A stretch of 64,000 nt of DNA, from positions 1-64,000 of the forward strand of contig NZ_JALJCL010000010.1 of the NCBI RefSeq assembly GCF_023698535.1. Reading direction: 5' to 3'. This DNA is from Halorientalis regularis. Its GTDB lineage: Archaea; Halobacteriota; Halobacteria; Halobacteriales; Haloarculaceae. The first letter of the stretch is position 1, and each line of letters starts with the position of its first letter. Shown piece after piece: positions 1 through 64,000 of this stretch. Under the pieces are notes generated by a model that worked only from the letters and a program-made list of their open reading frames with translations, had not been told where the DNA came from and searched no databases. Position numbers and translations under genes: made by a program.

Positions 1-205
1 TCTTTCGTGAGGTAAAACGCCGTACCTCTTCGTTCTCAAATTGTTTCAGCAACGCCGAGCGAGAAACAGCCGACGACTGGCTCCAATCGTTCGCCTTCGC
101 ATGGAATCAGCTAATCTGAACACTACCGTTTGTCCGGCCAAAATCGTTATATAGCCATCTCAGCGGCCACAATTCCTATATCCACGGTGCTGCCATTAGG
201 GGTAG
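1..205. other. AT-rich non-coding stretch upstream of the pilin-like operon
   Basis: No convincing gene lies here. The stretch is visibly richer in A and T than the coding DNA around it, and it holds two TATA-like elements, one at 146-154 and one at 175-182. It most likely carries the promoter and any regulatory sites of the operon that begins at 290. What lies upstream of position 1 is not visible. Confidence 0.6.
175..182 (+). promoter_or_regulatory. Candidate TATA box of the pilin-like operon
   Basis: The element CCTATATC would place a transcription start near 205, giving a leader of about 85 bases before the ATG at 290. A second element, GTTATATAG at 146-154, is an alternative. This is read by eye from the archaeal TATA consensus. 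Confidence 0.4.
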
Positions 206-289
206 TTGAGAGGACCAGTCGGCAGCGGGCCGGGCGACGTGCAGGAACCGAGTGATGACTGTTCGGCCTCGTTCAGACGAGGGATTTGT

Positions 290-889
290 ATGGAGAAGGG
301 AAGTCCGTCCGACGGGACGAACGCGGCCAGTAGTCGCCGGTCACGGAGACGGGCGCAGACGACGATCGATTTCACGGTCGGCGTCGTGCTGTTCGTGTTC
401 GTGCTGGTTGCCATCTTCGCGTTCGTGGCGGGGACGATCCAGCCGTTCACGAGTGGTGATCAGGAGAACATCGTGGCGGTCAACAGAGTCGCCGACGGAC
501 TCTCGAAAGACACGCTCGGCGATCCGGACACGCCATACATTCTGGACACGGACTGTACGGTGGCGTTCTTCGAGGGCGGGAGCCCACCGGCGGACTGTCG
601 GTTCACCGACCAGCCGCTCGACGAGCAGGTCGGGGTAACCGGGAGTGCGTTCCTCAACGTGACGATACGCGGGAACGTGAGCGGGTCGGCATCGCCCAAC
701 GAGTTGCTCTGCTGGGACGAGACGACCGGGGAGCTGGTCGAGCAGGACGACACGGACTGCACGGCGGGTGACGTGGAGACGCTCGCGGTCGGAGACGATG
801 CGCAATCGGGCGTGCAGTCGTCGATGACGGCCCGTCGCGCAGTCTCGATCAACGGGACCAGCGTCTCGCTGGTGGTGAAACTATGGTGA
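290..889 (+). CDS. Pilin-like secreted protein (DUF7287-type), first gene of the operon
   Basis: A 199-residue protein of unknown function. A short charged N-terminus ends in RRRAQTTIDF and runs into about 25 hydrophobic residues. This is the arrangement of archaeal class III (type IV pilin-like) signals cut by a prepilin peptidase of the PibD type. The rest is an extracellular-looking, acidic domain with four cysteines. The ATG at 290 is preferred over a TTG at 206, which would add 28 residues ahead of the signal. The end overlaps the next gene by 7 bases, so the two are co-translated. I recall haloarchaeal proteins of this type under the name DUF7287, but have not confirmed it. A pseudopilin or minor surface-filament subunit is the inference. 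Confidence 0.7.
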   Translation: MEKGSPSDGTNAASSRRSRRRAQTTIDFTVGVVLFVFVLVAIFAFVAGTIQPFTSGDQENIVAVNRVADGLSKDTLGDPDTPYILDTDCTVAFFEGGSPPADCRFTDQPLDEQVGVTGSAFLNVTIRGNVSGSASPNELLCWDETTGELVEQDDTDCTAGDVETLAVGDDAQSGVQSSMTARRAVSINGTSVSLVVKLW

Positions 890-1464
890 GCGAGCGCGGG
901 CAGGTCCACACGCTGGAGGCCATCGTCGCGGGGCTGTTGTTGACCTCGAGTGTCGTCTTCGCGCTGCAGATGACGGCGGTGACGCCGCTGTCTGCGAGTA
1001 CGTCGAGTCAGCACATCGAGAACCAGCAGCAGGCCAGCGCGGCGGGCGTGCTGGCGATGGCGGCCCGGGACGACTCGTTGCGCGAGACGGTACTGTACTG
1101 GAACAGCACGGAGAGCCAGTTCCACGGCGCGACGGTCAACGGGTTCTACACCCGAAGCCTCCCGACGGAACTGGGCCGGAACCTCGAACAGACGTTCGGG
1201 GACCGTGGCATCGCCTACAACGTCTACGTGACCTACTACAAGTCCGGGCGGCCACAGCGCAAGCCCGTCCTCTACCGTGGTGAGCCGACCGACAACGCGG
1301 TGTCGGCGGGTAGGATGGTCGTCATCACGAACGACACGCACCTCCTGAACGAGAACATGACTCGCGGGCCGCGGATCAACAACTCGAACTTCTACGCCGA
1401 CAAGAACGGCGAGGGACCCGTCTTCGACGTGGTTCGCGTGGAGGTGGTCGTGTGGCGGATCTGA
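883..1464 (+). CDS. Pilin-like secreted protein (DUF7288-type)
   Basis: A 193-residue protein with N-terminus ERGQVHTLEAIVAGLLL, again a basic residue, G, Q and then a hydrophobic segment, as in class III signals. The remaining part is predicted extracellular with N-glycosylation-type sequons (NST, NDT, NMT, NNS). The ATG sits inside the last codons of the preceding gene (7-base overlap), and the end overlaps the next gene by 13 bases, so this is a tightly coupled operon. The family resembles what I remember as DUF7288 in haloarchaea. The function is unknown; a component of a pilus-like or secretion filament is likely from context only. Confidence 0.7.
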   Translation: MVSERGQVHTLEAIVAGLLLTSSVVFALQMTAVTPLSASTSSQHIENQQQASAAGVLAMAARDDSLRETVLYWNSTESQFHGATVNGFYTRSLPTELGRNLEQTFGDRGIAYNVYVTYYKSGRPQRKPVLYRGEPTDNAVSAGRMVVITNDTHLLNENMTRGPRINNSNFYADKNGEGPVFDVVRVEVVVWRI

Positions 1465-2393
1465 GGAGCGACGACCGCGCGCAGGTCCTGCTGGTCGCGG
1501 GGTTCGTCCTCGCGGCGTCGTTCGTCGCGCTGACGCTGGTGTTGAACTCGGTCATCTACACGGAGAACCTCGCCACCCGCGGGGCCGACGCCGGCGGCGG
1601 AGACGCGATCAGTTATCGCAACGACGTGGCCGACGGACTAGAGTCGATCGTCGAGTCGGTCAACCGGAACGGCTCGACACAGCCGGTCCTGCGGGACAAA
1701 CTCTCGCGGGCGGTCGTCTCGACGAGTCGCCGCGCCGCGCAGTTCCAGGTGTTGCGCGGGATCAGTGCCAACGCGACGCTGGTCGCGGTCGAGTGGGGGA
1801 CTCGTATCGGCCAGAATCGGACGGCGGGGAACTTCACCAACTCGACCGTGCCGGCCAGCGCCGACGTGGCCAGCGACTGGACGGTCGCTACGGGCGTCGA
1901 TGGGACGCGCTCGGCGCGGTTCAACGTGACCGACTCGTCGGAACTGGATCAGGCGAGTGGCGATCCGCTCACGCTCAGAGTTACCGACGGCTCCGACGAC
2001 TGGACGCTGACGCTGTTCAACGACGGCACCGCGGACGACACCACGATCGAAATCACGAACGCGGCAGGGTCATCGACCTGTTCGGCGAAGAAGAACCCGA
2101 CCATCGGGCTCACGGCTGGCACGTTCAACGGCACCGACTGTTCGGCCCTGGAGTTCGGTGAGGGAGTCTCCACGCCCTACGATATCGAAGTCCGGAATGG
2201 CCGCCAGTTCCAGGGCACCTACTCGCTGGTCGTCCGCGATGCGGCCATCGATTCGACGAACTACGGGACAGCACCCGACGTGCCGTTCGCGCTGCCGGCG
2301 GTCTACACGGCGACGGTCCACGTCGAGTACCAGTCCACGTCGCTGTCGTACGCGACCGACACGCAGGTCCGCCCGGGTGGGAGCGATGACTGA
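1452..2393 (+). CDS. Pilin-like secreted protein (DUF7261-type)
   Basis: A 313-residue protein beginning with GTG. The N-terminus DDRAQVLLVAGFVLAASF is a class III-like signal, a charged stretch then R-A-Q and a hydrophobic helix. The helix is followed by a long Ser/Thr/Asn-rich, acidic extracellular region with many N-x-S/T sequons and a Cys pair near residues 214 and 230. The GTG start is chosen because it puts the signal at the very N-terminus and overlaps the previous gene by 13 bases. The largest of the five operon members, it may form the exposed part of an assembly. The family name is from memory; the function is not known. Confidence 0.65.
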   Translation: MADLRSDDRAQVLLVAGFVLAASFVALTLVLNSVIYTENLATRGADAGGGDAISYRNDVADGLESIVESVNRNGSTQPVLRDKLSRAVVSTSRRAAQFQVLRGISANATLVAVEWGTRIGQNRTAGNFTNSTVPASADVASDWTVATGVDGTRSARFNVTDSSELDQASGDPLTLRVTDGSDDWTLTLFNDGTADDTTIEITNAAGSSTCSAKKNPTIGLTAGTFNGTDCSALEFGEGVSTPYDIEVRNGRQFQGTYSLVVRDAAIDSTNYGTAPDVPFALPAVYTATVHVEYQSTSLSYATDTQVRPGGSDD

Positions 2394-2862
2394 GGGGCCA
2401 GGATGGGCGGGGGTGCGTGACGACCGTGGCGTCTCGACGACGCTGAACTACGTGCTCGGGCTCGGTATCGCACTCATCCTGATCACGGGCCTGCTGTTGG
2501 CGGGCGGGACGTTCGTCGAGAACCAGCGCGACCGGAGCATCAGGACGGAACTGGAGGTGCTGGGCGAACAGGTGAGTGCCGACGTGACGATGGCCGACCG
2601 GTTGGTCGAGACGACGGGCGACAACGAGTCGGTCCAGGTGGGCCGTAGCCTCCCGCCACGCGTCGCCGGGAGCACGTACGAGGTCAGTATCGAAGGGGGG
2701 TCGGACCCGCAGGTCGTCGTCCGGACGACCGATCCCGAGATCACCGTGACGGTCCCGGTCAAGACGTCGACACCGATAGAACCGTCGTCGGTCTCCGGCG
2801 GGACGGTCGCGGTCAACCTCACCGCGAGCGACCGACTCAGACTGGAGGACGAGGCGATATGA
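2386..2862 (+). CDS. Pilin-like protein (DUF7266-type)
   Basis: A 158-residue protein. The ATG at 2386 overlaps the previous stop by 8 bases and places the motif DRGVSTTLNYVLGLGIAL about ten residues from the start, which is the expected position for a class III signal. A longer in-frame reading from 2158 has no signal and is rejected. After the hydrophobic helix comes a region of coiled-coil character (ENQRDRSIRTELEVLGEQ), as in pilin N-terminal helices, and then a small beta-rich domain. The 3' end overlaps the next gene by 4 bases (ATGA). Its role in the filament or envelope complex is unknown. Confidence 0.65.
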   Translation: MTEGPGWAGVRDDRGVSTTLNYVLGLGIALILITGLLLAGGTFVENQRDRSIRTELEVLGEQVSADVTMADRLVETTGDNESVQVGRSLPPRVAGSTYEVSIEGGSDPQVVVRTTDPEITVTVPVKTSTPIEPSSVSGGTVAVNLTASDRLRLEDEAI

Positions 2863-3611
2863 GCCGGGATCGTGCGGTGAGCGACGTGCTCGGGTTCGTG
2901 ATCGTCTTCTCGCTGGTCGCGGCGACCGTGGGTATCGTCTCGGTCAGCGGCATCGGCATCTTGCAGGACGCACGCAACGCAGAGCAGTTGAACAACGCCG
3001 AGCGAGCCTTCGACGTGCTCGCAGACAACATGGCCGACATCCATCAGGAGGGTGCGCCGAGTCGATCGACGGAGATCAAACTCGACAACGCACGGCTGGA
3101 GGTGCGAGATCCCATCGAGATCAACGTCACTGGCGTCAATCCGACCGGGACGAATCCCAGCGTCTCCTACTCGTCGACGCCGATCATGTACGAGGGCCGG
3201 AGCGACACGGCCATCGTCTACGAGGGCGGTGCCGTCTTCCGTGACGCGCCACAGGGTGGTGTCGTCAGCGAGCAGCCGCCGTTCCGGTTCTCGGACGGCG
3301 AAGTGATCATCCCGATCATCCAGACCCAGCAGATGGGCAACACCACGAGCATCAGCGGCGGGACGGTCCGGGTCCGGGCCGAACGAGCGGTCCGGGAGCC
3401 CCTACCGGAGTTCGTCCAGCGGGAGGCCGACTACGACGCGCTGATCGTCAACATCACCTCGCCCCGCTACCGGCTCTGGCGACGCTACCTCGAAGACGAC
3501 GCCGACGCCACCTGCAAGATAACCCGCCCGGAGACGGTCCAGTGTCGGATCGACGATCCGAAGCGGCTGGCGGTCACGCGGACGCTGATAAACTTCGAGT
3601 TCGAGACCTAG
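2859..3611 (+). CDS. Pilin-like secreted protein (DUF7289-type)
   Basis: A 250-residue protein whose N-terminus SRDRAVSDVLGFVIVFSLV is close to classical haloarchaeal pilin signals (RAVSxVxG then a hydrophobic segment). The hydrophobic helix is followed by an amphipathic stretch and a beta-rich domain. It is the last of five overlapping genes; its ATG overlaps the previous stop by 4 bases. Its stop lies in the palindrome CTAG at 3608-3611, which is also the stop of the convergent gene. It shares signal type and domain layout with that neighbour, so the two are probably paralogues facing each other. Confidence 0.7.
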   Translation: MSRDRAVSDVLGFVIVFSLVAATVGIVSVSGIGILQDARNAEQLNNAERAFDVLADNMADIHQEGAPSRSTEIKLDNARLEVRDPIEINVTGVNPTGTNPSVSYSSTPIMYEGRSDTAIVYEGGAVFRDAPQGGVVSEQPPFRFSDGEVIIPIIQTQQMGNTTSISGGTVRVRAERAVREPLPEFVQREADYDALIVNITSPRYRLWRRYLEDDADATCKITRPETVQCRIDDPKRLAVTRTLINFEFET

Positions 3612-5173
3612 TCGAACTCGACCCCGATTTCGTTTTCGGTCACGTGGAGGTACGTGATGTACTCCGCGCCGCTCGCAGTCTTGTAGTTGAGTCTACCCGA
3701 AGAGGCGTCCTGCACGATGGCGCGGCTGTTGCCCGGCCCCATCTGTGAGGTCATGTCGATGTCCGGCCCCATCAGCGAGGTGTAGTGGTTGACGATCTCG
3801 TCGAGCGTGCGCCCGGTCGAGGTGTCTCCGGGGGAGTACGGACCGGCCGGCTCCCAGCCCACGTCGCCGTCGTGCTGGTCGAGCGTGGCGTCGCCGTGCG
3901 TGTAGTCACACTTGATGTGCTCGCCGAAGCGCCACTTGTTGCCGCCGCCGGGGCCACCGCCACAGCTGATCCCGGGCGCGTTCTGGTCGTAGTCCATGTC
4001 GACGGCACTCGACAACATGTCGATGGACAGCTGGGGCCCCTCGCTGGTACAGCTCCAGCTGATGGCGCTGTTCGAGGGGTCGATGGACGCCTCCCAGTAC
4101 TGGTACTCGCCGGAGCCGTCACCCGAATAGTAGTACATTCCGACGTACACGTCCGAGGTCGGCGTACTCGGACAGCTGTTGTGGTAGTTGTTCCCCGTCG
4201 GGAGGACGTGCAACTCGTACTCCTGGTTGTTCTTCTCGTCGTACAGCGAGAAGTGGTCGTTGTTCCCGTTGGTGTAGACGATGTCGAGTTCGAACTCCGT
4301 GAGCGGGTGGCCGTCTGCGATCCCGTCGGCGGGGACGCTCTCACCCTCCTCGGGGATGGTGAACGAGCCCGGCGGGCCGCCGATGGACTTCAGCTGGAGG
4401 CGGACGGTCCGATTGCTGTCCCACACGGTGACCTCGCCGGTCGTTCGCTCCCGGAAGTACTCGGCCCAGGCCTCGTAATAGTCACTGCGGACCGTGACGT
4501 TGACCGTCCCGTTGCGGATCGGGTTCGAGTAGTTGCGGTCGGTCCCGTTGTAGGGGACACCGATCTCGTCGCCGGCGGTCGGCGGCGACCTGGCGGGGAA
4601 GACGAGTTTGGCCTGTGTCTGGGGCCGGATCGACACGTCGACGCTTCCCTTGGCGTTGCCGCCGCCGAGCGTGCGGATGATCGGGAGCGTCAGCGTCGCG
4701 CCCCGGTAGTGAAACTCCGGCGGGGAGATCATGCCGGCCTCGCCGTCGGCGGAACGCTCCCAGACGCCACCACCCTGATAGGCGAGCGACCGGTCGCCGT
4801 TCTCGTAGGTCAACGCTCCCATCGACTTGTTGTAGATGACCTCGCGCTCGTCGTCGCCGTCGTCGGTGTAATTGTTGTGGACGATGCGCATCCAGCCGGA
4901 GTCGTCCTCGACCGCGAAGGTCCCGCCGCCCTGGCCGAACGAGATGGTCTGCCCGTTGGAGTCGCCCAGCGCGACCATCGCCGCCCGGGAGTCGAAGAGC
5001 GTCATCGAGTGTTCGGCGCGCTGGATTTCCGACTGGGACTGGGTCGCCGACAGTCCGCCGACGCCGATGAGCACGATGATCGCCATCCCGGCCATGACGA
5101 TGGCGAAGACGAGAACGTAGCCGATAGGCCCGGATTGTGCGCGCGTGCCCGGCCGCCGCGTCCCTGCTGCCAT
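3608..5173 (-). CDS. Long pilin-like secreted protein, paralogue of the operon's last gene
   Basis: A 521-residue protein with N-terminus TRAQSGPIGYVLVFAIVM, a class III-like signal, then the same helix and beta domain pattern as the 2859-3611 product, with an extra C-terminal region of about 270 residues rich in Gly, Asp, Tyr and containing cysteines. The start is ATG at 5173; a GTG two codons upstream (5179) is possible. It is convergent to the operon and shares its stop tetranucleotide. The extra region may be a lectin-like or structural extension, but I recognise no motif. Function is inferred only from the signal and from the neighbours. Confidence 0.6.
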   Translation of the reverse strand: MAAGTRRPGTRAQSGPIGYVLVFAIVMAGMAIIVLIGVGGLSATQSQSEIQRAEHSMTLFDSRAAMVALGDSNGQTISFGQGGGTFAVEDDSGWMRIVHNNYTDDGDDEREVIYNKSMGALTYENGDRSLAYQGGGVWERSADGEAGMISPPEFHYRGATLTLPIIRTLGGGNAKGSVDVSIRPQTQAKLVFPARSPPTAGDEIGVPYNGTDRNYSNPIRNGTVNVTVRSDYYEAWAEYFRERTTGEVTVWDSNRTVRLQLKSIGGPPGSFTIPEEGESVPADGIADGHPLTEFELDIVYTNGNNDHFSLYDEKNNQEYELHVLPTGNNYHNSCPSTPTSDVYVGMYYYSGDGSGEYQYWEASIDPSNSAISWSCTSEGPQLSIDMLSSAVDMDYDQNAPGISCGGGPGGGNKWRFGEHIKCDYTHGDATLDQHDGDVGWEPAGPYSPGDTSTGRTLDEIVNHYTSLMGPDIDMTSQMGPGNSRAIVQDASSGRLNYKTASGAEYITYLHVTENEIGVEFD

Positions 5174-5503
5174 GTTCACTCACGTTGCGTATCGAGTAGC
5201 AAAAGCGCTCTGGCCGTATTCGCAGGATTGATCGAAAGAAACCCGGAACCGACGAATTCGTCCGTGGGAACGCTGCCGGACACCTGGCCAGCCGGGAGCC
5301 ACGAGTAGAAACCGTAAAGTGGGAGAGCGGGAAGGTTGGGGTGGGAACAGCACGACCGCAAATCCGACGCGCCGCGACGATCACTTTCGCGGCTTGGGAT
5401 TGCGGTAGTGTTTCGGCAGTCCGCCGGCCCGCGGTGTGCGCCCTAGAGGCCAGCACCGCCTGCCGGCACGCCGGACAGCGGTCGTCGCGGTTCCAATCTA
5501 ACT
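5174..5503. other. Intergenic region between divergent genes
   Basis: About 330 bases without a supported gene. The open frames here lack G/C-biased third positions and any recognisable product. It should carry the promoter for the pilin-like gene reading left and for uS15 reading right. I find no clear TATA box 27 bases before the uS15 start, so that gene probably has a leader. Confidence 0.5.
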
Positions 5504-5965
5504 ATGGCACGAATGCACACACGCCGCCGCGGCTCGTCCGACTCGGACAAGCCCGTGGCAGACGAACCGCCGGAGTGGAGCGACGTCGACGCCGAAGCCG
5601 TCGAGGAGCGCGTCGTCGAACTGGCAGAACAGGGGCACAGTCCCAGCGAGATCGGGCTGAAACTCCGTGACGAGGGTGTCCAGGGGACGCCGGTCCCCGA
5701 CGTGACCCTCGCCACGGACAAGAAGATCACCGAGATCCTCGAGGAGCACGACGCCGAGCCCGATCTGCCCGAGGACCTGCGCAACCTGATGGAGCGGGCC
5801 GTTGGCCTGCGCGAGCACATGGACGAGAACCCCAACGACCATCAGAACAAGCGCGCGCTCCAGAACACCGAATCGAAGATCCGCCGCCTGGTCGATTACT
5901 ACCGCGGCGACGAACTCGACACCGACTTCACGTACTCCTACGACACCGCCAAGGAACTCCTGTAG
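5504..5965 (+). CDS. rps15: Small ribosomal subunit protein uS15
   Basis: A 153-residue protein, the normal length for archaeal and eukaryotic S15, which carry an N-terminal extension before the bacterial-type core. It opens with MARMHTRRRG, and the core contains PEDLRNLMERAVGLREHM and the 16S rRNA-binding helix (HQNKRALQNTESKIRRLVDYY). The protein binds the central domain of 16S rRNA early in 30S assembly. It begins a compact cluster with a RecJ-like protein, Pcc1 and eS1; the next gene starts one base after the stop. The order uS15 / RecJ-like / Pcc1 / eS1 is one I know from haloarchaea. Confidence 0.95.
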   Translation: MARMHTRRRGSSDSDKPVADEPPEWSDVDAEAVEERVVELAEQGHSPSEIGLKLRDEGVQGTPVPDVTLATDKKITEILEEHDAEPDLPEDLRNLMERAVGLREHMDENPNDHQNKRALQNTESKIRRLVDYYRGDELDTDFTYSYDTAKELL

Positions 5966-5966
5966 G

Positions 5967-7115
5967 ATGTCAACCGCCGACCGTCCCACCGAGTCCGCGT
6001 CCGCCGCCAGCGATATCGCCGCCGTCTGTCGCGACGCCGAGTTCGTTCGGTTCGTCGCGACCGCCGACGGCGACGCCCTAGCGGCGACCGGCGTGCTCGC
6101 CCGGGCGCTCGCGGCGACCGACCGGCCCTTTCAGGCCAGCGTCGTCGCCCCGACCGCGACCGCGGAGCGCGCCACCGAGGCCGACGCGACGGTCACGCTC
6201 GGCCGCGACGACGCAACCGCCGACGCGGCAGTCCCGACCGGGCCAGAACCCGTGAGCGAGGTCGCGTTCCGGGCCGCCGAAGAACTCGGCAGTGCCGACG
6301 CCGTCCTCGCGCTGGCCGGTGCGACCGTGGCCGACGCCACACCGAGCGCCACGCTCGCCGACGCGGCGAGCGTCGAGCGCCGCCCCGGCGTCGCGACGCC
6401 GACACCAGACCTCAGCGAGGGACTGGCCTACGGCACGCGCCTGCACGCACCGTTCTCGGGCGACCCCGAGTCCGTGCGGACGGCGCTGGCCGACTGCAAC
6501 CTCATGCTCGCGGCCGAGGACGGCGACGGCATGGACGAGGACGACCGCCGCAGACTGGCCTCGATGGTCGCGCTCCGCACAGTGGGCGCGGGCGACGCGA
6601 GTCGACGCGCCGCCGAGTGTGTCGAAAACGCGCTCCGACCCCACGATGGCGGCCCCTTCGGGACCGTCGAGGGGTACGGCGACGTACTCGATGCGGTCGC
6701 TCGCGTTCAGCCCGGCACCGGCGTCGCGCTGGCGCTGGGCCACGACGCGCGCGAGGCGGCCCTCGACGCGTGGCGGACCCACGGCGAGCGCGCACACGGC
6801 GCGCTCGCGAACGCGACGACCGGCCGGTACGACGGCCTGTTCGTCGCGCGAGGCGAGGGAGCTGGCGACGCCGAACCGCCAGTCGCGACGGCCGCGCGCC
6901 TGTGCCGGGACTTCCGGTCGCCGGAGCCGGTGGCGCTGTTCGTCACCGACGGCGAGGCCGCCGCGGCGTCGGTCGCGGACCGCCAGCTCGGAGCGACGAT
7001 GGACGCGGCAGTCGAGAGCGCAGGCGGTCGCGCGGCCGGCACCGGTCGGCGTGCGCGAGCGACCGTCGAGACCGACACCGCGACGTTCATCGAGGCGTTC
7101 AGGGAGGCACTATGA
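5967..7115 (+). CDS. Degenerate RecJ/GAN-like (Cdc45-related) protein
   Basis: A 382-residue protein in the position where haloarchaea carry a RecJ-like gene between uS15 and Pcc1. RecJ/GAN proteins are DHH-superfamily single-strand nucleases, and some archaeal relatives act as inactive Cdc45-like replication factors. Here the region matching motif I reads ATADGDALAATG rather than His-x-Asp-x-Asp, and no DHH triplet is found, while the downstream EGYGDVLDAVARV segment fits the C-terminal half of the family. It is therefore probably not an active metal-dependent nuclease. The ATG at 5967 follows the rps15 stop by one base; the end overlaps pcc1 by 4 bases. Assignment rests on context plus weak similarity, so it is moderately sure. 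Confidence 0.6.
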   Translation: MSTADRPTESASAASDIAAVCRDAEFVRFVATADGDALAATGVLARALAATDRPFQASVVAPTATAERATEADATVTLGRDDATADAAVPTGPEPVSEVAFRAAEELGSADAVLALAGATVADATPSATLADAASVERRPGVATPTPDLSEGLAYGTRLHAPFSGDPESVRTALADCNLMLAAEDGDGMDEDDRRRLASMVALRTVGAGDASRRAAECVENALRPHDGGPFGTVEGYGDVLDAVARVQPGTGVALALGHDAREAALDAWRTHGERAHGALANATTGRYDGLFVARGEGAGDAEPPVATAARLCRDFRSPEPVALFVTDGEAAAASVADRQLGATMDAAVESAGGRAAGTGRRARATVETDTATFIEAFREAL

Positions 7116-7333
7116 GAGCCGTGATCGAGACGACCCACGGCACTCACGAGCGGGCCGCGATGGTCGCGGCCGCGCTCACCCCCGACAACACCGACGAGAT
7201 GGAGACGACGGTCGACGGCGAGACGGTCAGGACGGTGATCGAACGGGAGTCGACCGGCGGGTTACACGCGACGGTCGACGACTACGTGGTCAACTGCACA
7301 GTTGCGGACGAACTCACACAGACACAGACATGA
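7112..7333 (+). CDS. pcc1: KEOPS complex subunit Pcc1
   Basis: A 73-residue protein of the Pcc1 family. Pcc1 forms the dimeric core of KEOPS, which makes the universal t6A modification at position 37 of ANN-decoding tRNAs together with Kae1, Bud32 and Cgi121. The length and the beta-alpha-beta pattern (MRAVIETTHG, then TVDGETVRTVIERES, then GGLHATVDDYVVNCTVADEL) match the family. The ATG overlaps the RecJ-like stop by 4 bases, and its own stop overlaps the start of eS1 by 4 bases, so all three are translationally coupled. The location beside ribosomal genes fits a translation-related role. Confidence 0.85.
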   Translation: MRAVIETTHGTHERAAMVAAALTPDNTDEMETTVDGETVRTVIERESTGGLHATVDDYVVNCTVADELTQTQT

Positions 7334-7998
7334 GCGAACGATCAGTTTCACGGCAGAAGCAGGGCAAGCAGTGGTACACCGTGTTTTCGCCCGAGCAGTT
7401 CGAGCGCGAGGAACTCGGTGACACGCCCGCAGAAGAATCGGAACAGGTCCTCGGACGGACCATCGAAACCACGCTGGGCGATCTGAAAAACGACGCCAGC
7501 GAGAACAACAAGAAGCTCACCTTCCAGGTCGACGAGGTGGCCGGCGATTCCGCCTACACCCAGTTCGACACCTTCGAACTGACACGCGACTACAAGCGCA
7601 GCCTCGTCCGCCGGGGCTCCTCGAAGATCGAGGCCTTCGTGACGGTCCTGACGACCGACGACTACCGGCTCCAGGTCCAGCCCGTCGCCTACACGACGAA
7701 ATCCGCGGACCACAGCCAGGAGAAGGCCATCCGTCGGACGATGATCGACCTCGTCGAGGAGAGCGCGAGCGACCGCACCTTCAGCGACCTGGTCGACAGC
7801 GTCGTCGAAGGTCGCCTCTCCTCGGCCATCTACAACGAGGCCAAGCAGATCTACCCGGTGCGCCGCGTCGAGATCCAGAAGACGACGCTGGAAGCACGCC
7901 CCGACGAAATCGCCGCCGAAGAGGAGACCAGTGTCGACGTGGGCGAGGAAGACTCCGAGGCCACCGAGGACGAGGAAGCCGACGCCGACGAGGAGTAA
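7330..7998 (+). CDS. rps3ae: Small ribosomal subunit protein eS1 (S3Ae)
   Basis: A 222-residue archaeal/eukaryotic-type ribosomal protein, located near the mRNA exit of the 30S subunit. Recognisable segments are KQGKQWYTVFSPEQFERE at the N-terminus, the central KKLTFQVDEVAGDSAYTQF, and YPVRRVEIQKTTLEA near the end. The tail of about 25 residues is almost wholly acidic, a haloarchaeal trait. ATG at 7330 overlaps the pcc1 stop. A hairpin with a T-run follows at 8000-8021 and probably ends the four-gene transcript. Confidence 0.95.
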   Translation: MSERSVSRQKQGKQWYTVFSPEQFEREELGDTPAEESEQVLGRTIETTLGDLKNDASENNKKLTFQVDEVAGDSAYTQFDTFELTRDYKRSLVRRGSSKIEAFVTVLTTDDYRLQVQPVAYTTKSADHSQEKAIRRTMIDLVEESASDRTFSDLVDSVVEGRLSSAIYNEAKQIYPVRRVEIQKTTLEARPDEIAAEEETSVDVGEEDSEATEDEEADADEE

Positions 7999-7999
7999 T

Positions 8000-8021
8000 C
8001 CGACACGAACTTCGGTTTTTT
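8000..8021 (+). terminator. Terminator after rps3ae
   Basis: CCGA at 8000-8003 can pair with TCGG at 8012-8015, and six T residues follow at 8016-8021, directly after the eS1 stop codon. Archaeal termination relies mainly on the T-run, so the weak stem is not essential. Confidence 0.55.
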
Positions 8022-8073
8022 GCACGCGCCGGGAGTGGCGACGCTGGTCGGGAGGCGAGTCAATCCGCGAGCG

Positions 8074-8568
8074 TCACTCGGCGTCGGTCCCGGATTGCGT
8101 CCCGTCGGTTGTCGCAACCGGTGTCTCCGGCGTGCGAGTCGCGTTCTCGGTGACTTCGATTGTCCCGACCATCCCCGTTTTCTCGTGGGGGATACAGAAG
8201 TACTCGTAGGTGCCGGGGACGGTGAAGGTGTGTTCGTAGGTCTCGTTGCTTGAGAATCCACCGCTGCTGTTTTTCAGCCAGCCGTCGCGGGCGGCCTCGG
8301 TGCTCTCGAACCCGCCGGAGGCGAAGAAGTCAGCCTCGTCAGGAATACTGCTCTCGTAGGCCGTGACGGTGTGGGTGCTTTTGCTCGTGTTCTTCCAGAC
8401 GACTGTCGTGCCGGGGGCGACCGCGAACTCCGCCGGGCGGAACGCGGAGGTCGACATGCCGATGTCGTACTCGTCTACCGTCCCGGCACCGCCCGAGCCG
8501 AGACAGCCGGCGACCGAAACGGTCAGGGCTGTGCCGCCGACGCTCGCGAGGAAGGCTCGTCTACGCAT
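8074..8568 (-). CDS. Halocyanin-like blue copper lipoprotein
   Basis: A 164-residue type 1 copper protein of the plastocyanin/halocyanin family, expected to carry electrons at the outer face of the membrane. The N-terminus MRRRAFLASVGG is a twin-arginine signal and leads to a lipobox ending at Cys22 (SVAGC). Copper ligands are His66 (STHTVTAY), Cys125, His128 and Met133 in the C-x2-H-x4-M pattern (CIPHEKTGM). A Thr-rich tail follows. The start at 8568 is chosen because it puts the twin-arginine motif at the N-terminus; an upstream in-frame start would add 18 residues. It is convergent with eS1 and stands alone. The redox partner is not indicated. Confidence 0.88.
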   Translation of the reverse strand: MRRRAFLASVGGTALTVSVAGCLGSGGAGTVDEYDIGMSTSAFRPAEFAVAPGTTVVWKNTSKSTHTVTAYESSIPDEADFFASGGFESTEAARDGWLKNSSGGFSSNETYEHTFTVPGTYEYFCIPHEKTGMVGTIEVTENATRTPETPVATTDGTQSGTDAE

Positions 8569-8670
8569 ATCCAGGCCTCGGGGCTGGAACGTCATATGTC
8601 GCGCGGTTTCGGGCGGCGACACACGGGCTGGAGTGCGCGGACTTTTCTACTCGGCGCTCGGACGGGAGGT

Positions 8671-8940
8671 ATGGAGCGAACGCAGTTCGGGGCGGGCCTG
8701 CTCGCGGTCGGGCTCGCGACAATCGCGGCCGCCGCGGTGGAGTTCGGCACGAAGATTCCGCGACTGACCGGCGTCGGCGTGGGCGCGGGCGCTGTCGTCG
8801 CGCTGGTCGGTCTGGCGAGCGTCCTCGGATACGGCTTCGATCCCGACGGGGACAACCGGGTCGCGGGCGTCCTCGTCGTGTTCGGGGCGGTCGCAGCCTT
8901 CGGGTTGCTCGTGACCGGGCTGATGCACGCCATCGAATAG
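8671..8940 (+). CDS. Small membrane protein with three predicted helices
   Basis: An 89-residue hydrophobic protein of unknown function with three likely membrane segments at about residues 5-25, 33-55 and 65-87. The ATG at 8671 is preferred: a T-rich promoter-like element lies about 28 bases upstream (near 8643), and longer in-frame readings lack coding character. It sits between the blue copper lipoprotein (divergent) and pssA (same strand, 48 bases on). No catalytic motif is visible. Confidence 0.6.
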   Translation: MERTQFGAGLLAVGLATIAAAAVEFGTKIPRLTGVGVGAGAVVALVGLASVLGYGFDPDGDNRVAGVLVVFGAVAAFGLLVTGLMHAIE

Positions 8941-8957
8941 CGGGGTCGTATCGAACC

Positions 8958-8965
8958 GATTAAGG
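8958..8965 (+). promoter_or_regulatory. TATA box of pssA
   Basis: GATTAAGG is centred 28 bases before the pssA ATG, which predicts a transcript starting at or next to the start codon (leaderless). Confidence 0.5.
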
Positions 8966-8988
8966 CTGGGGTCCCCGGAGCCCGTGGT

Positions 8989-9753
8989 ATGCAGCCGCGG
9001 TTCGTCGGCCGGCTGGGACTCGCCGACCTGGTGACGGTGGCAAACGCAGGCCTGGGCTTCGCGGCCGCGGTCGCCGCCACCGCCAGTCCGGCGCTCGGCG
9101 CGCGCCTGATCCTGCTGGCCGCCGTCGCCGACGGGCTCGACGGCGTCCTCGCCCGGAAAGTCGGCAGTACGCCCGTCGGGGAGTTCATCGACTCGCTGGC
9201 CGACGTGGCATCCTTCTGTGTCGCGCCCGCGATCTTCGTCTTCAGCGTCGCCAGCGCCGAGTGGGGCCTGACCCTCTCGGGCAGCGACCCGCCAGCGCTG
9301 CTCGCGACGGCCGTCGTCGCCCCCGCGCTGTTCGTCGGGTCGGGCGTCGTCCGCCTGGGGATGTATACCGCCTACGACATCGGGAGCGACGAGACCGAAG
9401 GCGTCCAGACGACGCTGGCGGCGACCATCCTCGCCGTGGTCTACCTGGCGGGCGTGCCCGGGGCCCGCGGCGCGACGGCGTTGCTCGCGATGACGGCCGT
9501 GTTCACGTACCTGATGGTCACGACGGTCACGTATCCCGAGTTGCGCGCCTCCCACGCACTCGGAATGGGCGCGGTACAGGCCGGTGCCATCGTCGCCCCG
9601 ACGGCCTTCGGTCGGCTGTTCCCCCGTTCGCTCCTGGTGGGGGCCGTTCTCTACCTGATCGGCCCGTGGTTCTACCGGCGGTACCTCGTCGATACCCCGG
9701 AAGATGGGGCCGACGAGGGCCCCGAGCCGGGTCCGGGTCCGGAGACTGAATAG
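8989..9753 (+). CDS. pssA: Archaetidylserine synthase (CDP-alcohol phosphatidyltransferase)
   Basis: A 254-residue integral membrane enzyme that transfers the archaetidyl group from CDP-archaeol to L-serine. In haloarchaea the PssA/PssD pathway makes archaetidylethanolamine and is needed for archaeosortase-dependent lipid anchoring of surface proteins. The active-site signature is present near residues 47-68 as DGVLARKVGSTPVGEFIDSL followed by AD, giving DG-x2-AR, then G-x3-D-x3-D; the AR-to-G spacing is seven rather than the usual eight. Multiple membrane segments cover the rest, and the tail is acidic. The leaderless ATG is supported by the TATA box at 8958-8965. The partner decarboxylase PssD is not in the window. 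Confidence 0.85.
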   Translation: MQPRFVGRLGLADLVTVANAGLGFAAAVAATASPALGARLILLAAVADGLDGVLARKVGSTPVGEFIDSLADVASFCVAPAIFVFSVASAEWGLTLSGSDPPALLATAVVAPALFVGSGVVRLGMYTAYDIGSDETEGVQTTLAATILAVVYLAGVPGARGATALLAMTAVFTYLMVTTVTYPELRASHALGMGAVQAGAIVAPTAFGRLFPRSLLVGAVLYLIGPWFYRRYLVDTPEDGADEGPEPGPGPETE

Positions 9754-9788
9754 AAACGCCTTTTGTGGGGACAGGCGAGTGTTCGGGT

Positions 9789-11096
9789 ATGAGCAACGGC
9801 GACGACGGGGACGGCGCGAACGAGGCCGACACCGACGCCGAGACTGCACCCGAGGGCGGGGCCGACGTGCCCGCGGCCGACGCCGAGGCCGTCGGGGACC
9901 GGCTGGATTCGGTCGAGGACGCGCTCGAAGAAGCCGAGACCGAAGCCGACCTCGACGAGATCGACGCGGATCTCGACGCGATCGAAGAGGCCGTCGAGGC
10001 CCTGGTTCCCGACGACGAGGACGAAGAAGACGAGGAAGCCGCGGACCTGCGCGACCGCCTCGACTCGCTTCGCGGCGACGTCGAGAGCCAGCGCGGCCCC
10101 TACGCCGAGGACGTGACCGAGCAGATCGACGCCGCCGCCGACACCGTCGAGTCCACCGAGTGGACCGGGGACGGCGAACTCGAAGTCATCCCGGCCGTCG
10201 AGGAGTTCCTCGACACCGCCGGCAGTCAACTCGTCGAGACCTTCGAGCCCGACAGCGACGAGATGGGCGACCTCGCGGCCGAACTCCGGACCGTGAGCGA
10301 GATCGTCGAGGACACCGACCTCGACGCCGACGAGGACGCCGAGACCATCGAGACGTTGCTGGAGGCCGCCGAGAGCCTCGGAACCGCGCTCGAGGATGCC
10401 GAGGAGTGGGACGACCTGCTTGTCCGGGAACAGCTCGATGCCCGGGGCTTCTACGACCCGCTCGACCCCGAGAACCGCAAGGACTTCCCGGCCGAGTGGA
10501 ACGCCGTCAAGCTCCACGAGAAAGCCTACAAGGACGGTGACGAGGAGGCCGTCGAGATGATCCTCCTGGGACTGGAGAAGTTCGAGTCGGACTTCATGGA
10601 GGAGAACGTCCTCGATTCGCTGGAGCGGATCGCCCCGCCGGAAGCCACCGAGGACCTGCTGGCGATGGCCGAGAAACGCAACAAGCAGGCCATCCGCATC
10701 CTCGGCCGGATCGGTGCCGAGGAGGCACTGGACACTATCGAAGAGTACGTCGAGGGCGGCGACGTGGCGCTCCGGAAGGTCACCCTGCGCGCCATCGGTG
10801 CTATCGGGCAGGAGCGCTCGACGCAGGTCGTGGCCGACCAGCTGGTCGCCGACGACGCGGAGGTCCGGAGTACGGCCGCCCGCGCGCTAGGACTGCTCGG
10901 AGACACCCGCGCCATCGACCCGCTGGCGGACGTGCTGGCCGAGGACGACGCCGACGAGGTGCGGGCCAGCGCCGCCTGGGCGCTGAACCGGATCGGGACC
11001 GAGCGCGCCCGCGAGGCCGCGGCCGACTACGCCGACGACCGCGCCTACCTCGTGCAGGTCGAGGCCGAGAAGGCAGCCGAGTCCACGTCGGCCTGA
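9789..11096 (+). CDS. HEAT-repeat protein with acidic helical N-terminus
   Basis: A 435-residue cytosolic protein. The first 120 residues are extremely acidic with coiled-coil stretches (DRLDSVEDALEEAETEADL). From about residue 270 on come HEAT/PBS-lyase-type repeats, for example ATEDLLAMAEKRNKQAIRIL, EEALDTIEEYVEGGDVALRK, STAARALGLLGDTRAIDPLA and RASAAWALNRIGTERAREAA. Such solenoids bind proteins or act as scaffolds; no catalytic residues are apparent. The ATG at 9789 is preferred over one eight codons upstream because it begins the conserved-looking MSNGDDGD sequence. The partner is unknown; it lies 35 bases after pssA. Confidence 0.7.
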   Translation: MSNGDDGDGANEADTDAETAPEGGADVPAADAEAVGDRLDSVEDALEEAETEADLDEIDADLDAIEEAVEALVPDDEDEEDEEAADLRDRLDSLRGDVESQRGPYAEDVTEQIDAAADTVESTEWTGDGELEVIPAVEEFLDTAGSQLVETFEPDSDEMGDLAAELRTVSEIVEDTDLDADEDAETIETLLEAAESLGTALEDAEEWDDLLVREQLDARGFYDPLDPENRKDFPAEWNAVKLHEKAYKDGDEEAVEMILLGLEKFESDFMEENVLDSLERIAPPEATEDLLAMAEKRNKQAIRILGRIGAEEALDTIEEYVEGGDVALRKVTLRAIGAIGQERSTQVVADQLVADDAEVRSTAARALGLLGDTRAIDPLADVLAEDDADEVRASAAWALNRIGTERAREAAADYADDRAYLVQVEAEKAAESTSA

Positions 11097-11180
11097 TCCA
11101 CCGCTGGACTCGCCGTCCGCGAATCGCCGTCCCGTTCCGCAACGCCAACTGTTTCCCTGCTCCGGTCGCTATCCCCGTCT

Positions 11181-14100
11181 ATGAGTTCCGAGTCGGGAGC
11201 CAGCGGTCCGTCGTCGGACGACCCCAGCACCGACGAGCGGGCGGCCTACGACTACCAGGGCGGCGACGTGGCGCGGCCGGGGCTCGTCGCCGACCTCCGA
11301 TCGCTAATCGACGGGGAGGTCCGCTTCGACGAGTACTCCCGGGAGCAGTACGCCACCGACGCGAGCATCTACGCGGTGACGCCCGTCGGCGTCGTGTTCC
11401 CCACCTCCACGGCCGACGTGGCCGCCATCGTCGAGTACTGCGCCGACCGCGGGATTCCCGTCCTTCCGCGGGGCGCGGGGACGAGCCTCGCCGGCCAGAC
11501 GGTCAACCGCGCGGTCGTCCTGGATTTCTCGAAACACATGGACGCCATCCGCGAGATCGACGCGGATGGGCGCCGCGCCCGCGCCCAACCGGGAATCACG
11601 CTCGGCCACCTGAACGCCGCGCTGGCCGACAACGGTCTGAAGTTCGCGCCCGACCCCGCCTGGGGCGACAAGTCGGTACTCGGCGGGGCCATCGGCAACA
11701 ACTCCACCGGCGCCCACTCCCTGCAGTACGGGAAGACCGACGCCTACGTCGAGGCCTGCGAAGTCGTGCTGGCCGACGGCACCGTCACCACGTTCGAGCC
11801 AGTCCCCATCGACGAACTGAACGAACTGGCCGACCCCGAGGGTGACCTCGAAGCGCGGATTTACGCGGCGGTCCGGGACGTACTCGACGACGAGACAATT
11901 GCCGACGCCTACCCCGACCTCAAGCGTAACGTCTCGGGCTACAACCTCGATTGGCTGATCGAACGCGCCCGCGAGGACGACGTGGTCGACGTGCCCGGTC
12001 TGCTCGCGGGGAGCGAGGGGACGCTGGCGGTCGTCACCGAGGCCGAGATCTCACTGGAACCGGTGCCAGAGACGAAGGCACTCGCACTCCTGCGGTACGA
12101 CGACCTGCTCGACGCGATGGAGGACGTGGCACCGATCCTCGATCACGACCCTGCCGCGGTCGAAGTGCTGGACGACGTGTTGCTCGACCTGTCCCGCGAC
12201 ACCGCCGAGTTCGGAACACTGGTCGACGAGATGGTGCCCCTGGGGACCGGCGCGGTCCTGCTCGTGGAGTTCTACGCGGACGACGACGCCGGGGGCCGCG
12301 AGCGTGTGGCGGACCTGCTGGCCGACCGTGCGCCGGGGACGGAGGCGCTGGCCGCACCGACCGGGGACGGCGTGCGGACGGATGCGCCGATCCGGGCCGA
12401 ATCGGCCGACGAGGCCCACGACGAGGCCGAGCGCGAACAGTTCTGGAAGCTCCGAAAGTCGGGGCTCCCGATCCTGCTGGGCCGGACCAGCGACGCGAAA
12501 CACGTCGCGTTCGTCGAGGACACCGCCGTCCCGCCCGAGAACCTGCCCGAGTTCGTCGCGGACTTTCGTGCGGTGCTGGACGAGCACGACACGTACGCCA
12601 GTTTCTACGCGCACGCGGGCCCGGGCGTGCTCCACATCCGACCGCTGGTCGACACCAAGACCGAAGCTGGCGTCGCGCAGATGGAAGCCATCGCCGACGA
12701 CGTGACCGACCTCGTCGTCGAGTACGGGGGCTCGGTCTCCGGCGAACACGGCGACGGCCGCGCGCGCACCCAGTGGAACCGCAAACTGTACGGCGACGCG
12801 GTCTGGGAGACGTTCCGGGACCTCAAGACCGCGTTCGATCCCGACTGGCTCCTGAATCCGGGACAGGTCGTCTCCAGACCCGACGACCAGACGGACATGA
12901 CCGAACACCTCCGGTTCGACCCCGACTACGAGTTCGACGCGGGGTTCGAGCCCGAACTCCAGTGGGACAACGAGAACGGGCTCCAGGGGATGGCCGAACT
13001 CTGCCACGGCTGTGGCGGCTGTCGGGGCCACCAGGACACGACCGGCGACGTGATGTGTCCGACCTTCCGGGCCGCCGAGGAAGAGTCGCTGTCGACGCGG
13101 GGCCGCGCGAACAGCCTCCGGCGAGCGATGTCGGGCGAACTCCCCGAGGACGAGCAGTTCTCCGAGGAGTTCGTCACGGAAGTGCTGGACCTCTGTATCG
13201 GCTGTAAGGGCTGTGCCCACGACTGTCCGAGCGAGGTGGACATGGCGAAACTGAAGGCCGAACTCACGCACGAACACCACCAGCGCGAGGGGGCGAGTCT
13301 GCGCGACCGTCTGTTCGCGAACGTCGACACGCTGTCCGCGGTCGGGAGCGCGCTGGCACCCCTGTCGAACCTCGCGACGAAGGTGCCGGGGGCGCGGACG
13401 GTCATCGAGAAGACCGCCGGTATCGCCCGCGAGCGGACGCTCCCGACATTCCGTCGACGGACGTTCGCGAAGTGGTTCCGCACGCGGGGAAGCCGCGTCC
13501 CCGCCGACGACGCCGACCGCCGGGTCCTTCTCCTGCCGGATACCTACACCAACTACAGTCGCCCCGAGGCAGGGAAAGCGGCCGTCCGTGTGCTGGAAGC
13601 GGCGGGCGTCCACGTCGAGGTGCCCGCGAGCCTGACCGACAGCGGCCGCGCGGCGTTCTCGAAGGGGTTTCTCGACAAAGCGCGCGAGACGGCCCGGACG
13701 AACGTCGCCGAACTGGCACCGCGGGTCGCCGAGGGCTGGGACGTGGTGGTCGTGGAACCCTCCGACGCGGTGATGTACCAGTCGGACTACCTGGACCTGC
13801 TGGGCGACACCGACGACGCGGCGGCCGCCGAGACCGTCGCCGAGAACGCGTACGGCGTGCTGGAGTACCTCGATACCCACCGGCTGGACGAGGGAATCGA
13901 GTTCGACGCGCCCGACGGGCACCTGACCTACCACGGCCACTGCCACCAGAAGGCGACGGCCAAGGACCACCACGCCGTCGGCGTCCTCCGGCGGGCCGGC
14001 TACCGGGTCGACCCGCTCGATTCGGGCTGTTGTGGGATGGCTGGCTCGTTCGGCTACGAGGCCGAACACTACTCGATGAGCAGGGCTATCGGCGATATCC

Positions 14101-14243
14101 TGTTCGAGCAGGTCGAAGACAGCGACGGCGAGCGGGTCGTCGCGCCCGGCGCGTCCTGCCGGACGCAGCTTGGCGACCGTCCCGACGCCGACGCGGAGCC
14201 GCCCCACCCCATCGAGTCGGTCGCGGACGCGCTGGCGGAGTGA
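11181..14243 (+). CDS. Fused FAD-linked oxidase / Fe-S / CCG-domain oxidoreductase
   Basis: A 1,020-residue fusion, roughly glycolate/D-lactate dehydrogenase (GlcD type) followed by a GlcF/GlpC-type electron-transfer part. Residues about 50-230 form the FAD-binding PCMH domain (GIPVLPRGAGTSLAGQTVN), 250-570 the FAD oxidase C-terminal domain with GSVSGEHGDGRARTQW, and 610-690 two 4Fe-4S clusters (CHGCGGC and CIGCKGCAHDCPSEVD). From about 780 on is a heterodisulfide-reductase-like CCG region (HGHCHQKATAKDHH, then SGCCGMAGSFGYE). The likely reaction is oxidation of a 2-hydroxyacid such as D-lactate or glycolate with electrons passed to quinone. Substrate cannot be read from sequence. It is a single gene, convergent with the sensor kinase. 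Confidence 0.85.
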   Translation: MSSESGASGPSSDDPSTDERAAYDYQGGDVARPGLVADLRSLIDGEVRFDEYSREQYATDASIYAVTPVGVVFPTSTADVAAIVEYCADRGIPVLPRGAGTSLAGQTVNRAVVLDFSKHMDAIREIDADGRRARAQPGITLGHLNAALADNGLKFAPDPAWGDKSVLGGAIGNNSTGAHSLQYGKTDAYVEACEVVLADGTVTTFEPVPIDELNELADPEGDLEARIYAAVRDVLDDETIADAYPDLKRNVSGYNLDWLIERAREDDVVDVPGLLAGSEGTLAVVTEAEISLEPVPETKALALLRYDDLLDAMEDVAPILDHDPAAVEVLDDVLLDLSRDTAEFGTLVDEMVPLGTGAVLLVEFYADDDAGGRERVADLLADRAPGTEALAAPTGDGVRTDAPIRAESADEAHDEAEREQFWKLRKSGLPILLGRTSDAKHVAFVEDTAVPPENLPEFVADFRAVLDEHDTYASFYAHAGPGVLHIRPLVDTKTEAGVAQMEAIADDVTDLVVEYGGSVSGEHGDGRARTQWNRKLYGDAVWETFRDLKTAFDPDWLLNPGQVVSRPDDQTDMTEHLRFDPDYEFDAGFEPELQWDNENGLQGMAELCHGCGGCRGHQDTTGDVMCPTFRAAEEESLSTRGRANSLRRAMSGELPEDEQFSEEFVTEVLDLCIGCKGCAHDCPSEVDMAKLKAELTHEHHQREGASLRDRLFANVDTLSAVGSALAPLSNLATKVPGARTVIEKTAGIARERTLPTFRRRTFAKWFRTRGSRVPADDADRRVLLLPDTYTNYSRPEAGKAAVRVLEAAGVHVEVPASLTDSGRAAFSKGFLDKARETARTNVAELAPRVAEGWDVVVVEPSDAVMYQSDYLDLLGDTDDAAAAETVAENAYGVLEYLDTHRLDEGIEFDAPDGHLTYHGHCHQKATAKDHHAVGVLRRAGYRVDPLDSGCCGMAGSFGYEAEHYSMSRAIGDILFEQVEDSDGERVVAPGASCRTQLGDRPDADAEPPHPIESVADALAE

Positions 14244-14249
14244 GGCCGG

Positions 14250-17200
14250 CTACGGGGTCGTCTCGAACTCGAAGCGGGCACCGCCGTCCGGCCCCTCGGT
14301 GAGCGACACGTCCCACCGGTGGGCGCTGGCGATGTCGGACACGATCGAGAGCCCGAACCCGGTGCCACCCTCGCCGTAACTGACGCCGTGTTCGAGGACC
14401 TCGTCGCGGCGATCCGGTGGGATCCCCACACCGTCGTCCTCGACGTAGAAGCCGTCGCGGCCGGAGAGATCGCCCACGGTGATCGTCAGGTCGGTCTCCG
14501 TGTCACCACTCGTCGCGCCGTGTTCCACGCTGTTCCGGAACAGGTTCTCGAACAACTGGGTTACCCGGCCCGGATCGCCGTGGATTGTGGGCACCGCGTC
14601 CGTGACCGTCAGCGACGCCTGGTCGGTGTCGACGTAGCCCCACGCCTCCGTGGCGACGGCGTCGAGGGCGACCCGTTCGGGGTCCTCGACCGTCGACTCG
14701 CCCTTTGCAAGCGTGAGGAGGTCGTCGATCAGATGTTCGATCCGGTCGTGGGCCGACGCGACGCGCTCCAGATGACTCAGGTCACCGGTCTCCTCGACGA
14801 CTTCCCGGAACCCTTTCGCGACCGACAGGGGGTTCCGGAGGTCGTGGGCCACGACACTCGCGAACCGGTCGAGGCGTTCGTTCTGGCGCCGCAACTCGTG
14901 TTCACGCTCGGCCCGGACCATCGCGGCCTCGACCGCCGCACCGAGCACCCGGAACAGATCCACGTCCTTGTCGGTGAACTCGCGTGGCGCCGTCGCGCCC
15001 GTGGACATGAGCCCGTGATCGCCGAGCGGAAGGAGAATCTCGCTCTGGATCGGCGTGTCGTCGTTGTACCGGCCGTCGATCTCGGACGCGTCGTCGTACG
15101 TGCGGAGCTCGCCCGCTTCGAAGGCCCTCCACGCGAGGCTGTCGCCGGGCGTGAACCTGGGTGAGTCACCGCTCACCGCCCGCGCGTCCTCGGTCTCGGC
15201 GACCGGTTCGAGCGCGTCGGCCCGTTCGTCGTAGGCCCAGATGCCAGTGAGATCGAGACCGAGGATGTCGGTGGCCGCGTCCACGGCCATCGCTCCGATT
15301 TCCTCGACGGAGCGAGCAGTCGCCAGGTCGCCGGCGACCCGCTGGAGGGCACGGAGCTTGCGTTCGAGCCGCTTTCGCTCGGTGATGTCGATCAAGTACC
15401 CGAGATAGTGGGTTATCTCGCCGTCCTCGCGAACGATCTTCGTGTTGTCGGTGACCCACTTCACCTCGCCGTCGGCCGTCACCATGCGGTAGGGTTCGTG
15501 ACTGAACCGTTCGGTCGTGTCGTCACTGTTGGCCTCGACCTCCTCGACGACGCGTCTGAGGTCGTCGTCGTGGACCAGATCGCTGTAGGGAACGGTACCG
15601 GACTGGAGTTGTTCCGGCGAGTACCCGAACGTCTCGGTGACGTTGTCCGAGACGTACTCCACGGGCCAGCCGTCTTCGTTGCGCCACTTGAAGACGACCG
15701 CTGGCCCTTCGGCGAACATATCGCGCTCCTCCTCCAGCGAGGTTTCGGATGCCTTCCGCTCGTCGATGTCGATGTGGATGCCGACGGCGCGTTTCGGCGT
15801 CCCGTCGTCGCCGCGCTCGACGACTTTGCCCACGTCGCGAATCCACATCCAGTCACCGTCGCTCGTCCGCATCCGGTGTTCGGCGTCGTAGTAGTCGGTC
15901 TCGCCGTCGAGGTGGCGCTGGAGCGTGGCTTCGACCTCCGGCAGATCGTCGGGGTGGACGCGCCGTTCCCAGGCATCGAGGTGATCCTCGACCTCCTCGG
16001 GCGCGTAGCCCAGCATCTCGGCCCACTGGTCGTTGAACGTCACGTCGCCCGTCTCGACGTTCCAGTCCCAGACGCCGAGGTTGGCACCCGTGACCGCCAG
16101 GTCGAGACGTTCTTTGATCTCCCGGAGTTCCCGTTCGCGCTCGGTCCGGTCAGTGATATCGCGGGTCACGATGGCCGCCTTCCGCTCGTCGTCGTGGCGG
16201 AACGACGAGAACAGGTACTCGACGGTCCGGTCGCCGGTCGCCGCCTCGACTTCGAGTTCCACCCGGTCGTGGGGAACGTCCTCGCCGGCGAGCGCGGCGT
16301 CGAGTGCCGCCTCGAACCGATCGAGAGCGGACGCGTCACTGGTCACTTCGCGCGCGAACGGCATGACCGGGCGACCCTCCAGTTCCGCCCGGGAGTCTGC
16401 GGACTGCTCCACGATGCGCTCGTTGACGTATTCGAGCCGTCCGTCGCTGTCGACGACCACCGCACCGGTGTCCATGCTCTCGACGAGGGCCTCGTACCGT
16501 GCGAGTTCCCGCTCACGGCGTTTGCGTTCGGTGATGTCCGTCGCGACCCCGAGGACGGCGTCGCCATCGGCGTCGATGGGCTCGTACGGGATCTTCGTCG
16601 TCTCGACGATGCGGCGCTCGCCGTCGGCGGCCGTGAGTGGTTCTTCGGGGATGTGTTTGGGCTCGCCGGATTCGATGACCTCCAGGTCGTCAGTCTGGAA
16701 CTGCTCGACCTCGTCGGGGGAGGCGGCGAAGGCGGCGTCCGTGGCCCCTTCGAGTTCGTCGACGGAGGTTCCGTACGCCTCGGCCAGCGGCTCGTTGGCG
16801 AGCAGATACTCGCCACTCGCGTCCTTGACGAACACGAGCTGCGGGAGGATGTCGATGATCTGTCGCAACCGGTCGCGGCTCGCTTCGGCCAGTTCTTTGC
16901 TCCGGCGACGGCTCAACTCCGTGCCGATCCACTGTGCGAGCAGGCGAACGAGCGTCGTCTCGAAGGCGCTAAACGGTCGGTCACGGGCGTCCGGACTCGA
17001 GAAGTTCAGTGTCCCGTAGAAGGACCCGTCGACGGCGATCGGCGCACCGAGATACGACTCCATCCCCTGTTTCTCGTAGGCGGGGTGTGTCTCCACGCCA
17101 CCCCGCTCGGAACTCGTGAAGCTCACCGGTTCACCCCGGTCGACGACCAGATCGCAGAACGTCTCGCCGAGGTCGAACTCGTCACCGGTGCTGAGCGGAA

Positions 17201-18599
17201 TATCCGGTGCCGAGACGGCAGTGATCTCGTAGTCGTCGCCGTCGATCCCCGCGAGGATTCCAACGTCGAGGTCGAGGACCTCACGGGCACTCGCCAGCAC
17301 TCGCTGCAGGCGGGTGTCCGTCGTCAGGTCGCTGTCGGCCATCACGCGCTTGATCTCGCCCAGCGCGTCCCGCTCGCGTTCGAGTTGCGTTCGAGCCTCG
17401 CTCTGGTCGGTGACGTCTCGTGCCACCACGAGCACCTGCCGAACGTCGGCCGCCTCGAACGGCGTGAGCCGCACGTCGAAGGTCCGGTCCCCGGCCCGCG
17501 TCTCCAGGCCGATTCTGAGGTCGAAGTCGTACAGTCCCGTGAGCCCCCCGTCGGATTCGGTGGCGTTCCCCGAGAGCGTCCGGCTCACTGCCGTCCGAAA
17601 CTCCTCGACTGCCTCGGGGGTCGCCATTCCGTCGACGAGCGCCGCAAGCGACCGGTCCTCGAGGTCGGCGGGACTGTCCTGTCCCAGCAGTCGGGCGGCC
17701 GCCGAGTTCGCGAAGCGGACGTCGAGGTCCGCATCGACGGCGAAGACCACGTCGTGGACGTTCTGCAGGATTCGCTCCTGTCGCTGTAACTCCAGCCGGC
17801 GTTCACGCTGGCCGGTTATCTCGCGGGAGAACACCGTCAGTCCGTCATCGTCCGGGAACGCACGCACTTCGACCCAGTAATCGAAGGGGTCGCCGAGGTA
17901 CTGCTCGAACGACACTGGCTCGCCGGATTCCATCGCTGCCCGGTAGTTCGCTTCGAGCTCCGTCCCCAGGATCGTCGGGAACTCCTTCCAGAGGACGCCC
18001 CCGACGACGGCGTCGGGATCACAGTCGACCCGCGTCGCCATCCGTTCGTTCATGTACTCGATGCGCCACTCCGAGTCGACGGCGTAGATCGCGTCCGTCG
18101 TCCGTTCGATCGTCCGACGGAACCGGTCGGTGACTGCGTCGGCCCGCCGGCGTTGCCGAGCCGCGTCCACCAGCGTCTCGATACGCGCCGCGAGAATCTC
18201 GAACTCGTCCTGTTCGGACTGGATCGGGATGTAGTCCGAAACCCCCGCCTGTGTCGCCTGGCCCGCGATCCGCTCGCTCCCGCGACCGGTGAACAGGATC
18301 GTCGGAACGGCGTCGTCACACTCCTCTACCCGCTCGACGAGATCGATTCCACTCCCGTCGGCCAGCGAATACGCGGTGACCACACAGTCGACACCCTCGT
18401 CCAGTCGATCCAGCGCCGGCTCCAGGCCGTTTTCGAAGATGAGTTCCACACTGGGGGCGATCAGGTCGAGTTTCGTCCGCACGAGGTCGGCGAACGCCTC
18501 GTCGTCGTCCACGTAGAGAACGCGTATAGGCGGATCAGGCTCGTCGCTTAGCGTCGTCACGATTGATCGGTCTAGCAACCGCAGATAGATGAATCGCAC
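14250..18599 (-). CDS. Hybrid PAS/GAF sensor histidine kinase with degenerate receiver
   Basis: A 1,449-residue soluble sensor kinase. In order: a receiver-like domain (about 25-150), two PAS domains (160-405), GAF (415-560), four PAS domains (570-1060), GAF (1065-1205), HisKA with the phospho-accepting His in VVAHDLRNPLSV (about 1210-1275), and the HATPase domain with N box LFENLFRNSVEHG, G1 VEDDGVGIPPD and G2 GTGFGLSIV. There is no membrane segment, so it senses a cytosolic signal (redox, oxygen, light or small ligand). The receiver lacks its phospho-accepting Asp (DCVVTAYSL, where family members have VVSDYDM), and the conserved Lys is replaced (DYIPIQ). Start codons are GTG at 18599 or GTG at 18560; the shorter start begins 11 residues before the receiver and may be correct. 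No partner regulator is adjacent. Confidence 0.85.
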   Translation of the reverse strand: MRFIYLRLLDRSIVTTLSDEPDPPIRVLYVDDDEAFADLVRTKLDLIAPSVELIFENGLEPALDRLDEGVDCVVTAYSLADGSGIDLVERVEECDDAVPTILFTGRGSERIAGQATQAGVSDYIPIQSEQDEFEILAARIETLVDAARQRRRADAVTDRFRRTIERTTDAIYAVDSEWRIEYMNERMATRVDCDPDAVVGGVLWKEFPTILGTELEANYRAAMESGEPVSFEQYLGDPFDYWVEVRAFPDDDGLTVFSREITGQRERRLELQRQERILQNVHDVVFAVDADLDVRFANSAAARLLGQDSPADLEDRSLAALVDGMATPEAVEEFRTAVSRTLSGNATESDGGLTGLYDFDLRIGLETRAGDRTFDVRLTPFEAADVRQVLVVARDVTDQSEARTQLERERDALGEIKRVMADSDLTTDTRLQRVLASAREVLDLDVGILAGIDGDDYEITAVSAPDIPLSTGDEFDLGETFCDLVVDRGEPVSFTSSERGGVETHPAYEKQGMESYLGAPIAVDGSFYGTLNFSSPDARDRPFSAFETTLVRLLAQWIGTELSRRRSKELAEASRDRLRQIIDILPQLVFVKDASGEYLLANEPLAEAYGTSVDELEGATDAAFAASPDEVEQFQTDDLEVIESGEPKHIPEEPLTAADGERRIVETTKIPYEPIDADGDAVLGVATDITERKRRERELARYEALVESMDTGAVVVDSDGRLEYVNERIVEQSADSRAELEGRPVMPFAREVTSDASALDRFEAALDAALAGEDVPHDRVELEVEAATGDRTVEYLFSSFRHDDERKAAIVTRDITDRTERERELREIKERLDLAVTGANLGVWDWNVETGDVTFNDQWAEMLGYAPEEVEDHLDAWERRVHPDDLPEVEATLQRHLDGETDYYDAEHRMRTSDGDWMWIRDVGKVVERGDDGTPKRAVGIHIDIDERKASETSLEEERDMFAEGPAVVFKWRNEDGWPVEYVSDNVTETFGYSPEQLQSGTVPYSDLVHDDDLRRVVEEVEANSDDTTERFSHEPYRMVTADGEVKWVTDNTKIVREDGEITHYLGYLIDITERKRLERKLRALQRVAGDLATARSVEEIGAMAVDAATDILGLDLTGIWAYDERADALEPVAETEDARAVSGDSPRFTPGDSLAWRAFEAGELRTYDDASEIDGRYNDDTPIQSEILLPLGDHGLMSTGATAPREFTDKDVDLFRVLGAAVEAAMVRAEREHELRRQNERLDRFASVVAHDLRNPLSVAKGFREVVEETGDLSHLERVASAHDRIEHLIDDLLTLAKGESTVEDPERVALDAVATEAWGYVDTDQASLTVTDAVPTIHGDPGRVTQLFENLFRNSVEHGATSGDTETDLTITVGDLSGRDGFYVEDDGVGIPPDRRDEVLEHGVSYGEGGTGFGLSIVSDIASAHRWDVSLTEGPDGGARFEFETTP

Positions 18600-18694
18600 T
18601 CCTCATTCTACAGTATGATAACTCCGTGGTCCGTCGCCTGGCGACCGGGTAGGCGGCCGGCCGACGAGCGGTTGATTCGATATCGCGGCCGAGG

Positions 18695-18702
18695 GTTTAT
18701 TA
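18695..18702 (+). promoter_or_regulatory. TATA box of the phospholipase D-like gene
   Basis: GTTTATTA is centred 28 bases before a GTG codon at 18727, which supports GTG as a leaderless start for the downstream gene. Confidence 0.5.
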
Positions 18703-18726
18703 CCCAGACCGGGACCACCCGGGGGC

Positions 18727-20400
18727 GTGCCCCGATTCAGAGCGACGGTCGCCGTGTTCGTGCTTCTGGTGGCCGGATTCGGTCTCACCGTTGCGCCAGC
18801 GACCGGTTTCGCCGGGGGGCCGGAACAGGTAGCCAGCGTCGCTCCGGCACCGATCAACGAGACAGTACCCGTCGGGCTGACCGGTGTCTACCCCAATCCG
18901 GTTCCCGACGGCGACGACGGCGAGTTCGTGATCCTGAACGTCACGGCGACGACGCCGTTGGGGAACTACACGATCACGGACGGCGAGGATCGGGTCCGAC
19001 TCCCGAACCGGACCGTCGAGGGTCGGATCGCACTCACGACCGCGCCGAACCTGACGCGAAACCGGACGGACGCTCGAATCCTTGCCCTCGACCAGGGGTT
19101 AGCGCTCGCGAACAGCGGTGATTACGTCGCGCTCGCGCGCGACGGCGAACCAGTCGAAACGCTCCGGTACACCGACGCACCGGAAGGGGAGATTGCCACA
19201 CCGGGGCGCGACGGCATCCGCTGGCGACCGGTCGGCGCGACGGAATTCCCCGTCGTGGCCGTGCCGGGCGAGTCGACCCGAGCGTTCGTCCTCCCCGACG
19301 GCTCGGCAGTCCCGACCGAGACGCTCGCCGCCGCAGACGAGCGAATCCTGCTGGCGGGCTACACGCTCACCGCGGATCGAGTCGAGGGAGAACTCGTCGC
19401 AGCAACCCGCCGCGGCGTCGACGTCAGCGTCCTCGTCGACGGCAGTCCGGTGGGTGGCCTGTCGCAGCCGTCGGCCCGGACACTCGATCACCTGACAGAA
19501 CACGGAGTCGGGGTCACCGTCCTCCCGGGCGAACCTGCACGGTACGACTTCCACCACGCCAAATACGCGGTCGTCGACGGGCGAGGCCTGGTCACCACGG
19601 AGAACTGGAAGCCGGCCGGCACCGGCGGCCACGCCAGTCGCGGCTGGGGTGTCGTCGTCAGCGCCGACCGGATCGTCTCGGCGCTGGCAGCGACGTTCCA
19701 GGCCGACGCGAGCGGGCTGGATGCGGAGTCCTGGCGTCGGTATCGGGCGGGGAAGCGCTTCGAGCCGGCGGACGGCCCTCCAGCGAACGGAACCTTTCCG
19801 GAAAGGGTCGGCCCACGGCGGTTCCAGCCCGAGCGCGTCGAGTTACTGCGAGCGCCCGACAACGCCGAGCGGAGACTCCTGCGTCTGCTCCGGAACGCGG
19901 ACGAGACCATCCGTATCGAGCAGGTCTCCATCGGGAGCCGTCGCCAGCCGTTCCTTCGCGCGACCCTCGCGGCCGCACGGCGAGGCGTCGACGTGCGAAT
20001 CCTGCTCAGCGACGCCTGGTACGTCGAAGAAGAGAATCGAGCGCTGGTCGGGTGGCTAAACGAGCGGGCGGCCCGCGAGAACCTGCCCCTGTCAGCCCGG
20101 ATTGCCGACCCGAACGGCCGGTTCGAGAAGATCCACGCCAAGGGCGTGATCGTCGACGACGACCAGGTGCTGGTCGGTTCGCTCAACTGGAACAACAATT
20201 CCGCACGCGAAAACCGCGAGGTCGCGGTTCTGATCGAGGGCGAGGGCGTCGCCGGCTACTTCGCCGGCGTGTTCCAGGCGGACTGGCAGGGTGGCGACTG
20301 GCGGCTCCCGGCCAGTCTGCTACTCGTCGTGGCTCTGGCCGCGCTGGGGGCTGTACTGGTCGCACGCCGGTTCGAGTTCGAGACTCGTCCGGCGACGTGA
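18727..20400 (+). CDS. Membrane-anchored phospholipase D-like protein with lamin-tail-like domain
   Basis: A 557-residue exported protein. It has an N-terminal signal peptide (about 1-28), a beta-sandwich region resembling a lamin-tail (LTD) domain (about 48-150; VYPNPVPDGDDGEFVILNV), two phospholipase D/nuclease-type HKD motifs (HHAKYAVVDGRGLVTTEN near 276 and HAKGVIVDDDQVLVGSLN near 470), and one membrane helix near the C-terminus followed by a short basic cytoplasmic tail. Both His, both Lys and both Asp are present, so the enzyme should be active. Family members cleave phosphodiesters, either nucleic acid or phospholipid; the LTD plus PLD combination outside the cell suggests an extracellular nuclease, but this is inference. 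Start is GTG, supported by the TATA box. Confidence 0.8.
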   Translation: MPRFRATVAVFVLLVAGFGLTVAPATGFAGGPEQVASVAPAPINETVPVGLTGVYPNPVPDGDDGEFVILNVTATTPLGNYTITDGEDRVRLPNRTVEGRIALTTAPNLTRNRTDARILALDQGLALANSGDYVALARDGEPVETLRYTDAPEGEIATPGRDGIRWRPVGATEFPVVAVPGESTRAFVLPDGSAVPTETLAAADERILLAGYTLTADRVEGELVAATRRGVDVSVLVDGSPVGGLSQPSARTLDHLTEHGVGVTVLPGEPARYDFHHAKYAVVDGRGLVTTENWKPAGTGGHASRGWGVVVSADRIVSALAATFQADASGLDAESWRRYRAGKRFEPADGPPANGTFPERVGPRRFQPERVELLRAPDNAERRLLRLLRNADETIRIEQVSIGSRRQPFLRATLAAARRGVDVRILLSDAWYVEEENRALVGWLNERAARENLPLSARIADPNGRFEKIHAKGVIVDDDQVLVGSLNWNNNSARENREVAVLIEGEGVAGYFAGVFQADWQGGDWRLPASLLLVVALAALGAVLVARRFEFETRPAT

Positions 20401-21043
20401 GGGCAGTCCGTAAACTGCTATCCGCGATAGGAAATCAGAGACCCGTGGCGACAGCCGCCAGTTGCCGGAGTAACTCGCGCAGGTCGACGCCGAGGTCGTA
20501 CTTGGAAATTGCGATGGTGCGTGCGAGCCCTGCGGGACGGAATTCGACTCGGCGGTCACCTGCTGTTGCTGTGCGACGAGTTGGCGGTCGAATTCGACGA
20601 GTAGCTGGTGGAACCCGGGTGTCGTCGGCTGATTCGAGTGATCCGGGGCCGGGTGTGGCCTGTTTGTCGAGTCTGTGCCGCGGGCGGGGCTCGCTCGCCA
20701 CCTGTCGGGAGCTGTGGGTGACCGGTTGCAGTCGGTCGTGAGGGTGGAGCCCGTCCCTGCCCCGCGCGAGGACCCGGTCAGGTCGCTCACGTCCGTCGTC
20801 TTGCCCTCCGGCCCGACGGCGATCCAGGCGTTGATCAGTCGCTCTTTTTTCGATACATCCGCCCCGGTGTCGTCCTCGCTGTCGCTCATGGCCGTCGGTT
20901 CCGTCCGGCCACGTTTCGTTATGGGTCGCGTAGCCGGAGTAAGCCAGCCCGAACCGCCAGTAGCCGCTGGATGTGGCGTCTCGACCGTGCGTGAAAACGA
21001 GCAAGCCGTGCCCAATGCGGTGGGCCGGAACCGCGTGTGTCGG
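20401..21043. other. Gene-poor stretch with decayed coding sequence
   Basis: This 643-base gap separates the phospholipase D-like gene from the DHH gene. It holds the probable pseudogene at 20435-20889 (minus strand). I find nothing supportable in the remaining parts (20401-20434 and 20890-21043), nor any tRNA or terminal inverted repeat that would point to a mobile element. Confidence 0.5.
20435..20889 (-). pseudogene. Probable frameshifted remnant of a small HTH-like gene
   Basis: Reading leftwards from an ATG at 20889, the first 45 or so codons look genuine: MSDSEDDTGADVSKKERLIN and then WIAVGPEGKTTDVSDLTGSS, which resembles the start of a haloarchaeal helix-turn-helix protein. After that the frame becomes low-quality. 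A different frame ending at a TGA at 20435 finishes with ISKYDLGVDLRELLRQLAAV followed by ATGL, which has strongly G/C-biased third positions and looks like a real C-terminus. Near 20540-20560 coding character switches from the first frame to the second. This pattern fits a gene broken by at least one frameshift. A sequencing error or an unusual intact protein cannot be excluded. Confidence 0.4.
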
Positions 21044-22948
21044 TTATTCGTCGGGCCGCGTCGCGGCGAGGTCCTCGTCGAGTTCCGCGTCGGCCATCTT
21101 CTCGACCAGCGCCGCGATGACCGCCTCGCGCATCCCCTCGACGAACTTGATCGACCCGACGACGAGGTGGCCGCCGCCGGAGACGCCACCGCCGTCGATC
21201 TCGTCGACGAGTTCCTCGACCATCTCCGGGATGTCCAGCCGGACGCCGTCGGATCGGAGGACCGCGAAGTCCGGCCCGTAGCCGATGGTGATGACGGGAT
21301 CGCCCGTCGCCTCGACTTTCCGGTCGTGGATCTCGCCCGTCGTCTTCCCCGGTGCGGGGTAGGTGAAGCGGTGGGCGTAGTTCTCCACGTCGATCCGGTA
21401 GAGGTGGGCGTCGTTGTCCAGTCGCTCGTGTTCGACGTGGCTCATCGCGGCGTCGAGTTGCTTGTCCACGTCGCGTTCGGCCCGGGAGGCGAGGAAGTCG
21501 ACGAGTTCCTCGTGGCGCTCGCGGTCGTCACAGGCGACGTTCAGCGCGTCGTTGATGAGTTCGCGACCGTCGTTGTACTTCAGCCAGAAGGTCGCGTAGT
21601 CCAGCGCCTCGCCCACGTCCCGGAGGTCGGCCTCGGAATAGTTTTTTTCGGCGGCGAGATCGAGGTAGTCGTCCATCGCTTCAGCCTTCGAGCGGTCCGA
21701 GAGCCCGGCGACTGCGGGGACGTGTCGCAGTTCGTCGGTGAGCGACGGGTCGATCATCCGCGCGAGTTCGACCGACATCATGCCCGTCGTGATCCGGTAG
21801 TCCTCGTCGTGGAGGTAGGGATTGACGTGCTCGTCGACCAGCGGCCCGACGGCGTCGGGGTCCGGGTGGTGGTGATCGACGACGACGATGGGCACGTCGT
21901 AGTGGGCGAGGTTCCGGTAGGCTGGCGTGTCCTCTTCGGTCGACCCGTTGTCGAGCATCAGGAGGAGCGGGAGTTTCTGCCCGTGGCGCTTGCGATTCTC
22001 CAGCGCGAAGTTGAGGTCCCGGGTCACGTCCTCCATCTCGTAGAACGGCGCTTTGCTCGGGAGGCGTTTGAGCAGGTGTCGCGGCGCGTCGGGGTCGTGG
22101 TGGTGCTCACTGATGAACCGCTCCAGCGCCAACTGGAGGGGGACCGACGCACAGAGGCCGTCGCCGTCGGCGTGGTGACGCATTCGGATCGGCCGGCCTT
22201 CCAGCACCGCCTCGCGGAGTCGCCGGGCGACCCGTTCGAGGTCGGGCCGGAGTTTCTCGAAGGCCTCCCACTCGACCATCGGCTCGACGGCGTTGGGTTC
22301 GGCGTACTCGTCGAGCGCGTCGTCGAGCCGTTCGCGTGCCTCGTCGGCGGCCTCGCCCTCGTAGCGATCCAGGCTGTCGACCTCGATCTGGACGGCCGCT
22401 TCGCGCATCTCGACGCGGCCGGTGAGCCTGACCACGTCGTCGAGTTCGATCTCGGGGTAGGCCCGGACGCCCGCCTCCTCGAAGGCGGCACAGGGGACGA
22501 CGCCGGACTCGTCGCGGACGTGGAAGATGGTCGGGCCGCCGGTCTGTTTGATCTGGACGACCTCGCCGTCGAGGGTGACCGTCGATCCGACGGCGTCTTC
22601 GAGGTCGGCGACGGCGACGGACTCACCGGCGTCGACGCGCTCGGTCTCGTAGTCGGCGAGTTCGACTTCATCGAAGCTCACGTCGCCGTCCTCGCGGACC
22701 TCCGAGAGTTCGACGAGCAACTCGTCGCCCACGTCGTAGTCGCCGAGCAGGTTCGACTCGTGAACGAGGCCGGAGAGGCCCTCGGTAAGGTCCACGAACA
22801 CGCCGTAGGCCACGACGCCGTTGACCGTCGCCCGGTAGTACTCGCCGCGTTCGACGTCGTCGAGCGAACAGCCGTCAGCGAGGTCGTAAACCGTAGGAAC
22901 CCCGTCGGCGGAGACCTCCGCCCCGTCATCGGGAGTCTGTGGAGACAT
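21044..22948 (-). CDS. S1/OB-fold DHH-family phosphoesterase (RecJ-like)
   Basis: A 634-residue protein with an S1-type RNA/ssDNA-binding domain (about 25-100; GEYYRATVNGVVAYGVFVDL), an OB-fold (about 120-195), a DHH catalytic domain with motif I HHADGDGLCAS (near 253), LLLMLDNGSTEED (near 325) and the DHH motif VVDHHHPD (near 360), and a C-terminal DHHA1 domain with SGGGH (near 600). The metal-binding residues are intact, so it is likely an active single-strand-specific 5'-3' nuclease or nanoRNase. The S1 domain suggests RNA or mixed substrates. It is transcribed divergently from the JAMM protease gene; a TATA box sits 28 bases before the ATG. It contrasts with the degenerate relative at 5967-7115. 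Confidence 0.85.
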   Translation of the reverse strand: MSPQTPDDGAEVSADGVPTVYDLADGCSLDDVERGEYYRATVNGVVAYGVFVDLTEGLSGLVHESNLLGDYDVGDELLVELSEVREDGDVSFDEVELADYETERVDAGESVAVADLEDAVGSTVTLDGEVVQIKQTGGPTIFHVRDESGVVPCAAFEEAGVRAYPEIELDDVVRLTGRVEMREAAVQIEVDSLDRYEGEAADEARERLDDALDEYAEPNAVEPMVEWEAFEKLRPDLERVARRLREAVLEGRPIRMRHHADGDGLCASVPLQLALERFISEHHHDPDAPRHLLKRLPSKAPFYEMEDVTRDLNFALENRKRHGQKLPLLLMLDNGSTEEDTPAYRNLAHYDVPIVVVDHHHPDPDAVGPLVDEHVNPYLHDEDYRITTGMMSVELARMIDPSLTDELRHVPAVAGLSDRSKAEAMDDYLDLAAEKNYSEADLRDVGEALDYATFWLKYNDGRELINDALNVACDDRERHEELVDFLASRAERDVDKQLDAAMSHVEHERLDNDAHLYRIDVENYAHRFTYPAPGKTTGEIHDRKVEATGDPVITIGYGPDFAVLRSDGVRLDIPEMVEELVDEIDGGGVSGGGHLVVGSIKFVEGMREAVIAALVEKMADAELDEDLAATRPDE

Positions 22949-22972
22949 TTGACTTGGGTTCGGCGCTCGCGT

Positions 22973-22980
22973 GTTTTAAC
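22973..22980 (-). promoter_or_regulatory. TATA box of the DHH gene
   Basis: On the minus strand the element reads GTTAAAAC, centred about 28 bases before the ATG at 22948, so the DHH transcript is probably leaderless. Confidence 0.5.
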
Positions 22981-23022
22981 CTTTGGAAACGCTGACGAGT
23001 CGGTGCCGGCACATCCGGAACC

Positions 23023-23029
23023 CTTAGAA
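23023..23029 (+). promoter_or_regulatory. TATA box of the JAMM-ribL operon
   Basis: CTTAGAA is centred 27 bases before the ATG at 23053. It faces the divergent DHH promoter some 45 bases away, so the two may share regulation. Confidence 0.45.
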
Positions 23030-23052
23030 GGTAACCGACCCGAGATGGATAC

Positions 23053-23559
23053 ATGCGGCTGTTCCGGTCGGGCGAAATCCTCGGAATCGCCGAGGATGCC
23101 CTGGAGTTCGCGCTGGAAGCATCCGAGGACGCACACCCCAACGAATACATGGGGTTGCTCCGGGGCGAACGCGCCCAGAAAGTCGGCCTGGACCGCGAGG
23201 GAACCGTCATCACGGACGTGCTCGTGATCCCGGGCACCGAGTCCAATCCCGTCAGCGCCACTGTCAAGACGAACATGATCCCGAACGACATGCGCGCGGC
23301 CGGGTCGGTCCACTCACACCCCAACGGCGTCCTCCGCCCGAGCGACGCCGACCTTCAGACGTTCAACAAGGGCAAAGTCCACATCATCGTCGGCGCGCCC
23401 TACGGCGAGACCGACTGGCAGGCCTTCGATCAGGAGGGCGAACCACGGAAACTCGACGTGCTCGACATCGACCTCCCCGAGGAGGAGTTCTTCGATTTCA
23501 CCCAGGCCGACATCGACGCCGAGTTGCGCGACGAGGAGTTCGACGGGGGCGTCCGATGA
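23053..23559 (+). CDS. JAMM/MPN+ metalloprotease (desampylase-like)
   Basis: A 168-residue protein with a complete JAMM zinc site: Glu31 ([10 protein letters not shown]), then His87-x-His89-x7-Ser97-x2-Asp100 ([17 protein letters not shown]). Haloarchaeal JAMM proteins of this kind (HvJAMM1 in Haloferax) remove ubiquitin-like SAMP proteins from conjugates, and may also release SAMPs used as sulfur carriers. The length and single-domain form match desampylases. Leaderless ATG with a TATA box at 23023. The stop overlaps the ATG of ribL by 4 bases, so the two are co-translated, although a functional tie between desampylation and FAD synthesis is not established. Confidence 0.82.
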
Positions 23560-23987
23560 CGACCGTCGTCGCCCAGGGCACCTTCGACATCCTCCATCCC
23601 GGCCACGTCCACTACCTCGAAGAAGCCGCCGGGATGGGCGACGAACTCCACGTCATCGTCGCCCGACGGGAGAACGTCACCCACAAGGACCCGCCGATCC
23701 TCTCGAACCGCCAGCGACGGGCCATGGTGGCAGCACTGGACGCCGTGGACGAGGGTCACGTCGGCCACCCCGAGGACTTCTTCGTCCCGATCCGTGAGAT
23801 CGACCCCGACGTAATCGCGCTGGGCTACGACCAGCATCACGACGAGGAGCAACTCGCCGGAGCACTCGACGAAGCGGGTCTGGACTGCCGGGTCGAACGA
23901 GCGTCGGGTCGCGAACAGGTCCACGAGGACGAACTGTTGTCGACGGGGAAGATCATCGACCGGATCTGCCGGGAGCGCTGTGACTGA
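23556..23987 (+). CDS. ribL: Archaeal FAD synthase RibL
   Basis: A 143-residue nucleotidyltransferase with GTFD (8-11) and HPGH (14-17) motifs of the cytidylyltransferase fold. Archaeal RibL adenylates FMN with ATP to give FAD, in place of the bacterial bifunctional RibF. The C-terminus carries two cysteines (ICRERC), a feature I recall for Methanocaldococcus RibL. It overlaps the JAMM gene by 4 bases. RibH, for an earlier step of the pathway, lies about 1.6 kb downstream on the other strand. A glycerol-phosphate cytidylyltransferase is the main alternative, but length and context favour RibL. Confidence 0.8.
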
Positions 23988-23989
23988 CC

Positions 23990-24370
23990 TCAGTACGTCC
24001 AGTAGTCGACCGACCCGATCTCGATCCGGACCCCGGTGTTTTCCTGCCAGGCGTCCTCCTCGGCCCCGTACTTCTCGTTGAGTCGTTGCGTGATCCGCTC
24101 GCTCTCCGATTTGATCACATCCGCCGTCCCGCGGACAGTCATACCCCACTGCGGGTCACCGTCCTCGGCCTTCTGGATCGAGAGGGCGACTGCGGGATTG
24201 TGGCGGATGTTTTCGAGTTTCTCGCCGGTCGTCGCGATCTCGATCAGCCCGTCGCGGTAGAGATACCACAGCGGCGCGGCGTGAGGCCGCCCGTCCCGGC
24301 AGGTCGCGAGGTGGGCGACGAGCGGTTCGCTGGTGAGGAGGTCCTCGGCCTCGTCTGGGACGCTGGCCAT
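23990..24370 (-). CDS. Pyridoxamine 5'-phosphate oxidase-family protein
   Basis: A 126-residue split-barrel flavin-binding protein (PNPOx-like or F420/FMN-dependent). The segment VAHLATCRDGRPHAAPLWYL is the family's N-terminal strand pair, followed by KLENIRHNPAVALSIQ and WGMTVRGTADVI. Members bind FMN, F420 or heme and reduce varied substrates; the exact substrate cannot be read here. The ATG at 24370 is taken as the start; another start eight codons upstream is possible. It converges with ribL, leaving two bases between stop codons. Confidence 0.75.
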   Translation of the reverse strand: MASVPDEAEDLLTSEPLVAHLATCRDGRPHAAPLWYLYRDGLIEIATTGEKLENIRHNPAVALSIQKAEDGDPQWGMTVRGTADVIKSESERITQRLNEKYGAEEDAWQENTGVRIEIGSVDYWTY

Positions 24371-24437
24371 ACCACGGATTCGAAGTCCAGTCACCTGAAT
24401 CTGGTTCCGGCAGAAACCGACTCCCTGGACCCGAGTA

Positions 24438-25586
24438 TTACAGGTAGCCGTGTTCGGCCAGTCGCTCGACGCCCTCTTTTAGGCGCTCCTTGCTCGCGGC
24501 GTAGGACAGGCGGGCGTAGCCGGGCGTCCCGAACGCGCTCCCCGGAACCGTCGCGACGTGGGCGTCCTCGATGGCACCCTCACACCAGGCCTGGTCGTCG
24601 TCGTCGACGGGGAGCATCATGTAGAACGCGCCGTCGCCGACGGGCACGTCCACGCCGTGGTCGGCGAACAGGTCCGCGAGCATGTCGCGGCGTTCCTCGA
24701 AGGCGTCGCGCATCTCCACGACGGCCTCGTCCGTGTTTTCGAGCGCTTCGACGCCCGCGTGCTGGACGAAGTTCACCGCACACGAGACGGAGTGGCTGTG
24801 GAGCTTCCCGGCCTGGTCGACCAGTTCCTCGGGGCCGGCGAAGTAGCCCAGCCGCCAGCCGGTCATCGCGTAGGCCTTCGAGAAGCCGTTGAGCGTGATC
24901 GTCCGGTCGGCCATCCCGTCGATAGCGCCGAGACTCGTCGGCTCGACGCCGTAGGTGATCTCCTTGTAGATCTCGTCGGAGATCACGCTGATGTCGTGTT
25001 CGACGGCCAGATCGCGGACGCCTTCGAGGGCGGCGTCGGAGTAGACGGCACCGGTGGGGTTCGACGGGGAGTTGACGACCAGCAGTTCGGTGTCGTCCGA
25101 GACGGTCTCGCCGAGGGCGTCCAGTGCGGGTTCGAGCTGGAAGTCGTGGGGCGACAGGTCGACGCGGGAGAGACTGCCGCCGGCCATCTTGACCATCGCC
25201 TCGTAGGAGACCCACGCGGGGTCGAGCAGGCAGACCTCGTCCCCGTCGTCGATGAGGGACATGAAGATCTCGAACAGGGCCTGCTTGCCGCCGGGGGTGA
25301 CGATGATCTCGTCGGTGCTGTGATCGAGGCCGTCGTCTTCGAGTTTCGCGGCGATGGCCTCCTTGAGTTCGGGGATGCCGTTCGAGGACGTGTAGCCGGT
25401 GTGGCCGGCTTCCATGGCGGCCTCGCCGGCGTCTTTGATATTCTGGGGGGTGTCGAAGTCGGGTTCGCCGACCGAGAGGTCCACCACGTCGACGCCGTCG
25501 GCTTCGAGTTCGGCGGCGAGGTTGCTGATCGCAAGGGTCGCGCTCGGTTCTACTCGTTGTACGCGGGATGCGAAGTCCATAGTCAT
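24438..25586 (-). CDS. PLP-dependent class I/II aminotransferase
   Basis: A 382-residue fold-type I aminotransferase of the AspC/AraT group. Visible are the N-terminal VDLSVGEPDFDTP, the PLP-phosphate contact VTPGGKQALFE, NSPSNPTGAVYS, the ISDEIYKEITYG aspartate/tyrosine motif, the PLP Schiff-base lysine in NGFSKAYAMTGWRLGYF, and the substrate-carboxylate arginine region YARLSYAAS. The likely reaction is transamination of aspartate or an aromatic amino acid with 2-oxoglutarate. The ATG at 25586 overlaps the ribH stop by 4 bases; a second ATG two codons in (25580) is also possible. It forms a two-gene operon with ribH. Confidence 0.85.
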   Translation of the reverse strand: MTMDFASRVQRVEPSATLAISNLAAELEADGVDVVDLSVGEPDFDTPQNIKDAGEAAMEAGHTGYTSSNGIPELKEAIAAKLEDDGLDHSTDEIIVTPGGKQALFEIFMSLIDDGDEVCLLDPAWVSYEAMVKMAGGSLSRVDLSPHDFQLEPALDALGETVSDDTELLVVNSPSNPTGAVYSDAALEGVRDLAVEHDISVISDEIYKEITYGVEPTSLGAIDGMADRTITLNGFSKAYAMTGWRLGYFAGPEELVDQAGKLHSHSVSCAVNFVQHAGVEALENTDEAVVEMRDAFEERRDMLADLFADHGVDVPVGDGAFYMMLPVDDDDQAWCEGAIEDAHVATVPGSAFGTPGYARLSYAASKERLKEGVERLAEHGYL

Positions 25587-25984
25587 AGTTCCTCCACGAG
25601 GTCGACGGCTCCGTCCAGTGCGGCGGCACCGTAGTCGGTGCGGGCACGGGCTTCGTCCACGCTCATCCCGGGGCCGGTGACGCCGAGCGTCACGGGCGTG
25701 TCCCGGTCGAGGCTCACGTCGGTCAGCCCCTGGGCCATGGCGTTGCCGATCACCTGGTCGTGGTCCGTGTCGCCGGACTTGATCGCGCCGACGACCGTCA
25801 CGGCGTCCACGTCGTCCCGGCGTGCCAGCCGGTCGGCGGCCAGCGGCGAGTCGTACGCGCCGGGGACGTGAACCGTCTCGACGATCTCCACGTTCCGCTC
25901 GTCGGCGCGTGCCCTGGCCGCCGCCTCCATCTCCTCGGTGACGTCGCGGTTGAACTCCGCGACCACCAGTCCGAGCCGTACCAT
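25583..25984 (-). CDS. ribH: 6,7-dimethyl-8-ribityllumazine synthase
   Basis: A 133-residue enzyme that condenses 5-amino-6-ribitylaminouracil with 3,4-dihydroxy-2-butanone 4-phosphate in riboflavin synthesis. Motifs are VVAEFNRDVT at the substrate site, VPGAYDSP, GAIKSGDTDHDQVI with the catalytic His, and TGPGMSVDEA. It is slightly shorter than bacterial enzymes but normal for archaea. The ATG lies about 28 bases after a TATA-like element (26008-26017), so the transcript is probably leaderless, and its stop overlaps the aminotransferase start. Confidence 0.92.
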   Translation of the reverse strand: MVRLGLVVAEFNRDVTEEMEAAARARADERNVEIVETVHVPGAYDSPLAADRLARRDDVDAVTVVGAIKSGDTDHDQVIGNAMAQGLTDVSLDRDTPVTLGVTGPGMSVDEARARTDYGAAALDGAVDLVEEL

Positions 25985-26007
25985 GTGGTGGCGATAGCAA
26001 CCGCGAC

Positions 26008-26017
26008 CTAAAGAAAT
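26008..26017 (-). promoter_or_regulatory. TATA box of ribH operon
   Basis: On the minus strand this reads ATTTCTTTAG, centred about 28 bases before the ribH ATG. Confidence 0.45.
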
Positions 26018-26078
26018 ACCGTTCGGCGGTCGAGAGACGTGTCCCCCGGGACACAGTATTCGGTTGCAACCAGAAGGA

Positions 26079-26086
26079 TTCTAAAT
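26079..26086 (+). promoter_or_regulatory. TATA box of agl23-like gene
   Basis: TTCTAAAT is centred about 27 bases before the ATG at 26109, fitting a leaderless transcript. Confidence 0.5.
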
Positions 26087-26108
26087 CCCCGGACAGACTG
26101 GACCGACA

Positions 26109-27983
26109 ATGGCAACGGTCGAGGACGACGATTCCACGACGGAATCCGCCGCCCAGCGGTCCGAATCCGCCCTCCCCACGTGGTTCGGCGTCGACCGCCT
26201 CGTGCTGGTCGTCGCCGGGATCGCCGCGTTCGCGCTGTTCGCCCGCTTCCTGTTTCTCGGCGAGCGGATCGCACACTGGGACGAGGGGCGAGTGGGCTGG
26301 TGGATCCTCCAGTACGTCCACACCGGCGACTACGCGTATCGCGCGATCATCCACGGTCCCTTCTACCACCACGTTAACGGCGTCCTGTTCAGCGTGTTCG
26401 GGGCCACCGATTTCTGGATGCGAGCAGTCGTGGCCTTGCTGGGCGGACTGACGCCACTGGCCGCGCTCGGCCTCCGGCACCGGCTCCAGGATATCGAGGT
26501 CGCCCTCCTGGCGCTCTTTCTGACTGCCAACCCACTCTTGCTGTACTACTCGCGGTTCATGCGGGGCGATCCCATCGTCGCCTTCTTCATGTTCGGGGCG
26601 GTCGTCGCCTTCGTCCGCCTGATCGACTTCCAGCAGGCCCGGTACCTCTTTCTGGGCGTCGCCGGCGTCGCGCTCGCCTTGACAGCCAAAGAGAACGCGC
26701 TGATCTACCCGGTCACCTGGATCGGCGCGCTGGTCCTCCTGCTGGATCACCGGCTCTTCCTCGCACGCGACGGCGAGCGCGCGTGGACGACGATCTGCAA
26801 GGAGCGGGTCGTGGGCCTGATCTACGGCCTCTGGAACTGGGCCCACTGGATCCTGCTCGCGACCCTTGAGTTCTTTGCGATCATCGTCTTCTTCTACGGA
26901 CCTCGGGACGGCGACCCCGGCGACGTGGGTCTGTACAACGCCATCGGCCAGGGAGACCTCGGGATGTTCGTCACCGTCGTCGACCGCGCCATCGTCGGCT
27001 CGTGGAAAGAGTTCTACGGACTGTGGATCGACGGCGGAATGAGCGACCACGCGTACATCCCCTATCTCGGCGACCTGGCCGAGACGCTCGGGTACGGTGC
27101 GCTCGCGCTCGTCGTGTTCGCGGTGATCGGGTTCGTCGTCGACCGCTACTCCGGGGAGCGGCCCCGCGACCTCGTGGCCTTCTCGTTCTACTGTGGGTTC
27201 GTCTCCGTGCTGGGCTACCCCATCGTGACGGACATCCAGGCCCCGTGGGCGGCGCTGCACGCGGTGGTGCCGCTGGCCATCCCCGCGGCGGTGGGACTGG
27301 GGCTCGTGCTCCGGTGGGGCCGGGACGCACTCGCCGAGGACGACCCCGTCGGGATGGGTGCAGCCGCGGTCGTCGTGATCGTCGCCGTCAGCTTCGTCGT
27401 CGGAATGGGTGTCTACGGCGTGTACCTCGCACCACAGGCGCAGGAGGGCGAGAACGCCATGGTGCAGTACGCACAGCCGGGTGACGATCTGCGGCCGGCG
27501 CTGGACAGCATGGAGATGGCCGCGGCGGCCAACGAGGGGACCGACGTGTTGCTGTACGGCGACTTCTTCGTCGACGGTGGGACGAACGCGACGACGGACT
27601 TCGTCTACGACGGCTACCCACGGGACTCGCAGCTGGTGCCCAAAGACGAGCGAGGGGTCACGCTCGCCCCCGCGTGCGCGGACTGGTTCAACGCCCTGCC
27701 GCTCCCGTGGTACTTCAACAAGAGCGGTGCGAACGTGAGCTGTGCCGACAGCAGCTTCGAACTGGAGGACGCGGCCGAGTCGGAGCCGCCGGTCGTCATC
27801 GTGCGGGCCCACGACGAGAACGACGAGGACGATCAAGAGAACGAGGAGGCACAGGCTCGCGCGCAGTTCCCGGAGTACTGGACGGCGACCTACGAGCTCC
27901 GGACCTACGGGACCGAGACGGTCTTTCTGATCCACCCCGACTACGTCGGTGAGGTGAACGCGTCGGCGACGCCGCCCGAATGA
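26109..27983 (+). CDS. agl23: Flippase activity-associated membrane protein Agl23
   Basis: A 624-residue polytopic membrane protein of the TIGR03663 group, called Agl23 in haloarchaea because it occurs with glycan flippase genes. After a 25-residue cytosolic acidic tail come about ten membrane helices, with the acidic/His-bearing loop RIAHWDEGRVGWWILQYVHT early on, as in GT-C glycosyltransferases that use polyprenyl-phosphate sugars. The last 150 residues form an acidic extracellular domain with cysteines and sequons. It probably acts in lipid-linked sugar transfer for N-glycosylation or surface glycans. No other agl gene lies nearby. The start is supported by the TATA box. Confidence 0.75.
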   Translation: MATVEDDDSTTESAAQRSESALPTWFGVDRLVLVVAGIAAFALFARFLFLGERIAHWDEGRVGWWILQYVHTGDYAYRAIIHGPFYHHVNGVLFSVFGATDFWMRAVVALLGGLTPLAALGLRHRLQDIEVALLALFLTANPLLLYYSRFMRGDPIVAFFMFGAVVAFVRLIDFQQARYLFLGVAGVALALTAKENALIYPVTWIGALVLLLDHRLFLARDGERAWTTICKERVVGLIYGLWNWAHWILLATLEFFAIIVFFYGPRDGDPGDVGLYNAIGQGDLGMFVTVVDRAIVGSWKEFYGLWIDGGMSDHAYIPYLGDLAETLGYGALALVVFAVIGFVVDRYSGERPRDLVAFSFYCGFVSVLGYPIVTDIQAPWAALHAVVPLAIPAAVGLGLVLRWGRDALAEDDPVGMGAAAVVVIVAVSFVVGMGVYGVYLAPQAQEGENAMVQYAQPGDDLRPALDSMEMAAAANEGTDVLLYGDFFVDGGTNATTDFVYDGYPRDSQLVPKDERGVTLAPACADWFNALPLPWYFNKSGANVSCADSSFELEDAAESEPPVVIVRAHDENDEDDQENEEAQARAQFPEYWTATYELRTYGTETVFLIHPDYVGEVNASATPPE

Positions 27984-28022
27984 TCGCCGCGACGGTTCCC
28001 CACCGGCTCCCGGGTTGACAAT

Positions 28023-28030
28023 GCTTAAGC
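28023..28030 (+). promoter_or_regulatory. TATA box of purK-purE
   Basis: GCTTAAGC is centred 28 bases before the purK ATG at 28055, predicting a leaderless transcript. Confidence 0.5.
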
Positions 28031-28054
28031 GCGTGCCCGGGGAAGCGCCGGTCG

Positions 28055-29203
28055 ATGACACTCACGTCGCCAGGCCCGACCCTCGGCGTCGTCGGGGGTG
28101 GCCAGCTCGGCCGGATGCTCGGCGAGGCCGCGGCACCGCTCGGGGTGGAACTGGTAGTGTCGGACCCGACCCCGGACGCGCCGGCCGCGCCGGTCGTCCG
28201 CGACCAGGTCGTCGGCGACTTCGACGACCCCGAGACCCTGCGAGCACTCGCCGACCGGTCCGACTACCTCACCTTCGAGATCGAGTTGGCCGACCCCGAT
28301 CTGCTCGAAACGGTCAGCGAGGCGACCGGCGTTCCGGTCCACCCTGCGCCGGAGACCCTCCGGCTGATCCAGGACAAACTCGTCCAGAAGGAACGGCTCC
28401 GGGACGCGGGGATTCCGGTGCCGGAGTTCCGCCAGGTCGACTCGGTCGAAGACCTGCAGGCGGCACTGGACGACCTCGGGACGCCCGCGATGCTCAAGGC
28501 GCGACAGGGGGGCTACGACGGGCGCGGCAACGTCCTCGTCGAGACCCGCGAGGACGTGGCGTCGGCGATGGACGAGATCGCCGGCCCGGCGATGGTCGAG
28601 GCGTTCGTCCCCTTCGAGCGCGAACTGGCGGTGATGGGCTGTCAAGGGGCCGACGAGACCGACGCCTTCCCCGTCACCGAGACGATCCACGAGGAAGAGA
28701 TCCTCCGGGAATCCGTCTCGCCCGCGCGGGCACCGGAGGAACGAATCGACGCCGCCCGCGAGGTGGCCCTGGACGTGCTGGGCGAGATGGCGGGCCGGGG
28801 CGTCTACGGCATCGAGTTGTTCGACACGGGCGAGGAGATCCTGCTGAACGAGATCGCCCCGCGACCACACAACTCCGGCCACTGGACAATCGAGGGGTGT
28901 CACACTTCCCAGTTCGAGCAACACGTCCGGGCCGTGACGGGCCGCCCGCTGGGGTCGACCGAGCGCCGCGACCCGACCGTCTCGGTCAACATCCTGGGCG
29001 ACGGGGACGAGCGGCGGGAAGCGCGGCTCACCGGGGAGGAGGCGGTCTTCGAGCGCGACCGCGCGCACCTCCACTGGTACGGGAAACGCGAAGTCTACCC
29101 GCTCCGGAAGACGGGCCACGTCACGCTGACGGGCGACGGCGAGGGCACCGACGAACTACTGGCATCGACACGGCAACTACGTGAGGAACTCAGCTTCGAA
29201 TGA
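28055..29203 (+). CDS. purK: N5-carboxyaminoimidazole ribonucleotide synthase
   Basis: A 382-residue ATP-grasp enzyme that carboxylates aminoimidazole ribonucleotide with bicarbonate and ATP in purine synthesis. The N-terminal GVVGGGQLGRMLGEAA is the family's signature, the ATP-grasp core contains MLKARQGGYDGRGN, and the metal/phosphate site reads LNEIAPRPHNSGHWTIEG. Length is normal. The stop overlaps the purE start by 4 bases, so the enzyme pair is co-translated, matching their sequential reactions (AIR to N5-CAIR to CAIR). Confidence 0.95.
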   Translation: MTLTSPGPTLGVVGGGQLGRMLGEAAAPLGVELVVSDPTPDAPAAPVVRDQVVGDFDDPETLRALADRSDYLTFEIELADPDLLETVSEATGVPVHPAPETLRLIQDKLVQKERLRDAGIPVPEFRQVDSVEDLQAALDDLGTPAMLKARQGGYDGRGNVLVETREDVASAMDEIAGPAMVEAFVPFERELAVMGCQGADETDAFPVTETIHEEEILRESVSPARAPEERIDAAREVALDVLGEMAGRGVYGIELFDTGEEILLNEIAPRPHNSGHWTIEGCHTSQFEQHVRAVTGRPLGSTERRDPTVSVNILGDGDERREARLTGEEAVFERDRAHLHWYGKREVYPLRKTGHVTLTGDGEGTDELLASTRQLREELSFE

Positions 29204-29841
29204 GCGACACCGTCGACGCACTGATCGAGGAACTGCGCGAGGAAGCAACGCGGGACAGACCAGCCGAAGACACGCCCGAAATCGGGATCGTCATGGGTTC
29301 GGACTCGGACCTGGACGTGATGGCCGGCTCCGAGTCGGGCCGTCCCGGGGCGTACGACGCCCTGACCGATGAGTTGGGATTCGAGGAGCAAACGAGCTAC
29401 GACGACCCACCCGAGGCGCGGTTCACCTTCGAGACGTTCGTCGTCTCGGCCCACCGGACGCCGGAACTGATGTACGCGTACGCGGAGACGGCGGAGGACC
29501 GCGGGCTGGACGTGATCATCGCCGGCGCGGGCGGGAAGTCGGCGGACCTGCCGAACATGACCGCCTCCATCGCCTATCCCCTCCCGGTGATCGGCGTTCC
29601 GGTCCAGGAGAAGTCGGTCGACTCGGTGATCGGGATGCCACAGGGCGCGCCGCTGACCGCCGTCGACGCGGGGAAGTCGTTCAACGCCGCACTGTCGGCG
29701 GTCCAGTACCTCGCCCGCCAGCACGGGGCGCTGCGTGACCGCCTCGTCGACTACCACGAGGGACTGCAGGACGGCGTGGCCGAGGTCTCACGCGACCTGC
29801 ACGAACTCGGGACGCCAGCGTTCAAGACGAGAGACGAGTGA
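29200..29841 (+). CDS. purE: N5-carboxyaminoimidazole ribonucleotide mutase
   Basis: A 213-residue class I PurE that converts N5-CAIR to CAIR. Recognition sequences are GIVMGSDSDLDVM, the catalytic VSAHRTPELM, and IAGAGGKSADLPNMTAS. The protein is longer than the bacterial form (about 160-170) because of an extended N-terminus of 25 residues, an insert after the first motif (AGSESGRPGAYDALTDELGF) and a C-terminal helix of about 30 residues. Overlaps purK by 4 bases. Confidence 0.93.
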   Translation: MSDTVDALIEELREEATRDRPAEDTPEIGIVMGSDSDLDVMAGSESGRPGAYDALTDELGFEEQTSYDDPPEARFTFETFVVSAHRTPELMYAYAETAEDRGLDVIIAGAGGKSADLPNMTASIAYPLPVIGVPVQEKSVDSVIGMPQGAPLTAVDAGKSFNAALSAVQYLARQHGALRDRLVDYHEGLQDGVAEVSRDLHELGTPAFKTRDE

Positions 29842-29927
29842 ACCGCGGGACGGAACCCGAACTCGCCGGACCGAGTCGAAACTGACTGATCCCATAGATT
29901 TTTCAACCATTCCGACGAAGACCGGGT

Positions 29928-30692
29928 ATGCTCAGTAGTGGCAACCGACAAGTCATCGTGGCGATACTTTTGGCCGCGACGATGATCCTGGCGGGCTGTT
30001 CGGGTGGTGGCGGCCCCGCGACGACGGAGGCTCCGGACGAATCGACAGACACGAACGGGACGAGCAGTGCCGAGATGACGGCCGGTGGCGAGGCCGAGGC
30101 GGGTGGCGAGGCGGACGTCCCGGCGGTGGAGTACGAGTGGCAGGAGGGAGAATCCTACACCTACGAGAGCGAGGCCGCACAGGGAGGGACCAGCGAATAC
30201 TCCTGGACGGTCACGGACGTGAGCGACGGACAGGTGACGGTCGACCTGTCGAGCAGTTTCGGCGGCCGGACCCAGACCTCGACGCTCACGGGGCCGCAGG
30301 GGGACATCTTCGGTGGCTCCAGCCAGAACGCCCAGGCGTTCACGTTCCTGTTGATGCAGGTCCCACAGCTGTTCGTCCAGGGGCGGGAACTCTCGCCGGG
30401 GAACTCCTGGACCGTGTCGAGCAGTGAATTCGAGTCGGGCGGGCTCCAGACCCAGCAGCAGTCCCGGGAGATCGACGTGAGCGTGACCGGCACCTCTCAG
30501 GTCTCGGGTACGCAGTGTTACACGTTCGAGGCGAATACGGAGAACCAGACGTTCAGCGGCTGTGTCAAGGAAGGCTGGCCGTTCGCACTGTCGGCCACGT
30601 TCGAGCTCCAGACCCGGACCACGACCGGCGGCGAGACCCAGACGAGCACGCAGACGAGTTCGTTCGTGCTGGTCGACTACGACCGACCGTAG
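29928..30692 (+). CDS. Secreted lipoprotein of unknown function (paralogue A)
   Basis: A 254-residue lipoprotein: signal peptide with lipobox ending at Cys24 (MILAGC), a Gly/Ser/Thr/Glu-rich linker to about residue 65, then a beta-rich domain. The domain includes VSGTQCYTFEANTENQTFSG and CVKEGWPFALSA, two cysteines that may pair. Its downstream neighbour has the same build, so they arose by duplication. The start follows the purE stop by 86 bases. I recognise no enzyme motif; a surface-exposed binding or structural role is possible. Confidence 0.75.
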   Translation: MLSSGNRQVIVAILLAATMILAGCSGGGGPATTEAPDESTDTNGTSSAEMTAGGEAEAGGEADVPAVEYEWQEGESYTYESEAAQGGTSEYSWTVTDVSDGQVTVDLSSSFGGRTQTSTLTGPQGDIFGGSSQNAQAFTFLLMQVPQLFVQGRELSPGNSWTVSSSEFESGGLQTQQQSREIDVSVTGTSQVSGTQCYTFEANTENQTFSGCVKEGWPFALSATFELQTRTTTGGETQTSTQTSSFVLVDYDRP

Positions 30693-30696
30693 ACAC

Positions 30697-30714
30697 GGGC
30701 CGAATCGGCTTTTT
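30697..30714 (+). terminator. Terminator after lipoprotein A
   Basis: A short inverted repeat (GCCGAATCGGC) is followed by five T residues, six bases after the lipoprotein stop codon. Confidence 0.5.
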
Positions 30715-30768
30715 CACCGACAGTGACCATTCAGTAGAACTAAACACCAGACTGCAGTAGGGGTTTCT

Positions 30769-31518
30769 ATGGGGACGTTGCGGACGCGGATGGTCGGGGG
30801 TACAGTACTACTGGCGCTGTTGCTCGTCCTGGCGGGCTGTAGCGGCGGCGGTGCCAACAACGACCCGGCGGGGACGGACACTGTGACGGTGACGGAGACG
30901 CCCGTCGCGACGACCGACACGGTGACCGGCGGCGACGAGACCGGCGGCGACGGGACCGACGGCGAACCAGCGGTCGACGAGGAGTGGAGCACGGTCTTCC
31001 TGTTCAACGAGAGCGAGGCGTACGGCTACCTCGCCAACTACTCCGACACGACGACCCGGATGTCGTGGGTCGTCACGGCCGCGCCGGACGGGCGGCCACT
31101 GCTGGACGACGAGATCACCGTCAACGTCACCGTCGGTCCGTACTCGAATACGAGCACCGGGATCCAGTCGAGTATCTTCACGGAGACGATCACCGAGGGC
31201 TCCGTCGGCAGCGAGTTCCGATACGTCAGAATACCGGTACTCATCGCCTACGGCCGCGATCTGACCGTGGGCAACTCCTGGACGGTCCAAGGCGACGACG
31301 TGACCGTGGGTGACGGGTTCGCGGTGAGCTGGGACGAGGCGAGGGCGGAGGTCACCGGTACGGCGACCGTCGCCGGCGAGACCTGTTACACCATGGAACT
31401 CCGGATCACGGGGAACGAGACCGGTCCGACGAGTTGCGTGAAGTACGACTGGCCGTTCGCGCTGGCAGTCGATACGAGCGATCAGGACTACCGGCTGGCC
31501 GACTTCCAGCGACCCTGA
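30769..31518 (+). CDS. Secreted lipoprotein of unknown function (paralogue B)
   Basis: A 249-residue lipoprotein with lipobox at Cys24 (LVLAGC), a Thr/Gly-rich linker, and a beta-rich domain with VAGETCYTMELRITG and CVKYDWPFALAVD matching the cysteine region of paralogue A. The two differ greatly in between, so the duplication is old. It ends 122 bases before nuoA. Function unknown. Confidence 0.75.
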   Translation: MGTLRTRMVGGTVLLALLLVLAGCSGGGANNDPAGTDTVTVTETPVATTDTVTGGDETGGDGTDGEPAVDEEWSTVFLFNESEAYGYLANYSDTTTRMSWVVTAAPDGRPLLDDEITVNVTVGPYSNTSTGIQSSIFTETITEGSVGSEFRYVRIPVLIAYGRDLTVGNSWTVQGDDVTVGDGFAVSWDEARAEVTGTATVAGETCYTMELRITGNETGPTSCVKYDWPFALAVDTSDQDYRLADFQRP

Positions 31519-31594
31519 TCGCCCGATGGGCGGGCGACCGAGCTTCTGTCAACGGTCTGGACGGTGGTTTTCCGGCGCGTGGAATCTATGAACC

Positions 31595-31601
31595 CTTATA
31601 T
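31595..31601 (+). promoter_or_regulatory. TATA box of the nuo operon
   Basis: CTTATAT would give a transcription start near 31625 and a leader of about 15 bases before the nuoA ATG. It is the clearest AT-rich element in the 122-base gap before the operon. Confidence 0.5.
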
Positions 31602-31640
31602 GGCACCGTCCCCAACCCGTAGAACGATAGGTGTACACGG

Positions 31641-32051
31641 ATGGGCAATCCATGGATAGCCATCGGGGCGCTGGCGCTGGTCGGTCTTCTCATCCCAGTC
31701 GGGATGATGGTGATATCGAAGCTTCTCCGACCCAGCGTGCCCGAGCAGGGAAAACGCTCCACCTACGAGAGCGGTGAGATTCCGACCGGTGACACCCGGA
31801 TCCGGTTCAACATCCAGTACTACATGGTCGCGCTGCTGTTCGTGATCTTCGACATCGAGACCGTCCTGATCTTCCCGTGGACGGTCATCTACCGCAGCGC
31901 GCTGGAGAACGGCGTCGGCCTGACGAGGACGCTGGGTCCAATGTTGGTGTTCATCGGCGTTCTCGTCGTCGGTCTCGGGTGGGCGTGGCGCAACGGCGCG
32001 GTCAAGTGGGTCCGCTCGCCGCGGGCCGAGAAACGGAAGGATGCCAGATAA
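31641..32051 (+). CDS. nuoA: Complex I subunit A (NuoA/NdhC)
   Basis: A 136-residue membrane subunit with three helices, part of the proton-pumping respiratory complex I. The conserved loop TYESGEIPTGDTRIRFNIQY and the second helix MVALLFVIFDIETVLIFPW are diagnostic. It opens the operon nuoA-B-CD-H-I. nuoB follows after three bases. In haloarchaea this complex lacks the NADH-oxidising module, so the physiological donor is uncertain. Confidence 0.93.
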   Translation: MGNPWIAIGALALVGLLIPVGMMVISKLLRPSVPEQGKRSTYESGEIPTGDTRIRFNIQYYMVALLFVIFDIETVLIFPWTVIYRSALENGVGLTRTLGPMLVFIGVLVVGLGWAWRNGAVKWVRSPRAEKRKDAR

Positions 32052-32054
32052 CAC

Positions 32055-32759
32055 ATGAGTAGTCAAGACAAACTAACGGATACGGTCGGTGCCGATACCG
32101 GACAGTCGACACAGGAAGCCCGCATGGGCGAGGGCGCGGACAACCGGTTCAACTCCCCGCTCCGGAAGGCGCTGGGCTCGTCCCCGTTCATCCTCACGAA
32201 GTTCGACAAGTTCATGAACTGGGTTCGGGGCTCGTCGATGTTCATGCTGCAGTTCGGGATCGCCTGCTGCAGTATCGAGATGATGCACACGTACTCGGTC
32301 AAGCACGACCTCGACCGGTTCGGGGCCGGCGTCCCGCGGGCCTCGCCGCGACAGGCCGACGTGATCATCGTCCCCGGGACCATCGTCTCGAAGTTCGCCC
32401 CGCGGATGAAGCGGGTGTACGACCAGATGCCCGAGCCCAAGTTCGTCGTCGGCATGGGCTCGTGTACCATCTCCGGCGGACCGTTCCAGGAGGGGTACAA
32501 CGTGATCAAGGGCGCAGAGGAGGTCATCCCGGTCGACATCCACGTCCCGGGCTGTCCGCCTCGCCCGGAAGCCCTGATCTACGGCATCGCCAAGCTCCAG
32601 GAACGGGTCGCGAACGGCGAGTCCGCGCCCGTGACGGTCAAACCGTACGAACTGGAGGAGTTCGGCGACCTCGAGCGGGACGAACTCGTCGAGAAACTCG
32701 CCGAGCAGATCGACCACGACGATCTCGTCATGCGGTACAACTGGGTTGATTCGCCATGA
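32055..32759 (+). CDS. nuoB: Complex I subunit B (NuoB), N2 Fe-S cluster
   Basis: A 234-residue cytosolic subunit that binds the terminal 4Fe-4S cluster N2 and passes electrons to quinone. Ligand cysteines occur in FGIACCSIEMMH, VGMGSCTISGGPFQ and VHVPGCPPRPEALI-type sequences (here IHVPGCPPRPEAL). The 60-residue N-terminal extension is hydrophilic. The last four bases overlap the nuoCD start. Confidence 0.95.
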   Translation: MSSQDKLTDTVGADTGQSTQEARMGEGADNRFNSPLRKALGSSPFILTKFDKFMNWVRGSSMFMLQFGIACCSIEMMHTYSVKHDLDRFGAGVPRASPRQADVIIVPGTIVSKFAPRMKRVYDQMPEPKFVVGMGSCTISGGPFQEGYNVIKGAEEVIPVDIHVPGCPPRPEALIYGIAKLQERVANGESAPVTVKPYELEEFGDLERDELVEKLAEQIDHDDLVMRYNWVDSP

Positions 32760-34432
32760 GTCTGGAAGAACCGGGACCACGCGACGTGGGCCTCACGAAA
32801 GCGGGCGAGGTCAACTACGACGAACTCGAATCCCTGCTCGGTGACGCGGTACTGGACCGGGAGACACACCTCAACGCCGAGGCGTTCGTCATCCGGCCCG
32901 ACGCCGTGCAGGACACCCTGTCGGCGCTGAAGGAAGAGGCCGGCTTCGACTTCCTGAACTGCGTCACCGCACAGGAGTACCAGGATCGCTACGAGACGAT
33001 CTACCACATGACGAAGTACGACGACCGGACCCAGGAGGTCGGCGTCGTCGTCCCCACCAGCAAGGACGATCCCGTCTCGGAGTCGGCCGAACCGGTGTTC
33101 CGGACCGCCGACTGGCACGAGCGGGAGGCCTACGACCTGGTGGGCATCGAGTACGCGGATCACCCGGACATGCGGCGGATTCTCCTGCCAGAAACCTGGC
33201 AGGGGCATCCGCTCTCGATGGACTACGACCAGACCAAGCCCCAGATCGTCACGCTGCGGGAGAACAAGAACCCGCTCGAGGAGGACCAGCGGCTCAACGA
33301 CGACAGCGACACGATGATGCTCAACATCGGGCCCCACCACCCGGCGACCCACGGCGTCCTCCACGTGGAGGCCACGCTGGACGGCGAGCAGGTCGCCGAC
33401 GTGGAGCCCGACATCGGCTACATCCACCGCTGTGAGGAGCAGATGTGCCAGCAGGGCACCTACCGCCACCAGATCATGCCCTACCCCGACCGGTGGGACT
33501 GGGGCGGTGCGGGCCTGCTGAACGAGTGGGCCTACGCCCGGACGGCCGAGGAACTGGCCGACATCGACGTGCCCGAGTACGCGCAGGTCATCCGGACGAT
33601 GTCCGGCGAACTGTCGCGGATTCTCTCGCACATGCTCGCGGTGGCCGCGTACGCGCTGGACGTCGTCGGGGACTTCACCGCCACCTTCATGTACGGGATG
33701 CAGGACCGGGAGACGGTCCAGAACATCCTCGAAGACCTGACCGGCCAGCGGCTGATGTTCAACTACTTCCGGCTGGGCGGGGTCGCCTGGGACCTGCCCG
33801 AACCCCGCGAGGAGTTCTTCGAGAAGATCCGGGCGTTCATCGACGACCTGCCCGAGAAACTGGAGGAGTACCACAACCTGCTGACCAGCAACGAGATCCT
33901 GCAGGTCCGGACCGTCGACACCGGCCGGCTGGAACCCGAGGTCGCCAAGAACTACGGCGCGACGGGGCCGGTCGCCCGTGGCTCGGGGATCGACTACGAC
34001 GTTCGGCGCGACGACCCGTACGGCTACTACGACAAGCTCGACTGGGACGTGGTCACCGAGGAGGGCTGTGACAACTACGCCCGTCTGCTGGTGCGGCTCC
34101 AGGAAGTCGAGGAGTCGGCCAAGATCATCAACCAGTGTGTCGACCTGCTGGAGGACTGGCCCGAAGAGGACCGGACGATTCAGGCCAACGTCCCCCGGAC
34201 GATCAAGCCCGAACCGGACACGGAGGTCTACAAGTCCGTCGAGGCCGCGAAGGGCGAACTCGGGATCTACATCCGCTCGGACGGGACCGACAGTCCCGCC
34301 CGGTTCAAGATCCGCGGCGGGTCGTTCTCCAACCTGCAGACGCTCCCGGAGATGGCCGAGGGCGAGTACATCGCGGACCTGATCGCGTCGCTGGGTAGCC
34401 TGGACACGATCATGGGCGAGGTGGACCGTTGA
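32756..34432 (+). CDS. nuoCD: Complex I fused subunit C-D (NuoCD)
   Basis: A 558-residue fusion: residues 1-165 are NuoC (30 kDa type; YDLVGIEYADHPDMRRILLP) and about 175-558 are NuoD (49 kDa type, descended from the hydrogenase large subunit; NIGPHHPATHGVLHVE, GYIHRCEEQMCQQGTYRHQ). NuoD lines the quinone-binding cavity next to NuoB. Fusion of C and D is known in several bacteria and in haloarchaea. The stop overlaps the nuoH start by one base (TGATG). Confidence 0.94.
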   Translation: MSLEEPGPRDVGLTKAGEVNYDELESLLGDAVLDRETHLNAEAFVIRPDAVQDTLSALKEEAGFDFLNCVTAQEYQDRYETIYHMTKYDDRTQEVGVVVPTSKDDPVSESAEPVFRTADWHEREAYDLVGIEYADHPDMRRILLPETWQGHPLSMDYDQTKPQIVTLRENKNPLEEDQRLNDDSDTMMLNIGPHHPATHGVLHVEATLDGEQVADVEPDIGYIHRCEEQMCQQGTYRHQIMPYPDRWDWGGAGLLNEWAYARTAEELADIDVPEYAQVIRTMSGELSRILSHMLAVAAYALDVVGDFTATFMYGMQDRETVQNILEDLTGQRLMFNYFRLGGVAWDLPEPREEFFEKIRAFIDDLPEKLEEYHNLLTSNEILQVRTVDTGRLEPEVAKNYGATGPVARGSGIDYDVRRDDPYGYYDKLDWDVVTEEGCDNYARLLVRLQEVEESAKIINQCVDLLEDWPEEDRTIQANVPRTIKPEPDTEVYKSVEAAKGELGIYIRSDGTDSPARFKIRGGSFSNLQTLPEMAEGEYIADLIASLGSLDTIMGEVDR

Positions 34433-35475
34433 TGACGCTGTCGGACACCATCGCCGGGCTGCTCGGCCTGAACGCGAACGATCCGCTGCAGTTTTTCATC
34501 GCGGCGATCATCGCGTCGGCCATCGTCGGCACGTTCATGCTCGTGAACGTCGCTATCGCGGGGCCGTGGGCCAAGCGGAAGATCACCGCGGCCTTTACCG
34601 ACCGGATCGCAGTCAACCGGATCGGACCCTTCGGCCTGATGATCATCGTGGCCGACGCGGTGCGACTGCTGTCGAAGGAACTGATCGTCCCCGAGAAGGT
34701 CGATCGCCCGGCGTGGGACCTCGCGCCGCTGATCATCGCAGGGTCCGCGCTCTTTGGCTTCGCCGTCATTCCGATGGGGAGCGGCGTCCAGGTCGCCGAC
34801 CCCGAGGTCGGTCTCGCGTACGTGTTCGCGGTCGCGTCGCTGGCCTCGATCGGCCTCGTGATGGCTGGCTACGCGTCGAACAACAAGTACTCGATGCTGG
34901 GCGGACTGCGCGCGGTCGCGCAGAACCTGGCCTACGAGATTCCGCTGGTGTTGACGGGCGTGTCGGTGGTCCTCTTCGCCGGCACGCTCCGGATGAGCGA
35001 AATCGTCGCGGCCCAGACCGAGACGCTCGTGACCATCGCCGGTATCGGAATCCCGTCGTGGTACGCGTTCGTCAACCCGTTCGCGTTCGTGCTCTTCCTG
35101 GTGGCCAATCTGGCCGAGGTCGGCCGGAACCCGTTCGACACGCCGGAGGCACCGACCGAGATCGTCGCGGGGTACCAGACGGAGTACTCCTCGGTGTACT
35201 TCGTGCTGATGTACCTCGGGGAGTTCATCCACATCTTCCTCGGTGGTGCGATCATCACGACGATCTTCCTCGGCGGGCCGACCGGGCCGGTCCTGCCCGG
35301 GATCGTCTGGTTCCTGATCAAGATCTGGGCAGTGTTCCTGTTCACCCAGTGGGCGCGGTCGGCGCTGCCCCGGGTTCGTATCGACCAGCTCATCGAGATT
35401 GGCTGGAAGGGGATGCTCGTACTCTCCTTCGCCAATCTAGTCCTGACGGCGATCATCGTCGGGGTGATCGCCTGA
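34432..35475 (+). CDS. nuoH: Complex I subunit H (NuoH)
   Basis: A 347-residue subunit with eight or so membrane helices forming the quinone channel between peripheral and membrane arms. Signature regions are DRIAVNRIGPFGLMIIVADA, the quinone-site loop AEVGRNPFDTPEAPTEIVAG, and WARSALPRVRIDQLIEIGWK. Start ATG at 34432 overlaps the nuoCD stop; a TTG one codon upstream is a less likely alternative. Its stop overlaps a ten-codon reading frame that leads into nuoI. Confidence 0.94.
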   Translation: MTLSDTIAGLLGLNANDPLQFFIAAIIASAIVGTFMLVNVAIAGPWAKRKITAAFTDRIAVNRIGPFGLMIIVADAVRLLSKELIVPEKVDRPAWDLAPLIIAGSALFGFAVIPMGSGVQVADPEVGLAYVFAVASLASIGLVMAGYASNNKYSMLGGLRAVAQNLAYEIPLVLTGVSVVLFAGTLRMSEIVAAQTETLVTIAGIGIPSWYAFVNPFAFVLFLVANLAEVGRNPFDTPEAPTEIVAGYQTEYSSVYFVLMYLGEFIHIFLGGAIITTIFLGGPTGPVLPGIVWFLIKIWAVFLFTQWARSALPRVRIDQLIEIGWKGMLVLSFANLVLTAIIVGVIA

Positions 35476-35507
35476 TGATCGACGGCGTATTCGGAGGTAA
35501 CCCATGA
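35475..35507 (+). other. Ten-codon mini-reading frame linking nuoH and nuoI
   Basis: An ATG at 35475 overlaps the nuoH stop (TGATG) and opens a frame encoding MIDGVFGGNP, whose TGA overlaps the nuoI ATG (ATGA at 35504-35507). A GGAGGT ribosome-binding sequence lies inside it at 35492-35497, seven bases before the nuoI start. The mini-frame could carry ribosomes from nuoH to nuoI, or it may be chance. No peptide function is implied. Confidence 0.35.
35492..35497 (+). promoter_or_regulatory. Strong ribosome-binding site of nuoI
   Basis: GGAGGT lies six bases before the ATG at 35504. Clear Shine-Dalgarno sequences are uncommon in this window, where most starts are leaderless or overlap a stop codon. 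Confidence 0.6.
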
Positions 35508-35965
35508 TCGGAATGCTCAAATCCATGGCGACGACGATGAAACACGCGCTCGACGGGGAGACGTTCACCGTCGAGTATCCGGAAGAAGCACCCGAAGTGA
35601 GCCCCCGGTTCCGCGGGGTCCACAAGTTCAGCCAGGAGCGCTGTATCTGGTGTCGGCAGTGCGAGAACGTCTGCCCCAACGACACGATTCAGATCGTCAC
35701 CGACGAGCAGCGCAACGGTGAGGAGTACAACCTCCACATCGGGCAGTGTATCTACTGCCGGCTCTGTGAGGAGGTCTGCCCCGTCGACGCCATCCTGCTG
35801 ACCCAGAACTTCGAGTTCACCGCCGACACGAAAGACGAACTCGCCTATAACAAGGAACAGCTCAAGAACGTTCCCTGGTACAAGGACATCGATCCGCTGG
35901 AGTCCCGCGAACCGGACCGGGGCGCGTGGATCGGCGAAGGCGAGGGCGAACTCGACTACCAGTAA
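35504..35965 (+). CDS. nuoI: Complex I subunit I (NuoI), two 4Fe-4S clusters
   Basis: A 153-residue ferredoxin-like subunit carrying clusters N6a and N6b. Two complete motifs are present: CIWCRQCENVCP (with nearby NDTIQIV) and CIYCRLCEEVCPVDAI. In the absence of NuoEFG this subunit is the likely electron entry site, for example for reduced ferredoxin or F420H2 dehydrogenase-like partners, although the donor is not shown. The C-terminus is highly acidic. A possible terminator follows directly. Confidence 0.95.
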   Translation: MIGMLKSMATTMKHALDGETFTVEYPEEAPEVSPRFRGVHKFSQERCIWCRQCENVCPNDTIQIVTDEQRNGEEYNLHIGQCIYCRLCEEVCPVDAILLTQNFEFTADTKDELAYNKEQLKNVPWYKDIDPLESREPDRGAWIGEGEGELDYQ

Positions 35966-35975
35966 CCACGGGCGA

Positions 35976-36002
35976 CCGGCCGCCGTCCGGGTGCAGCTTT
36001 TT
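35976..36002 (+). terminator. Possible terminator between nuoI and nuoJ1
   Basis: CCGG at 35976-35979 and CCGG at 35987-35990 can pair, with five T residues at 35998-36002. This lies in a 201-base gap inside the nuo gene set, so the genes may be expressed as two units. Confidence 0.35.
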
Positions 36003-36040
36003 CCCCGATCCGTCTGAACGACACGTAACACCAGACGCAC

Positions 36041-36160
36041 ATGACACACGACAATCACACCGGCGGGCAAACCGACGCGTCTCGGTCGGGAACCCGATCT
36101 CCGAGACGCACGCGCGAATCTGATAAAGAAATCTTCAAAGGCCCGCCGATTGGAGAGTGA
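36041..36160 (+). CDS. Candidate 39-residue hydrophilic protein before nuoJ1
   Basis: An ATG-to-TGA frame of 39 codons ends six bases before the nuoJ1 ATG. The product is polar, rich in Arg, Ser, Thr and Asp, and ends with KEIFKGPPIGE. Only about 58 percent of its third positions are G or C, well below the surrounding genes, so coding is uncertain. The same stretch could instead be the promoter region of nuoJ1-N. Confidence 0.2.
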   Translation: MTHDNHTGGQTDASRSGTRSPRRTRESDKEIFKGPPIGE

Positions 36161-36166
36161 AGTAAG

Positions 36167-36442
36167 ATGGCACTGTACGAAACCATAGCATTCGGGTTGT
36201 TCGCGTTCGTCACGATCGCGAGCAGCCTCGGCGTCGTCCTCTTACGGGACATGTGGCACTCAGCGCTCATGCTGGGCGTCGCGTTGCTCAGCGTCGCGAT
36301 CCACTACGTGATGTTGCGCGCGGAGTTCGTCGCAACGATGCAGATACTCGTGTACGTGGGCGGCGTCTTGATCCTGATCACCTTCGCCGTGATGCTCACT
36401 CGCAAGGACGAGCCGGCGGAGTCGTCCGAGGTGGCAACATGA
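36167..36442 (+). CDS. nuoJ1: Complex I subunit J, N-terminal half (NuoJ1)
   Basis: A 91-residue membrane protein equal to the first half of NuoJ: helices up to about residue 85 with the conserved YVMLRAEFVATMQILVYVGG segment of TM3, which carries the pi-bulge helix in bacterial NuoJ. The remaining helices are encoded by the next gene, which overlaps by 4 bases. Split NuoJ is common in haloarchaea. A membrane-arm subunit of complex I. Confidence 0.9.
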   Translation: MALYETIAFGLFAFVTIASSLGVVLLRDMWHSALMLGVALLSVAIHYVMLRAEFVATMQILVYVGGVLILITFAVMLTRKDEPAESSEVAT

Positions 36443-36789
36443 CGACCCGCCCACGGCTGGCGAACGAGGTCAACTGGGCGGCAGGGATCGCCGCCATCGG
36501 TCTCTTCGCCGTGCTAGCGGCCGTCTTCGTCACCGCCGGGTTCCCCGGTGCGGCAGGGTTCAGTGACAAGGGGTCGATCACGGCGAGCATCGGCTACGCG
36601 ATGTTCGACATGCCCGACCAGGCTACGTTCCCGAGCGAGAACTTCCTGATAGTGTTCGAGATCATCGACCTCGTGCTGGTGGCCGCACTGGTCGTCGCCG
36701 TCATGCTGGCCCGGCGAGACGACGGGTCCATCCGCGGCGTGCTGACCGACGGCGGGCGTGACCAGAAACGGGACGGAGGTGACGACTGA
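36439..36789 (+). CDS. nuoJ2: Complex I subunit J, C-terminal half (NuoJ2)
   Basis: A 116-residue protein with two membrane helices corresponding to the last part of NuoJ, ending in VFEIIDLVLVAALVVAVMLA and a charged tail. ATG at 36439 overlaps the nuoJ1 stop; nuoK starts directly after its stop. The split lies in the cytosolic loop after TM3. Confidence 0.85.
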   Translation: MTTRPRLANEVNWAAGIAAIGLFAVLAAVFVTAGFPGAAGFSDKGSITASIGYAMFDMPDQATFPSENFLIVFEIIDLVLVAALVVAVMLARRDDGSIRGVLTDGGRDQKRDGGDD

Positions 36790-37092
36790 ATGGTCCCGGC
36801 CGAGTACTACCTGTTGCTGTCGGCCGCGATGTTCTGTATCGGGCTGTTCGGCATCCTCACGCGGCGTAACGCGTTGATCTTCCTGATGTCCGTCGAGTTG
36901 ATGCTCAACGCGGCGAACATCAACCTCGTGGCGTTCTCCTACCAGTGGGGGAACCTCACGGGACAGGTGTTCAGCCTGTTCACGATGGCGCTGGCCGCGG
37001 CCGAGGTCGCCATCGGAATCGGGATCATCCTGGTGCTGTACCGCAACTTCGCGGACATCGACGTGACCAAACCGACGACTATGAGGTGGTAA
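36790..37092 (+). CDS. nuoK: Complex I subunit K (NuoK)
   Basis: A 100-residue subunit with three membrane helices, homologous to MrpC. The conserved acidic residues of helices 2 and 3 are seen in FLMSVELMLNAANINLVAF (Glu) and LAAAEVAIGIGIIL (Glu), which lie on the proton path. Length is standard. Its ATG abuts the nuoJ2 stop. Confidence 0.94.
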   Translation: MVPAEYYLLLSAAMFCIGLFGILTRRNALIFLMSVELMLNAANINLVAFSYQWGNLTGQVFSLFTMALAAAEVAIGIGIILVLYRNFADIDVTKPTTMRW

Positions 37093-37093
37093 G

Positions 37094-39163
37094 ATGGTGA
37101 GTGCATTCGAGTTCGTTCCGGCGATCGCGGTGCTGCCACTCGTATCGTTCGTGGTCGCGCTGACCTTCGGGAAGTGGATGCCCAAGAAGGGTGCGCTGGC
37201 CGGCATCTTCGCGACGGCCGGCTCGCTGCTCATCTCGATCTGGACCGCGCTGACGGTCGCGGGCTTCCTCGGCTCGGAGACCGCGTACCACGAAGAGATC
37301 TGGACCTTCGCGACGGGAATCGGCACCTTCGATCTGCATCTCGGCGTCTTCGTCGATCCACTCTCCTCGCTGATGCTGTTGATCGTCTCGCTGATTTCGC
37401 TCCTCGTGTTCGTCTTCTCGCTTGGCTACATGAACGACGAGGACGAGACCGGGCTCCCCCGGTACTACGCCTCGCTCTCGCTCTTTAGCTTCAGCATGCT
37501 CGCGTTCGTCTTCGCGGACAACATCCTGATGGCGTTCATGTTCTTCGAGCTGGTGGGCCTGTGTTCGTTCCTGCTCATCGGCTTCTGGTTCCGCGAGGAT
37601 GCACCGCCCAGCGCCGCGAAGAAGGCCTTTCTGGTCACCCGCTTCGGTGACTTCTTCTTCCTGATCGGCGTCGTCGGCATCTTCGCCACCTTCGGCACGG
37701 GCCTGTTCGCCACGGAGGCGGGCTTCCCCGCGATGGCAGAGCAGGCGATCACCGGGGAGATGCCCGGGCCGGTCAGTGAGTTCCTCTCGGCTGTCGGCAT
37801 GGGGGCCCAGCAGTGGTTCACCATCCTGGGCCTGCTCGTGCTCGGTGGCGTCGTGGGCAAGTCGGCGCAGTTCCCGCTACACACGTGGCTCCCCGACGCG
37901 ATGGAAGGTCCGACCCCCGTCTCCGCGCTGATCCACGCGGCGACGATGGTCGCGGCCGGTGTCTATCTGGTCGCGCGCATGTACGGGTTCTACCTGCTGA
38001 CCCCGACGACGATGGCCATCATCGCGCTGATCGGTGGCTTCACCGCCCTGTTCGCGGCGACGATGGGCGTCGTCAAACAGGAACTCAAGCAGGTGCTGGC
38101 GTACTCCACCATCTCTCAGTACGGGTATATGATGCTCGCGCTGGGCTCGGGTGGGTACGTCGCCGCGGTCTTCCACCTGACCACCCACGCCGTGTTCAAG
38201 GCCCTACTCTTCCTCGGCGCGGGGTCGGTCATCATCGCCATGCACCACAACGAGAACATGTGGGACATGGGCGGCCTCAAAGAAAAGATGCCCGTGACCT
38301 ACTGGACGTTCCTCTCGGGCTCGCTCGCGCTGGCGGGCATCGTCCCGTTCGCGGGCTTCTGGTCCAAGGACGAAGTGCTGTACGAGGCACTGATCCACGG
38401 CCTCGGTAACCCGGTCCTGCTCGTCGCGTGGGCGATGGGCCTGCTGGCCGTCTTCCTGACCGGCTTCTACACCTTCCGGATGGTCTTCCTGACCTTCCAC
38501 GGTGAGCCCCGGTCCGATACGGCCGAGGACCCCGAGTCGGTGCGCTGGAACGTGAAGCTCCCGCTCGGCATCCTCGGCGTGTTGGCGGCGACTATCGGCT
38601 TCATCAACATGGTGCCGATCAAGAAGCTGACCGGGCTGAAGATCGACTTCCTCCACAAGTGGCTGGTCGGCTCCGAGACGCTCAACGCGGAGTTCCTGAC
38701 CGGGCTCGAACACTACGAGCCGATTCTGAAGAACGTCGCTGGGATCGAAGCGAGCTACATCGCCGGCTCCGAGATTACGACGCTGCTGCTCTCCGCGGCG
38801 CTGTCGCTGGGGCTGGCACTGGCCGGTGTCGGACTGGCCTACCGGCTGTACGCGGTGCCGGAGCCGGTCGAACACACGAAGAAACTCGGCGGTCTGCGGA
38901 CGCTGCTCATGCACAACTACTACCAGGACGAGTATCAGGTGTGGCTGGCGGAGGGCGTGACCCTCCCACTGGCCCGCGTGGCCGACACGTTCGACCAGGG
39001 AATCATCGACGGCGTCGTCAACGGAATCTCTAGCGTGAGCCTGTTCTCGGGCGACCGCGTCCGACGGATTCAGACTGGCGTCGTCTCCAACTACGCGGCC
39101 CTGCTGACCATCGGGCTCGCGCTCCTGTTGATCGCCTTCGGCATCGTCGGGGGGTGGTTCTGA
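37094..39163 (+). CDS. nuoL: Complex I subunit L (NuoL)
   Basis: A 689-residue antiporter-like proton-pumping subunit with about 16 membrane helices. It contains the family core GKSAQFPLHTWLPDAMEGPT, PVSALIHAATMVAAGVYLVA and VKQELKQVLAYSTISQYGYM with the lysine and glutamate/histidine residues of the proton channel. The C-terminal region includes the long lateral helix that spans the membrane arm. Starts one base after the nuoK stop and abuts nuoM. Confidence 0.95.
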   Translation: MVSAFEFVPAIAVLPLVSFVVALTFGKWMPKKGALAGIFATAGSLLISIWTALTVAGFLGSETAYHEEIWTFATGIGTFDLHLGVFVDPLSSLMLLIVSLISLLVFVFSLGYMNDEDETGLPRYYASLSLFSFSMLAFVFADNILMAFMFFELVGLCSFLLIGFWFREDAPPSAAKKAFLVTRFGDFFFLIGVVGIFATFGTGLFATEAGFPAMAEQAITGEMPGPVSEFLSAVGMGAQQWFTILGLLVLGGVVGKSAQFPLHTWLPDAMEGPTPVSALIHAATMVAAGVYLVARMYGFYLLTPTTMAIIALIGGFTALFAATMGVVKQELKQVLAYSTISQYGYMMLALGSGGYVAAVFHLTTHAVFKALLFLGAGSVIIAMHHNENMWDMGGLKEKMPVTYWTFLSGSLALAGIVPFAGFWSKDEVLYEALIHGLGNPVLLVAWAMGLLAVFLTGFYTFRMVFLTFHGEPRSDTAEDPESVRWNVKLPLGILGVLAATIGFINMVPIKKLTGLKIDFLHKWLVGSETLNAEFLTGLEHYEPILKNVAGIEASYIAGSEITTLLLSAALSLGLALAGVGLAYRLYAVPEPVEHTKKLGGLRTLLMHNYYQDEYQVWLAEGVTLPLARVADTFDQGIIDGVVNGISSVSLFSGDRVRRIQTGVVSNYAALLTIGLALLLIAFGIVGGWF

Positions 39164-40702
39164 ATGCTGGTCGAACTGCTCATCGTCTTCGCGCTGATGG
39201 CGGCGGGACTGGTCTTCCTCGTCCCCGACGAGTACGCGGGCCAGTTCGCAGCCGTTCTCAGTCTCGTCCCCGTCGGCGTGAGCCTGTGGATGTACAGCAT
39301 CTTCGACGGCACGGGCAACGCCCTGCTCGAAGGGGGGCAGCCCGCCTTCGAGACGGTGGCGAACTGGATCACGCTCGGGCCGTACGCGATCAGCTGGCAC
39401 GTCGGTCTCGACGGCGTGAGCATGCCGCTGGTCGTGTTGACCACGCTCCTGACCACGCTGGCCATCGTCAGCGCGTGGACGCCCATCGACGAACGGGAGT
39501 CCCAGTTCTACGGGCTGGTCCTGTTCATGCAGGCCGCGCTGATCGGCGTCTTCGCGGCGCTTGACTTCCTGCTGTGGTTCGTCTTCTGGGAGGCCGTCCT
39601 CGTGCCGATGTACTTCCTCATCGGCGTCTGGGGCGGGCCACGCCGGAAGTACGCCGCGATCAAGTTCTTCGTCTACACCAACGTGGCCAGCCTCGTGATG
39701 TTCGCTGGCTTTTTCACACTGGTATTCGGTCTCGGTGACTCCATCAGCACGCTGGGCCTGCCGGCCATCGCGCAGGCACTCGAAGCGGGACAGCTCGGCA
39801 GCGTCGGCGGCTTCGGCCCCGGCACGGTGAAACTGGCGGCCTTCGCCGCGCTGTTCTTCGGTTTCGCGGTCAAGGTCCCGGTCGTCCCGTTCCACACGTG
39901 GCTGCCGGACGCACACGTCGAGGCACCAACCCCCGTGTCGGTGCTGCTGGCGGGTGTCCTGCTGAAGATGGGGACCTACGCACTGCTCCGGTTCAACTTC
40001 ACGATGCTTGCGGACGTGGCGCGGGCCAACGCGGCGCTCATCGCCATCTTCGCGGTCGTCTCGGTGATCTACGGGGCACTGCTGGCGCTGGCCCAGCAGG
40101 ACCTCAAGCGGATCGTCGCCTACTCCTCGATCTCCTCGATGGGGTACGTCATCCTGGGGCTGATCGCGTTCACGCCCCACGGCGTCGGCGGGGCGACGTT
40201 CCAGATGGTCAGCCACGGCCTGATCTCCGGGCTGATGTTCATGGCGGTCGGCGTCATCTACAACGAGACCCACACCCGGATGATCGGCGACATGTCCGGG
40301 ATGGCCGACCGGATGCCCGTCACCGCGGGCGTGTTCGTCGCGGCCGCCTTCGGCTACATGGGCCTGCCGCTGATGAGCGGCTTCGCGGCCGAGGTGCTGG
40401 TGTTCATGGGCGCGTTCCGGTCGACGACGATTCCGATGGCCCCGCTCTTTACCGGAATCGCGATGTTCGGCATCGTGATCGTGGCGGGCTACCTGCTGCG
40501 TGCGATGCAGAAGACGCTGTTCGGGCCCTTCCGGCTCGAAACGGACTACGAGATCGGGCGTGCCCCGCTACAGGACGTGGCGCCGCTGTTCGTCCTGCTG
40601 GCGCTGGTCATCGCGCTGGGCGTCGCGCCTGATCTGTTCTACCGGATGATCCAGGACGCAGTGTTCGAAGTGACGGCACTGGGCCTGGGAGGTGGTGCCT
40701 GA
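39164..40702 (+). CDS. nuoM: Complex I subunit M (NuoM)
   Basis: A 512-residue antiporter-like subunit with about 14 helices. Signature sequences are FFWEAVLVPMYFLIGVWGG (key Glu), VPFHTWLPDAHVEAPTPVSV and QQDLKRIVAYSSISSMGYVI. It starts directly after the nuoL stop and overlaps nuoN by one base. Confidence 0.95.
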   Translation: MLVELLIVFALMAAGLVFLVPDEYAGQFAAVLSLVPVGVSLWMYSIFDGTGNALLEGGQPAFETVANWITLGPYAISWHVGLDGVSMPLVVLTTLLTTLAIVSAWTPIDERESQFYGLVLFMQAALIGVFAALDFLLWFVFWEAVLVPMYFLIGVWGGPRRKYAAIKFFVYTNVASLVMFAGFFTLVFGLGDSISTLGLPAIAQALEAGQLGSVGGFGPGTVKLAAFAALFFGFAVKVPVVPFHTWLPDAHVEAPTPVSVLLAGVLLKMGTYALLRFNFTMLADVARANAALIAIFAVVSVIYGALLALAQQDLKRIVAYSSISSMGYVILGLIAFTPHGVGGATFQMVSHGLISGLMFMAVGVIYNETHTRMIGDMSGMADRMPVTAGVFVAAAFGYMGLPLMSGFAAEVLVFMGAFRSTTIPMAPLFTGIAMFGIVIVAGYLLRAMQKTLFGPFRLETDYEIGRAPLQDVAPLFVLLALVIALGVAPDLFYRMIQDAVFEVTALGLGGGA

Positions 40703-42231
40703 TGATTCCACTCCAGACACAGAGTACGTTGCCCGACTGGGCGGCGCTGGCCCCGACACTCCTGCTCGGGCTGACCGCGCTCGCCCTGTTGCTCGTCGAC
40801 AGCATCGATCCGGACGACGACTCGCCGGGCCTGCTCGCCGGCGTCGCGACGCTGGGCTCGGTCCTGGCGATGGTCGTCACGGGCTGGTACCTGGTAGCCG
40901 GAACGGGCATGCCCCGGACCGGCGGCGCGATCGAGCTGTTCAACGGCCAGCTCGTCGTCGACGGGATGAGCCTGTTCTTCACGTTCATCTTCGCGAGCGT
41001 GACCGCGCTGGTGAGCGTCGCCAGTTACGACTACCTGGCCGACCGCGCCCACCAGGCGGAGTACTACGCGCTCGTCCTGCTCGCGGCGACCGGGATGACG
41101 CTGATGGCCTCGGCCAACGGCCTCGCGACGGCGTTCGTCGCGCTGGAACTGTCCAGTCTCCCGTCCTACGGCCTGGTCGCGTTCCTCAAGAACAACCGTG
41201 GGAGCGTCGAGGCGGGCCTGAAGTACTTCCTGATCGGCGCCGTCTCCTCGTCCGTGCTGGTCTACGGGATCAGCCTGGTGTACGCCACGACCGGCGTGAT
41301 GAAACTGCCCGCAATCGCGACGGCACTCGGAGGCGGCGTCGCGGGACAGGGGACGCTCGGCGTCCTCGGCGTGGGCATCCTGATGGTCGCGGGCGGCTTC
41401 GCGTTCAAGACCGCCTCCGTGCCCTTCCACTTCTGGGCCCCGGAGGCCTACGAGGGCGCACCCGCCCCAATCTCGGGGTTCCTCTCCTCGGCCTCGAAGG
41501 CCGCCGGGTTCGTGCTGGCGTTCCGCGTGTTCGTCACCGCGTTCCCGCTCGAAGTCGTCGCGGGCACCCTCGACTGGACGCTCGCCTTTACCGTGCTGGC
41601 GCTGGTGACGATGACGCTCGGGAACTTCGCCGCGGCCACCCAGGAGAACGTCAAGCGGATGCTGGCGTACTCCTCGATCGGCCACGCCGGCTACGCGCTG
41701 ATCGGCATCGCCATCGTGACCGGGACGGCCAACCAGGGCTACGCCCTGGGGGCCAGCATGCTCCACCTGTTCGTCTACGGGTTCATGAACACCGGCGCGT
41801 TCCTGTTCGTCGCCCTGGTCGAGTACTGGGGCGTCGGCCGGACCTTCGAGGACTACAACGGGCTGGCGAAGCAGGCACCGGTCGCCTGTTTCGCGATGAC
41901 GATCTTCCTGTTCAGCCTCGCGGGCCTGCCCATCGGGGGCGGCGCGCTCTCGAAGTGGGCGCTCCTGTCGGCGACGGCCAGCGCCGCCACGCTGAGTGCG
42001 TACCTGCTCGCGGCGGCGCTGATCGTCAACAGCGCACTGTCGCTGTTCTACTACTCCCGGGTCGTCAAGGCGATGTGGATCGAAGAGCCCGCAGGTGACT
42101 TCGAGGTCTCGTCGTACCCGACCGGCCTCTACGCGGCCGTCGTCGGTGCCGCCATCGTGACCTTCCTCCTGTTGCCGGCCTTCGGCGTCGTCTCCGGGAC
42201 GGCCTTCGACGCCGCGGCCGCGCTGTTCTGA
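40702..42231 (+). CDS. nuoN: Complex I subunit N (NuoN), last gene of the operon
   Basis: A 509-residue antiporter-like subunit with about 14 helices and the family motifs FVALELSSLPSYGLVAFLKN, SVPFHFWAPEAYEGAPAPIS and QENVKRMLAYSSIGHAGYAL. It completes the membrane arm (A, H, J, K, L, M, N). No NuoE, F or G gene follows: the next gene, 96 bases on, is unrelated. Confidence 0.95.
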   Translation: MIPLQTQSTLPDWAALAPTLLLGLTALALLLVDSIDPDDDSPGLLAGVATLGSVLAMVVTGWYLVAGTGMPRTGGAIELFNGQLVVDGMSLFFTFIFASVTALVSVASYDYLADRAHQAEYYALVLLAATGMTLMASANGLATAFVALELSSLPSYGLVAFLKNNRGSVEAGLKYFLIGAVSSSVLVYGISLVYATTGVMKLPAIATALGGGVAGQGTLGVLGVGILMVAGGFAFKTASVPFHFWAPEAYEGAPAPISGFLSSASKAAGFVLAFRVFVTAFPLEVVAGTLDWTLAFTVLALVTMTLGNFAAATQENVKRMLAYSSIGHAGYALIGIAIVTGTANQGYALGASMLHLFVYGFMNTGAFLFVALVEYWGVGRTFEDYNGLAKQAPVACFAMTIFLFSLAGLPIGGGALSKWALLSATASAATLSAYLLAAALIVNSALSLFYYSRVVKAMWIEEPAGDFEVSSYPTGLYAAVVGAAIVTFLLLPAFGVVSGTAFDAAAALF

Positions 42232-42327
42232 CGGCCGGGTCGATTTCCCCGTCGGTCTTCTTCTGCTCGCTACGGTCGCGTCGCCCGACCGACACCCTTT
42301 CCGTCCCCCGGTCCCTCGCTCCGGTCG

Positions 42328-43194
42328 ATGAAGTGGCGGTGTGAGCACTGTGGGAAGCCACACGAGCGCAACGATCCACCCTGTGGCAACTGTGGCCACA
42401 GCGAGTTCGAGAAGGCAGTCGTGCCCATGGCTCCCGAAGCCGACGACGAGGAGGCCGCGAAGACCTACGCCTGGATCTGCACGGAGTGTGGCAACGACCA
42501 CCCCAAGCACACGCCGCCCTGTGACCGGTGTGGGAACGCGAAACTCGAACGCCGGGAGTTGCGCTACGACGAGGACGAAATCGTCGAAGAAATGCTCGAG
42601 GACAGTTCCGACCGAACCCCGAGCGCCGACGTGAGCTATCTCGACGTCCTCGACGCCAAACTCGTCGTGCTCTTTCTCGGCGTAGCCGCGCTGGTGGCGT
42701 ACCTCGCACTCGGAGTCCTGGGTATCGTCCAGATTCCAGGAATCTCTCCGGCTTCACCGGTGCCCGGGAACGCCACCGCTACGGACGGACTGGTGTTCGC
42801 CGACGTGGAGTCGGCCTACGTCGAGGAGTTGAACGCGCGCCGGTCCGCCGATGGATTCGCGAATCTGACCGCCGACGAGAACCTGGCCTCGGCGGCGACG
42901 TACATCAACCAGCAGGTGGTGCGGGCACAGTACACCGACGAACGCCCGACCGTCGACGAGTCAGAAGTTGGGTCCCGGCTCGGCGACGACTGCGCGGGCG
43001 GGTACGCGCCCGCGACGTACTCCTACGACCTGAACCGGGCGAGCGACACGCCCACGGAGCGCGAACTGGCGCGGCGGCTGGTGGCGAGTTACGACCAGAC
43101 CAGCTCCTTCGAGGACGCATCGGAAGAATCGATCGGCGTCGACCTCCACGCCGGGCCGGACGGCGTCCTCTACGTGACGCGGATCGTCTGTTAG
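42328..43194 (+). CDS. Zinc-ribbon membrane protein with CAP-like extracellular domain
   Basis: A 288-residue protein. The N-terminal cytosolic part has two zinc ribbons: Cys5/8/19/22 and Cys51/54/65/68, each C-x2-C-x10-C-x2-C. Then comes an acidic linker, one membrane helix at about 112-134, and a C-terminal domain of about 140 residues ([35 protein letters not shown]) that resembles the CAP/SCP (PR-1) fold. Zn ribbons inside and a CAP-like module outside would make a transmembrane link. No close functional match is recalled. The stop codon overlaps the rpoL stop by 4 bases. Confidence 0.65.
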
Positions 43195-43475
43195 GCCGCC
43201 GCCTCGTAGGCCGACCGGAAGTCGTCGGCTTTCTCCATGACGCGTTCGGCACCGGCTTCGAGCGCGTCGAGTGCGTCGATGTCTTCCTTGGTTTTGACCG
43301 TCAGAATCGGCTCGGTCTGGCCACCGGACTGTTCGGGGTTCACGTCGTACGTCGCGGCCTCGACGCCGTCCGATTCCAGCAGTGCGCCTTTCAGAACGTT
43401 CATGAAGGTGTGATCCTCGCCCGCGATCTCGATAGAGAGTTCGGTGTCGGTCTTCTCGATGACCCGCAGTTCCAT
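43191..43475 (-). CDS. rpoL: RNA polymerase subunit Rpo11 (RpoL)
   Basis: A 94-residue subunit of archaeal RNA polymerase that pairs with Rpo3 (RpoD) as the counterpart of the bacterial alpha N-terminal dimer and eukaryotic AC19/RPB11. The sequence [20 protein letters not shown] with [12 protein letters not shown] is diagnostic. The ATG at 43475 is the normal start; a longer reading adds 14 residues without support. It converges on the zinc-ribbon gene. Confidence 0.93.
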
Positions 43476-43606
43476 GGTCTCCCGTCCACACTTGGCGGCA
43501 TTGAAGCTTACGAACACGGGATGCGGTCTCGGGGATTCGGTGCCCGTTCCGGCCGGATCGACCCCCGGCTCACCGGGTCACGTCCGGCGGGCCGCGTTTT
43601 CCCCGC

Positions 43607-43615
43607 AAAGTATTA
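43607..43615 (+). promoter_or_regulatory. TATA-like element before the 851-residue protein
   Basis: AAAGTATTA is centred about 31 bases before the ATG at 43642 and is divergent from rpoL. Confidence 0.4.
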
Positions 43616-43641
43616 GGACCGCATGGGACTTGTGTGAGGTA

Positions 43642-46197
43642 ATGACGACACGCGCGGTCGAGCAGGTCGACGACTGGGACTCCCGCCCGTTCTCCGGCGG
43701 GTACCGCGGCCTGCACGACCTGGCTGACGACGACTTCTCCGGTATCGTCGCGGCGGGACCGACGCGACTCTGCATGACCTCCGGCCGGGTAATCGGTATC
43801 CTCGACGGCACCATCGAGGACTTCGAGGACGCGGAGGGGACCGCCTACCAGGCCCCCTCCCCGGCACTGCCGCTGCTCTCGGTCATGCAGGAGCGCAGCG
43901 ACGAGGTCCGCGCCCAGTACTACACCGAGGAGACGAGCATCGAGGAAGTCGACCGGACGCTCACGCAGGGGAACTTCACGGGCTACGTCGAACTGTCCGA
44001 GAACGTCCTCAGCGGGGACTACTATCTGGTCTACCACCAGGGCCGCTCGATGAGCGTCGCCTGGGTCGGCGCGAGCGAAAAGCTCCTGATCGACGACGAG
44101 GCCTTCGACCAAGCCGACGATGAGGTCGGCATCTACGAGGTGCGACCCGTCGACATCGAGGTCGTCGAGCTCCCGGAACCCACCGAGCCCGCGAGCGGCG
44201 GATCGGCGACGGAGGCCGATGCGGCAACTGCGGCGGCGACCGACGCCGACACCGAGTCCGAGGCTGCCAGTGCGGAACCGGCCGCCGACGAGCCGGCCGA
44301 GTCGGACGCCCCGGCCGACCCGTCGACAGCCGACGACGACACCGGCGAGGCGAAGATCGACGAGACGGAGCCGGCTGCCGACGACGCCGAAGAGACGAGC
44401 GCGCCGCCGGCCGAGGGGTCCGAACCCGCGCGAGCGGAGGCGGACACGGAGACAGAGGCGGACACGTCGAACCCGTCCGCGTCCGAACCCACGCAGGAGT
44501 CGGCCGAGACGCGGGAACAGGGACGCGACGGCACGGCCAGCGGTGGCACGGCGGGGGCGGCCGCGCGTGACGAACGTACCCGGGACGGAGAGCAGACGCG
44601 CGACGGACCCGACCGGCAGCAGTCCAGCGGCACGCGACGTGAGAGCCAGCGTACCGAGTCCACGGGGACGGAGCAACAGCGAGAGCGGTCCGACCGCGGG
44701 GCGTCCTCCCGGAGCGGTGAGACACAGCCCCGACAACAGCGGTCGGGCACGCAAGAGCCGACGCCGAGAGACACGCAACGCGATACCGGATCGCGGAGTG
44801 CCGGGACCACTGGGAGCGCGAACGGACCGCGGGCGGGGGCAGGCGAGTCCGGCCGAAGTCGACAGAAGGGACAGCAGAGCAGTACCGGCAGCGTAGGCGA
44901 ACTGGAGACTCGATCCATCCCGTCGCTGGATCCCGACCGGACGAGCGAGCCCGACGACGGGAACGGGCAACAGGGGCCGACGACCGGGAACGGGCCGACG
45001 GCGGCCGCCGAATCGACCGCGCGTTCGGAGCCCGACCCCGGGCCCGCAGGGAATCCTGACAACGAGCCTCGCCGCGGATCGGGAGCAGCGGGTCAGGGAC
45101 CCGAGCCGGCGTCGCGGCAGGGGACGCCACAACGCGAGCGCGAGCGGGGCCAGCCCGAGCGGCCGGGGGCGGAGGGTCAACAGGGCGAACCACACCGGGA
45201 ACCGGCCGAAACGGAGCCGGACCCGGAACCCGACGGCCCTGGGTCGGCCGAGATCGACGAACTGGAGGCGGAACTGGAGGCCCGGGAGGAAGAGATCGAC
45301 GAACTCGAATCGGAACTGGCGGCGGTCGAGGACGAGCGCGACGAGCTGGAGGCGGAACGCGACGAGCTGGCGGCCGAGCGTGACGAACTCCGCGAGCGGG
45401 TCGAACAGCTCGAACAGCGGATCGACGAACTCCGAACCGAGGAGGGTGGGGAGTCGGTCGCAGACCGGGAGCGGCTCAGCCCGGCCGAGGCCATCGAGGG
45501 GACGAATCTCTTCGTCCGGTACGCCTCGAAGGGCGACGCGACGCTCGAAGCGGCCCACGCCGGGAACGCCGAGGCTGGTGCGGTCAACGACAACATGCAG
45601 ATCCAGTTCCACACCCAGTTCGAGGCCGACGACGTGGCCGTCAACGGGGAGCCGTTCGCGGCCCACCTCACGGACACGATCCAGTACAGCTTCGTCGAGT
45701 GGGTCGTGCGGGTCCTGCCCTACGAGATCCGCGACACCGGCCACCAGGAGGCGCTCGGGCCGCTGTACGACGCGCTCCCGAAGATCGACCGGGCGGAGCT
45801 GAACGGCGCCATCACCGTCCAGTACCAGGACGACGGCGAGGAACACCGCAGTCAGGAGAGCTTCGACGTGGTGTTGCGCGACCGGATGGGGAACCCGCTG
45901 ATCGTCGCGAACATGAACGAGTCCCGCCAGCCCGCGAGTCAGAGCATGATGGAGGGGCTGATCACGGCGTCACAGCGGGTCGGCGAGTCCAAGGAGTCAC
46001 TGGCCGGTGCCTTCCTCGTCACGTCGAGTTTCTTCGAGCCCGAAGCTATGGAGGCGGCCTCGGACGCGACGGGAAGCGGCCTGCTCAGCCGTGACAAACG
46101 CGAGAGCTTCGTGAAGCTCTCTCGAAAAGACGGCTTCCACCTCTGTCTGGTGGAAGCGCGCGAGGAGAATTTCAACCTCTCCGTGCCCGAGATCTGA
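43642..46197 (+). CDS. Large protein with disordered centre, coiled coil and conserved end domains
   Basis: An 851-residue cytosolic protein I cannot assign to a function. Residues 1-180 form a compact domain (FSGIVAAGPTRLCMTSGRVI; FTGYVELSENVLSGDYYLVY) with an internal repeat-like pattern resembling DUF4388-type modules. About 180-290 is acidic and disordered; 290-430 is rich in Arg, Gln, Ser, Thr and Gly, which is unusual for a haloarchaeon; 530-615 is a coiled coil (DELEAERDELAAERDELRER). The last 235 residues form a second domain with SFDVVLRDRMGNPLIVANMN, which recalls the beta-hairpin of PD-(D/E)XK nuclease folds, but I see no firm catalytic set. The start at 43642 removes an unlikely extension. 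Confidence 0.65.
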   Translation: MTTRAVEQVDDWDSRPFSGGYRGLHDLADDDFSGIVAAGPTRLCMTSGRVIGILDGTIEDFEDAEGTAYQAPSPALPLLSVMQERSDEVRAQYYTEETSIEEVDRTLTQGNFTGYVELSENVLSGDYYLVYHQGRSMSVAWVGASEKLLIDDEAFDQADDEVGIYEVRPVDIEVVELPEPTEPASGGSATEADAATAAATDADTESEAASAEPAADEPAESDAPADPSTADDDTGEAKIDETEPAADDAEETSAPPAEGSEPARAEADTETEADTSNPSASEPTQESAETREQGRDGTASGGTAGAAARDERTRDGEQTRDGPDRQQSSGTRRESQRTESTGTEQQRERSDRGASSRSGETQPRQQRSGTQEPTPRDTQRDTGSRSAGTTGSANGPRAGAGESGRSRQKGQQSSTGSVGELETRSIPSLDPDRTSEPDDGNGQQGPTTGNGPTAAAESTARSEPDPGPAGNPDNEPRRGSGAAGQGPEPASRQGTPQRERERGQPERPGAEGQQGEPHREPAETEPDPEPDGPGSAEIDELEAELEAREEEIDELESELAAVEDERDELEAERDELAAERDELRERVEQLEQRIDELRTEEGGESVADRERLSPAEAIEGTNLFVRYASKGDATLEAAHAGNAEAGAVNDNMQIQFHTQFEADDVAVNGEPFAAHLTDTIQYSFVEWVVRVLPYEIRDTGHQEALGPLYDALPKIDRAELNGAITVQYQDDGEEHRSQESFDVVLRDRMGNPLIVANMNESRQPASQSMMEGLITASQRVGESKESLAGAFLVTSSFFEPEAMEAASDATGSGLLSRDKRESFVKLSRKDGFHLCLVEAREENFNLSVPEI

Positions 46198-46205
46198 GAG
46201 AACGG

Positions 46206-46511
46206 TTAATTTTCGATTTCGGCGACGTCTTCGATCTTCATATCGTCGAGTTTCTCGATGATGTGATCGATCTTCTCGTCGAGATCGTCGACGAATTCGG
46301 AGGTCTGTTCGGTCGTGATAGCGCCCTGACTCGAGGGTTCGATGAGGTTCTCCTCCTCGAGGACGCGCAGCGAGTACCGAACCTTGTGATGTGGGTAGCC
46401 GGTCTCGTTCGACATCTTGACGATGCCGATCGGCTCGTTCTCGATGACCATCCGGAGGACCTGCAGATGGCGCTCGAGCATATCTACTTCCTTCTCAAGC
46501 CTGTCTATCAT
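46206..46511 (-). CDS. Small winged-helix transcriptional regulator
   Basis: A 101-residue protein. An N-terminal helix (MIDRLEKEVDMLERHLQVLR) leads into a winged helix-turn-helix (GIVKMSNETGYPHHKVRYSL, VLEEENLIEP) and ends in a second helix of heptad character (DDLDEKIDHIIEKLDDMK), typical for dimeric regulators. The target is unknown. A TATA-like element at 46538-46545 and the palindrome GTTAAC just upstream of the ATG might allow self-control. It is convergent with the 851-residue protein and divergent from purA. Confidence 0.8.
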   Translation of the reverse strand: MIDRLEKEVDMLERHLQVLRMVIENEPIGIVKMSNETGYPHHKVRYSLRVLEEENLIEPSSQGAITTEQTSEFVDDLDEKIDHIIEKLDDMKIEDVAEIEN

Positions 46512-46537
46512 GGCAATTGTTAACTTGTGTTCGCAGG

Positions 46538-46545
46538 CTTTAAAG
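46538..46545 (-). promoter_or_regulatory. TATA box of the small HTH gene
   Basis: CTTTAAAG is palindromic and centred about 30 bases before the ATG at 46511. The palindromes GTTAAC and CAATTG lie between it and the start codon and could serve as an operator. Confidence 0.45.
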
Positions 46546-46693
46546 ATTGCTGTCCGGCATACTTAAAAAGCGGCCTCAAATTACGTGTTCGACGGGTGCC
46601 GGTTTAAATCTTTGTATGATACCACACGGCACAGGCCGCCCGAGCGGGCGGCGCTGTGCGCGTGCAGTGGACGGTTGCGAGGGGACCGTAACC

Positions 46694-46700
46694 TGTTTAT
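46694..46700 (+). promoter_or_regulatory. TATA box of purA
   Basis: TGTTTAT is centred 27 bases before the purA ATG at 46724 and predicts a leaderless transcript. Further AT-rich elements at 46560-46570 and 46603-46611 are alternatives. Confidence 0.45.
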
Positions 46701-46723
46701 CGGGATGGGCAGAAACCCCGGTG

Positions 46724-48100
46724 ATGACCGTAACTATCGTTGGGTCCCAGCTGGGCGACGAGGGCAAAGGCGGCATCGTCGACCTGTACGGCGACGCCGC
46801 CGACGTCGTCGTCCGCTACCAGGGTGGCGACAACGCCGGTCACACCGTCGTCGAAGGGGACGAGGAGTACAAACTGTCGCTCGTCCCGAGCGGAGCCGTC
46901 CGCGGCAAGGTCGGCGTTCTCGGCAACGGCTGTGTCGTCAACCCGCGGACGCTGTTCGACGAACTCGACGCGCTCCGGGACCGTGGACTGGATCCCGACG
47001 TGCGGGTCGCACGACGCGCACACGTTATTCTCCCCTATCACAGGGTTCTGGACGGTATCGAGGAGGAGGCAAAGAGCGAGACCGACGACGAGGTTGGCAC
47101 CACAGGTCGGGGCATCGGCCCCACCTACGAGGACAAGGCCGGCCGCCGGGGCGTCCGCGTGGGCGACCTGCTCGACCCCGAGGTCCTCCGTGACCGACTG
47201 GAGTACGTCGTCCCGCAGAAACGGGCCATCGTCGAGGACGTGTACGGCCTCGACGTGGCGGATCTCGACGACCCCGACGCGCTCGACGTGGACGCGCTGT
47301 ACGAGGAGTTCCGGGAGTTCGGTCGCCGACTGGCGGACGAGGGCATGACCGTCAACGCGGGCGAGTTCCTCGCCAGCGCCATCGACGACGGCCAGAACGT
47401 CATCCTCGAGGGTGCCCAGGGGACGATCATCGACATCGACCACGGCAACTACCCCTTCGTCACCTCTTCGAACCCCACCGCGGGTGGGGCCTGCACCGGG
47501 ACCGGCCTCTCCCCGGGCGTCGTCGGTGACGGCGAAGTCGTCGGCATCGTCAAGGCCTACCTGACCCGCGTCGGGAGTGGTCCGATGCCGACCGAACTCG
47601 GCGGCGTCGAGGGCGACACGCCGGGCTACGACGAACAGGGTGAAGGTGAAAACGAGGAACTGGCCACCTACATCCGCGAGGAGGGTGACGAGTACGGCAC
47701 CGTCACCGGCCGTCCGCGCCGGGTCGGCTGGCTCGACATGCCGATGCTCCGCCACGCGACCCGCGCGAGCGGGTTCACCGGCCTCGCGGTCAACCACGTC
47801 GACACCCTCGCCGGCCTCGACGAGTTGCAGGTCGGCCACACCTACGACCTGGACGGCGAGACCCTGGAGACGATGCCGGCTACCACCGAGCAGTGGGCCG
47901 ACTGCGAGGTGACCCGCCGGACCTTCGAGGGCTGGCCCGAACAGGACTGGGGCGCGGTTGCGAGCGACGGATACGAAGCGCTCCACGAGAACGCGCGGGC
48001 GTACCTCGACTACCTCAGCGACGAACTCGACACGCCGATCTACGCGGTTGGCGTCGGCCCGGGCCGTTCCCAGACCATCGTCCGGGAACGGCCGTTCTAG
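46724..48100 (+). CDS. purA: Adenylosuccinate synthase
   Basis: A 458-residue enzyme that joins IMP and aspartate with GTP to give adenylosuccinate, the first step from IMP to AMP. It has the P-loop-like IVGSQLGDEGKGGIVD with the catalytic Asp, RYQGGDNAGHTVV with the catalytic His, GTTGRGIGPTYEDKAGR, and EGAQGTIIDIDHGNYPFVTS. The last Lys of the usual GDEGKGK is Gly here. An upstream in-frame extension is rejected because ATG at 46724 begins the family's conserved first strand and fits the TATA spacing. Confidence 0.95.
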   Translation: MTVTIVGSQLGDEGKGGIVDLYGDAADVVVRYQGGDNAGHTVVEGDEEYKLSLVPSGAVRGKVGVLGNGCVVNPRTLFDELDALRDRGLDPDVRVARRAHVILPYHRVLDGIEEEAKSETDDEVGTTGRGIGPTYEDKAGRRGVRVGDLLDPEVLRDRLEYVVPQKRAIVEDVYGLDVADLDDPDALDVDALYEEFREFGRRLADEGMTVNAGEFLASAIDDGQNVILEGAQGTIIDIDHGNYPFVTSSNPTAGGACTGTGLSPGVVGDGEVVGIVKAYLTRVGSGPMPTELGGVEGDTPGYDEQGEGENEELATYIREEGDEYGTVTGRPRRVGWLDMPMLRHATRASGFTGLAVNHVDTLAGLDELQVGHTYDLDGETLETMPATTEQWADCEVTRRTFEGWPEQDWGAVASDGYEALHENARAYLDYLSDELDTPIYAVGVGPGRSQTIVRERPF

Positions 48101-48104
48101 ACTT

Positions 48105-48467
48105 TCAACGACGGAGAACGTCGTCTTCAGGTCCCCGCACTGCTGCGATCACCTCGGCAGCGTCGCCGTCGTCGACCCCGCAGGTGTCCAGACTCGCACG
48201 CAGATGTGCGACGACGGTCTCGAAGTCGTCCCGCGTCAGCCCGAGGTCGCGGTGGACCGCGCGCGTGGTCTCGCCGCTGTACTCCGCGGGACCGCCGGCG
48301 ACCCGACTGATGAACAGCGTCTGGTGCTGGCGCTGGCGTTCCATGTCGACATCCCCGAAGAACGGTTGCATCCCCTCGTCGTCGAGCAGCCGGTCGTAGA
48401 ACTCGTCGACGACGGTCTCGATCCCGTCGGCACCACCCAGTCTATCGTAGAGGGTCGTTGCCTCCAT
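48105..48467 (-). CDS. glbN: Group I truncated hemoglobin
   Basis: A 120-residue 2-over-2 globin. It starts with ATTLYDRLGGADGIETVVDE, has the B-helix Tyr near residue 24 (FYDRLL), MQPFFGDVDM in the CD region, and the proximal heme His at 72 (AVHRDLGLT). Such proteins bind O2 and detoxify nitric oxide or act in O2 handling. It converges with purA with four bases between stop codons. Monocistronic. Confidence 0.9.
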   Translation of the reverse strand: MEATTLYDRLGGADGIETVVDEFYDRLLDDEGMQPFFGDVDMERQRQHQTLFISRVAGGPAEYSGETTRAVHRDLGLTRDDFETVVAHLRASLDTCGVDDGDAAEVIAAVRGPEDDVLRR

Positions 48468-48593
48468 CTCCGGGGCGGACGGTGGACCGGTGAAACGAGT
48501 GCCGTAAACAGGGCGTAACAGGCGTGTGCGTTGCGAATACGTTCGGGGTGAGTGTATCCGTGTCGACCGGGCACGGCGTGGGTCGGTTCGGCA

Positions 48594-48601
48594 CGTTTTT
48601 G
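48594..48601 (+). promoter_or_regulatory. T-rich promoter element of the Trm112-like gene
   Basis: CGTTTTTG is centred 28 bases before the ATG at 48626, fitting a leaderless start. Confidence 0.4.
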
Positions 48602-48625
48602 CCTCGGCCGGCCGGAGATGTGCGT

Positions 48626-48820
48626 ATGCGCGAGGACCTGATGGACATCATCTGCTGTCCACTCGACAAACACGAACTCGACCTGGAGGTCATCCGCCGG
48701 AACGACGAGGAGATCATGGAGGGGCGACTGGTCTGTACCGAGTGTGGCGAAGAGTATCCCATCGAGGACGGGATTCCGAACCTCCTGCCGCCGGACATGC
48801 GCGAGGAGTCACCGGCGTAG
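48626..48820 (+). CDS. Trm112-family small zinc protein
   Basis: A 64-residue protein: MREDLMDIICCPLDKHELDL, then LVCTECGEEYPIEDGIPNLL. This is the Trm112 zinc-finger fold, in which Cys10/11 and Cys37/40 lie where the metal is bound. Archaeal Trm112 activates several SAM-dependent methyltransferases for tRNA, rRNA and release factor. The length and the closing YPI-x-DGIPNLLP sequence are typical. Confidence 0.85.
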   Translation: MREDLMDIICCPLDKHELDLEVIRRNDEEIMEGRLVCTECGEEYPIEDGIPNLLPPDMREESPA

Positions 48821-48825
48821 ACTGA

Positions 48826-48834
48826 ACCTTTTTC
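48826..48834 (+). promoter_or_regulatory. T-rich promoter element before the gene at 48859
   Basis: ACCTTTTTC is centred about 29 bases before the GTG at 48859. The T-run could equally end the Trm112-like transcript. Confidence 0.35.
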
Positions 48835-48858
48835 CCCCCGCCACGCGCAGGTGGCGGT

Positions 48859-49443
48859 GTGCCCGACGAGTTACCCGTCGACGTGAACCGCCGGGAGCGC
48901 AACTCCCTGAACGTCCCGGCGTCCATCGAGACCGACGACTCGTTCGTCATCAGGGTCCGGAATCACGGGAACGCAGGCCGGGTCCACGTCCACCTCGACG
49001 AGGACCTCTCGGCGGTCGCCTCGCTTGAGGATACCAACTACTACGTCGAGGCACAGAGTACAGCGGCGATTCCGGTGAGCGTCGACGAACACGGTGTCGT
49101 CCACGGCAAGATCAAGCTCTCGGCGGGGTACGGCGCGACGACGCGGTGGGTCGACGTGAAGCTGACCGAACCCGACGACACCGGAAGCGTCGAAGTCGAC
49201 GAGAGCCTCGCGGAACCCGGCGGCGGCGAGCGCGAGACGACGGACGAGGAGAGCAGCACTGACGGGGCCACACCCGGTTCGACACTCGCGGACCGTCCGG
49301 CGTTGCCAGTGCTGGCCCTGGGCGCGCTTGCGGTCGCCGTCGCTATCGGCGCGGCGACTGCCTTCCAGAGCGGGTTGGTGGCCGCCGGTGCCGTCGCCGT
49401 GTTCGTTGCCGTCCTGCTGGCGGGCTACCTGCTCGTCCGCTAG
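48859..49443 (+). CDS. Membrane protein with N-terminal beta domain
   Basis: A 194-residue protein starting with GTG. The first 110 residues form a beta-rich domain without signal peptide (SFVIRVRNHGNAGRVHVHLD, IPVSVDEHGVVHGKIKLSAG) similar in pattern to Ig-like or DUF-type haloarchaeal modules. An acidic linker follows, and two membrane helices (about 147-167 and 170-193) close the protein, so the domain is likely cytosolic. Function unknown. Its stop lies in the CTAG at 49440-49443, which also holds the stop of the convergent gene. Confidence 0.65.
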   Translation: MPDELPVDVNRRERNSLNVPASIETDDSFVIRVRNHGNAGRVHVHLDEDLSAVASLEDTNYYVEAQSTAAIPVSVDEHGVVHGKIKLSAGYGATTRWVDVKLTEPDDTGSVEVDESLAEPGGGERETTDEESSTDGATPGSTLADRPALPVLALGALAVAVAIGAATAFQSGLVAAGAVAVFVAVLLAGYLLVR

Positions 49444-50525
49444 TCCTCGGTCTCGACGCCAGAGAGATTCCCGTCGTCGTCGAACAGTTTTGCCCGGAGG
49501 TATCGTGTGCGATACCGGTTCGCGTCGTCGTACACGTCGGCCTCGCGGATTTCGTCGCTGCGGCCCTCGGCGACCGCGTCGATGATTTCCTCGATCTGTT
49601 CTTTCTCGCTGGGCGTCAACTCGAACTCGTAGGTCCGTGACTGCTCGCCTTCGAGTTTCGTCCACTGGCGCGCGGCCGAGACGACGAGCGAACACGGCTC
49701 CCGGCAGGGGAACTCGCCATCGCCGCCGTCCACGTCGAGGTCGGTCTCGTCGTCGTACTGCCACTCGCGGCGCTTGAGACACTGGGAGTCGTCACAGCAG
49801 GCCTCGGCCACCCAGTTGACGTGTTCGTACCCCTCGCCGCGGTCCCAGGTCTCGATGACCCCGTAGATGCCCGACTGCCGCCCCATGGTCTCCGTCCAGT
49901 GGTCCACGTCCAGATCCCCCTCGCGCTCGCGGTGCCAGTTGACGACCGTCGCCGGATAGAAGAAATCGACCGCGCTGACCAGCTCTCTTGGCTCCAGGTC
50001 CGGGAACACCCAATCCGCCTGGAGCGTCGGCGCTGTCTTCAGCGGTCGGTACCGGTCGCGCTCGTCGTGTTTCGCGATCTGACGGGCGTCCAGCGGATCG
50101 TCGTGACGTTCCAGGTCCGCGACCGCCGCGTCGGCGTCGTCGACGTGACGGACTTCGTAGCGACGCTGGCCGTCCGCGTCGCGCTCGACGGTGAGGCGCA
50201 ACTGTCCCCACTCGCGGGTCACTCCCTCGGCCAGTCGGTCGTAGCGCTCGGGGACGGGCCGTTCCTCGGCACCCTCCAGCCAGCGCAGGTACGCCCGGTC
50301 CGCGGGTGCGTCGGGTGCGACGCGGGTCCAGAAGTCCCAGTTCGTGACGTAGGCCGGGTTATCGGCCGCGACATCGCGGAACTCCGCTTCCGAGAGCCCC
50401 GCACGGTCGATATCGGGCGTCCGGAAGCGATAGCCCGCATCCGTCGTCTCCGCCCGGAGACCGTCACAGTCGACGCCGCCCTCGCTCGCGGCTTCCGCCA
50501 ACCGGCGAACCGCCGTCTCGCTCAT
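49440..50525 (-). CDS. DR2241-family iron-sulfur protein
   Basis: A 361-residue protein matching the DR2241 family: the central FYPATVVNWHREREGDLDVD and HWTETMGRQSGIYGVIETWD segments, then a cysteine cluster (EACCDDSQC and, some 25 residues on, CREPC) that should hold a 4Fe-4S centre. In haloarchaea such genes accompany CbiX-type chelatases in cobalamin loci, and cbiX lies about 4.5 kb downstream here. The enzyme's reaction is not known. ATG at 50525 is preferred because a TATA-like element sits 28 bases before it; an in-frame reading from 50678 crosses AT-rich non-coding DNA. Confidence 0.8.
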   Translation of the reverse strand: MSETAVRRLAEAASEGGVDCDGLRAETTDAGYRFRTPDIDRAGLSEAEFRDVAADNPAYVTNWDFWTRVAPDAPADRAYLRWLEGAEERPVPERYDRLAEGVTREWGQLRLTVERDADGQRRYEVRHVDDADAAVADLERHDDPLDARQIAKHDERDRYRPLKTAPTLQADWVFPDLEPRELVSAVDFFYPATVVNWHREREGDLDVDHWTETMGRQSGIYGVIETWDRGEGYEHVNWVAEACCDDSQCLKRREWQYDDETDLDVDGGDGEFPCREPCSLVVSAARQWTKLEGEQSRTYEFELTPSEKEQIEEIIDAVAEGRSDEIREADVYDDANRYRTRYLRAKLFDDDGNLSGVETED

Positions 50526-50873
50526 ACCCGAGTCGACGGGTGCCAGTCGAATAAACTCCGTCTTTCCGTCCCGAACCGCCGGGAAATCCTTTCTCGTATT
50601 TATATTTTTGGCCGAACTTCCGGGTCGGAAACGTCGATTCCCCCTTTTTGCTACAGGAGGATATAGGTAGCAATGCATGGTCTCACGCTGACGATGGGTG
50701 CCGCCCTGTCAGCAATCGGTTGCCCGCGACCATGCTTCGGCCCTCCACGCTTCGGCCCCCTCTCGCCCGTGACCACCGCCCTCCCCCAATCTTTCAGATG
50801 ACTCGGACACCGCGCGGTACTGACGCCGTACGAAAACTATTTCGGCCTCGTGTCGTGTCGTTCAAGCGTACCA
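50526..50873. other. Divergent intergenic region
   Basis: About 350 bases without a supported gene. It holds promoters for the DR2241-family gene (GAATAAAC at 50549-50556 and a strong AT-rich block at 50596-50610) and, near 50831-50843, an AAAACTATTT element for the rightward gene. The small open frames here lack coding bias. Confidence 0.5.
50549..50556 (-). promoter_or_regulatory. TATA box of the DR2241-family gene
   Basis: On the minus strand it reads GTTTATTC, centred 28 bases before the ATG at 50525. A second AT-rich block at 50596-50610 (about 75 bases upstream) may be a stronger or alternative promoter, giving a leader of about 50 bases. Confidence 0.45.
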
Positions 50874-52862
50874 ATGCCGTTCGATGAGCCCTCTCCCACG
50901 GCAGTCCTCGCCGTCGTCGGCGTTCTCGCAATCGCCGGCGGTGCCGTGGCCGTCGGACTGTTGACGACCGGCGGGCAGGCGTCACCGCCGGTGGGTCACA
51001 ACGCGTCCGAACAGTACGTCGCCCTCGACGGCCTGAACGCGACGGTCGTCACGACCGTCGAACGCGGCGGTGAAACCAACCGAACCGTCAGCGCGGTCGC
51101 CATGCGGCCGGGGGCCGGACAGGTGCGATTGCGGACGGTCGATGGATCGACGGACGACGGCGCTGTCGTCGTCACGAACGGGTCGACCAAGTGGACCTAC
51201 GATCCGGAGACGCGACTCGTGAGCCGGACCGCCGCCGGCAGGGTGAGCCAGCGACTGCGGACGCGCGGCGAGCGAATCGAACGGCTCTTCGACCGTGCGG
51301 TCGGTTCCGACGGGACAGAGACCGCCTCCGACGAGCGGACGCCGGGTGTCTCGCCGCTTCCGGTGATGCCCCAGGGCCCGGGCACGCCCGACGCCCCGGC
51401 GACCAACAGAAGCGGCGACCAGGTGACGGTGAGTTACGACGGAACGACGACCGTCTCCGGTCGCGAGGTCCACGTCCTCCACGTGCGGCCCCGTGACGAC
51501 GCGGCGACGACCGTCTCACAGACGCTGTGGGTCGACGCCGAGTGGTTCGTTCCCCTCAAGTACCGGACCGAGTGGGTCGACGACGGGGAATCGGTCACCA
51601 CGACCGTCGAGTACCGGGACATGACGTTCGAGCCCGGACTCTCCCAGGCGCGGTTCGAGTACGAGCCACCGGAGACCGCCGCCGTCGTCACGCCCGACCT
51701 CGGCGTGAACGCGGCCGAGCGGATTCGATCGATCGACGGCCTCTCGGCCACGCTCCAGCGGCAGTACGGTGGACTGAACCTGAGCGATGGGAACGAGACG
51801 GGAGAGACGACCTACGAGACCGTCCAGCGGGTGCGGATGGTTCCGGGCACGGGCAAGCAGCGCGCCGAAGTTCTGCGCTCCCCGTCGGTCCCCGGGATGG
51901 TCAACAACAGCCTGATCGTCTCCAACGGATCGGTGTCGTGGCTGTACGACAGCGCCGCGAACAACGCGACGCGGCTGGAAGTCGACGCCACCGGGCGACA
52001 ACGGCAGTACCGACGGATCGAACAGCTGTTCGCCCGACTGAGCCGTACGCGGACGACGCCGGACGATGGGGCGTCCATTCCGAGGCCCGGACTCACCCCG
52101 GTTCCCGGGTCGGGACCGTCCACGCCGACGCCGCAACTCCCCGCCGATCAGTTCGGCGTCTCGCTGGACCGGGCCGCACAGGTCGACGGCCGGACGACGT
52201 ACGTCCTCGAGATACGGCCGGAACGGGACCGAAACGCGACGGCGAACCGGTCGACCCTGGCGAACTACTCACAGACGCTGTGGATCGACGCCGAGACGTT
52301 CTTTCCGGTGAAACAGCGAACGGAATTCGGCACCGGCGACGACCGGTTCACCGTGTCGGTCACCTATCGAAACGTGACGATCACCGACGGGTTCGCCGAG
52401 GGGACCTTCACCTTCGAGCCACCGGCGGACGCCAACGTCACGCGGAGCGACCTCGGTAGTTCAGAGAGTTACGGGAGTCCGAACGCGACGGTCGAGAACG
52501 CGACTATCGAGGTGACGAAGCCGACGGTTCCGCCGAGTTTCTCGTTCACTTCGGGTCGGACGGCCGACTCGAAGTACGTCGAGTCGGTGACGCTGACGTA
52601 CCGAAACGAGACCTCGCGGCTGATCGTCAGTGCGTACGCGACCAACGAGTCGGCGCTGCCCGGGAACGAGACGAACGGGACGGACGATGGGGTCGCCACC
52701 GGCGAGCGGATACGGATCGGAAACCGGACGGGCCGGTACATGCAGACCGGACTGGCTCGCTCGGTGTCGTGGTCCTGTGGCGAGGTTCGGTACAGCGTCA
52801 GCGGCCGGTTCGTCTCGAAACCCCTGCTCGTCGAGGTGGCCGAATCCATGCCGTGTCCCTGA
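50874..52862 (+). CDS. Secreted protein with two LolA-like domains (tandem duplication)
   Basis: A 662-residue protein with an N-terminal hydrophobic segment (residues 7-30) acting as signal anchor. Two copies of a LolA/outer-membrane-lipoprotein-sorting-like domain follow, about 45-285 and 290-530. Both contain an internal VTNGSxxWxYD- or VSNGSVSWLYD-type hairpin and a SQTLWVDAEWFVPLK- or SQTLWIDAETFFPVK-type strand. A C-terminal module with SVSWSCGEVRYSVSGRFVSK closes it. Many sequons suggest glycosylation. The fold binds lipid or hydrophobic ligands; here it may move or sense archaeal lipids, which is inference. The ATG at 50874 is chosen over a GTG eight codons upstream. Confidence 0.75.
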   Translation: MPFDEPSPTAVLAVVGVLAIAGGAVAVGLLTTGGQASPPVGHNASEQYVALDGLNATVVTTVERGGETNRTVSAVAMRPGAGQVRLRTVDGSTDDGAVVVTNGSTKWTYDPETRLVSRTAAGRVSQRLRTRGERIERLFDRAVGSDGTETASDERTPGVSPLPVMPQGPGTPDAPATNRSGDQVTVSYDGTTTVSGREVHVLHVRPRDDAATTVSQTLWVDAEWFVPLKYRTEWVDDGESVTTTVEYRDMTFEPGLSQARFEYEPPETAAVVTPDLGVNAAERIRSIDGLSATLQRQYGGLNLSDGNETGETTYETVQRVRMVPGTGKQRAEVLRSPSVPGMVNNSLIVSNGSVSWLYDSAANNATRLEVDATGRQRQYRRIEQLFARLSRTRTTPDDGASIPRPGLTPVPGSGPSTPTPQLPADQFGVSLDRAAQVDGRTTYVLEIRPERDRNATANRSTLANYSQTLWIDAETFFPVKQRTEFGTGDDRFTVSVTYRNVTITDGFAEGTFTFEPPADANVTRSDLGSSESYGSPNATVENATIEVTKPTVPPSFSFTSGRTADSKYVESVTLTYRNETSRLIVSAYATNESALPGNETNGTDDGVATGERIRIGNRTGRYMQTGLARSVSWSCGEVRYSVSGRFVSKPLLVEVAESMPCP

Positions 52863-52917
52863 ACCATACGTCTCGAAACGACTATCAACACGTCTCGACC
52901 TCTAGTTGACCAGTCAG

Positions 52918-54141
52918 ATGTCTCGCGGAACCGTCACAGCGAAACAGATACTGGGGGGAGCCTGTCTGCTGGCACTCGTCGGGGGCGTTCTCGCGGTCGG
53001 ATTCCTGTCGGTGGATGGTACCGAGGAGCCGATGCCACAGCAGATCGGCGCGAACGCCTCGGAGCGATACGCGGCGGTCGAGGGACTCAACGCGACACGG
53101 ATCACGATCAACCGGGAGGGCGACGAGGTGAACCGGTCCGTCTACCGCGTCGCCATGCGTCCGGGGACGGATCGGTTCCGCGAGCGGTTGCTGTACGGCC
53201 CGCGCCACCGACACAACTTGACCGTCTCGAACGGGTCGGTGATGTGGTGGCAAAACCGAACCTCGGGAGCGGTCGAGCGGCTCGGTCTGAGCAACCCGGA
53301 CATCTCCAGGGAGCGCACCGAGGGAGAGGAGATCGAACGGCTGTTCGGCCGACTGAACGTGACCGATGGCACGGACCGGACCGCCGCGACGCCGACGCCG
53401 GGGATCAATCCGTTGCCTGCCGTCCCGCAGTCGGGCGGTGCCCCGGAGGGCCAGACCGGTGAACGACCGGCCGCCGTGGGGAACGCCGCCTTCGCCGTGA
53501 GTTACAACGGGACCGACACCATCGACGGCCGGCCGGTCTACGTCCTGAAGGTGGTGCCCCGCAACGAGTCGCTGGTTGGTGGCTTCCAGCAGACGCTATG
53601 GGTCGACACGGAGTGGTTCTTCCCGCTCAAACGCCACTCGGAGTGGCACTCGAACGGCGTCCAGCACGCGAAGACGGTCGTCTACGAGAACGTCACGTTC
53701 AATCCAGGTCTCGACGAGTCCGTGTTCCGGTTCGACCCGTCCGCGAACGTCTCCGTCGAACTGGAAGACACGCCGCGACGGGACTTCTACGCGTCGACGC
53801 CGGCCCTGCGACGGGTGACGAACGTCTCCGTCCCGACGCCGGACCTCCCGCCGTCGTTCCAGCTGCAGTTCGCCTCGAAGACCGAGAGCCCGCGCATCAC
53901 GAGCCTCGGCCTGAAGTACGTCAACGCCAGCACGGAGATTTCCGTCTCGAAGGTCGCGGGGTTGTTCTACCCGCCGACACCCGACCGGTCGACAGAGGTC
54001 GCCGGCCAGCGAGCGAACGTGAGCGTCGGCTACACCACCTACGTCTCCTGGTCGTGTGACGGCTACCAGTATCAGGTGTCGGGCAAAGCCGTCTCGCCAA
54101 AACTGCTGATCGAGGTCGCCAGGTCGGTCGGCTGTGAGTGA
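52918..54141 (+). CDS. Secreted protein with one LolA-like domain, paralogue of its neighbour
   Basis: A 407-residue protein with an N-terminal signal anchor (about 9-32), one LolA-like domain (about 40-285; TVSNGSVMWWQNRTSG, QQTLWVDTEWFFPLKR) and the same C-terminal module as the upstream gene (YVSWSCDGYQYQVSGKAVSP, ending in a Cys near the terminus). It starts 56 bases after the upstream stop. One gene probably arose from the other, with a domain gained or lost. ATG at 52918 rather than TTG at 52906. Predicted at the outer face of the membrane; ligand unknown. Confidence 0.75.
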   Translation: MSRGTVTAKQILGGACLLALVGGVLAVGFLSVDGTEEPMPQQIGANASERYAAVEGLNATRITINREGDEVNRSVYRVAMRPGTDRFRERLLYGPRHRHNLTVSNGSVMWWQNRTSGAVERLGLSNPDISRERTEGEEIERLFGRLNVTDGTDRTAATPTPGINPLPAVPQSGGAPEGQTGERPAAVGNAAFAVSYNGTDTIDGRPVYVLKVVPRNESLVGGFQQTLWVDTEWFFPLKRHSEWHSNGVQHAKTVVYENVTFNPGLDESVFRFDPSANVSVELEDTPRRDFYASTPALRRVTNVSVPTPDLPPSFQLQFASKTESPRITSLGLKYVNASTEISVSKVAGLFYPPTPDRSTEVAGQRANVSVGYTTYVSWSCDGYQYQVSGKAVSPKLLIEVARSVGCE

Positions 54142-54157
54142 GTGTCGCCCGTCCGGA

Positions 54158-54469
54158 TTACCGCTTGTGCAACGAGTAGGCGATGAAAAAGACGCCCAGG
54201 AACTGGAGCAACCGCGTCAAAAGCGTCAGCGGTTGCTGGAAGGTATCTGGCGGGAGCACCCGCATCTGCAGCAGGATCGAACCGACGAAGGAGAGTCCGA
54301 AGGCGACGGCCGTCAGCAGGAACAGGCCGATAGAGAGGTACTGCATCGGCCGGCTGTCGTGGCGGCGGAACCCGCGGTAGGCCTGGTAGCCCACGTAGCT
54401 CCCGACGACGACCGACCCGGCCGAGAGGGCGAATATCAGCCAGTACGCGAGTTGGTCGGTCCCGAGCAT
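54158..54469 (-). CDS. Small three-helix membrane protein paired with an HTH gene
   Basis: A 103-residue protein with three hydrophobic helices at about 7-30, 44-68 and 82-100, separated by short loops (YRGFRRHDSRPMQY). It starts one base after the stop codon of the HTH gene, so they form an operon. Such HTH-plus-small-membrane-protein pairs recur in haloarchaea. Function unknown; it could act as a sensor partner of the regulator. Confidence 0.7.
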   Translation of the reverse strand: MLGTDQLAYWLIFALSAGSVVVGSYVGYQAYRGFRRHDSRPMQYLSIGLFLLTAVAFGLSFVGSILLQMRVLPPDTFQQPLTLLTRLLQFLGVFFIAYSLHKR

Positions 54470-54470
54470 G

Positions 54471-54842
54471 TTAGAGGTTCTCCCACATTTTGGTGAATCG
54501 GTCGGCGGTGTCGTCGGCGTCTTCGCCGGGGAATTCGGCCCGGGAGGTTCGTTCGATGGTGGCCTCGTACCCGCCGTCGTCGAGGTCCATCGCGAACTCG
54601 TCCAGGGTGGCCGAGTACACCTTGTGGTGGTTGCCGCTCAATTCGACTTTCGTGCGTTCCTCGATCAGGTCGTAGTCCTGAAGCCACTCGATCCGTCGGT
54701 AGATCGTTGGGAGGGACGCGTCACACTGTTCGGAGAGCTGTTTGGCGGACATGGGTTCGACACTCGTTGCCGCGAGGATTGAGCGGGCGTACTCGTCGCT
54801 GAGCAGGTCGAGGACCTCGGCCAGCTCCCAATCCTCACTCAC
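54471..54842 (-). CDS. ArsR-like winged-helix regulator
   Basis: A 123-residue DNA-binding protein: LLSDEYARSILAATSVEPMS, then AKQLSEQCDASLPTIYRRIE, a recognition helix, and the wing YDLIEERTKVELSGNHHKVY. It starts with GTG, supported by a TATA box 28 bases upstream (54866-54874). Haloarchaeal members of this group often control the operon they begin. The target is not visible. Confidence 0.82.
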   Translation of the reverse strand: MSEDWELAEVLDLLSDEYARSILAATSVEPMSAKQLSEQCDASLPTIYRRIEWLQDYDLIEERTKVELSGNHHKVYSATLDEFAMDLDDGGYEATIERTSRAEFPGEDADDTADRFTKMWENL

Positions 54843-54865
54843 GAATCGAGCATGGAACCAGGAGG

Positions 54866-54874
54866 GGTTAAAAG
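54866..54874 (-). promoter_or_regulatory. TATA box of the HTH-membrane protein operon
   Basis: On the minus strand it reads CTTTTAACC, centred about 28 bases before the GTG start at 54842, predicting a leaderless transcript. Confidence 0.5.
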
Positions 54875-55009
54875 CCCACAGTCACTTTCCGGCTCAGAAA
54901 ACGGGCGGAACGTGGTCACGGACGGACCGGTCGCTCGTTCCGTGACTACCCAGTCTCGCGGCTGCGCCGCTCGACTGTTCGGCGACGCTCTCGGTGGTCG
55001 CGTCGGCCG

Positions 55010-55888
55010 TCAGTCGTCGGCGGTAACCTGTCCGCCACCGGTCTCCGCACGGACCCGCTCGATGGCCTCGCGCACGTCCGCACCGGCGTCGGCCGCACGT
55101 TCGAGTACCACGTCGGCCAGCAATGGTTCGGTGCCGACCGCACCCGAGTACCAGATGCGGTGGCCGTCGACCTCGGCGGGCGTGTCCCACCCTTTGCGGT
55201 AGTCGTCGGTCAGGCCCATGTCCTCGGGGATATCTTCCTGGGTGTGGTAGCCGTCGGCGATGAAGAGGGGGACGACGACTACGTCCTCGCTGTCGAAGAA
55301 GTCGGTCACGTCGTCGACTTCGGGATCCTCGTCCATGTAGAGGGCCTTCACTTCGTCGAAGCGGCCCCGTTCGCGGATGCTGTCGGCGTGGTACTCGATG
55401 GCCTTCGCCGAGTTCTCGTTGCGCTCGGTCCCGTGGCCGACGACGGCGAGGCCGAACCCGTCGCCGACATCGGGGTCGCCCGTGACCGACTCGGCACGCT
55501 GGACGATCACGTCGCTCATCGCGTCGTGGGTGCCGACCGGGCCGCAGTAGTGGACGGTCTGGCCCGTGTCGGTCGCGGTCAGCGTGGTGTGGGTCGCGCC
55601 GGTGCCGTCGGAGTCCCACTGGTCGACGTCCCACTCGTCGAGGCGGAACTCGCGGGGGATGACCTGTTCGGTGAAGTAGCCCTCGCTGACGAACAGCGGC
55701 ACGAGGTACACTTCGTCGGATTCGAGCGTCCGGAGCGCCTCCCGGAAGTGTGGCTCCTCCTTCCAGAAACTCTCGCGGACCTCGTCGAACGCGCCCGACC
55801 GCCGAATGGTGTCGGCGTGATCGAACGTCGGCGTGCTCGACTCCGCGTTGAGGTGTGAGCCGTGGGCCGCGATGACCAGCGCTTGCAT
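55010..55888 (-). CDS. cbiX: Sirohydrochlorin cobaltochelatase (CbiX, two-domain form)
   Basis: A 292-residue chelatase that inserts cobalt (or a related metal) into sirohydrochlorin at an early step of cobalamin or related tetrapyrrole synthesis. The two halves are homologous: LVIAAHGSHLNAE with His9 and LAVVGHGTERNEN with His152, each followed by VYLVPLFVSEGYFT- or VVVVPLFIADGYHT-type strands. Single-domain archaeal CbiX(S) enzymes dimerise; this fused form carries both halves. The start at 55888 puts the first strand at the N-terminus. The 48-residue Cys-rich gene lies just upstream on the same strand. Confidence 0.88.
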   Translation of the reverse strand: MQALVIAAHGSHLNAESSTPTFDHADTIRRSGAFDEVRESFWKEEPHFREALRTLESDEVYLVPLFVSEGYFTEQVIPREFRLDEWDVDQWDSDGTGATHTTLTATDTGQTVHYCGPVGTHDAMSDVIVQRAESVTGDPDVGDGFGLAVVGHGTERNENSAKAIEYHADSIRERGRFDEVKALYMDEDPEVDDVTDFFDSEDVVVVPLFIADGYHTQEDIPEDMGLTDDYRKGWDTPAEVDGHRIWYSGAVGTEPLLADVVLERAADAGADVREAIERVRAETGGGQVTADD

Positions 55889-55974
55889 ACCCACGACTAG
55901 GGCCAGGCGAGTCTTAGGGGTTCGGATGTTCCCGAGGGAACCGTCTCGGCGTCGGTCCACTGGGAGCGCGTGGG

Positions 55975-56121
55975 TCACTCGGCCCCGAACGGGCACCCCT
56001 GCCCAGGGTTGTCGAGGAACTCCTGGACCAGCGACTGTTCGAGGTCGTGGTCGCAGGCACCGCTGACTGGTTGCTTGTACGGACAGTTCTCCGTGCAGTT
56101 CGGTATCGTGAAGTCGGTCAT
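55975..56121 (-). CDS. 48-residue cysteine-rich protein upstream of cbiX
   Basis: A short protein MTDFTIPNCTENCPYKQPVS followed by GACDHDLEQSLVQEF and CPFGAE. Four cysteines (residues 9, 13, 23 and 43) and a His (25) suggest a bound metal, zinc or Fe-S. The sequence looks selected rather than random, and it sits 86 bases before cbiX on the same strand, so a role in metal handling or in the cobalamin/heme branch is possible. I know no characterised member. Confidence 0.55.
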   Translation of the reverse strand: MTDFTIPNCTENCPYKQPVSGACDHDLEQSLVQEFLDNPGQGCPFGAE

Positions 56122-56205
56122 GCTGAGTCCCGGTCGGGTTCTCCCCCGACACGTCCATGTGGTTCGTCCCCATGGAAATAGCTGAACTGCCACAAAGTTA
56201 CGGGC

Positions 56206-56214
56206 ATTTTAATA
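56206..56214 (+). promoter_or_regulatory. TATA box of the gene at 56263
   Basis: ATTTTAATA would give a start near 56237 and a leader of about 26 bases. A stem-loop (CCCCG at 56215-56219 with CGGGG at 56226-56230, then five T residues) lies just after it. Confidence 0.45.
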
Positions 56215-56262
56215 CCCCGTCGAGGCGGGGCGTTTTTGGTCGCCGCGAGCGCCAGAGGCGGT

Positions 56263-56757
56263 ATGTCGCTGGCAGCCCGCACACGCGAGGCCGTCCGCAC
56301 CCACCCGTTCCTCTACGACGGACTGCGGGCGGGCGTCCTCAACTACACCGCCGCCGCACGATATCTGGATCTCGGAGCAGACGATGAAGAGGCAGTCGTC
56401 GCCGCGCTCCGACGCTACGCCGAGGACGTGCCCGAGTACGACCCCGACGGGACCGGCGCGCGTGTGTCGATGGAGAGCGGCCTGGGCGAGGGCGACCCCG
56501 TAGGCGCGCTCCTGACGGTCGGTGACATGGCGCTGGTCCCGGGCGAGGGGGACCTGACGGGGATCCTGGCGACCGGTGACGTGGACGCGACGGCGCTGGC
56601 GCAAGTCCTGAACCACCTGCGAGCCGAGGGGGTAGCGGTGACGGCCGCCGGTGTCGGCGGCGACGCACTGCTGGTCGTCGTCGAGCGTCGCGCCGGGGCC
56701 GACGCCGTCAGGGCCGTCGAGGCGGCACTGGAGACGGTGCCGGCGACCGGCGACTGA
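56263..56757 (+). CDS. Conserved protein with HTH-like start and ACT-like end
   Basis: A 164-residue cytosolic protein of unknown function. Residues 1-60 are helical (RTHPFLYDGLRAGVLNYTAA, ARYLDLGADDEEAVVAALRR), like a small DNA- or protein-binding bundle. About 75-160 has a beta-alpha-beta-beta-alpha-beta pattern (LTVGDMALVPGEGDLTGILA, GVAVTAAGVGGDALLVVVER) of ACT or ferredoxin-like type, which often binds small ligands. The ATG at 56263 is chosen after an upstream promoter. cysS follows 56 bases on in the same direction. Confidence 0.65.
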   Translation: MSLAARTREAVRTHPFLYDGLRAGVLNYTAAARYLDLGADDEEAVVAALRRYAEDVPEYDPDGTGARVSMESGLGEGDPVGALLTVGDMALVPGEGDLTGILATGDVDATALAQVLNHLRAEGVAVTAAGVGGDALLVVVERRAGADAVRAVEAALETVPATGD

Positions 56758-56813
56758 GGGCGAGCGGTGGCTTTCCGACGCATTGAAACCGTCCCCCGCG
56801 CTCCACTCCGGTA

Positions 56814-58292
56814 ATGACGCTTCGCGTGACGAACACGCTCACCGGCGAGCGCGAGGAGTTCGAGCCACGGGACCCCGACTCGGTGCTGCTCTACTACTGC
56901 GGCCTGACGACCTCGGACCCGGCACACCTGGGCCACGCCCGAGGCTGGGTCCACGTCGACGTGATGCACCGCTGGCTCGACCACCAGGGCTACGACGTGC
57001 GCCACGTGGAGAACTTCACCGACGTGAACGAGAAGATCGTGGCGCGCGTCGGCGAGGACGGCGAGAGCGAGGCCGACGTGGCTCGTACCTACGTCCAGCA
57101 GGTGATCCGGGACATGCGCTCGCTGAACCTCCTGCGCGCGGAGGTGTACCCACGCGTCTCCGAACATATCCCCCAGATAATCGACCTCGTGGAGACGCTG
57201 CTCGACCGAGGATACGCCTACGAGGAGAACGGTTCGGTCTACTTCGACGTGACCGCCTTCGAGGAGTACGGCAAACTCTCGAATCAGCAGGTCGAAGAAC
57301 TCGATTCCCAGGGCGAACACACCGGCGAGAAGCACAATCCCGCGGATTTTGCCCTCTGGAAGGCCGGCGGCGTCGATCCCGACGACATCGCCGAACACCA
57401 GCACGATGACGCGGCCCCGCCCGAGGCGGCCTGCGAAACCGCCCAGACGTGGGACTCGCCGTGGGGTGAGGGCCGGCCCGGCTGGCACATCGAGTGTTCG
57501 GCCATGAGCACGACCCACCTCGACGACACCATCGACATCCACGTCGGCGGACAGGACCTCGTCTTCCCCCACCACGAGAACGAGATCGCCCAGAGCGAGG
57601 CCGCGACGGGCCAGCAGTTCGCCCGCTACTGGCTCCACGTTGGCCTGCTGGAGACGAAAGACGAGAAGATGTCCTCCTCGCTGGGGAACTTCTCGACGGT
57701 CGCGGAGTTCGTCGGCGAGCACGGCCCGAACGTGGCCCGGACCTTCCTGCTCTCGACGGCCTACCACAGCAGGGCCACCTACAGCGCCGAGACCGTCGCG
57801 GAGGCCGAGGAACGCTGGGAGCGGCTCCAGACGGGTCACCGACGGGCCATCGAGGCCGCCGACAGCGTCGACGCCCACACGACGGTCGAGGACGACGCCC
57901 TCCGGGAGACGGTCGCCGAGGTCCGCGAGGCGTTCACGACGGCGATGAACGACGACTTCAATACGCGGGAGGCGACGACGGCGCTGCTGGACCTGGCGGG
58001 CGCGGTCAACCGTCACGTCGACGACCACGACGAGTACGACTACGTGGGCCTGCGCCGGGCCATCGAGGCCTTCGATGACCTGGGCGAGGGCGTGCTGGGA
58101 CTCAGTTTCGGCGGCGAGAGCGAGGGCGACGTGCGCGTCGCCCAGGAACTGGCCGACCTCGTCCTCTCGGTGCGCGAGCAGGAACGCGAGGCGGGCAACT
58201 ACGAGCGGGCCGACGAGTTGCGCGACGAACTCGAAGCGCTGGGTGCGACCGTCGAGGATACCGACGACGGACCGGTCGCTCGCTTCGACTGA
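56814..58292 (+). CDS. cysS: Cysteinyl-tRNA synthetase
   Basis: A 492-residue class I aminoacyl-tRNA synthetase. It shows the zinc ligand Cys29, the HIGH-type motif HLGH (38-41), the Zn-site region [31 protein letters not shown], and KMSSSLGNF near residue 285 in place of KMSKS. It has the normal length and charges tRNA-Cys with cysteine. The stop precedes the parA promoter by about 30 bases. Confidence 0.95.
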
Positions 58293-58321
58293 CGGTACAA
58301 CAATTGAGAATCGGGAGCGGA

Positions 58322-58330
58322 TTTTTATAA
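58322..58330 (+). promoter_or_regulatory. TATA box of the parA-cheW operon
   Basis: TTTTTATAA is one of the best TATA matches in the window. It predicts a start near 58353, a few bases before the parA ATG at 58360. Confidence 0.6.
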
Positions 58331-58359
58331 GGAGCGGTGACCCAGCACCGGTAGTAGCG

Positions 58360-59259
58360 ATGCATCGAAACGACCGTCCCGCGGCACTCTGTGTGACCAA
58401 CGCCAAGGGCGGGACGGGGAAGACGACGGTGGCGATCAACGTCGCGGGCGCGTTGAACGAGCGTGGCCGGGACGTGCTGTTCGTCGACCTCGACCCGCAG
58501 GGCAACGCCACGGAGGGGTTGGGCCTGGTCGAGGCCTACGACGCGGCACCGCCCACGCTGTTCGACGTGCTGACCGACCCCGACCAGCGGTCGGCGGTCC
58601 ACGACCTGATCCGCCCCCACGACGAGATGGACGTGTTGCCCAGTAGCATCGACATGCTCCAGGCCGAACACGAACTGACGATGGCCTCCGTGATGGCCAA
58701 ACTCGACGCCGACCCGTCGCTCGACGTCGATCCCGCGGTGCTGGAGCCGCTGACGATCAACGTCGGCCCGGATACGGTCAGCGGCGACACGGCGCTTGAC
58801 GGTCTGGAGAAAGTACTCGACGAACTCACCGGGTACGACTACGTGGTCGTCGACTCGCCGCCGTTCTACGGCCAGTTGACCGATACCGCGATCTACGCGA
58901 CCGGTAACGTCTTGATTCCGGCGCTGACCGAGGCCACCTCCGAACGGGCCATCGAACTCCTGTTCGACCAGATCGCGGCACTGGAGGATCGGACCGGTGA
59001 GACGGTGCGTGAGGTCGGCGTCGTCGCCAACCGGGTGGAATCGACCAACGAGGACGCCGAGATGCTCGACTGGCTGGAGGCGGTGTTCGAGGACGTGCCG
59101 GTCTGGTCGGTCCGCAAGCGCGTCGCGCTCCAGCGGGCCTTCTCCAGCGGCCAGTCGCTGTTCGCGTACGACCCGAGCGTCGACATGGCCGACCGATTCC
59201 TGGAGATCGCCGCCGAGCTCGACAGACAGTTCGGATTCGCCGAGGAGATACCACAATGA
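58360..59259 (+). CDS. ParA/MinD-family partition ATPase
   Basis: A 299-residue deviant Walker ATPase. The signature Walker A TNAKGGTGKTTVAINVAG has both lysines, followed by the Walker A' region RDVLFVDLDPQGNATEGLGL, and Walker B YDYVVVDSPPF. The C-terminus lacks a MinD-type membrane helix, so it belongs with ParA/Soj-like positioning ATPases that bind DNA or a partner. Its stop overlaps the start of a CheW gene, so it probably positions or segregates a chemosensory complex. ParA-like proteins do this for chemosensory arrays in several bacteria (ParC, PpfA), and MinD4 does in Haloferax. Confidence 0.88.
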   Translation: MHRNDRPAALCVTNAKGGTGKTTVAINVAGALNERGRDVLFVDLDPQGNATEGLGLVEAYDAAPPTLFDVLTDPDQRSAVHDLIRPHDEMDVLPSSIDMLQAEHELTMASVMAKLDADPSLDVDPAVLEPLTINVGPDTVSGDTALDGLEKVLDELTGYDYVVVDSPPFYGQLTDTAIYATGNVLIPALTEATSERAIELLFDQIAALEDRTGETVREVGVVANRVESTNEDAEMLDWLEAVFEDVPVWSVRKRVALQRAFSSGQSLFAYDPSVDMADRFLEIAAELDRQFGFAEEIPQ

Positions 59260-60530
59260 CCGACGAGGACACCAACGACCGGATGGAACGGGCGAACCGC
59301 ATTCGAGAGATGCGCGAAGGACGACGCCGCACACCCGGGGACGACGACCCCAAGGACGCGGACGAGGACGCGTCCGACGCGACTGCCGACGGCGGCGAGG
59401 CCGAGAGCGCACCTGCGGCCGACGCGTCCGACGCGACCGAAGACACCGCGGACGACACCGGTTCGGAGGGAGCCGGGCCGACGGCCACCGACGACACGGA
59501 GACCGACGAGAGCCCGGACGCGGACGACTCCGCTGGCTCGACACCGACCATCGACGAGACGGTCGACCCGGCCGACGAGTCGACGGCAGCCGACGCCTCG
59601 ACGGACGCGAGCGAGTCGACCGAGGAGCCATCGGCCGACGAAGAATCGGAAGCGGTCGGTTCCGCGACCGAGGACGGCGATGCCACGGGGGCCGACGAGA
59701 CGGGCGGAAGCGAGATCGAGAGTCCCGACGACGAACCCGCCGCCGACGAATCCGACGCCGTCGAGACCAGTGGGTTCGAGTTCGCCGGGTCGGCCGGGGA
59801 CGAACCCCCGACCGGAGACGGTGACGAACCAGCTGGTGAGCGCGAGGACGACGGGGAGACGGCGGCCACGGACGCGGCGGCCGAGGCGGCCGAACGGACG
59901 ACACCGCAGTCCGGCGTCGCGGCGTCCGTGTCTTCCGCTGACGGGGCCGAAGCCGTCGACGCACTCTCCGGGAGCGAAACCTTCGCCATTCCGGATCAGG
60001 CGACGACGGTCTCGGAGGACGACGAACAGTCGATGCTGGACGGGGAGGGAACCGTCGCCGCGGCGCGAGCGGCCGCGGCGGGCCGACGCACGGCCCACGC
60101 CAGCGACCGCACCCGTGTGTTGGAGTTCGAACTCGGCGAGGAGCAGTTCTGTCTCGACATCGAGTACATCGAGGAGATCGTCGAACTGGAGAACATGACC
60201 CGCGTGCCCAACTCGCCGTCCTACGTCGAGGGCGTGGTCGACCTGCGCGGGCAGGTGACCGCCATCATCAATCCCAAAGACGCCCTCGCAGTCGAAGACG
60301 ACGATCGGGGCGACCTCATCGTCGTCTTCGACTCCGAGGAGATGGACGAACAGGGCCACCTCGGCTGGGTCGTCGACGAGGTCCGGCAGGTCACGCCCGT
60401 CACCGACGAGGAGGTCAACGAGTCGCCCGACGAGGACGACGAACACATCAACGGCATCATCAACCGCGAGGACGAGGACGACTTCATCGTCTGGACGACG
60501 CCCGACCTCGCGCTGAACTCCTCGTCCTAA
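59256..60530 (+). CDS. cheW: CheW-domain protein with long acidic disordered N-terminus
   Basis: A 424-residue protein. The first 25 residues include a basic helix (RMERANRIREMREGRRR). About 30-270 is disordered and almost wholly Asp, Glu, Ala, Ser, Thr and Gly. The last 140 residues are a CheW domain (RVLEFELGEEQFCLDIEYIE, SPSYVEGVVDLRGQVTAIIN), which couples chemoreceptors to CheA. The N-terminal basic segment could be a ParA-contacting peptide, as in ParB or ParP-like partners. ATG overlaps the parA stop by 4 bases; no cheA or receptor gene is nearby. Confidence 0.88.
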   Translation: MTDEDTNDRMERANRIREMREGRRRTPGDDDPKDADEDASDATADGGEAESAPAADASDATEDTADDTGSEGAGPTATDDTETDESPDADDSAGSTPTIDETVDPADESTAADASTDASESTEEPSADEESEAVGSATEDGDATGADETGGSEIESPDDEPAADESDAVETSGFEFAGSAGDEPPTGDGDEPAGEREDDGETAATDAAAEAAERTTPQSGVAASVSSADGAEAVDALSGSETFAIPDQATTVSEDDEQSMLDGEGTVAAARAAAAGRRTAHASDRTRVLEFELGEEQFCLDIEYIEEIVELENMTRVPNSPSYVEGVVDLRGQVTAIINPKDALAVEDDDRGDLIVVFDSEEMDEQGHLGWVVDEVRQVTPVTDEEVNESPDEDDEHINGIINREDEDDFIVWTTPDLALNSSS

Positions 60531-61777
60531 CTGCCGCCGTCGTCGCCACTGCCGACAGCCACGTCGGCAGTCCCCGACTCGCCGTCTCCCGCCTCGCCGT
60601 CGATAGCGTCGGCGGCCTCGTCCGGGACGCCGTCCAGATCCAGTTCTTCACCCACGAGTCCGACGGCTTTCCGGACGGCTCCGACCGAAGTCAGGTAGCC
60701 AACACCGACGGTCGTCTTGAGCGCCACCGCGGCCGGACCGGTCAGCACCGTCCCCCCGAACTGAGCCACGGCACCGTCGCCGACGCTGACCAGCCAGCCC
60801 GGCGAGTCGAACTGGAAGTCGTCGAGTCGTGGCTCGAAGCCCCCGCTTCCGTCCCCGAGGCGGTGGTCGGCGAGTCTCTCGATGTTCGCCGCCGCGACTC
60901 GGGCCTCACGAATGGCCGCCTGCGCACTCGCCGGGACAGCCTGTCCGTCCGAATCGACGACACGTGCGGCGTCGCCGACGACGAACGTGTCGCCGGCCAG
61001 CTGGAGGCGGCTCCGCACCAGCGGGCGGTCACCGGCCAGCGCGTCCGCCCCGCGGATCCCGCCGGTCCAGACGAACTCGTCGTAGTCCAGTTCCGTACCA
61101 TCCTCGAGCGTGATCGTCGACCCGTCGGCTCCGGCGACGGCCGCGTCCGTCCGGACCGTGATCCCGCGGTCGCGGAGTTGTTGGTCGACGGCACGCTGGA
61201 ACGCTTCGGGGAAGTTCGGCGCGACGGCACCCTGCTGTTCGAGCAGTGTGATCTCGGCCGCCTCGTCCACACCTTCCTCGCGGGCCAGCGCGGCGATTTC
61301 ACCAGCGACCTGGATCCCCGACAGTCCGGCCCCGCCGACGACGATCCGGGCGTCGCCGGCGTCGAAGGCATCGAGCACGTCGGCCCTGATTCGCTCGGCG
61401 TCGTCGAGGCGCTTCAGCGGTGTCGCGTGGTCTTCGACCCCTGGCAGGTCGTAGAAGGCCGTCGCCGCGCCGAGACAGACCGCCCCAACGTCGTAAGCGA
61501 GTTCGTCCTCGCCGTCGAGCGTGGCGACACCCGCCTCGGCGTCCACGTCGGTGACGCGGGCCCGGCGGATCTCGGCGCGGTCGAAACAGTCCGCGATGGG
61601 GACCGTGATGTCCTCCGCGATGGACGGTCGGCGGATCGCGCGGTGGAGTTCGTGCTGGACGAGGTGGTCCTCGCTCTCGTCGACGACGACCAGGTTCGCC
61701 TCGGGCGGTAGCTGTCGTTCTAACCGACGAGCGAGCGTCAGGCCGGCGTAGCCGGCCCCGAACACTGCGACGTTCAT
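60527..61777 (-). CDS. NDH-2-like FAD-dependent pyridine-nucleotide oxidoreductase
   Basis: A 416-residue flavoprotein. N-terminal FAD site AVFGAGYAGLTLARRLE, a second dinucleotide fold IVVGGAGLSGIQVAGEIAAL, the FAD-binding TFVVGDAARVVDSDGQAVPA followed by SAQAAIREA, and a helical C-terminal part. It resembles type II NADH dehydrogenase (single-subunit NADH:quinone oxidoreductase) or sulfide:quinone-like enzymes; the latter's redox cysteines are not seen. It would give the cell NADH oxidation that the Nuo complex here cannot do by itself. Start ATG at 61777. Its stop overlaps that of cheW. Confidence 0.78.
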   Translation of the reverse strand: MNVAVFGAGYAGLTLARRLERQLPPEANLVVVDESEDHLVQHELHRAIRRPSIAEDITVPIADCFDRAEIRRARVTDVDAEAGVATLDGEDELAYDVGAVCLGAATAFYDLPGVEDHATPLKRLDDAERIRADVLDAFDAGDARIVVGGAGLSGIQVAGEIAALAREEGVDEAAEITLLEQQGAVAPNFPEAFQRAVDQQLRDRGITVRTDAAVAGADGSTITLEDGTELDYDEFVWTGGIRGADALAGDRPLVRSRLQLAGDTFVVGDAARVVDSDGQAVPASAQAAIREARVAAANIERLADHRLGDGSGGFEPRLDDFQFDSPGWLVSVGDGAVAQFGGTVLTGPAAVALKTTVGVGYLTSVGAVRKAVGLVGEELDLDGVPDEAADAIDGEAGDGESGTADVAVGSGDDGGS

Positions 61778-61802
61778 GCTGCTCCCGTTCGGTCGCCGCA
61801 GG

Positions 61803-61810
61803 GTAAAGCG
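61803..61810 (-). promoter_or_regulatory. TATA box of the NDH-2-like gene
   Basis: On the minus strand it reads GCTTTACC, centred 29 bases before the ATG at 61777. Confidence 0.4.
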
Positions 61811-61853
61811 CTCCGCCGGGCCCGGGCGTACGGCGAGTCCGGTGAGCCGACCC

Positions 61854-62825
61854 TCAGAACAGCGCGTCGCTTTCGTCCAGAAGCTGTGACGGCCCCCCGA
61901 CCTCCCAGACGCGGGTGTCCACGCCGCAGTCGGCGATGGCACCCTCGACGCGGTCGACGTGGTCGGCGGTCGTGTTGACGTAGACGCTCGCGCCCGTGTC
62001 CACGGAGAAGTAGACCGGCACGTCCTCCTCGCGGAGTTCCCGGACCGTGTTGAAGATCTCGATAGTACGGGGCTGCCAGTAGACCCACCCGGCGGGGCCA
62101 GTCATCGTCGTCGCGGCCAGCGACAGCGAGTCGTGTTCGGCCAGCTCGAAGGTGCGGTGGAAGTCACCCTCGCGCAGGGCGTCGCGCATCTCCGCGATCT
62201 GGCCGTGGATGTGGGCCATCCGCGCCTCGAACATGTGGCTGTCGGCGGCCTCGCGGTGTGCCTCCTCGGTCTCCTTGTAGGACGGCACCTCCGCACCGAC
62301 GATCCGGAGGTCGTCTTCCAGTTCGGTCTCGATGCGTTCGGAGCGACAGTCGGCGTCGTTCTTCCCGGTCCGCAGGTGGGAGAACGCGCCCGTCACTGCC
62401 CGCGCGGCCGAGGCCGAGCCGCGGCGCGCGACCGTCGAGATGTCCGGGAGCGTCATGTCCAGATCCGTGGCCCCGACCAGGGCCCGCGCGGCGGCGGCGA
62501 AGCCCGACGACGACGACCCGAATCCGATGTTCGTCGGGAAGTCGTTCTCGGATTCGAACCGCACGGCGTGGTCGAGGTCCGCGAGGTCGCGGACGTGATT
62601 CACGACGTTCTCGATGCGTTCGCGGCCCCGGCCCTCGACTGCCTCGCCGTCGATCAGGAGCACGTCCTCGTTGCTGTCGGGCTCGAACTCGACGGTCGTC
62701 ACCGTGCGGCTCGGTGCCGTGCTGACGCTGATCGAGTCGTGGTACGGCTGGCGCAACTGTTCGTCGCGCATCCCGTGATACTTCACCAACCCCTGGATCG
62801 GATGTGCCTTCGCCGTCGCTTTCAT
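61854..62825 (-). CDS. mvaD: Phosphomevalonate decarboxylase
   Basis: A 323-residue GHMP-superfamily enzyme. In haloarchaea the homologue acts on phosphomevalonate to give isopentenyl phosphate in the archaeal mevalonate route to isoprenoid lipids. Visible motifs are AKAHPIQGLVKYHG at the start, NDFPTNIGFGSSSSGFAAAA (ATP-binding loop) and YFSVDTGASVYVNT. The start follows a TATA box by 27 bases. Isopentenyl phosphate kinase, the following step, is not in the window. A diphosphomevalonate-specific enzyme is the alternative. Confidence 0.85.
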   Translation of the reverse strand: MKATAKAHPIQGLVKYHGMRDEQLRQPYHDSISVSTAPSRTVTTVEFEPDSNEDVLLIDGEAVEGRGRERIENVVNHVRDLADLDHAVRFESENDFPTNIGFGSSSSGFAAAARALVGATDLDMTLPDISTVARRGSASAARAVTGAFSHLRTGKNDADCRSERIETELEDDLRIVGAEVPSYKETEEAHREAADSHMFEARMAHIHGQIAEMRDALREGDFHRTFELAEHDSLSLAATTMTGPAGWVYWQPRTIEIFNTVRELREEDVPVYFSVDTGASVYVNTTADHVDRVEGAIADCGVDTRVWEVGGPSQLLDESDALF

Positions 62826-62848
62826 ACGTCCCGATTCGGGTACCGGAA

Positions 62849-62856
62849 CTTATTAC
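62849..62856 (-). promoter_or_regulatory. TATA box of mvaD
   Basis: On the minus strand it reads GTAATAAG, centred 27 bases before the ATG at 62825. Confidence 0.5.
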
Positions 62857-62891
62857 AACCGGAGTTCCTCGCAGGCACCCACACCCCTCTC

Positions 62892-63707
62892 TCAAAGGCG
62901 CACCGGCACACCGCGCTCGTCGAGATACTCCTTGGTCTCCTGGATCGAGTACTCGCCGAAGTGGAAGATCGAGGCCGCGAGCCCGGCGTCGGCGCCGGCC
63001 TCGGTGAACACCTCGTACATGTCCTCGGGGCCGCCACAGCCCGAGGAGGCGATGACGGGCGTCGAGACGGTGTCACAGACGGCTTCCGTCAGCGGGATGT
63101 CGTAGCCGTCCTTGGTCCCGTCGGCGTCGATGGAGTTGACGAACAGTTCGCCCGCGCCGCGCTCCTCGGCCTCCTCGGCCCAGGAGAGCACGTCGATGTC
63201 CGTGCCCTCACGGCCGCCCTTGACCGTGCACTCGAACCAGCAGGACTCGCCGTCGACGGAGACGTAGTGGTCGCCCTGTTCGTCGAACCGGCGGCGAGCG
63301 TCGACGCTGATGACGATACACTGGCTGCCGAATGCCGCCGCGCCCTCCTCGATGAGTTCCGGGCGTTGCAGCGCGCCGGTGTTGATCGAGACCTTGTCCG
63401 CGCCCGCTCGCAGGGTCTCTTTCACGTCCTCGCGGGTGCGGATGCCGCCGCCGACGGTGAGGGGAATGAACACCTCGTCGGCGATGGACTCGACGACGTG
63501 GAGCATGGTCTCGCGGCCCTCCGCGGAGGCCGTGATGTCGAGAAAGACGAACTCGTCGGCCCCGGCCTCGTTGTACTTCTTGGCCATCTCGACCGGGTCA
63601 CCGGTGTACTCCAAATCCTCGAAGTTGACGCCCGTGTACACCGCCGCGTTGCCCTCGTCGTCCAGGTCCACGTCGATACAGGGAATGATCCGTTTGGTGA
63701 GGGTCAT
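62892..63707 (-). CDS. hisF: Imidazole glycerol phosphate synthase subunit HisF
   Basis: A 271-residue TIM barrel that cyclises the PRFAR intermediate with ammonia from HisH in histidine synthesis. It has the catalytic aspartates in KRIIPCIDVDLDDEG and CIVISVDARRRF, the phosphate-binding VGGGIRTREDV and ASSGCGGPEDMYEVF. ATG at 63707 gives the standard N-terminus; longer readings cross unrelated sequence. HisH and HisA are not in the window. It is downstream of a 43-residue membrane protein. Confidence 0.93.
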   Translation of the reverse strand: MTLTKRIIPCIDVDLDDEGNAAVYTGVNFEDLEYTGDPVEMAKKYNEAGADEFVFLDITASAEGRETMLHVVESIADEVFIPLTVGGGIRTREDVKETLRAGADKVSINTGALQRPELIEEGAAAFGSQCIVISVDARRRFDEQGDHYVSVDGESCWFECTVKGGREGTDIDVLSWAEEAEERGAGELFVNSIDADGTKDGYDIPLTEAVCDTVSTPVIASSGCGGPEDMYEVFTEAGADAGLAASIFHFGEYSIQETKEYLDERGVPVRL

Positions 63708-63778
63708 CAGTTGCCTTCGGCTACGGCACCGCCCGACAAAAGGCGTCTGATTCCCGCAGTCGGGGCCCGCGGCGGCGG

Positions 63779-63910
63779 TTACCGCGACACGCCGTCGGCC
63801 TCGACCACGGGCTCGTCGGTCGGTTCGAATCGAAAGAACACGTAGAACAGCGCGAGCATGCAGGGCAGTGCGGCGATGGCGATTCCGGCGACGAACTCGG
63901 CTCCGAACAT
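63779..63910 (-). CDS. Tiny single-helix membrane protein
   Basis: A 43-residue product with one membrane helix (AEFVAGIAIAALPCMLALFY) and an acidic cytosolic tail (RFEPTDEPVVEADGVSR). It lies 71 bases before hisF on the same strand. The composition and clear helix/tail design favour a real gene, but its size makes this uncertain. No function assigned. Confidence 0.5.
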   Translation of the reverse strand: MFGAEFVAGIAIAALPCMLALFYVFFRFEPTDEPVVEADGVSR

Positions 63911-64000
63911 ACACGGGGATTGTCGGAGTCGTACTTCAGCGCTCGCCGCGTATCGGCCGCTGAGTCGCGCGGGCCGCGGTTCCGACACACCGAAGTACAC

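Follow-up and report, generated by a model that had tools for sequence, protein, structure and literature searches.

In Vibrio, the adaptor protein ParP joins an N-terminus that binds the ATPase ParC to a C-terminal domain that inserts into chemosensory arrays (PMC5706961). Halothiobacillus neapolitanus encodes ParC and a CheW protein in overlapping genes (PMC10241942). In the PpfA-TlpT system of Rhodobacter sphaeroides, a ParA homologue without a ParB distributes clusters of cytoplasmic chemoreceptors over the nucleoid; PMC2829493 places PpfA in che operons. ParF-ParG and other class Ib plasmid partition systems pair a small ParA with a partner whose flexible N-terminal tail becomes helical on the ATPase and stimulates its activity (PMC7308502). 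ParG, ParB and McdB each bind and stimulate their ATPases through a short basic helix on a disordered tether (PMC7308502, PMC12462528, PMC12204374). In archaea, the only proteins that the literature found ties to array placement are MinD4 and MinD2 of Haloferax, for which no cargo adaptor is known; these ParA/MinD ATPases are needed for normal localization of the chemosensory arrays in Haloferax volcanii (PMC11588486). Halobacterium salinarum has a second CheW outside its main che cluster, CheW2, which binds receptors, prefers cytoplasmic ones and does not bind CheA (PMC3579733).

Within a 64,000-nucleotide stretch of the Halorientalis regularis genome (the window), a parA gene overlaps a gene for a CheW-domain protein. 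Judged from its genes and domains, this unit probably uses ParA to position chemosensory clusters, and the CheW protein would be its cargo adaptor; it would operate in the manner of ParC-ParP or PpfA-TlpT of bacteria but be derived from a plasmid partition module of haloarchaea. A search of the open-licence literature found no description of an archaeal ParA-CheW pair. Like ParC-ParP, the pair combines a ParA-type ATPase with an adaptor that has an N-terminal ATPase-binding region (here putative), a long low-complexity linker and a C-terminal CheW-like domain (PMC5706961), and the genes overlap as do those of H. neapolitanus. In contrast to ParC-ParP, it is archaeal and in Haloarculaceae lies outside the che operon, its linker is acidic where that of ParP is proline-rich, and its ATPase groups with haloarchaeal plasmid ParAs, whose partner motif the adaptor shares. 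Related pairs in Natrialbaceae recall PpfA-TlpT in that they also sit beside soluble receptors, but the haloarchaeal adaptor is a CheW-domain protein and not a receptor. The cargo domain likewise separates the pair from ParF-ParG, being CheW instead of a DNA-binding ribbon-helix-helix. MinD4 and MinD2 belong to a different subfamily and, as far as reported, are encoded without a CheW adaptor; they show that ParA-CheW is not the sole haloarchaeal solution for array localization. Halobacterium CheW2, for its part, was described near the fla genes, with no mention of a ParA partner (PMC3579733).

The pair thus supplies a named adaptor with a predicted ATPase-binding peptide, found among others in named species of Haloarcula and Natrialba, and an instance of modular evolution among ParA cargo adaptors in which the tail is constant and the cargo domain varies. 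It also points to a family of candidate partners for the ParAs of haloarchaeal plasmids, and to a connection of salactin with the archaellum.

A two-gene operon with a probable promoter of its own

The first-pass annotation had described a complete ParA gene that overlaps a CheW gene by 4 bases behind a TATA box, with neither a ParB nor centromere-like repeats nearby, and the locus bears this out (Table 1). The parA reading frame is complete, with an intact Walker A motif and an AAA_31 match, and its end shares an ATGA with the start of cheW. Since the same 4-nt overlap recurs in 54/60 and 55/57 CheW-linked loci from two overlapping genome samples, chance adjacency of the two genes is excluded. 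The same-strand gene upstream (56814-58292) reads by inspection as cysS and the gene downstream of cheW, which reads by inspection as an FAD-type oxidoreductase, is convergent, so that the operon consists of two genes.

Table 1. Features of the parA-cheW locus, in window positions
Feature	Position	Strand	Basis
Promoter region (predicted function): element TACAACAATTGAGAATCGGGAGC, 58296-58318, then TATA block ATTTTTATAAG, 58321-58331	58296..58331	+	six-genome alignment
parA, ParA-type Walker ATPase, 299 aa	58360..59259	+	ORF, Pfam, structure matches
Deviant Walker A KGGTGKTT, ParA residues 16-23 (signature lysine K16, P-loop lysine K21)	58405..58428	+	alignment A1
cheW-type adaptor gene, 424 aa, start overlapping the parA stop by 4 nt	59256..60530	+	ORF, Pfam
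N-terminal basic helix, adaptor residues 9-22 (R-M-E-R-A-N-R-I-R-E-M-R-E-G), candidate ParA-binding/ATPase-stimulating motif	59280..59321	+	orthologue alignment, AlphaFold
Acidic disordered linker, adaptor residues 26-284	59331..60107	+	charge, conservation, pLDDT
CheW domain, adaptor residues 285-415	60108..60500	+	Pfam, Foldseek

The TATA-like block lies 29-39 nt 5' of the parA ATG. It is identical in six Halorientalis genomes, H. persicus included, where the sequence farther upstream differs. The promoter region as a whole is largely kept across the six genomes even where its flank diverges; the pair therefore most likely has a promoter of its own, with a leader that is very short or absent. 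The 23-nt element 5' of the TATA block, conserved in Halorientalis, is a possible regulator site.

No ParB-type gene and no iterons were found in the region, and the direct repeats found there are restricted to coding sequence and reflect Asp/Glu codons. Beside parA the locus shows neither the DNA-binding partner gene nor the centromere repeats of a ParABS system, and the partner is a CheW-domain protein. Nor are there che, arl or salactin genes near the pair in the window; the genome's single CheA and its only other CheW are encoded on contig C8. The ParA is 93-96% identical to those of H. pallida, a Halorientalis metagenome-assembled genome and H. persicus, in keeping with a host from the genus Halorientalis of the Haloarculaceae.

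A Soj-like ATPase

The ATPase belongs to the ParA fold family (Pfam AAA_31, 111 bits; CbiA, 80 bits) and carries the ParA-type deviant form of Walker A, KGGxGK[TS], intact as NAKGGTGKTT with its signature lysine; all Walker A residues except T19 are invariant in alignment A1. Its closest solved structures are of the Soj/ParA type (Soj/ParA/McdA matches, 1e-20 to 1e-10), ahead of MinD. On inspection, neither its C-terminus, DRQFGFAEEIPQ, nor those of its orthologues form a MinD-type amphipathic membrane-targeting helix, as they are not basic-amphipathic. Because the protein is Soj-like and lacks such a helix, its dimers are proposed to sit on the nucleoid. The residues R252-K253-R254, invariant in alignment A1, are only suggestive as a hint of ATP-dependent, non-specific DNA binding. 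An insertion of ~33 residues (ParA residues ~113-145; 58696-58794) is present in Haloarculaceae ParAs and missing from those of Natrialbaceae in the same alignment.

A proposed adaptor with a basic helix, an acidic linker and a CheW domain

The 424-residue partner is not a plain CheW: its first ~280 residues make up a long acidic tail, which opens with a conserved basic helix. Residues 9-22 and the CheW domain are the only parts conserved across 29 orthologues. Within the helix, R9, R12, A13, R15, R20 and G22 are invariant and the mean majority-residue fraction is 0.88; the first ~22 residues (R-A-x-R-[IL]-R-x-x-R) match the CheW domain in degree of conservation, whereas the linker does not. 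The linker (~260 aa, net charge -74) keeps neither sequence nor length, with mean majority-residue fractions of 0.09-0.39. AlphaFold models a helix over residues 4-21 (pLDDT ~88 in 11-20), disorder to ~282 (pLDDT <50 over most of the linker) and then a CheW fold. The identity of this SH3-like domain is clear from Pfam (PF01584, 76.7 bits against a cut-off of 23.5, residues 288-408) and from Foldseek, whose best matches are CheW structures at E ~1e-9. By analogy with ParG, ParB and McdB, the N-terminal helix may bind ParA and stimulate it. The coding region of the CheW domain also holds a 22-nt inverted repeat (60284-60339; 95% complementary, 12-nt loop), possibly a chance product of GC-rich codons.

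Distribution and association with CheA

The pair was surveyed in 293 genomes of the order, 60 of them Haloarculaceae. Orthologues of the window ParA occur in 44 of the 60 (>380 bits) and in three other genomes, G251, G069 and G008 (349 bits). A long CheW gene adjoins parA in all 44 Haloarculaceae carriers, of which 43 were read directly and one (G091) was judged from coordinates. The directly read pairs number 60, namely these 43, that of G251 and 16 of Natrialbaceae type; a second, overlapping sample comprises 57 CheW-partner loci from named genomes. The automatic search covered ATG starts, and the adaptor of G128, which apparently starts with GTG, was added by eye.

Every Haloarculaceae carrier of the pair also has CheA (44/44). 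Seven genomes have CheA only and nine have neither, among them G167 from the window's own genus, so that the nine genomes without CheA all lack the pair. Fisher's test gives p 8e-7 for this co-occurrence, with genomes that are not independent and phylogeny uncorrected.

A second, more divergent pair (ParA ~50% and CheW domain ~33% identical to the window's versions) is found in family f7, which by its named loci includes Natrialba, Halopiger, Haloterrigena, Natronorubrum and Natrarchaeobius. Of the 18 f7 genomes with at least two CheA genes, 17 were examined (all but G220), and all 17 carry it. This Natrialbaceae-type pair sits in a second che cluster, with CheA within ~3 kb in 16 of 17 pair genomes. 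In Natrialba asiatica (L226), CheD-CheA-CheB (CheB by inspection) on the opposite strand are followed by ParA-CheW2, a soluble protoglobin-type receptor and CheW1. The pair is mostly missing from the Haloferacaceae-type genomes sampled. Two Haloferacaceae-type ParA-CheW pairs, L074 (in G251) and L196, have very long adaptors of 508-557 aa, and the G251 linker contains three copies of the RAxR-type motif.

The proposal that ParA-CheW is a minimal archaeal array-positioning module calls for qualification. Only part of the Haloarculaceae, part of the Natrialbaceae and a few others have the pair, and bacteria offer close precedents for its function in ParC/ParP and PpfA/TlpT. The pair is not essential for haloarchaeal array placement, since seven Haloarculaceae have CheA without it and Haloferax uses MinD4 and MinD2.

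Plasmid relatives and the origin of the pair

ParAs of the same family are found on haloarchaeal plasmids, for example Halobacterium salinarum pHS4 and Haloarcula pHsi540. There the gene after parA, which in most cases overlaps it by the same 4 nt, encodes a "hypothetical protein" of 109-200 aa (one is longer) that has no CheW domain. These partners open with R-[AS]-x-R-[IL]-R-x-x-R, spaced as in the CheW adaptors; a disordered segment comes next, and the C-terminal domain is small and helical. In its loose form the motif occurs within the first 40 residues of all CheW partners (57/57 and 60/60) and of 19/19 and 31/34 non-CheW partners; in its strict form the counts are 55/57 and 55/60 against 16/19 and 24/34. 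Neither form occurs in 434 other acidic reading frames from the same loci (0/434 each). Because plasmid and CheW partners share the N-terminal motif but differ in the C-terminal domain, the adaptor family is modular, and its members would therefore combine a common, putative ParA-binding tail with an interchangeable cargo domain.

The C-terminal domain of the plasmid partners resembles a ribbon-helix-helix in sequence, but no significant match came from Pfam, from profile searching of the PDB or from Foldseek; a DNA-binding role is assumed from context. Such a protein, of ~130 aa, unannotated, lacking a Pfam match and bearing the R-A-x-R-[IL]-R tail, follows plasmid-borne haloarchaeal ParAs at L124:1755-2168, L126:3783-4184, L203:5777-6178 and other loci, and is a candidate for the general ParB/ParG equivalent of haloarchaeal plasmids.

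These relatives invite the reading that the window's pair is itself an ordinary replicon partition system whose adaptor is degenerate or moonlighting, given that close ParA relatives are plasmid-borne and have a short partner with the same N-terminal motif. That is very improbable: the adaptor's C-terminal domain is CheW and is conserved across families, no iterons were found, the genes on either side look like chromosomal housekeeping genes, and in Haloarculaceae the pair occurs only where CheA does.

In a tree restricted to haloarchaeal ParAs, the CheW-linked proteins fall into two groups. Plasmid-type ParAs join the Natrialbaceae group, and the Haloarculaceae group includes the ParAs of G069 (named locus L173, Halococcus thailandensis) and G008, both with non-CheW partners. 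A single CheW-linked clade is rejected in this tree (AU p 0.005). In the tree of CheW domains a single CheW2 clade is not rejected (p 0.35), and the branch leading to Natrialbaceae is very long. The simpler reading of the ParA tree, and the favored one, is that CheW was recruited twice; one origin of the CheW adaptor, followed by exchange between chromosome and plasmids, is possible. A broader scenario, offered tentatively and at a little under even chances, is that haloarchaea turned a plasmid partition module into an array positioner, probably at least twice and independently of bacterial ParC/ParP, by keeping the partner's N-terminal motif and swapping its C-terminal domain for CheW, and that in Haloarculaceae the result became part of a motility-pole neighborhood with an ArlD/E-domain gene and salactin.

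A model for cluster positioning

The suggestion that CheW is the cargo adaptor of this ParA, made in the first-pass annotation, has gained support: the overlapping-gene pairing is conserved in two families, the conserved basic helix lies where ParA partner proteins bind their ATPase, the same motif recurs in the CheW-less partners of homologous plasmid ParAs, and the pair appears in Haloarculaceae only alongside CheA, with linkage to che genes in Natrialbaceae or to ArlD/E and salactin in Haloarculaceae. In the proposed mechanism, ATP-bound ParA dimers would bind the nucleoid non-specifically, while the CheW domain would insert into receptor clusters in the manner of CheW or the AIF domain of ParP. 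The tethered N-terminal helix would then dock on the ParA dimer and stimulate ATP hydrolysis and release. As a result, a cluster would follow or shape a ParA gradient and be spaced, held at a pole or divided between daughter cells. For the Natrialbaceae pairs, the adjacent receptor gene makes a cytoplasmic (protoglobin-type) receptor cluster the likely cargo. The adaptor's CheW domain may not join kinase-active arrays, because Halobacterium CheW2, a possible orthologue, binds receptors and not CheA.

The pair could instead be a signaling device, in which receptor clusters act on ParA by way of the CheW adaptor and the sensory state thereby governs how the nucleoid or chromosome is partitioned, or the polarity of the cell. 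The ATPase is of the DNA-partition type and groups with plasmid ParAs, and salactin, a neighbor in many Haloarculaceae, affects DNA distribution in Halobacterium (PMC10746226). Against such a signaling device, which we regard as unlikely, no chromosomal ParB-like partner was found beside parA, the pair accompanies CheA throughout its Haloarculaceae carriers, and where ParAs partnered by a chemotaxis protein have been characterized, they position arrays (PMC10241942, PMC5706961).

Archaellum genes and salactin as neighbors

Among 40 named loci of Haloarculaceae type outside Halorientalis, a divergent ArlD/E-domain gene lies directly upstream of the pair in 37 and salactin follows in 25; at L175 the two score 103 bits (Pfam Arch_fla_DE) and 619 bits, respectively. 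The ArlD/E gene occurs in 0/19 loci with a non-CheW ParA partner. ArlD forms polar foci in Haloferax (PMC11588486), and salactin filaments extend from the cell poles (PMC10746226). This neighborhood could mean that the system mainly carries the archaellum motor or polar cap; CheW would then serve only to anchor it on the array side, and a motility pole would be built by ParA together with salactin and the ArlD/E-domain protein. We hold this to be quite unlikely, as the adaptor bears a CheW domain, the Natrialbaceae pairs sit among che genes without the ArlD/E-salactin neighborhood, and in the window's genome ParA-CheW is separated from the ArlD/E-salactin unit, whose two genes still adjoin each other on contig C42. 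With chemosensory clusters as the cargo, the neighboring genes in Haloarculaceae would instead suggest that positioning is coordinated with the archaellum or cell pole.

Salactin adjoins a stand-alone ArlD/E-domain (Arch_fla_DE) gene in Haloarculaceae both in the window's genome (G000:C42:25485-26891; L228, L229) and at L175:3185-4819. The words archaellum, flagellum and operon are absent from the paper describing salactin (PMC10746226), and the adjacency connects salactin with the archaellum at the genomic level. Salactin also lies beside a diverged ArlD/E relative in several genomes of the Haloferacaceae-type family f4 and in G011 (L236-L240).
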